A stretch of DNA of 22,493 nucleotides from a virus. The position numbers were made by a program, and so were the translations under genes. The stretch covers positions 1 to 22,493 of the IMG/VR virus record IMGVR_UViG_3300018041_000076, one strand, 5' to 3'. Below, one piece after another: positions 1 to 22,493 of the stretch. The notes beneath the pieces were generated by a model. The model saw only the letters and a list, made by a program, of their open reading frames with translations. It was not told where the DNA came from and searched no databases. Position 1 is the first letter of the stretch; each line of letters opens with the position of its first letter.

Positions 1-835
1 CTCTACCTATTTGAACATTAGCGTTGTTCCCTGCTATACGACCTGTAACTCCCCCATCATTACCTAAAAACAATGCTGGTACATTATTTCCGTTTCTAGT
101 AACGGCAAAGGCTTGATGGTTAGTTGCGGATACAGTTACTTGAGCATATGCTGAATCTGTGACTCCAATACCTACCTTACCAGTTGTAATTATTTTGTTA
201 GTAGTTATTGTTTGAGGTTCTGCTGGGGTTTCTTGGGTAGCTATAAATTCAGTAGCTGTAGTACCTAATTCTAACTTAGGGTTTAATAATGTAACAGAAC
301 CGGCTTGTGTTAAGTTTATATCTATAAAAGTATAAGCATTGTTAGTTCTAATAGCATGACCATATATTCTACCACTTATAGGATTTGCTGATGTACCTGT
401 GGCTGTTGTTTGGGACCCTGTTAAAGGAGTGTCTCCTAAGTCTAAACTAAGAGTACCTATAAGATCTTTATAGTAAATACTAAGAGTATAAGCTTCACCA
501 TTGATTAGAGCATCTGGAGCTGAATTACCTCTAATAGTAGTAGCTCCTGTATTATCATTTACATACCTTGCTTCGTAAGGAGATATAACTGTTTTTGCAG
601 CATTTCCATAAATATCATTTTGATTTGATATTTGAATTGTACCTATATCTAATAAATTTTCGTTAGGTGTGGTATTGCCACCTATTGCTGACATGATTGT
701 ACCATTAACAGCATCACCAGATTTAGTGTGAAGCTCACCATTTTCAAGCACCATAGATCTAGCTACGGTTACACCATCATCGCCTATAAATTCAATTGCT
801 CCTGATGCTGGGGTTATTCTTACACTTTTTGCCAT
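1..835 (-). CDS. Tail fibre / adhesin, N-terminal part (runs off the window)
   Basis: An open frame of 278 codons starts at an ATG at 835-833 and runs without a stop to the window edge, so the C-terminus is missing. The N-terminus reads MAKSVRITPASGAIEFIGDD. Around residues 110-134 there is a beta-strand-like stretch (INGEAYTLSIYYKD), and at 188-197 LELGTTATEF, a motif I associate with carbohydrate-binding-like modules of phage fibres. Residues 218-224 read TGKVGIG, the usual opening of repeated tail-fibre head modules, followed by AFAVTRNGN. It lies 25 nt downstream of the collagen-like fibre gene, which supports a role in the distal tail. Family knowledge suggests a virion surface protein for host recognition. 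The exact receptor or fold cannot be told, and a C-terminal chaperone domain, if any, would be outside the window. Confidence 0.72.
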   Translation of the reverse strand, partial: MAKSVRITPASGAIEFIGDDGVTVARSMVLENGELHTKSGDAVNGTIMSAIGGNTTPNENLLDIGTIQISNQNDIYGNAAKTVISPYEARYVNDNTGATTIRGNSAPDALINGEAYTLSIYYKDLIGTLSLDLGDTPLTGSQTTATGTSANPISGRIYGHAIRTNNAYTFIDINLTQAGSVTLLNPKLELGTTATEFIATQETPAEPQTITTNKIITTGKVGIGVTDSAYAQVTVSATNHQAFAVTRNGNNVPALFLGNDGGVTGRIAGNNANVQIGR

Positions 836-860
836 TCTTTATATTTTATAATGCTTATAA

Positions 861-3800
861 TTATTCTTTAATATACTCGAGTTTTGGAGCATCTACATCT
901 TTTCTTTCAGCGTGTATAACGTAATAAGCATTTATATCACCACATTCGCAATCAATGTTTATTTCGTTGGTAGATACATTAACTACATGGTGTATACATG
1001 GAATTCCTATTGGGGTTAGTTGTACGGTTATTGAACCTTCATGTACTAAATCTACCCAGTAATATGGAAGTTTTATTGTATTAGTAGTTGTTTTTCCTCT
1101 TAGGAATACACTATGTTCCGGACCTTCTAATACACCATATTGTAGCCTGTGTGGGTTACCTTTTGTGGGGTGTTCAATATCAAAAGCTTTAACATTTGCT
1201 TGGAATTGATCTAATCCTCGAATATTAATAACACCATTACCATCTAAATCTGTAGGGCTTGTTACTGAGAATGGAACACCAAATTCTGTGAAGGAATTAA
1301 TATTTGAATCCCAATATACTAATTCAGGGCTATTATTTGATTGAACATTTAAATCTATATTGTTGGTATTTGAAGTAATACCTATACCTCCTATTACGTT
1401 TACAGTTCTATCTGTAGATAAGGCACCTCCACCAGTTAAACCTGAACCTGCAGTAATTGATACATAAGTACCATTTGTACCTACATTACCAGATATACCT
1501 GAAGTACCGTCATTACCTGATGAACCTGAAGAACCTGATCCTCCAGATATTCCACCAGCACCACCTACACCAGCTGAACCTGAGCTACCTGATGATCCTG
1601 AAGTACCTGAAAGTGCTGATAGACCATTTCCTCCTGCAACACCATTGTTACCTGAAGAACCTGAACTACCACTTGTTCCTGATAATCTTGATGAACCGTT
1701 AGCTCCTTGTGCTCCTGTTGAACCATTTGAACCTGATGAACCTGAGGTACCACTTAAACGTGATGAACCTGCTCCTCCTTGATTACCTGTAGAACCATTT
1801 GAACCAGATGAACCTGAAGTTCCTGATAAAGCACTTGCACATGATAAACCATCAGCACCAGTTAAACCTGATGTACCTGATGTACCACTTGTACCTGAAG
1901 TACCTGAAAGTCTACTTGAACCAGCTCCTCCTTGGGCTCCAGTTGAACCATTTGAACCAGATGAACCTGAAGTACCTGAAAGTCTACTTGAACCAGCTCC
2001 TCCTTGATTACCTGTAGAACCTGTTGAACCAGAACTACCTGCAGTACCTGAAACGGCTGATTGACCGTTAATACCATTTATACCTGAAGTACCTCCTGAA
2101 CCACTAGATCCAGAAGTACCTGAAAGTCTACTTAAACCACTAGCTCCGGTATTACCATTTGAACCAGTTGAACCTGAACTACCTGAGGTACCACTTAAAC
2201 GTGAAGAACCAGCTCCACCTTGGTTACCTGTAGAACCTGTTGAACCTGAAGATCCACTTGTTCCTGAAGCGGCACTACCACCTGAAGCACCTTGAACACC
2301 TGTACTACCTGATGTACCTGAGGAACCACTAGTTCCTGATAATCTTGATGAACCAGCATTCCCCTGTGCCCCAGTCGAACCATTTGAACCAGATGAACCT
2401 GAAGTACCTGATAATCTAGAAGAGCCTTGTGCTCCTTGATTACCTGTTGAACCTGAAGTACCTGAACTACCTGAACTACCTGATAATCTTGATGAACCAC
2501 TAGAACCATTTGTCCCAGTAGCACCTGAGCTACCGCCTGTTCCTGAAGAACCTGATGTACCTGATGCACCTGATTGTTCATCCTGTCCTGTAGAACCTGC
2601 TGAACCAGTTGAACCTGAACTACCTGAAGTACCACTTAAACGTGAAGAACCAGCTCCACCTTGGTTACCTGTAGAACCATTAGATCCTGAAGAACCTGAA
2701 GTACCTGATAGGGCACTTGCACCCGATAAACCATCGGCACCAGTTAAACCTGATGTACCTGATGTACCTGATGTACCACTTGTTCCTGATAATCTTGATG
2801 AACCATTAGCTCCTTGTGCTCCTGTTGAACCATTTGACCCTGAGCTACCATTTGAACCACTACCACCAGAACTACCTGAAGTACCACTTGAACCTGCTGT
2901 ACCTGAAGCACCGGATTGTTCGTCTTGACCTGATGAGCCTGTAGAACCTGATGAACCTGAGCTACCTGAGCTACCTGATAATCTAGAAGAACCATTTGAT
3001 CCTTGATTACCTGTAGAACCATTTGAACCTGATGATCCGCTAGTTCCTGCTAAAGCAGATTCACCGGCTAAACCACTTATACCTGAGGTACCGGCTGTAC
3101 CTGAACTACCTGATGTGTTTGCTGTTCCTGAAGAGCCTGCAGAACCTGAAGTACCTGATGAACCACTTGTATTTGAAGCACCAACACTACCTGAACTACC
3201 TGAGCTACCTGAGGTACCTGAAGCACCACTTTGCTCGTCTTGTCCTGAAGAACCTGCTGAACCGGTTGATCCAGAAGATCCACTTGAACCTGAATCACCT
3301 GAAGAACCATTAGATCCTGTTGCTCCTGCTGTACCGCTTGATCCTGAAGAGCCTGCTGTACCTGAAGCGCCTGATTGTTCATCCTGTCCTGTAGAACCTG
3401 CTGAACCAGTACTACCGGAGCTACCACTTGATCCTGATGAACCTGAAGATGAAGATGCACCTGCTGTACCTGAACTACCACTTGAACCTGAAGTTCCTGA
3501 AGCGCCTGATTGTTCATCCTGTCCTGTAGAACCTGCTGAACCAGTTGATCCAGAAGAACCTGAGCTACCTGATGAACCACTACTACCACTTGAACCTGAG
3601 GCACCAGCTGTACCACTTGATCCTGAAGATCCTGATGTTGCAGAAGCGCCTGATTGTTCTGCTTGTCCTGATGAACCTGCTGAACCTGAAGTACCAGTTG
3701 AACCTGATGATCCACTAGTACCACTTGAACCAAATGAACCTGAAGCTCCTGCTGAACCTGAAGTACCACTTGAACCTGCTGTACCTGAAGCACCGGATTG

Positions 3801-5882
3801 TTCGTCTTGACCTGTAGAACCTGCTGAACCTGTTGATCCAGAAGAACCTGAGCTACCTGATGAACCAGAACTACCTGAGGAGCCTGAAGCACCTGCTGTA
3901 CCTGATGAACCAGAACTACCTGAAGTAGCTGATGCACCCGATTGTTCTGCTTGTCCTGATGAACCTGCAGTACCTGTTGAACCAGAAGATCCTGATGAAC
4001 CTGAGCTACCACTTGATGATGAAGCCCCGGCTGTACCTGAACTACCACTTGAACCAGAAGTACCTGATGCACCGGATTGTTCATCCTGTCCTGTAGAACC
4101 TGCTGAACCAGTTGATCCAGAAGAACCACTTGATCCTGAACTACCTGATGAACCACTTGAACCAGAAGCTCCAGCTGTACCTGATGAACCAGATGATCCT
4201 GATGTTGCAGAAGCGCCTGATTGTTCTGCCTGCCCCGAAGAACCTGCTGTACCAGTTGAACCCGAAGATCCTGAACTACCACTTGAACCACTTGAACTAG
4301 AAGCTCCAGCTGTACCTGATGAACCAGAAGAACCAGAAGTACCTGAAGCACCACTTTGCTCGTCTTGCCCTGTAGAACCTGCTGAACCTGTTGAACCACT
4401 TGAACCTGAGGAACCTGAAGAACCTGAGGAGCCGCTTGAACCTGAAGCACCAGCTGAACCTGAGCTACCTGAGCTACCTGAAGTAGCTGAAGCGCCTGAT
4501 TGTTCGGCTTGTCCTGAAGAACCTGCAGTACCAGTTGAACCTGAACTACCACTAGATCCTGATGAACCACTTGATGATGAAGCACCGGCTGAACCTGAAG
4601 TACCTGAGCTACCTGAGGTACCAGAAGCACCACTTTGCTCGTCTTGTCCTGATGAACCTGCTGAACCCGTAGAACCTGAACTACCAGATGAACCGGATGA
4701 ACCTGAACTACCACTTGATGCTGAAGCACCGGCTGAACCTGAAGTACCTGAGCTACCTGATGTTGATGAAGCGCCTGATTGGGCATCTTGACCAGTTGAA
4801 CCTTGACTACCAGATGAACCTGATGAGCCTGAACTACCTGAAGAACCATTTGAACCTGATCCTCCTGATGAACCTGAAGTACCTGCACTACCTGAAGTAG
4901 CAGAGGCTCCTGATTGTCCATCTTGTCCTGAAGAACCTGTTGAACCTGTTGATCCCGAAGAACCACTTGATCCTGAGCTACCTGATGAACCATGAGCTCC
5001 AGTAGCACCATTGCTACCTGTTGAACCTGAAGAACCTGATGAGCCAGATGAACCGCTTGAACCTGATGAACCTGAAGTTCCTGAAGAACCTGAAGTGCTA
5101 CTTTCTCCAGAGGTACCTGAAGTACCTGCGGTACCAGCACCTGATGAAGTACCAGATGAACCTGCAGTACCCGCTGTACCTGAGGTACCTGATGTACCAC
5201 TTGTTCCTACAGTACCTGAACTACCAGAGCTACCTGAGCTACCAGAGCTACCAGAACTGCCTGAAATTCCGTTACTACCAACGGTACCCGCAGATCCTGA
5301 TGAACCCGAAGTACCCGATGTACCAGCATATCCTGAGGCTCCTGGGATTGTTCTATATTCTACAATTTTTGAAGTTGGGTTATAAGTAACAACTTGAAAA
5401 ATATTATTATTTTGTGTTAAGGAATCTATCGTAACAGGATCGGTTCCTTTAATATTAAGATGTCCATCTAAATCTAACCTATTAGTATGATAGTTAAATG
5501 TAAGATTTGATGAACCTTTAATTTCGGGGTTGGGACCAGAACCCGAAGCATATAATACTTGAGTATCCTGGGCATGGTTATCTTTAATAGAATCAACTGA
5601 AATTTCAACTGCACCTCCCGGAACAGATGATACATTAATTCCACTACCTGTAAATTTTATGCTTTGAGCGTTCTTAATAAAAGAACCATCTTTGTAAATG
5701 CCAATACCACTAACCCCTGGCAATCCTGATAGGTCTACACTATGGGATATGCTACTACTAGGGAAGTAGAAATTGATAACACTTCCGGCCAAAGAACTAG
5801 AGTAGTAGAGTGACTGAAAATTGCCATCTACTTCCTGAAAAGTTAATTCCGAGCCTTTATTTTGTCTTAGGAGTATCCCCAT
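861..5882 (-). CDS. Giant collagen-like tail fibre protein, 1673 residues
   Basis: Three parts are visible. Residues 1 to about 180 form a head with ELTFQEVDGNFQSLYY near the start, a motif common at the N-terminus of marine phage fibre proteins. Residues about 180-1472 are roughly 430 Gly-X-Y triplets, nearly all GSS, GTS, GSA, GST or GSN, without the proline expected of animal collagen. The end (about 1473-1673) starts with GSGLTGGGALSTDRTVNV, a frequent phage fibre motif, and then has HPTKGNPHRLQYGVLEGPEH and a following RGKT, a C-terminal module I recognise from fibre-like proteins of large phages and viruses. It probably forms a long trimeric fibre on the virion. It follows the gp15-like gene by 29 nt and carries the ATATTTATAA motif 6 nt before its ATG. 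Repeats make its length prone to assembly error. Confidence 0.88.
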   Translation of the reverse strand: MGILLRQNKGSELTFQEVDGNFQSLYYSSSLAGSVINFYFPSSSISHSVDLSGLPGVSGIGIYKDGSFIKNAQSIKFTGSGINVSSVPGGAVEISVDSIKDNHAQDTQVLYASGSGPNPEIKGSSNLTFNYHTNRLDLDGHLNIKGTDPVTIDSLTQNNNIFQVVTYNPTSKIVEYRTIPGASGYAGTSGTSGSSGSAGTVGSNGISGSSGSSGSSGSSGSSGTVGTSGTSGTSGTAGTAGSSGTSSGAGTAGTSGTSGESSTSGSSGTSGSSGSSGSSGSSGSSGSTGSNGATGAHGSSGSSGSSGSSGSTGSTGSSGQDGQSGASATSGSAGTSGSSGGSGSNGSSGSSGSSGSSGSQGSTGQDAQSGASSTSGSSGTSGSAGASASSGSSGSSGSSGSSGSTGSAGSSGQDEQSGASGTSGSSGTSGSAGASSSSGSSGSSGSSGSTGTAGSSGQAEQSGASATSGSSGSSGSAGASGSSGSSGSSGSSGSSGSTGSAGSTGQDEQSGASGTSGSSGSSGTAGASSSSGSSGSSGSSGSTGTAGSSGQAEQSGASATSGSSGSSGTAGASGSSGSSGSSGSSGSSGSTGSAGSTGQDEQSGASGTSGSSGSSGTAGASSSSGSSGSSGSSGSTGTAGSSGQAEQSGASATSGSSGSSGTAGASGSSGSSGSSGSSGSSGSTGSAGSTGQDEQSGASGTAGSSGTSGSAGASGSFGSSGTSGSSGSTGTSGSAGSSGQAEQSGASATSGSSGSSGTAGASGSSGSSGSSGSSGSSGSTGSAGSTGQDEQSGASGTSGSSGSSGTAGASSSSGSSGSSGSSGSTGSAGSTGQDEQSGASGTAGSSGSSGTAGATGSNGSSGDSGSSGSSGSTGSAGSSGQDEQSGASGTSGSSGSSGSVGASNTSGSSGTSGSAGSSGTANTSGSSGTAGTSGISGLAGESALAGTSGSSGSNGSTGNQGSNGSSRLSGSSGSSGSSGSTGSSGQDEQSGASGTAGSSGTSGSSGGSGSNGSSGSNGSTGAQGANGSSRLSGTSGTSGTSGTSGLTGADGLSGASALSGTSGSSGSNGSTGNQGGAGSSRLSGTSGSSGSTGSAGSTGQDEQSGASGTSGSSGTGGSSGATGTNGSSGSSRLSGSSGSSGTSGSTGNQGAQGSSRLSGTSGSSGSNGSTGAQGNAGSSRLSGTSGSSGTSGSTGVQGASGGSAASGTSGSSGSTGSTGNQGGAGSSRLSGTSGSSGSTGSNGNTGASGLSRLSGTSGSSGSGGTSGINGINGQSAVSGTAGSSGSTGSTGNQGGAGSSRLSGTSGSSGSNGSTGAQGGAGSSRLSGTSGTSGTSGTSGLTGADGLSCASALSGTSGSSGSNGSTGNQGGAGSSRLSGTSGSSGSNGSTGAQGANGSSRLSGTSGSSGSSGNNGVAGGNGLSALSGTSGSSGSSGSAGVGGAGGISGGSGSSGSSGNDGTSGISGNVGTNGTYVSITAGSGLTGGGALSTDRTVNVIGGIGITSNTNNIDLNVQSNNSPELVYWDSNINSFTEFGVPFSVTSPTDLDGNGVINIRGLDQFQANVKAFDIEHPTKGNPHRLQYGVLEGPEHSVFLRGKTTTNTIKLPYYWVDLVHEGSITVQLTPIGIPCIHHVVNVSTNEINIDCECGDINAYYVIHAERKDVDAPKLEYIKE
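1467..5345 (-). repeat. Gly-X-Y coding repeat array with a 279-bp higher-order unit
   Basis: The central part of the fibre gene is a 9-bp-scale repeat of Gly-Ser/Thr-Ser type triplets. On top of it lies a longer period: the block encoding GQDEQSGAS recurs with its marker at 3799, 4078, 4357 and 4636, exactly 279 bp (93 codons) apart, with a GQAEQSGAS block between each pair. The nearer end (about 1600-2800) is built instead from shorter units around GSSRLSGTSGSSG. Copies differ at many synonymous positions, so they are not simple recent duplications. The repeat also opens long spurious frames on both strands. Confidence 0.9.
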
Positions 5883-5888
5883 TTTTTA

Positions 5889-5899
5889 TTATAAATATT
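5889..5899 (-). promoter_or_regulatory. Motif A copy before the collagen-like fibre gene
   Basis: The sense strand reads AATATTTATAA, 6 nt before the ATG at 5882. It is one of six copies in gene gaps. On the plus strand it contains TATAAATA. A promoter role is inferred; the distance would give a very short or absent leader. Confidence 0.5.
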
Positions 5900-5911
5900 A
5901 ATGGGTTTATA

Positions 5912-6829
5912 TTATTCTTCAAAAGAAGTTGAATCCGCTGAAGTCTCTATAGTTATTCCGTCTTGGGGGGTATTATTGGCCTCTTCTAAATTTGATACTA
6001 CTTCCATATTGAATATAATTTGTGTTTTATTATTAAATTTCTTTATGGCTGTTAGTTCTTTTTGTATAGTACTTGGAACTATATATCCATAAAGCTTTAA
6101 CTGAAATGTTGCTTTTACTGTTCTTTCTCCTCCGCTAGCTAATTCTACAGGAGTTGCAAAACTATCTATAGTAGCTTTAAATTTAAAGCGTTCGGGATTA
6201 CCCCAATAACTATTAGAAGAATAATTAATAGCTTCAATTAATTTATTTAATTGTTCTACATAATAAGTTGATATAATAAAGTCATATGTAATGTTTACAT
6301 AATCAGGCATTATTACAGCATATTGCTGTTCTTGAGGAGTTCTGTTATTTAATATATCAAAGTTATTATAAGAATCCTTATTGCTATATCTTTTTGTAAA
6401 AATCTGAACGTTATTAGGGTTATTAGCATCTAATTTTCTAGATAACCCACGATTACGTTCGATAGTATTACGTTTAAAAGTGATAAGAGGCATCATAATT
6501 TTACCTTTCTTATCTCTATAGTACCCGTCTTTTTGAATCTGTTTCCATCTTTCAGGAGAACCATAAATAATAGGTACTTTTTGAACTACCCCATTTTGCT
6601 GGACTGTAGGTTTGATAACATTTTCCATGTAATAGAAAATAGCTTCATCAATCTCCTTAAACCCTAAAGCAAAGGGTTTTGTAGTATCATCTCTAAATGA
6701 TACTTGTTCACCTCTATTAAAAGTAGAACTAGCATTAGGATTACCTCGAGTTGAATCGAAGGCATCCTGTTGAGAAATGCTAATTTCCCTTTGTGTTTTA
6801 GGGGTTGGTATTTTTCCTTTATCAGCCAT
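5912..6829 (-). CDS. 15: gp15-like tail completion / sheath-stabiliser protein
   Basis: The product has 305 residues, near the 272 of T4 gp15. Visible landmarks are VPIIYGSPERW (85-95) followed by IMMPLITFKR (111-120), which match the pattern 'VPvyYgs..r... / mPrmafyi' of T4-type gp15, then a beta-rich C-terminal half with TVKATFQLKLYGYIVP. In T4 gp15 caps the tail and joins it to the neck. The start ATG overlaps the stop of the gp14-like gene by one base (TAATG), so the two are co-translated. Its place directly after the gp13-like and gp14-like genes agrees with cyanophage-type gene order and supports the call. The identity comes from pattern and context only, so another tail terminator family remains possible. 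Confidence 0.75.
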   Translation of the reverse strand: MADKGKIPTPKTQREISISQQDAFDSTRGNPNASSTFNRGEQVSFRDDTTKPFALGFKEIDEAIFYYMENVIKPTVQQNGVVQKVPIIYGSPERWKQIQKDGYYRDKKGKIMMPLITFKRNTIERNRGLSRKLDANNPNNVQIFTKRYSNKDSYNNFDILNNRTPQEQQYAVIMPDYVNITYDFIISTYYVEQLNKLIEAINYSSNSYWGNPERFKFKATIDSFATPVELASGGERTVKATFQLKLYGYIVPSTIQKELTAIKKFNNKTQIIFNMEVVSNLEEANNTPQDGITIETSADSTSFEE

Positions 6830-7392
6830 TAAATAAATCTTTCTTGTGTAATGCCTACTTTATCGGCAGGTACATAATGTGTTTCACAAATGATAGAAAT
6901 AGATGAACCAAATTCATCCAAATCGGGGTTCCAGTTGCCTGGTTGGTTAGGGTAATCTGGGTTTTTACCTGCAAAGTACTGGTTAGAAATAATATTATCT
7001 ACCTCATAGTACCCCTCGTTGTATAAAATTATATCCCCAACTTCAGGAACAAGATTAGCTCCATAGTTGTGGTCAGCAGGAGCGAAATTTTGGTTAAAAT
7101 CTTCACCAGCTGTTAATAAATCATCTCTTAGGAATTTAAAAGTAGCACCCCAATTAAAATCAGTACCCATATCCGTTTCAGGATATTCCTGGTCTCGTCT
7201 TTCTACTAAACAGTTTAATAGAACCGGACCCATATAATATTTTTCTTCGGCAGCTTCTCCGTAAAGATTGACTTTAGTTTCTTCTATTTTAAATTTATAG
7301 AAAGAACATTGTTGAGTAATAACATTACCCATCAATTCTCTACTAATGTGTCTAAATAAACTTATATCTCTTGAACTACCGTATAAAGCCAT
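6829..7392 (-). CDS. 14: gp14-like neck protein
   Basis: The 187-residue product begins MALYGSSRDISLFRHISREL and has the two hallmarks I expect of T4-type gp14: a middle region with a tryptophan-phenylalanine rich stretch (WGATFKFLRDDLL, 81-93), and PEVGDIILYNEGYYEVDNI at 116-134, which parallels 'keGDLIYFPmdnsLFEInwVe' in T4 gp14. Length is shorter than T4 gp14 (256). In T4, gp13 and gp14 form the neck that seals the filled head and receives the tail. The gene starts 1 nt after the stop of the gp13-like gene and its stop overlaps the gp15-like start, so the three form one tight operon. Confidence 0.78.
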   Translation of the reverse strand: MALYGSSRDISLFRHISRELMGNVITQQCSFYKFKIEETKVNLYGEAAEEKYYMGPVLLNCLVERRDQEYPETDMGTDFNWGATFKFLRDDLLTAGEDFNQNFAPADHNYGANLVPEVGDIILYNEGYYEVDNIISNQYFAGKNPDYPNQPGNWNPDLDEFGSSISIICETHYVPADKVGITQERFI

Positions 7393-7393
7393 C

Positions 7394-8569
7394 TTATGCT
7401 ATGTAAATTGGGAATGGGACTTGGTTTAACTCTTTCTGTCTATAATCACTTTCTAATGATCTTCTTTCTAGTAATTTTTCTCTAGAGGTTTCATCTAAGT
7501 ACGCTCTTAACCTTTCAATTAAAGTCGTTTTAGCATCGTTACCCCTTGAAACTAGATCAGAACCATTAAGTGTTACTTCAGAACCCGGGATTGGTACTGA
7601 GCTATATTTACCTCTTATAAGTCCTAACATTTCCATAGAAATAGCTAAAGCGTATTCAAACACCCAACTTCTACCAACAGAGTTAATTTGAGAATATACA
7701 GGGTTGGTATAAGGAACATTTGAAACATTTGAAATTGACCCAGAATCTCCAGCAATACTATTTGCTAATCTTTCAGATTTAAGTAAAAATTGGAAATATA
7801 AGGTATTTATTTCTCCTGTTGGAATTGGGAATAATCTTAATTTATTATTTTGAACTTCAAATGAATAGTTTGATCTTCTAATTTGATCATTAAATTCTAT
7901 CTGTTGAATTACTTGCAAATCATAATTGATAGGCATTAATACAAAGTTAATAGCTGGTGAGTAATTACCCCAACCAAAACTATCCATTAAATTCATAACA
8001 CCAGTACCACTACCCACATATGGATCAAAGAATTTTGCGATTGCAGGTGGTGCTTCATAAAATACTCTTTTAATTTCAAGATCTTTATCATCATACCCTT
8101 GAGCAATTGCCCAAGCATTTAAATCATAATCCTGAACTGAGGCAGTTAAAGCAATTGAACCTGTATGCCAATCTACATTCCCACCAGTTCCTGCTTCAGT
8201 ACCATATTGTTCTGAGAGTTTAATAATTACTCCCATATTAGGGTTGACTTGAGAGAATGCTAATGATGGGTTACCGTTTACAGATGGAACACTTGTTGAT
8301 ATGTCTGTTCCTTCAAGTGATAGATAATCTTGTCTTACTTTATAGGCATATACCTCGTTGCCATAGATGGTGATTGCTTGTTCAAGCGCGGTATAGAACG
8401 AACCAGACTGCAATTCTACATCAGCAATCGGGTAACCTAATCTACGAGCTGCAAAATCAGCAAATCGATCTGAATCTGTTACAAATGCCGGATCGTTATC
8501 ATAAAACCCGAAAGGAGTATCACCAGCTGTGAATGTGGAAGTACCTGTCCAAATTGGAATGTTTGCCAT
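7394..8569 (-). CDS. 13: gp13-like neck protein (head completion)
   Basis: The product has 391 residues, longer than T4 gp13 (309). Residues 37-71 (FADFAARRLGYPIADVEL, then ALEQAITIYG) match the start of T4 gp13, where a D/E-rich helix leads to RRLGAPiinVELT and a helix ending in YGEYH. Towards the C-terminus WVFEYALAISMEMLG, RGKYSSVPIPGSEVTLNG and a final acidic-basic helix match the gp13 region with KDYATALAKE and a PGG(V)t.dG turn. It would form part of the neck ring on the portal. It is the first gene of an operon: a terminator (8598-8624) and a motif A copy (8585-8595) lie just upstream, and the gp14-like gene follows after 1 nt. Confidence 0.82.
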   Translation of the reverse strand: MANIPIWTGTSTFTAGDTPFGFYDNDPAFVTDSDRFADFAARRLGYPIADVELQSGSFYTALEQAITIYGNEVYAYKVRQDYLSLEGTDISTSVPSVNGNPSLAFSQVNPNMGVIIKLSEQYGTEAGTGGNVDWHTGSIALTASVQDYDLNAWAIAQGYDDKDLEIKRVFYEAPPAIAKFFDPYVGSGTGVMNLMDSFGWGNYSPAINFVLMPINYDLQVIQQIEFNDQIRRSNYSFEVQNNKLRLFPIPTGEINTLYFQFLLKSERLANSIAGDSGSISNVSNVPYTNPVYSQINSVGRSWVFEYALAISMEMLGLIRGKYSSVPIPGSEVTLNGSDLVSRGNDAKTTLIERLRAYLDETSREKLLERRSLESDYRQKELNQVPFPIYIA

Positions 8570-8584
8570 GGGGTGTATTTTTTG

Positions 8585-8595
8585 TTATAAATATT
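8585..8595 (-). promoter_or_regulatory. Motif A copy between the phoH terminator and the gp13-like gene
   Basis: The sense strand reads AATATTTATAA followed by CAAAAAA, 15 nt before the ATG at 8569. It comes 2 nt after the T-run of the phoH terminator, just where a promoter for the neck operon would be needed. This is the copy whose context best supports a promoter. Confidence 0.58.
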
Positions 8596-8597
8596 GG

Positions 8598-8624
8598 AAA
8601 AAAGGGCTCCAATTGATGGAGCCC
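8598..8624 (-). terminator. Intrinsic terminator of phoH
   Basis: The sense strand forms a perfect 7-bp stem GGGCTCC / GGAGCCC with the 7-nt loop ATCAATT, followed by six T (plus strand A at 8598-8603). It starts 24 nt after the phoH stop codon and separates phoH from the neck operon. Confidence 0.9.
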
Positions 8625-8648
8625 CTATATAATTGAAATAATATCAAA

Positions 8649-9383
8649 TTATCTTCTAGTTCTTCCGCTAGTACCTGAGGAACCCAATTTTATACCTTGT
8701 GCATCTGCTTCCTCATACACTTGGATTAGATCATCAACAATTGGATCTCTATGATTCTGTAGTAAAGTTATCCCTACAGCATTTTTAATTTTTCTCATTG
8801 ATTTATATAAGAATCTAAACCCAGATTCTCGTTTTGACTTTAAATCAACTTGATGATCATCACCACATATAATCATTTTAGAACGTAAACCAATACGAGT
8901 GGCAATCATTTCCATTTGTTCATGAGTAACGTTTTGAGCTTCATCTACAATAATACATGAATCTAGGAATGTTCTACCCCTCATAAATGCTAAAGGAACA
9001 ATTTCAATTTTTCCGTCTTCAATAAGTTTTTCTACTTTATCTTTATCATATAAAGCAAACATGTTTTGATAGATTGGTTGAATCCATGGATCCATCTTTT
9101 CACGTAAATCACCAGGTAAAAATCCTATTTCTTCTTTCGATACTGTAGGTCTGGTAATAATAATTTTTTCATAATGTCTTCTAAGGAGACCATCTAGAGC
9201 TATTTGCACTGCTAATAATGTCTTACCAGAACCAGCTTTACCAGCTAGCATTGTTATGGTGTTTTCTAATATTTTAGCTTTTGCTTCTTTTTGCTCTTCG
9301 TTTAATGTAATTTTAAATTTTATAGGGTTTTTCACTATTCTTTGATTTCTATGAACTTCATCGGTGTGAGGTTTTGATGCCAT
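8649..9383 (-). CDS. phoH: PhoH-like P-loop ATPase
   Basis: The 244-residue product carries a full PhoH core: Walker A GKAGSGKT (48-55), the ITRPTV.KEEIGFLPGD block (77-92), FMRGRTFLDSCIIVDEAQN with Walker B (133-151), and ICGDDHQVD (172-180). PhoH proteins bind ATP; some are fused to RNases and are RNA helicases, but the role of the phage copies is unsettled, so a direct link to phosphate uptake should not be assumed. The gene stands alone between two terminators, with a motif B copy 26 nt before the start, so it is probably expressed as a single-gene unit inside the structural cluster. The last residues (GSSGTSGRTRR) resemble the Gly-Ser/Thr triplets of the fibre and look like a disordered tail. 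Confidence 0.95.
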   Translation of the reverse strand: MASKPHTDEVHRNQRIVKNPIKFKITLNEEQKEAKAKILENTITMLAGKAGSGKTLLAVQIALDGLLRRHYEKIIITRPTVSKEEIGFLPGDLREKMDPWIQPIYQNMFALYDKDKVEKLIEDGKIEIVPLAFMRGRTFLDSCIIVDEAQNVTHEQMEMIATRIGLRSKMIICGDDHQVDLKSKRESGFRFLYKSMRKIKNAVGITLLQNHRDPIVDDLIQVYEEADAQGIKLGSSGTSGRTRR

Positions 9384-9409
9384 ATCTTTAGTTTTACGTA
9401 TAATAACTT

Positions 9410-9426
9410 TTATCGATTATACATAT
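9410..9426 (-). promoter_or_regulatory. Motif B copy before phoH
   Basis: The sense strand reads ATATGTATAATCGATAA, 26 nt before the phoH ATG and 1 nt after the T-run of the capsid-gene terminator. It shares 15 of 17 positions with the copy at 12276-12292. It contains TATAAT, the sigma-70 -10 consensus, but no clear -35 box is visible upstream because the terminator T-run lies there. Confidence 0.55.
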
Positions 9427-9427
9427 G

Positions 9428-9456
9428 AAAAAAAAAGCCCCGCTTGCGCGGGGCTT
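9428..9456 (-). terminator. Intrinsic terminator of the capsid gene
   Basis: The sense strand reads AAGCCCCGC, loop GCAA, then GCGGGGCTT: a perfect 9-bp stem (7 bp GC-rich) closed by a GNRA tetraloop and followed by a T-run (plus strand A at 9428-9436, the last two in the stem). It begins 24 nt after the capsid stop codon. Confidence 0.94.
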
Positions 9457-9479
9457 AATTTTATCTACTCTAAGTTAGA

Positions 9480-11099
9480 TTAGAGAGTTTGTAGACCATC
9501 TACGTAAATTTTTCCGTAGAATTCTGGACGTACTACTTTCTTAGCGTAACGAGTCAATAGACCTTTACGTGGAGTAAAGCTATCTGGATCGTATACCATT
9601 GGAGTCATGATTAATGGAATGTATGGAGCGAATACCGCACCAGCTTCCAAGAATTGACCACCTCTAAAGCCCATCAAGATTGTGTTTTCTTTCATGTATG
9701 GGTTTTTGTAAACAGTGTATCTGTTATTGATAGTACCAGCTTTTTGTACACCAAATGCGTAAGAAGCTTTAGTAACATCACCGTCAGAGCTAGAAGCGAA
9801 TCCTGGGATTGATTCCAAGATAGTTGCTACTGTTGGAGAGATAACCATGAAGTTAGCTCCACCTCTAAGTGTTCTTTGGTGAATTTGGTTACTTAATTTC
9901 TGCATTTTAGTTCCTAAAGTTTGGAACCACTGACCTTGAGTGTTGAAGAACCCTAAAGCACTTTCAGCACCGTCAACGTTTGAGATAGCTTTGTTGTTTA
10001 CAGCTGACCAGTACTCAGTACCACCTGCAGCAGAATCAATCAACATATCTAAGATTTCCATATCAATTTCTAATGAAATGTACTCACTCATGATTGAAGT
10101 CAATTCAGCTTCAGCATCTAAGCTATGGTAAGCGTTCAAATCTTGAGCGAACTCAGGAGTCCAAACAGCTTTCAACTTACGAGTCTTAGCAACGATTGCT
10201 TCAGACTTCATTTGAACGTTGATTTCTGGAATAGAAATTGCTGCGTTGTCGCCGTTCAAGTTAGTGTTACCATCTTCGAAGTCGCCTCTGTTAGCGTCAG
10301 TTGGTTGTAATGAGTAAACGATATCTACTGCATCTGATACTACTGCTAAATTATCTACAGCTACGAATTGTAGTGTAGAACCTGACACTTTTGTAAATGC
10401 TGGTAATACATTAGAAGGAGTAATTGCTGAAGATGTTGGGTAGAAACCACGGATTGCTTCTGCATCGTAGTTAGCATCTAAACCAGCTAGATCGATTGAG
10501 TAAACACTGTAATTAGCGATTGAAGCTGAATAAGCACCATCGGCATTCATATCAGCAAACCAATCAGCTGGAGCAACTGCACTAAATGTTACAGCAGAAG
10601 CAGTGTTGTTGATTGAGTAACCGAAACGACCAGCTCCGTACATACCACCAGTTGATTCGTTACCGAAGTTAGCTGAAGGAGTACCGTACATTGAGTTTTC
10701 ACCAGCAACCGAACTAAATGGAGCTTTTGTAGTTCCGTATTGGAAATCTAGGTAAAATACTAGACCTGAAGGCAAGTTCATTGGTTGAACCGAAACGAAT
10801 TCTTTCGCTGCGATTTGACCAAATACTTTTCTTACCAATGGAAGAGCTACACCAGCCCATTGACCACCAGTTCCAGCAGTAAAGTTACCAGCACCAGCAC
10901 CACCACCAGTGTTTGATTCTTCCATAACCAATTGCTTGGCTTGGTTTTCTAGGATCATAGACATATTGTTCTTTTCGGTCTCGTTTTTAGTACCTTCCAA
11001 TAGTCCAGTTTTTTCCCATTTTGACGCTAATCTTGCAGCATCTGACTGCAATGATTTGTAAGGATTAGCGCTTTCTAAAAGAGATTGTAATTGTGACAT
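9480..11099 (-). CDS. 23: Major capsid protein, gp23-like
   Basis: The 539-residue product is close to T4 gp23 (521). The first 60 residues are a helical, charged leader ending in QLVMEESNTGGG (57-67). In T4 the gp21 protease cuts gp23 after Glu65, so a cut around Glu60/Glu61 is expected here. Next come GAGNFTAGTGGQWAG (69-83) and ALPLVRKVFGQIAAKEFVSV then QPMNLPSGLVFYL, matching the T4 block 'MGMVRRAIPNLIAFDICGVQPMNSPTGQVFAL'. The C-terminal third has an HK97-fold-like segment with LRGGANFMVISPTVA and PEFYGKIYVDGLQTL at the end. It forms the hexamers of the head shell. It follows the scaffold gene by 30 nt and has its own terminator, forming a two-gene unit with the scaffold. The leader before the ATG is A-rich without a clear Shine-Dalgarno site. 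Confidence 0.96.
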   Translation of the reverse strand: MSQLQSLLESANPYKSLQSDAARLASKWEKTGLLEGTKNETEKNNMSMILENQAKQLVMEESNTGGGAGAGNFTAGTGGQWAGVALPLVRKVFGQIAAKEFVSVQPMNLPSGLVFYLDFQYGTTKAPFSSVAGENSMYGTPSANFGNESTGGMYGAGRFGYSINNTASAVTFSAVAPADWFADMNADGAYSASIANYSVYSIDLAGLDANYDAEAIRGFYPTSSAITPSNVLPAFTKVSGSTLQFVAVDNLAVVSDAVDIVYSLQPTDANRGDFEDGNTNLNGDNAAISIPEINVQMKSEAIVAKTRKLKAVWTPEFAQDLNAYHSLDAEAELTSIMSEYISLEIDMEILDMLIDSAAGGTEYWSAVNNKAISNVDGAESALGFFNTQGQWFQTLGTKMQKLSNQIHQRTLRGGANFMVISPTVATILESIPGFASSSDGDVTKASYAFGVQKAGTINNRYTVYKNPYMKENTILMGFRGGQFLEAGAVFAPYIPLIMTPMVYDPDSFTPRKGLLTRYAKKVVRPEFYGKIYVDGLQTL

Positions 11100-11129
11100 T
11101 TTTTTCTTTGTTTTTTAGCGTTTAATAAT

Positions 11130-12185
11130 TTAAATAATTCCTGCGAGTTTTTTAAATCTATTTACCATTTCATTTGATTCAACAATTGGCTGTTTAGCTT
11201 CTTTAACAATGCCGGTTGCTTTTGAAGCAGAACCCATAACATTTTCAGTTACAGTTTTCTTTGCAGATTTGATATTCTCAGAAAGAGTTTCAAATACTAC
11301 TTTTACTTCTTTAACAGTTTCAGCTTTGTCAAATGCACCTAAAACTTTAGCTTTTTGTGATTCATTTAACGATCTGGTTTTAAAGATTTTGTTTGCGTAG
11401 AGTAATTTAGCGTTTAGTAAGTTGATTTCGTTAAGTTCTGATTTCAATGTAGCAATAGTTTCTAATGCTTCATCTAATTCTTTTTTAACTTCATCCATGT
11501 CCTCACCTTCTTCTACGTCTTCACCTTCTTCCATCATATCCACAGAAGTCATTTCATCGTCTTCTACTTCAATTTCTCCGTCGGCGTCAACGTCTACTTC
11601 TACATCGTCTTCGAAGTCTTCTCCGGCTTCAAGCTCTCCAGCTTTAACCATGTCTTCGATTACGTCTTCGATGAATTTCTTAAGATCTTCTTCTGACATG
11701 TCTTCAAGGTCGATTTCTTCATCTTCCTCTCCAGCTTCAACATCTTCGTCTTCTTCTTCAGTTTCAGTTTCTTCAGCTTCTTCAGCTTCTTCTACTTCTT
11801 CTTTAGCTTCTGACATTTCGTCTTCACCTTCGGTAATGTCTTCTGTTTTTTCTTCAGAAAGTTCACCTTCCAACTCAGCTAAAATTTCATCTAAATCCAT
11901 TTCTTCATCCATCGCATCAGCCTCGTCCATTTCGTCCTTAGCTTCTTCGATAGTTTCATCAACTTCTTTTTCTGATTTTTTAACCTCGTCCATTTCTTCT
12001 GCTTCGTCTACTTCGTCGTAGCCTTCTTCCAAGTCCTCTCTTTCCATTTCTTCTAGCTTGCTAGCGAACATGGCTTGGAGTTGAGGAGAGAATGCTTCTT
12101 CTAAAGCAGCTTTAGCATTTGCGATGGCAGACTCCTTTACGGTCTTAGCATCAGCAATGGCTTCTTTTAAAAAGTCTCTGTTCAT
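11130..12185 (-). CDS. 22: Prohead core scaffold protein, gp22-like
   Basis: The 351-residue product begins MNRDFLKEAIADAKTVKESA and ends with VNRFKKLAGII. Residues about 45-250 are extremely rich in Glu and Asp, with a coiled-coil-like segment after it (KKELDEALETIATLKSELNE) and a lysine-rich C-terminal third. Sequence conservation of scaffolds is weak, so the call rests on position (directly between the gp21-like protease and gp23-like capsid genes, as in T4), acidic composition, and the C-terminal pattern also seen in other T4-type gp22 proteins. It should assemble inside the prohead and be degraded by the protease. It is longer than T4 gp22 (269), the extra length being mostly the acidic stretch. 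The acidic run creates a serine-rich spurious frame on the plus strand. Confidence 0.85.
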   Translation of the reverse strand: MNRDFLKEAIADAKTVKESAIANAKAALEEAFSPQLQAMFASKLEEMEREDLEEGYDEVDEAEEMDEVKKSEKEVDETIEEAKDEMDEADAMDEEMDLDEILAELEGELSEEKTEDITEGEDEMSEAKEEVEEAEEAEETETEEEDEDVEAGEEDEEIDLEDMSEEDLKKFIEDVIEDMVKAGELEAGEDFEDDVEVDVDADGEIEVEDDEMTSVDMMEEGEDVEEGEDMDEVKKELDEALETIATLKSELNEINLLNAKLLYANKIFKTRSLNESQKAKVLGAFDKAETVKEVKVVFETLSENIKSAKKTVTENVMGSASKATGIVKEAKQPIVESNEMVNRFKKLAGII

Positions 12186-12275
12186 TTTTCCTAAAATTTT
12201 GTTTGGAAACTACGCTTATTAAGAAACGTAATGGGGGGTTTGAATTAATTTCGATACCATATAAGAGATGGCATA

Positions 12276-12292
12276 TTAACGAGTATACATAT
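12276..12292 (-). promoter_or_regulatory. Motif B copy before the scaffold-capsid unit
   Basis: The sense strand reads ATATGTATACTCGTTAA, 90 nt before the scaffold ATG and 24 nt after the terminator T-run. It matches the copy before phoH at 15 of 17 positions. It has TATACT as a -10-like word, with TTGAAA 14 nt upstream, which is too close for a standard sigma-70 promoter, so a phage-modified promoter is possible. Confidence 0.55.
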
Positions 12293-12316
12293 ATGGGGAT
12301 ATTTCAAAGTCGCAAG

Positions 12317-12345
12317 AAAAAAAAAAAGCCCGCTTTCGCGGGCTT
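12317..12345 (-). terminator. Intrinsic terminator after the prohead protease gene
   Basis: The sense strand reads AAGCCCGC, loop GAAA, then GCGGGCTT, a perfect 8-bp stem with a GNRA tetraloop, followed by a long T-run (plus strand A at 12317-12327). It closely resembles the terminator after the capsid gene. It ends the unit that runs down through the protease gene. Confidence 0.94.
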
Positions 12346-12349
12346 AGGT

Positions 12350-12368
12350 CTTAGGATACTATCCTAAG
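12350..12368. repeat. Perfect 9-bp inverted repeat with a single central base
   Basis: The plus strand reads CTTAGGATA C TATCCTAAG. The arms are perfect and the 1-nt centre is too small for an RNA hairpin loop without opening the inner pairs, so a protein-binding site (operator-like) or cruciform is as likely as an RNA element. It lies 4 nt upstream, in sense order, of the terminator stem and overlaps the G9 tract. Confidence 0.6.
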
Positions 12369-12404
12369 GGGGGGGGTTGTTGTTGCCTAAGGTAGCAGGC
12401 GAGT

Positions 12405-13010
12405 TTAAACTATAGGACAATGTCCATTCGAACATAAAATTTCTCCTATAATTGAATTTACTTTAGAATATTTGTTTAGACCCTTTACATCTAAACCTTC
12501 TTTTACTAATTGCATATATGAGCCTGGGTTGGATGGTGTTGATACAAAATCCCAACATAATAATTCGAAGTCATCTTGTACTTCTAATACTTCACCTCTT
12601 TGTTCAAGAGATCCCATTCCACGAGACGATACACCTACTGTAATACCACTTTCAATAAGTGCTTTAAGGATATTTCCTGAAGGTGTAGGTAATACTTCTA
12701 TTTTACCTACTACATTATCTCCATCCCACCACATATCTTTAATGTTGTGTGAAACATTCTTTAAGTTAATTACAGAAGATTCTGGGTGATCAAGTTCGCC
12801 CATTGCTCTATTCTCCTTAACTGACTGCATATACTTATCGATTTCTCGTTCCCATAGGTCTTTTGAATAGTAACGACCGTTACCATTCTTAACCTCAGCC
12901 GTAGCTAAAATACCCTCAACCATAGGATTTCCTCTCTCAGAAAGTTTCCCTTCTGAAAGCATCAGTCCTTGAGGAGTAAAGAGGTTAGTCTCAATAAGTA
13001 ATTTTTTCAT
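12405..13010 (-). CDS. 21: Prohead core protease, gp21-like
   Basis: The 201-residue product (T4 gp21 has 212) has the catalytic pattern of the T4-type prohead serine protease: His75 in GELDHPE, Ser129 in GVSSRGMG, and Asp154 in CWDFVSTPSNPG. The block NGNGRYYSKDLWEREI (42-57) is the usual substrate-side region near the N-terminus. The enzyme cuts the scaffold, the capsid leader and itself during head maturation. It sits directly upstream of the scaffold and capsid genes as in T4. The C-terminus ends with ILCSNGHCPIV, with two cysteines, and could be removed by self-cleavage. It is the last gene before the terminator at 12317-12345. Confidence 0.93.
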   Translation of the reverse strand: MKKLLIETNLFTPQGLMLSEGKLSERGNPMVEGILATAEVKNGNGRYYSKDLWEREIDKYMQSVKENRAMGELDHPESSVINLKNVSHNIKDMWWDGDNVVGKIEVLPTPSGNILKALIESGITVGVSSRGMGSLEQRGEVLEVQDDFELLCWDFVSTPSNPGSYMQLVKEGLDVKGLNKYSKVNSIIGEILCSNGHCPIV

Positions 13011-13049
13011 CTTAGTATTCGATTTGAGTTTCTACTAGTACCTTTTTCA

Positions 13050-14051
13050 TTAGTCTTCGTGAACGTATCCGGGTTGTTTTGTATAGTCTTCTGGGTTTGA
13101 AGGTACTTCGTCAGCTTCGTCTACAATTTCAGTCTTAACGTAAGATTTACCACACATTTTTTCATACAACTTCTCCATTTTAGCCTTTCTTTTTTCAAGG
13201 TCTTTAACTTCACGTTGCATGTCTTTTACTTTTTTCTTGTCTGCTAATTCTGATAGATTTTCATCTTCAGTAACCATGGTAATTCTTTGATTTTTAGACT
13301 CAATAATTTCCTCTAAAGCTTCAATTTGCATTTCTAATGTAGCAATTCTACCATTTTTTTCAATTTCAGATAACTTAGAATCTGTTGTTTCTTTTTTAGC
13401 TTTTTTCTTTGTAGGTTTTGACTCTTCACCTTCGTTAAGGATATCTAATAAAGAAATAGAAGTGTTTTCTTTTAACTTTACAGGCTCCATTTTATCTGTT
13501 TTAGATGCTTTTAGGCCTGGTAATTCGTCAGTGTAACCAACACCTTTTTCTCCGAATTGACCATCTTTAACATAGTGAAGTTGATCTTTAGCTAGATTTT
13601 TAGCTACGATTTCTTTTAATTCGTCAATTGACTTGTCTGCGTTTTTAGGATCTTTCATTTCAGTGTAGTATCCTTTTAAGAATTCCTCACCAAATACGTT
13701 ATCAACGTTTTTCTTATCCTTATAATCGAAGTTTTTTTCTTCTAAGTCTTCAACTTCTTTAGAAACTTTTTTCTCTACAGCTTTAGCTTCTTCAGAAATG
13801 GTTTCCATGTTTTCATTGAAGATTTTAAACCAATCAGGGTTTGAAGATTTACCTACAGATACAACTCCAATACCCATTAGATTTTCTGAGATTAGATGTT
13901 GATGTTTTAATGCTGATACTGTTTCGTTTAATGTAGCTGAGTTGCGGACAATATTAGGGAATTGACGCTTAGCTGCTTTCATAAACACCTCAGCATTTCC
14001 TTTTCCTTCTGAGATTAGGTTATATTGTTCTTGTAATGTTTTTTGTTTCAT
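13050..14051 (-). CDS. Unassigned charged coiled-coil protein in the prohead-core position
   Basis: I do not recognise a named family in this 333-residue product. It begins MKQKTLQEQYNLISEGKGNA, is lysine- and glutamate-rich, and has a long coiled-coil-like helix at about 225-300 (IATLEMQIEALEEIIESKNQ and MQREVKDLEKRKAKMEKLYE). A lysine-rich cluster (KPTKKKAKKE) follows the short hydrophobic block ISLLDIL in the middle. It lies between the portal and the protease genes, where T4 keeps gp67 and gp68, so a prohead-core or internal protein is a fair inference. A motif A copy ends only 2 nt before the ATG, so if that motif is a promoter the message would be leaderless. Confidence 0.75.
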   Translation of the reverse strand: MKQKTLQEQYNLISEGKGNAEVFMKAAKRQFPNIVRNSATLNETVSALKHQHLISENLMGIGVVSVGKSSNPDWFKIFNENMETISEEAKAVEKKVSKEVEDLEEKNFDYKDKKNVDNVFGEEFLKGYYTEMKDPKNADKSIDELKEIVAKNLAKDQLHYVKDGQFGEKGVGYTDELPGLKASKTDKMEPVKLKENTSISLLDILNEGEESKPTKKKAKKETTDSKLSEIEKNGRIATLEMQIEALEEIIESKNQRITMVTEDENLSELADKKKVKDMQREVKDLEKRKAKMEKLYEKMCGKSYVKTEIVDEADEVPSNPEDYTKQPGYVHED

Positions 14052-14053
14052 GG

Positions 14054-14064
14054 TTATAAATATT
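14054..14064 (-). promoter_or_regulatory. Motif A copy before the 333-residue coiled-coil gene
   Basis: The sense strand reads AATATTTATAA, then CC and the ATG at 14051. This is the shortest distance of the six copies and argues either for a leaderless message or for a role at the level of translation or RNA processing. Confidence 0.5.
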
Positions 14065-14072
14065 ATATATTT

Positions 14073-14402
14073 TTATGATTTTGTTCCTCTTAATAATAGT
14101 GTTGCTGCTGTTACGTTGTTTGTTGGTGTAAATATTACATCACCACCACCAGGAGCTACAGTAACACCTGCTATGTATTCGTTGTTAACTAAACCCGAAA
14201 CACCACTACCTAAAGTAAATGAACCTTCTAGGTTTTTAGGTGAGGCATCATCATAAATTCCTTCACTATTTCTAGTAGTTTCAAATATGAAATAAGAAGA
14301 ACCTATTAAAGGGTTGTCAATGCTATAAGTAACAGGAGTCCCAGCCACTAAATCAGTTGGTTGAGTTTCTGCACTCTGTATTACGGATACATTAATTGCC
14401 AT
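14073..14402 (-). CDS. Small unassigned beta-rich protein, possibly a virion surface protein
   Basis: The product has 109 residues and is rich in Thr, Val, Gly and Asn, with alternating strands (TPVTYSID, GSSYFIFETT, GSFTLGSG, GGDVIFTPT, AATLLLRG) and no charged coiled coil, unlike its neighbours. That composition suits a small beta-sandwich such as a head decoration protein or fibre base, but nothing recognisable fixes the function. The start ATG overlaps the stop of the 267-residue gene by one base and is preceded by AAAGGAGAAG, one of the few clear Shine-Dalgarno-like sites here, although those bases also encode the end of the upstream protein. Confidence 0.7.
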   Translation of the reverse strand: MAINVSVIQSAETQPTDLVAGTPVTYSIDNPLIGSSYFIFETTRNSEGIYDDASPKNLEGSFTLGSGVSGLVNNEYIAGVTVAPGGGDVIFTPTNNVTAATLLLRGTKS

Positions 14403-15205
14403 TATTCTTCTCCTTTAAGTAAATCCTTAATATCGTTGATGTAATCAAGAACTAAATCAGTTGGTTTAACTACAGCATAAGAACTGGGATTGTCTGTGTA
14501 GTATTGAACTGTTTCGTTTTTAGCATTACTTAACATCTTATAAATATCGTTAAGTTGTTGCTCAATTTCATCAAATGCTGCTATTCTTCTCTGTTGGAAT
14601 GTACTTGAGCTTTCAGCTTCAAATAAATTTTTTACTTCAACTCCAGATCCTTTAATTTTATTAGGAACTAACTTATACCCGAACTTTTTAGTATACATCC
14701 CACCTTTTTTAGCATCTCCCTTTTTACCAAAGGCATATGGGGTTGCATATTGGGCTCCTGTACCAGGAGTAAAGGTGGCAGCACCGCTACCTCCCCCAGT
14801 TGTAGAAATTTCTTCTAAGGTATTTTTGATTTGGTTATATTGGTCTGGGTAGTTTTTTCTAAGATGAGTTCTGTATTTGTTAAATACTACTTTCAACTCA
14901 GCTGCTGCTGCTTTAATAATTTGATCATTTTTAGCATCTTCAGTACCCATTAATTGTTTTAATGCTTTAACGGCATCAGACATTTTCTTCAATGAATCAC
15001 CAAATGACGCTAATTTAATAATATCGTGACCAATACTATTAGTTTCGGGATCAACATTACTAGTTTTGAAGTATGTATCTAAATTATCTGTAAAGAAATC
15101 TGTATCTTTTACAGGGCCATACTTATCTTCTAAACGTTTAAGTAAAGCAGGATCTACGTCTTTTGGTTTTAACGTTTCTTTTATTTTATACTTGTAATTA
15201 CCCAT
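14402..15205 (-). CDS. Unassigned head-region protein sharing a block with the capsid protein
   Basis: The 267-residue product has a charged helical N-terminal half (1-130), then LEEISTTGGGSGAATFTPGT (130-149) continuing into GAQYATPYAFGKKGDAKKGG, then FGYKLVPNKIKGSG, and a helical C-terminus. The TTGG..GA..TP.AF..K pattern recurs in small structural proteins of marine T4-like phages. The part TGGGSGAATFTPGTGAQ lines up with TGGGAGAGNFTAGTGGQ of the capsid protein at its processing site, and both follow a Glu-Glu pair. I infer a head protein that may be cut by the gp21-like protease; the function itself is unknown. The gene overlaps the end of the 285-residue gene by 8 nt. Confidence 0.82.
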   Translation of the reverse strand: MGNYKYKIKETLKPKDVDPALLKRLEDKYGPVKDTDFFTDNLDTYFKTSNVDPETNSIGHDIIKLASFGDSLKKMSDAVKALKQLMGTEDAKNDQIIKAAAAELKVVFNKYRTHLRKNYPDQYNQIKNTLEEISTTGGGSGAATFTPGTGAQYATPYAFGKKGDAKKGGMYTKKFGYKLVPNKIKGSGVEVKNLFEAESSSTFQQRRIAAFDEIEQQLNDIYKMLSNAKNETVQYYTDNPSSYAVVKPTDLVLDYINDIKDLLKGEE

Positions 15206-16055
15206 TTGCTACAGTAAGTTCTTCTACCAAGCTATGGTACTGTAGTAAGTCAACTAAATGATCACTTTTTACCATGCCTCTGTTATCTAATTCTTTTATT
15301 AACTTAGAAACTTCACTTAGTTTAATCTTAACTACCTCTTCAGTAGATTTAGATATGTGATTTTTAATAGATTCTTTAATTGAATTAACTTCTTTATTAT
15401 AGAAGTCTTTAAGTTGAGTTGTATTATCTACAGACTCAATAAATTCTTTAAGCACACGTTTTTGGTTGTTACTTAAGTCTGAGTATTTTTCATTGAATTT
15501 CTCTAACATAATGCGGTATGTTAAAGTACGTAAATCTTTATCGTATGATTTAAATTCTGAAAGTACATCATCTTTTACATCATCTCTTTCAACATTTTCT
15601 TTTGTTAAATGTTCTAAAAGGGTTACTTTATTATCAACTATTTGATTAGGATCTGTTGCCTTATCAGTTGCGTAGATTTCAAACAAAGTGTATAATGAAG
15701 CTTGTGCCTTATAGTCATACAATTTAGTTTTAAACAACTCATCTACGTTATAATATTCTTTGAGCTCTTTAACTAAATTATATTTTTCTTTTCTTAATTT
15801 TGATCTATTAAGTTTATTTGAAGACTCCAATACTGTAGTAAGGACAATATTAGCTTTTGATTCGCTTAATGTCTTTGACTTGAATACAGTTTCATACAAT
15901 TTATATTCCTTTCCTATCTCAGTATTAACAAAATATTTCTTTAAGATTTTGATTGCAGGAGAAGTTGCTCCTGATAAAGTATCAGAAGTAATACGTTTTA
16001 CTAGTACCTCAAATAAAATACCAGTATTTTTAAATTTCGAATGTTTGATATACAT
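15198..16055 (-). CDS. Conserved protein next to the portal, function unknown
   Basis: The product has 285 residues and is mainly helical and rich in Lys, Leu and Glu. It opens MYIKHSKFKNTGILFEVLVK and continues RITSDTLSG and SPAIKILKKYF. I recall this opening from unassigned proteins next to the portal in marine T4-like phages, but cannot attach a function. No enzyme motif, membrane segment or signal peptide is seen. It starts 31 nt after the portal stop, with a motif A copy in the gap, and overlaps the next gene by 8 nt, so it probably acts in head assembly with its neighbours. Confidence 0.8.
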   Translation of the reverse strand: MYIKHSKFKNTGILFEVLVKRITSDTLSGATSPAIKILKKYFVNTEIGKEYKLYETVFKSKTLSESKANIVLTTVLESSNKLNRSKLRKEKYNLVKELKEYYNVDELFKTKLYDYKAQASLYTLFEIYATDKATDPNQIVDNKVTLLEHLTKENVERDDVKDDVLSEFKSYDKDLRTLTYRIMLEKFNEKYSDLSNNQKRVLKEFIESVDNTTQLKDFYNKEVNSIKESIKNHISKSTEEVVKIKLSEVSKLIKELDNRGMVKSDHLVDLLQYHSLVEELTVANG

Positions 16056-16069
16056 CTACGTCTATTTTT

Positions 16070-16080
16070 TTATAAATATA
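16070..16080 (-). promoter_or_regulatory. Motif A copy between the portal and the 285-residue gene
   Basis: The sense strand reads TATATTTATAA followed by an A-run, 14 nt before the ATG at 16055 and 6 nt after the portal stop codon. Confidence 0.5.
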
Positions 16081-16086
16081 TAAGAA

Positions 16087-17994
16087 TTATTGTTCCTTAA
16101 TATTTGATTCGTCTAATAATGAGCTATCATTGGCCTTTTTTTCAAAAACCATTTGCTTTTTTGCAACCGGAATAGATTTAAGCATACTTTTATGCTTGAG
16201 GAAATGCGTATTACTTTCTAAAGCTAGTGGTGAACCACCTTTAAAATCAACTTTAAGTTTATCATTACTGTTATAATCATTTTTCATACCAGCAACACCC
16301 AACCTATCTTTTCCAAAATTATCATCTTGGGTATTACGTTTAGATACTTTTTCTTTTGGACGGCCTAATTCAGCTTCGTCTTCATTATAACCATCAGGTA
16401 CGTTTGCTGGGTCTGATTCCATTCTACCTTGACCATATAGCGAAGCTAAATCATGAGGTGTACCATATGACTTACCTGATTCAATAGGATCATTACCTTC
16501 GTTTTCAATTTGAGATAAACGGAATTTACGCATCACATCTGAACGAATTAAATCTCTATATTCATCGTATTGGTCTTCACTTAAGTGGAAGATATTATCA
16601 TAGATATAATCTGATGGGAATAGGTTTGAGTTAACCATTTGTTCAGCTAAATCCATTTTCTCCTTCATCAATGCAATTCTTTCTTGATCGTAAATGATTG
16701 AAGGTGTTGTTAATGAAATTTCAAAGTTAGCTAATTGTTCATCACGGTATCCTTGAGTATATAAATGGACTATCGCGATCTTATATAACTCCGATGTTAC
16801 TATGCGTTGAATACGCTCAATTGTGCGAGCAAAACGGATATCTTGCGCTGCCAATGTAGCTTTCCCATCTGTGTTTTCATCGTAACCCATAAACGCTTTA
16901 GGCACTTTAAGGGCTGCAAATAATTTGTCTCTTAAGTATTCAACATCCTGGATACCATCCCATTGTAGACCGTTTAGGTTTTCAATTTTAGTTGATGTAT
17001 CATTACCTCTTACTGGGATGTAAAAATCCTCAAGTAAGTTTTGCATGTTATATTTTAGGTTATATTCACCTGTTTGTTGATCAACATATGGAGTACGTTT
17101 CATTTTAGAAACTGTTTTCTCCATAAATGCATCAATCTCTTGGGGAGGGATAGAACCAACATTCATGTAGTAAATACGTCTTTCAGGTGCACGTACAATC
17201 CTGTGGATTAACATTGCATCTTCCATTAACGTGTACTGCTTAAATAATTTACGAGCTGGTTCAATATAACTTCTACCATAAGGTAAGAAATTCATATCCG
17301 TTAAAAGACGGAAATGAGCCATTTCATAATTATCAAAAATGATTGAGTTTTGGTTTCCACTACCCCCAGGTACATTGTAGTAGCCATAATCTGAGGCTGC
17401 TACTCCTTCTGGGTCAAATCTATATTCTACTTTAGCAGGATTTTCTTTATCAGCACCTTCTAATCTTTCAATATGGAATGCTGTATAAGGGATAACGTTA
17501 TATACCCCAAATTTTTCTGCTACTTCTAATTTCAAAAAGAAATCACCATATTTACACATATTACGAATCCAAGGCCAAAGGTTGAATTCAATATTTAATA
17601 CGTCGTAAAATAAGTTATAAAGGATTTTTTGAATATCTTCATCCGAAGAACGAATAGATAATACTTCACCCTGATCATTTTTTAGAGTACTTTCATCAGC
17701 AATTATATCAAGAGCAGATGCGATGATAGCATCTGTATCCATCGCATCATAATCTGAGTATAATGAGGGTCTTAAGTATTGGTAATTAAAATTAGTTTGT
17801 TGACCATATAATGAGGTAGATGAATTAGTATAAATTCTATTAAATCTATCTACTAAAGCATTAGTTTGCAAGTCTCCGGATTGTTGGATGCTATTAACAT
17901 CAAACACTTTAAGTTGGTTGCCACCAGTATTACGGAGAACTACATCCGTAGAAAATAATCGTTGTAATCTGGGGAATAATCCTTTATCTGCCAT
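16087..17994 (-). CDS. 20: Portal vertex protein, gp20-like
   Basis: The 635-residue product is somewhat longer than T4 gp20 (524). Family landmarks are DAIIASALDIIADEST near residue 90, NLWPWIRNMCKYGDFFLKLE at about 138-157, RAPERRIYYMNVGSIPPQEI in the middle, and LKVPKAFMGYDENTDGKATL with the following AAQDIRFARTIERIQ at about 365-400. Twelve copies form the ring at the packaging vertex that binds the terminase, later the neck. The C-terminal 100 residues (from about 520) are polar and low in hydrophobics and look disordered. It follows the terminase gene by 23 nt, with a motif A copy directly abutting the terminase stop codon. In T4, genes 18 and 19 lie between these two; they are missing here. 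Confidence 0.95.
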   Translation of the reverse strand: MADKGLFPRLQRLFSTDVVLRNTGGNQLKVFDVNSIQQSGDLQTNALVDRFNRIYTNSSTSLYGQQTNFNYQYLRPSLYSDYDAMDTDAIIASALDIIADESTLKNDQGEVLSIRSSDEDIQKILYNLFYDVLNIEFNLWPWIRNMCKYGDFFLKLEVAEKFGVYNVIPYTAFHIERLEGADKENPAKVEYRFDPEGVAASDYGYYNVPGGSGNQNSIIFDNYEMAHFRLLTDMNFLPYGRSYIEPARKLFKQYTLMEDAMLIHRIVRAPERRIYYMNVGSIPPQEIDAFMEKTVSKMKRTPYVDQQTGEYNLKYNMQNLLEDFYIPVRGNDTSTKIENLNGLQWDGIQDVEYLRDKLFAALKVPKAFMGYDENTDGKATLAAQDIRFARTIERIQRIVTSELYKIAIVHLYTQGYRDEQLANFEISLTTPSIIYDQERIALMKEKMDLAEQMVNSNLFPSDYIYDNIFHLSEDQYDEYRDLIRSDVMRKFRLSQIENEGNDPIESGKSYGTPHDLASLYGQGRMESDPANVPDGYNEDEAELGRPKEKVSKRNTQDDNFGKDRLGVAGMKNDYNSNDKLKVDFKGGSPLALESNTHFLKHKSMLKSIPVAKKQMVFEKKANDSSLLDESNIKEQ

Positions 17995-18006
17995 TTTCTA
18001 ATTTTG

Positions 18007-18017
18007 TTATAAATATA
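18007..18017 (-). promoter_or_regulatory. Motif A copy between terminase and portal genes
   Basis: The sense strand reads TAA (terminase stop) directly followed by TATATTTATAA and CAAAATTAG, with 12 nt between the motif and the portal ATG at 17994. Confidence 0.5.
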
Positions 18018-19592
18018 TTATAGTAGCCACTTTATGCTCTCATCTTTACCCCCTATATCCATATTGTATGGGTTTTGGGCGCTATTTGCTGAGTATACAC
18101 CACTGTAACTAGTTTTGTTTGTTTTAACTGCCCCTAAAGCTGCGCGAGCGGAGTCTAAACTCTGCTGTTGAAACTTGAGCGACGTATCTCTCAGGAACAT
18201 ACCAATTCCAAATGACATAACCAAGTCATCATTGTAGCCACTTTGAGCTTCTGGTCTACCATTCCTCCAAATAAATACTTTCATTTCTTCTAATAGTCGT
18301 TTGGAACGAATAGTTACTGATTGGTCACCAACAAATTCTCTAAATTTATTAATACATAGAGGTCTTGTTCTCATTGACATTGTAAACCCAGGAACCATTT
18401 CACTATTGCCTTCGAATACTCTAAGATAAGATTCAGCAGTTAATTGATCGGATTTTGGTGATTGGTATAAGTTTCTATATCCTCTCTCTTGGATAGCATC
18501 TAATGTTGCCCATCCAATGTTGGCGTTTTCTACTACCAACATAGCGTTATTATATTCAGTAGCTAGACCTGTAAGGAAATATCCAAATTCTTTAGGTGGA
18601 AGTTGACCTTTATATTCTGCTACTTGAGTATTTGTTGCAATATCCATTATATGGCATGCAGAAAAATCTTTACCATCACCTCGGGCAACGTCAGCAATAA
18701 CCATATATTCTCTAGAGTAATCAGCGGCTTCCCAAATCCATAGGTTTTGATCTACACCTCTACGTTCTAGTGGGTCTTGGATTGTTGTTTCCTTAATAAA
18801 CTCTATCCATTCAGAATGGAATACAGTATCCCCTGAGGTACTAAAATCACAGTCACATTCCTGAGCAGCCATTCTAGGATCACCTAGTAATTCATCTTGA
18901 CGTTTTCTCCAAGCTTCATCTCGTTCGGGGTGAACCCACCACGGTAATTTAATTGGAAGGAAATCATTTTCATTATTTTCTGCTGAAACCCATGTTTTAT
19001 GAAACCAGTTACCTGTACCATAAGGGGTAGATAATACAATAGCACCACCACCAGTAGCTAGGGTTTGTTGAGCTGAGGCCCATATTTCACCAATTTGGTC
19101 AATAAATGCTGCCTCATCTACTAATAGCAAAGAAACGGCTTCCGATCTACCAGCATCACTACTTGCTGAGGTTGCTTTAATTTGGGAACCATTATTTAGT
19201 CTAAGAGATAATTTATTATTCTCATCTGCTGGTATTTTAAGCCACGAAGGTAAGTTATCATACATAAACTTAACCTTTGTAACCATGTTACGAGCGGTTT
19301 CCTGCTTTGTCGCAATACATAGAATATTTTTATCCTTATGAAATAACATCATCCATAAAGAATACCCAGCAGATAAGGTTGATATACCCAACTGTCGGGA
19401 TTTTAGAATAATTGAATATGGGTTATCTCGTAAAAGGTGTAATGTTTTTTCTTGAAATGGGTATAAGTTAAATATAACACGGCCACGTTGTGGGTGCTGA
19501 ATGTGGCAGTATTTTTTCATAAAATGAGCTGGATCTTGAGCGCATTTTAAATATTCCTGCCTAATTACTGATTTTAAATCTTGTTGACTCAT
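18018..19592 (-). CDS. 17: Large terminase subunit, gp17-like
   Basis: The 524-residue product has the packaging ATPase and the headful nuclease. Walker A is SRQLGIST (65-72), Walker B with catalytic Glu is LLLVDEAAF (155-163), and the coupling motif is STP (188-190). In the nuclease domain Asp301 in IADVARGDGKD, the Glu of VVENANIG and the Asp pair of GYNDDLVMSF are in the places of the three acidic metal ligands of T4 gp17. The protein would cut concatemers and pump DNA through the portal. It is shorter than T4 gp17 (610). The start overlaps the stop of the upstream membrane-protein gene (ATGA). No small terminase subunit (gp16) is recognisable next to it. Confidence 0.96.
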   Translation of the reverse strand: MSQQDLKSVIRQEYLKCAQDPAHFMKKYCHIQHPQRGRVIFNLYPFQEKTLHLLRDNPYSIILKSRQLGISTLSAGYSLWMMLFHKDKNILCIATKQETARNMVTKVKFMYDNLPSWLKIPADENNKLSLRLNNGSQIKATSASSDAGRSEAVSLLLVDEAAFIDQIGEIWASAQQTLATGGGAIVLSTPYGTGNWFHKTWVSAENNENDFLPIKLPWWVHPERDEAWRKRQDELLGDPRMAAQECDCDFSTSGDTVFHSEWIEFIKETTIQDPLERRGVDQNLWIWEAADYSREYMVIADVARGDGKDFSACHIMDIATNTQVAEYKGQLPPKEFGYFLTGLATEYNNAMLVVENANIGWATLDAIQERGYRNLYQSPKSDQLTAESYLRVFEGNSEMVPGFTMSMRTRPLCINKFREFVGDQSVTIRSKRLLEEMKVFIWRNGRPEAQSGYNDDLVMSFGIGMFLRDTSLKFQQQSLDSARAALGAVKTNKTSYSGVYSANSAQNPYNMDIGGKDESIKWLL

Positions 19593-20170
19593 TTTCCAAT
19601 TTTCCAGTACATACGGCCTGATAGAACTGGTTGGAAATCTTGATTAACCCCTAGCCCAAAACCGTATATGTTCTTTTTTTTACTTTTAAATAATAACTCC
19701 CCACCTAAATAATTTAACTGGTCTGATCTACCTTGCAATCCTAAACCCCAATAAAATTCATTTTTATTTAAATAAATTTCTTTTGTTATTGTAGTGGTAG
19801 GAATTAAAATATTAGTTCTAATATCTCTTGCTAGGATAGTATTACGAGTAATTGTGTCATTTATGATAGCATACCCTAATGTATCTATTTTAAGAGTATC
19901 TGAGTAAAAATACTTTGCATAGTAATTTCTTAGAATAGATAAAGTATCAATAGGTACCTGGAAAGTATCAATTTCGGTTATGATTTTAGTTTTCCATTTT
20001 GGAACATAAGTTTCCTTAAAGGTTTCAACTGTATCGTACCGCACCTCAACTCTGGTAATTACCTCAGGTTCTGCTAATTCTCCTTCACCACTACAAGATC
20101 GCATTAAAAGAATAATTATAACCAATACTACAATAAGTAGCGTTTGAATATTTTTAAAGAAGTCCTTCAA
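19589..20170 (-). CDS. Membrane-anchored protein with a beta-rich C-terminus, possible spanin-like role
   Basis: The 193-residue product has one hydrophobic segment at 9-24 (QTLLIVVLVIIILLMR), then Cys26 and a long periplasmic-type region with many Thr, Asp and Ile, including DTVETFKETYVP, TEIDTFQVPIDTL and DTLKIDTLGYAIINDT. The last 55 residues have alternating beta-strands with glycines (FYWGLGLQG, NIYGFGLGVNQD, GRMYWKIG) like an outer-membrane or barrel edge. A similar layout (N-terminal anchor plus 'DT'-rich region) is common in unassigned phage proteins of Bacteroidota, where a lysis or envelope role has been suspected; here this is inference. The lipobox is poor (LMRSC), so a lipoprotein is unlikely. 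It overlaps its upstream neighbour by 17 nt and the terminase by 4 nt. Confidence 0.75.
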   Translation of the reverse strand: MKDFFKNIQTLLIVVLVIIILLMRSCSGEGELAEPEVITRVEVRYDTVETFKETYVPKWKTKIITEIDTFQVPIDTLSILRNYYAKYFYSDTLKIDTLGYAIINDTITRNTILARDIRTNILIPTTTITKEIYLNKNEFYWGLGLQGRSDQLNYLGGELLFKSKKKNIYGFGLGVNQDFQPVLSGRMYWKIGK

Positions 20171-20519
20171 GTTCTTTCTTTATTTTCGTAAGTTCTTTTA
20201 AACGCTTTGTTAGTTCATCCTTTTCACTACCTTCTGCTTTCTTCCATTTATTAACTACAGATTTCATTTCTTTAGTAGTTTGTTGAAGTTTATTAGCAAT
20301 TTTAGATACGGAGTCTTTTTTAGCAGCTTTCAAATCTGATGATGATGGTCCTTCTTCATCTTCCTCGGATAAAGCTTGACCTAAATCATCAGCCTTTGAT
20401 TTAGTAAGATCTAATTCTTTATTAAGATCTTGTTGTGCCTTAATATCCTCAGGATCGGCTTCATTCAACATAGAAATAATTTCTTCGCGCAAATATGCTT
20501 TAAACTCAGATTTCTTCAT
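20154..20519 (-). CDS. Small charged helical protein, function unknown
   Basis: The 121-residue product begins MKKSEFKAYLREEIISMLNE, a helix type seen at the start of many unassigned marine-phage proteins. A polar acidic linker (SEEDEEGPSSSD) follows at about 51-62, then a lysine- and glutamate-rich coiled-coil-like C-terminal half (KIANKLQQTTKEMKSVVNKW). It precedes the membrane-protein gene with a 17-nt overlap and carries a motif A copy 13 nt before its start, so it opens the unit that leads to the terminase. Position next to gp17 could suggest a small terminase, but I see no helix-turn-helix and do not claim it. Confidence 0.72.
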   Translation of the reverse strand: MKKSEFKAYLREEIISMLNEADPEDIKAQQDLNKELDLTKSKADDLGQALSEEDEEGPSSSDLKAAKKDSVSKIANKLQQTTKEMKSVVNKWKKAEGSEKDELTKRLKELTKIKKELEGLL

Positions 20520-20532
20520 TTTATAATTTTTG

Positions 20533-20543
20533 TTATAAATATA
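20533..20543 (-). promoter_or_regulatory. Motif A copy at the head of the terminase unit
   Basis: The sense strand reads TAA (stop of the kinase-like gene) directly followed by TATATTTATAA and CAAAAATT, with 13 nt before the ATG at 20519. The arrangement is nearly identical to the copy before the portal gene. Confidence 0.5.
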
Positions 20544-21077
20544 TTAAAGTTCTATAACATTCAACATTTGATGAATTCGTTCTTCAGTGGTACCTGAGAT
20601 GGTGGTAAAGTTTTTAATTCTGTGATTATATTTACTGATTAAACGACTAATCATTAAGTCAATAGTTCTTCTATATTGAGCATCTGTTTCACGAACGCCA
20701 TTATCTTCAATTTCTACACCTTCAGGAGATACATAAAAGATATAGTCATACTCTCTAATTAGATGACCAGCTAATGTTTCAAAATCTTCTTTATCATAAA
20801 TGTCCATTGAAGTAGAACAATTAGCAAATGCCATAACATCAATTACAGTACGATCTGTAATAATGTTTTCTTGCATCAATTCGCTTGACCGTTCTGCTAA
20901 AAATACACATTGACCCTTTAATGTTGAATCAGTATTCAATGGAATACCTTGAGCCATTAGTTCTTTAGAACGCTCTGTTCTAAAATTGTAATCTTTAAAA
21001 TAATCTAGCTCCTGAAGAGCCTTAACAAGTGTGGTTTTTCCTACACTCATTGTTCCGCATAATCCTATTTTTGCCAT
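20544..21077 (-). CDS. P-loop kinase-like protein (AAA_28 / NadR-like type)
   Basis: The 177-residue product has Walker A GTMSVGKT (8-15) right after a first beta-strand (AKIGLC), then RTERSKELMAQGIPLN, a strand with ITDRTVIDVMAFANC that supplies the Asp-Arg pair typical of nucleoside and nucleotide kinases, and DYIFYVSPEGVEIEDNGVRE before an arginine-rich lid-like helix (DAQYRRTIDLMISRLI). This layout matches the AAA_28 family, which includes the ribosylnicotinamide kinase domain of NadR and many phage proteins. The substrate could be a nucleoside, nucleotide or nicotinamide riboside and cannot be decided from the sequence. Its start overlaps the cupin gene by 13 nt, so the two are probably made together. 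Confidence 0.85.
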   Translation of the reverse strand: MAKIGLCGTMSVGKTTLVKALQELDYFKDYNFRTERSKELMAQGIPLNTDSTLKGQCVFLAERSSELMQENIITDRTVIDVMAFANCSTSMDIYDKEDFETLAGHLIREYDYIFYVSPEGVEIEDNGVRETDAQYRRTIDLMISRLISKYNHRIKNFTTISGTTEERIHQMLNVIEL

Positions 21078-21448
21078 TCTCTATAAATTCTATAACTGTC
21101 TGAATCAAAATGTTCTGTACTAACTTCAAATATAACCCCATCAGTTAGTGCTTTTAATTGGTGGGGTTGACCTGGGTATTGTCTCACGCTATCACCTTCT
21201 CGTAATTGTTGTTCATGAACTGTACCTGTTTCAGTATCTACCCAACGATACAAAAATTCTCCCTCATTGACAAACCAAGTTTCATCTTTTTCTAAATGAT
21301 AGTGCATACTAAAGTTACAACCTTTTTTAAACACTAATAACTTACCACAATAGAGTTCATTATTTTCAAAAATAATCTCATGCCCCCAACCTTTGGGAAC
21401 ATTACACTCCTTACACTCTGTAGCATTAAAAACTATTGGTTTTTCCAT
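21065..21448 (-). CDS. Small cupin, sugar-phosphate isomerase-like
   Basis: The 127-residue product is a single-domain cupin. The first cupin motif reads NFSMHYHLEKDETWFVNEGE (45-64) with His49, His51 and Glu55/Glu56 as likely metal ligands; the second is REGDSVRQYPGQPHQLKA with His96. KGWGHEIIFENNELYCGKLL (19-38) is the usual lead-in of cupins related to type II mannose-6-phosphate isomerase. It may bind a sugar or sugar nucleotide, but similar single cupins also act as oxygenases or binding proteins, so the activity is open. It starts 1 nt after the stop of the 92-residue gene and overlaps the kinase-like gene by 13 nt. Confidence 0.88.
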   Translation of the reverse strand: MEKPIVFNATECKECNVPKGWGHEIIFENNELYCGKLLVFKKGCNFSMHYHLEKDETWFVNEGEFLYRWVDTETGTVHEQQLREGDSVRQYPGQPHQLKALTDGVIFEVSTEHFDSDSYRIYREWQK

Positions 21449-21449
21449 A

Positions 21450-21728
21450 TTAGTTTCTATAGTCTGAGAGTTGGTTTTTCATGGATTGGTTTTTATAATA
21501 AGGCAACCCTTCACGTTCTTGCATAACTTCCATATAACTATCATAATCGTATAAATTTCCATTTAAGTAGTATGATTTTGTATGAGGAGAATCTCTTTCA
21601 AAGGGTTCTATTGCTGGACCATCCCATCTATGAAATCTCCAATTTTCTTCATCTTGAAATTTGATTAAATGGAGTTTTGCACCTTGATTTTTAATGGTCT
21701 TGTACTCGTATAATTTTTCTCTAGCCAT
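21450..21728 (-). CDS. Small phage protein with a WDGPA...YYLNG motif
   Basis: The 92-residue product contains WRFHRWDGPAIEPFERDSPH (31-50) and KSYYLNGNLYDYDSYMEVMQ. The 'H R . D G P A . . . . . . . W/Y y . N G' pattern is the unit of a widespread repeat in phage and large-virus proteins, normally present several times; here there is one copy with a short helical tail. Its function is not known in any case I can name. It lies 9 nt after the FAD-dehydrogenase gene and 1 nt before the cupin gene, so it belongs to the same operon. Confidence 0.75.
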   Translation of the reverse strand: MAREKLYEYKTIKNQGAKLHLIKFQDEENWRFHRWDGPAIEPFERDSPHTKSYYLNGNLYDYDSYMEVMQEREGLPYYKNQSMKNQLSDYRN

Positions 21729-21737
21729 AACTTTATA

Positions 21738-22493
21738 TTAATAATTTTCGAAGAATTCTGGGTATTCTTCATTGTGTTTTTCTAAAATATAATCTGTAAC
21801 ATAAATTCCTTGTGCTCCTGATACTGTAATACCTCTTGCACTTAATGCATCACCTACAAAGTGAACATTATCAAAATCAATCAATGATAAATCATCATAA
21901 TTAACTAATGGTTCAGGTGATAGATACTTAACTTCAGGAATGTAAACACCCCAATCGTCACCCAATGTAGGAAATACTTTCTTCATATCCTCGATAAAAT
22001 CATCAATGTATGAATAGTAACCTTGGAATGCTTCTCTTACTTCATCCATTTCACTAATGGTAACAGCACTTACATTTTCACCTTCAGAAGTTGTAGATGG
22101 AGTACGTGTAGGGCTATAGTATAAACCTGTACCATCTTTATTTACCTTAGAAACTAAATCTCTAGACCATTTGAATGGTTCTTCAATGCCCTGAACTTCC
22201 ATTAGGATACCAAAATTGGTCATGTCGTTTCTGTATTTTTCGTCTTTTTTGGCATGCCCGTTATATGAATGGTCTCCATACGTTTCCTCAACGGCAACAT
22301 AAGCTGCGTTGTTGTTTGTACAGAAAGAGCGTAGCGATACTCCCTCGTCATCAAATTTTCTATATAGTTTGAAGTCATAACTAATATCAATTAGTTTCTG
22401 GAAGTGTTTTTGTGGTGCCTCAAATCGCACCCCAATTTGTACTGGTTTTGGTTCAGTAGGTAATTCGTAATCATCTGCTAATTGTTTACCAAA
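21738..22493 (-). CDS. FAD-dependent dehydrogenase, COG2509-like, C-terminal part
   Basis: The frame stays open from the stop at 21738-21740 to the window edge, giving 251 visible codons; the N-terminus with the dinucleotide-binding fold lies outside. A GTG at 22430 is an internal valine, not the start, because 21 sense codons precede it. Visible family landmarks: PVQIGVRFEAP, LRSFCTNNNAAYVA, YNGHAKK, TNFGILMEV, and near the end NVHFVGDALSARGITVSGAQ with GIYVTDYIL, the C-terminal FAD-contact helix. These follow in the same order as in bacterial FAD-dependent dehydrogenases of COG2509 ('IGVR.E', 'R.FCTNP.G', 'NGHS', 'TNFALLV', 'GDGAG.SRGI..A...G'). The substrate of the family is not established. 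One change from the usual GDGAG is GDALS. It heads the cupin-kinase operon as far as visible. Confidence 0.85.
   Translation of the reverse strand, partial: FGKQLADDYELPTEPKPVQIGVRFEAPQKHFQKLIDISYDFKLYRKFDDEGVSLRSFCTNNNAAYVAVEETYGDHSYNGHAKKDEKYRNDMTNFGILMEVQGIEEPFKWSRDLVSKVNKDGTGLYYSPTRTPSTTSEGENVSAVTISEMDEVREAFQGYYSYIDDFIEDMKKVFPTLGDDWGVYIPEVKYLSPEPLVNYDDLSLIDFDNVHFVGDALSARGITVSGAQGIYVTDYILEKHNEEYPEFFENY

Follow-up and report, generated by a model that had tools for sequence, protein, structure and literature searches.

The stretch of DNA analysed here (the window) is a whole IMG/VR virus record of 22493 bases. Its last 756 bases hold a frame of 251 residues on the minus strand, which runs from the last base, 22493, down to a stop ending at 21738. 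Since this frame is open at its 5′ end, the gene is cut by the contig end and its C-terminal part is kept. It is followed on the same strand by a gene block and by two landmark genes of T4 type:

21738..22493, minus strand: predicted COG2509-type FAD-dependent oxidoreductase, C-terminal 251 residues, 5′-truncated by the contig end (PHROG match, relatives, alignment, profiles, AF2 model)
21807..21860, minus strand: predicted C-terminal FAD-site motif FVGDALSARGITVSGAQG, residues 212-229 of the 251, aligned with the GEGAGYAGGI-type loops of bacteria
21450..21728, minus strand: MORN-like small protein of 92 amino acids, named by eye and without a Pfam match
21065..21448, minus strand: single-domain cupin (Cupin_2; PF07883, E 2.3e-8), a variable insert
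20544..21077, minus strand: P-loop kinase, AAA_28 (PF13521, E 2.6e-12), a constant partner
18018..19592, minus strand: terminase large subunit of T4 type (PF03237), a landmark
16087..17994, minus strand: portal protein of T4 gp20 type (Pfam), a landmark, 60% identical to that of Flavobacterium phage immuto

Measured from the preceding stop, the start codons in the run of dehydrogenase, MORN-like protein, cupin and kinase lie at 9, 1 and -13 bases, the last value being the overlap of the kinase gene with the cupin stop. With this spacing the four genes look translationally coupled.

The truncated frame is a real gene under purifying selection, because it has at least 592 relatives in IMG/VR (the best 80 of these were retained, with identities down to 76%) and because dN is well below dS (0.05-0.10 against 0.58-0.95 in comparisons with five relatives). 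A sixth locus compared was identical to the window frame. Full-length intact relatives comprise about 430-470 amino acids, and their N-terminus reads GAGVAGVNAATKL or differs little from it. One of them, the L002 protein (P0001), is 93% identical to the window protein. The dinucleotide-binding N-terminus that the original prediction expected upstream was found in these relatives: P0001 carries a single Rossmann fold of FAD type (GxGxxG), recognised by Pyr_redox_2 (Pfam, E 1.8e-8) and by the motif GAGVAG, and the window itself ends before it. In a wider scan of 79 loci, 63 encoded proteins with at least 68% identity to P0001, here called window-type, and 16 had at most 28%, with none between; intermediate relatives do exist, at 44% in UniProt and at 65% in L375.

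The original prediction had named the COG2509 type and proposed a profile search, which was negative in Pfam and NCBIfam for the 251-residue frame and positive with full-length profiles. For this piece the best Pfam hit was not significant (E 0.36), NCBIfam gave no match, and the PHROG search returned one family, phrog_12409 'dehydrogenase' (E 2.4e-8). No COG2509 call was made for the piece or for P0001 by Pfam, NCBIfam or single-sequence PDB searches. The Pfam model PF21688 stayed below cut-off on both and on four records of the window type; it does match the gut-type viral copies. The assignment was obtained from full-length profiles only, not from single sequences. The comparison of 40 viral with 16 bacterial COG2509 (PF21688) proteins gave a probability of 100 and an E-value of 1.1e-39 over 408 columns, extending through the PF21688-type C-terminal cap domain. 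Window-type proteins alone aligned with the bacterial PF21688 profile over 250 columns (E 6.5e-16), and the 251-residue piece alone gave a weak hhalign result (probability 22, E 9e-4). When the 40-protein viral profile was searched against the PDB, 3nlc came first with an E-value of 2.8e-41, followed by a second match at 9.2e-11; with the window-type profile alone 3nlc was again first (E 4.2e-5, second match 0.0093).

Structural modelling points to the same protein. A first AF2 model was poor (pLDDT 63.5) because its input alignment was too uniform, and even so its best structural match was 3nlc. A second model from a diverse alignment reached a pLDDT of 87.8 and a pTM of 0.86. With it, Foldseek placed 3nlc first (1.2e-20, TMq 0.69; next match 2.8e-11), as did VIA-align (Z 31.1 over 388 residues, rmsd 2.9; next match Z 19.5). 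The next best structures, HI0933 and aminoacetone oxidase flavoproteins (2gqf, 4cnj; Z about 19), share the common flavin-binding core, but their alignment is limited to about 230 residues. The solved COG2509 protein 3nlc is VP0956 of Vibrio parahaemolyticus, which would have the same fold and has the same order of landmarks over its whole length; it is about 20% identical to the window-type proteins, and the bacterial copies have an N-terminal extension of about 80 residues that the window type lacks. From profiles and model together, the predicted COG2509 type was upheld: membership is as firm as computation allows, and flavin binding is predicted. A phage protein of this kind had already been entered under the family name. 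The closest match in a viral structure library was UniProt A0A6J5M0P4 of an uncultured Caudovirales phage, entered as 'COG2509 Uncharacterized FAD-dependent dehydrogenases', yet it is less than half identical (44%; TMq 0.87). The third best match there was A0A3G4ZPX6 of the giant virus Terrestrivirus, named FAD-dependent dehydrogenase. PADLOC gave weak partial matches only, the best of them (3.9e-4) to the Rossmann start, and these were taken as chance.

When 35 proteins from viruses and bacteria were aligned, the result agreed with the earlier reading that the 251 residues carry the family landmarks in order, including FVGDALSARGI. The full order is GAGVAG, GFLGAGGWSDGK, HVGTD, GVRFEAPQ, FCTNN, NGH, PEVK and GDALSARGI, of which GAGVAG, GFLGAGGWSDGK and HVGTD precede the part kept in the window and are visible solely in full-length relatives. 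Two motifs that we defined from the bacterial alignment and not from a published definition, GxGGAGxxSDGK-type and H-x-G-T/S, fall in the same alignment columns as those of the bacterial, gut-type and Campylobacter phage copies. Among the 40 viral proteins, S59-D60-K62, H128, G130, R222, E224, K241, C257, N277-G278-H279 and Y383-E386-K388 (L002 numbering) are invariant. The window type differs from the bacterial COG2509 proteins in two of its motifs, since FCTNN stands in place of FCMCPGG, keeping the first Cys only of that pair, and GDALSARGI in place of GEGAGYAGGI. Furthermore, the Rossmann fold starts at about residue 3, and the N-terminal extension of the long cellular form is absent.

The loop GDALS had been suggested to mark a phage branch. 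This holds for the window-type clade, in which GDALSARGI occurs in 96 of 99 distinct proteins (from 113 rows; the other three have GDTLS, GDSLS or an end before the motif), but not for phages at large: Campylobacter phages carry GDSAITRGI and gut-type viral copies a GDGSG-type loop. A phylogeny with bacterial and phage relatives was likewise proposed at the outset. In an unrooted tree of 35 proteins picked for spread, the window-type and Campylobacter phage groups fall on one side of a 100/99 branch, but the branches are very long (4 to 9) and this grouping may partly be long-branch attraction. The Campylobacter Fletchervirus dehydrogenase (NCTC12673 gp008) is a full-length homologue that shares GDxxxxRGI with the window type, to which it is nevertheless only 23-25% identical. 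Past the conserved fold, from about 21785 to 21738 of the window, lies a C-terminal tail, which in many copies is EYPEFFENY-like or HGDIINW-like and in others almost lacking; such short tails might serve as docking peptides.

The gene order was compared at 37 loci, namely the window and 36 extracted loci that are 8 kb or longer, in all of which the dehydrogenase is present by construction. It is followed by the MORN-like protein (33/37), a variable slot, the kinase (37/37), small ORFs, the terminase (36/37) and the portal protein (34/37). The original prediction of an auxiliary cluster with a cupin and a kinase was therefore right for the kinase, but the cupin is variable and the MORN-like protein is the other constant member. 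The slot holds the cupin family of the window in 12 loci, a CTP_transf_like protein in 7 (with Pfam support in one locus of the 7) and, by eye, an FkbM-like protein in 4 and a second cupin family in 2; elsewhere other ORFs or none were found. At L051 (9512-9931) and six other loci the CTP_transf_like protein adjoins the kinase where the cupin otherwise stands, a pair that recalls a split NadR. As to NadR-type NAD salvage, a PDB search with the kinase profile ranked deoxyguanosine and thymidylate kinases ahead of NMN adenylyltransferase.

In two loci (L292 and L293) the dehydrogenase and the MORN-like protein form one open frame. Together with the fixed place beside terminase and portal genes, these fusions would suit an inactive flavoenzyme relic that is kept to bind a partner, e.g. 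the MORN-like protein, close to the virion or the packaging apparatus, and the loss of the second Cys of FCMCPGG points the same way. However, this Cys is missing in most gut-type viral copies as well, the FAD-site landmarks are retained over a deep split, and the first Cys, SDxK, HxG and NGH do not vary in the 40 diverse viral proteins. We hold such a relic to be highly improbable.

Some copies of the gene are split. In L059 and L062 (6351-8729) it consists of two open frames, between which lie a GNAT ORF and a nuclease-like ORF that resembles GIY-YIG by eye and has no Pfam match. An independent case is L056 (2430-4511), again with two frames and an unrelated ORF between them. Both splits fall in the same variable loop, at about residues 165-183. 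A search of Rfam for known introns in L062 and L056, where the gene is split, returned nothing except an implausible microRNA (E 0.24). Because the halves retain the conserved residues, they may act as two chains.

The presence of the gene was counted from its neighbours. Anchored on the terminase, a choice that does not presuppose the dehydrogenase, 43 of 80 loci with about 2.3 kb or more upstream could be used; 39 of these carry the dehydrogenase and 42 the kinase, and all 12 loci with 7 kb upstream carry both. In three cases (L331, L345, L351) the contig end is too near, and L388 is a true absence of dehydrogenase, MORN-like protein and kinase together. This natural empty locus (2425-3558) has a small cupin-like ORF and a scaffold-like ORF, both named by eye, directly before the terminase. 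Anchored on the kinase, the dehydrogenase was present in all 44 loci that have 1.5 kb or more upstream (from 46 typed rows among 80 loci, the other two having less than 1.5 kb). The dehydrogenase is also the most conserved gene of the block and changes more slowly than the terminase, in loci that were chosen by their dehydrogenase, so its own value is biased upward: relative to the window, identities have medians of 80.1% (dehydrogenase part), 73.9% (terminase), 69.8% (portal), 67.9% (kinase), 61.5% (cupin) and 52.4% (MORN-like protein). Slow change and near-universal presence are unexpected for an optional gene and make the label 'auxiliary' doubtful; on the other side stand one clear absence (L388) among the close lineage members and a nearest isolate that lacks the gene.

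By its portal protein, this nearest isolate is the Flavobacterium phage immuto mentioned above. A window-type block was also found in a contig binned with a Flavobacteriaceae MAG, and for these two reasons a host in Bacteroidota is likely. Upstream of its terminase immuto has another gene set, and it is absent from the phage records that match P0001, so it is without the dehydrogenase. In the phage-record collection 49 of 50,697 records match P0001, all with less than 60% identity; the gene marks a large uncultured phage group that is hardly present there.

An ordinary auxiliary metabolic gene taken from the host, redirecting a host redox step, for instance one of nucleoside or sugar metabolism in which kinase and cupin also take part, is a possible though not a probable explanation. 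COG2509 proteins occur widely in the phylum searched (102 of 198 genomes have PF21688), the variable slot next door holds small-molecule proteins (Cupin_2, CTP_transf_like), and the nearest PDB relatives of the kinase act on deoxyguanosine and thymidylate. However, no close cellular homologue or donor was found in 395 genomes of the phylum of the Flavobacteriaceae MAG, where the single match of the window-type profile was a phage-like MAG contig. A pattern scan over all genome contigs yielded two phage-like MAG contigs only, and a further search of 3 genomes gave no donor either. The bacterial copies are moreover of the long form, with the N-terminal extension and a different Cys motif, and near-universal presence with conservation above the terminase would be unusual for such a gene. 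The bacterial neighbourhoods support no particular substrate, since no neighbour gene was common to more than 2 of 14 regions.

In L222, a piece of contig G004, positions 2394-8096 encode QueC, a PTPS/QueD-type protein and a radical SAM protein, with DpdA-like and thymidylate synthase-like proteins recognised by eye. The phage group may accordingly modify its DNA with 7-deazaguanine, and the dehydrogenase could then tailor a DNA base or nucleotide within this apparent modification. In line with this, QueC was found in every one of the 4 window-type records that reach 99 kb, and in these alone among the 12 records searched, and immuto encodes an AAA_28-type kinase in its region of deazaguanine genes. 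A published set of T4-like viral genomes attributed to marine Bacteroidetes includes one with que genes (PMC7198788); the word 'dehydrogenase' is absent from the main text of that paper. On the other hand, QueC is missing in NCTC12673 and in three gut-type records, all with COG2509 (four more records without it are window-type fragments, 31-66 kb long), the dehydrogenase lies outside the que region of G004, and immuto has the modification genes without the dehydrogenase. A role in this modification is, in our estimate, quite unlikely.

Taken together, we consider it likely that the gene of this T4-like phage lineage, which probably infects Bacteroidota, encodes a COG2509 flavoenzyme of the short form, with a predicted late, lineage-core function. 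This late role is favoured over host metabolism with moderate confidence, since the block leads on into the genes for packaging and head and is almost never missing. FAD would have the N-terminal Rossmann fold on one side and the GDALSARGI loop on the other, and a substrate under the PF21688-type cap would exchange hydride with the flavin, assisted by invariant residues near the site, including C257, H279 and K62. The MORN-like protein may be in a complex with the dehydrogenase, and the kinase might phosphorylate the same or a linked small molecule. The main objection to the late-core role comes from the Campylobacter phages, in which the COG2509 copy has a different neighbourhood, near endolysin, dUTPase and clamp loader genes, so that the tie to packaging genes is not general. 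A bolder and unlikely version would be that the dehydrogenase joins the MORN-like protein and the P-loop kinase in a redox-kinase module of the phage core that has not been described before and acts late on virion DNA, its nucleotides or the packaging machine instead of host central metabolism; the COG2509 proteins of Campylobacter phages would then perform a remote variant of that function.

COG2509 is a widespread flavoenzyme family, and we know of no report on its function. The literature under the names COG2509 and VP0956 yielded nothing on function, and none was found on a phage 'uncharacterized FAD-dependent dehydrogenase' or on the dehydrogenase of Campylobacter phage NCTC12673. The new and testable part is the conserved block with its fusion and its core-like constraint: a phage lineage with one copy, constraint above that of the terminase, a three-gene block, fusions, splits and an empty locus make up a small testable system for the substrate.

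Two further observations concern other genes of these phages. At L062 (11411-14173), and in the same way at L059, the terminase has 920 amino acids in place of the usual 525 or so, with weak sub-cut-off matches to Hint_2 and LAGLIDADG inside, and the insert is probably an intein in the packaging ATPase. In the window itself, positions 861-5882 encode a protein of 1673 amino acids that consists mostly of Gly-Ser-Ser/Thr repeats (collagen-like GSSGSSG) and is presumably a fibre protein.
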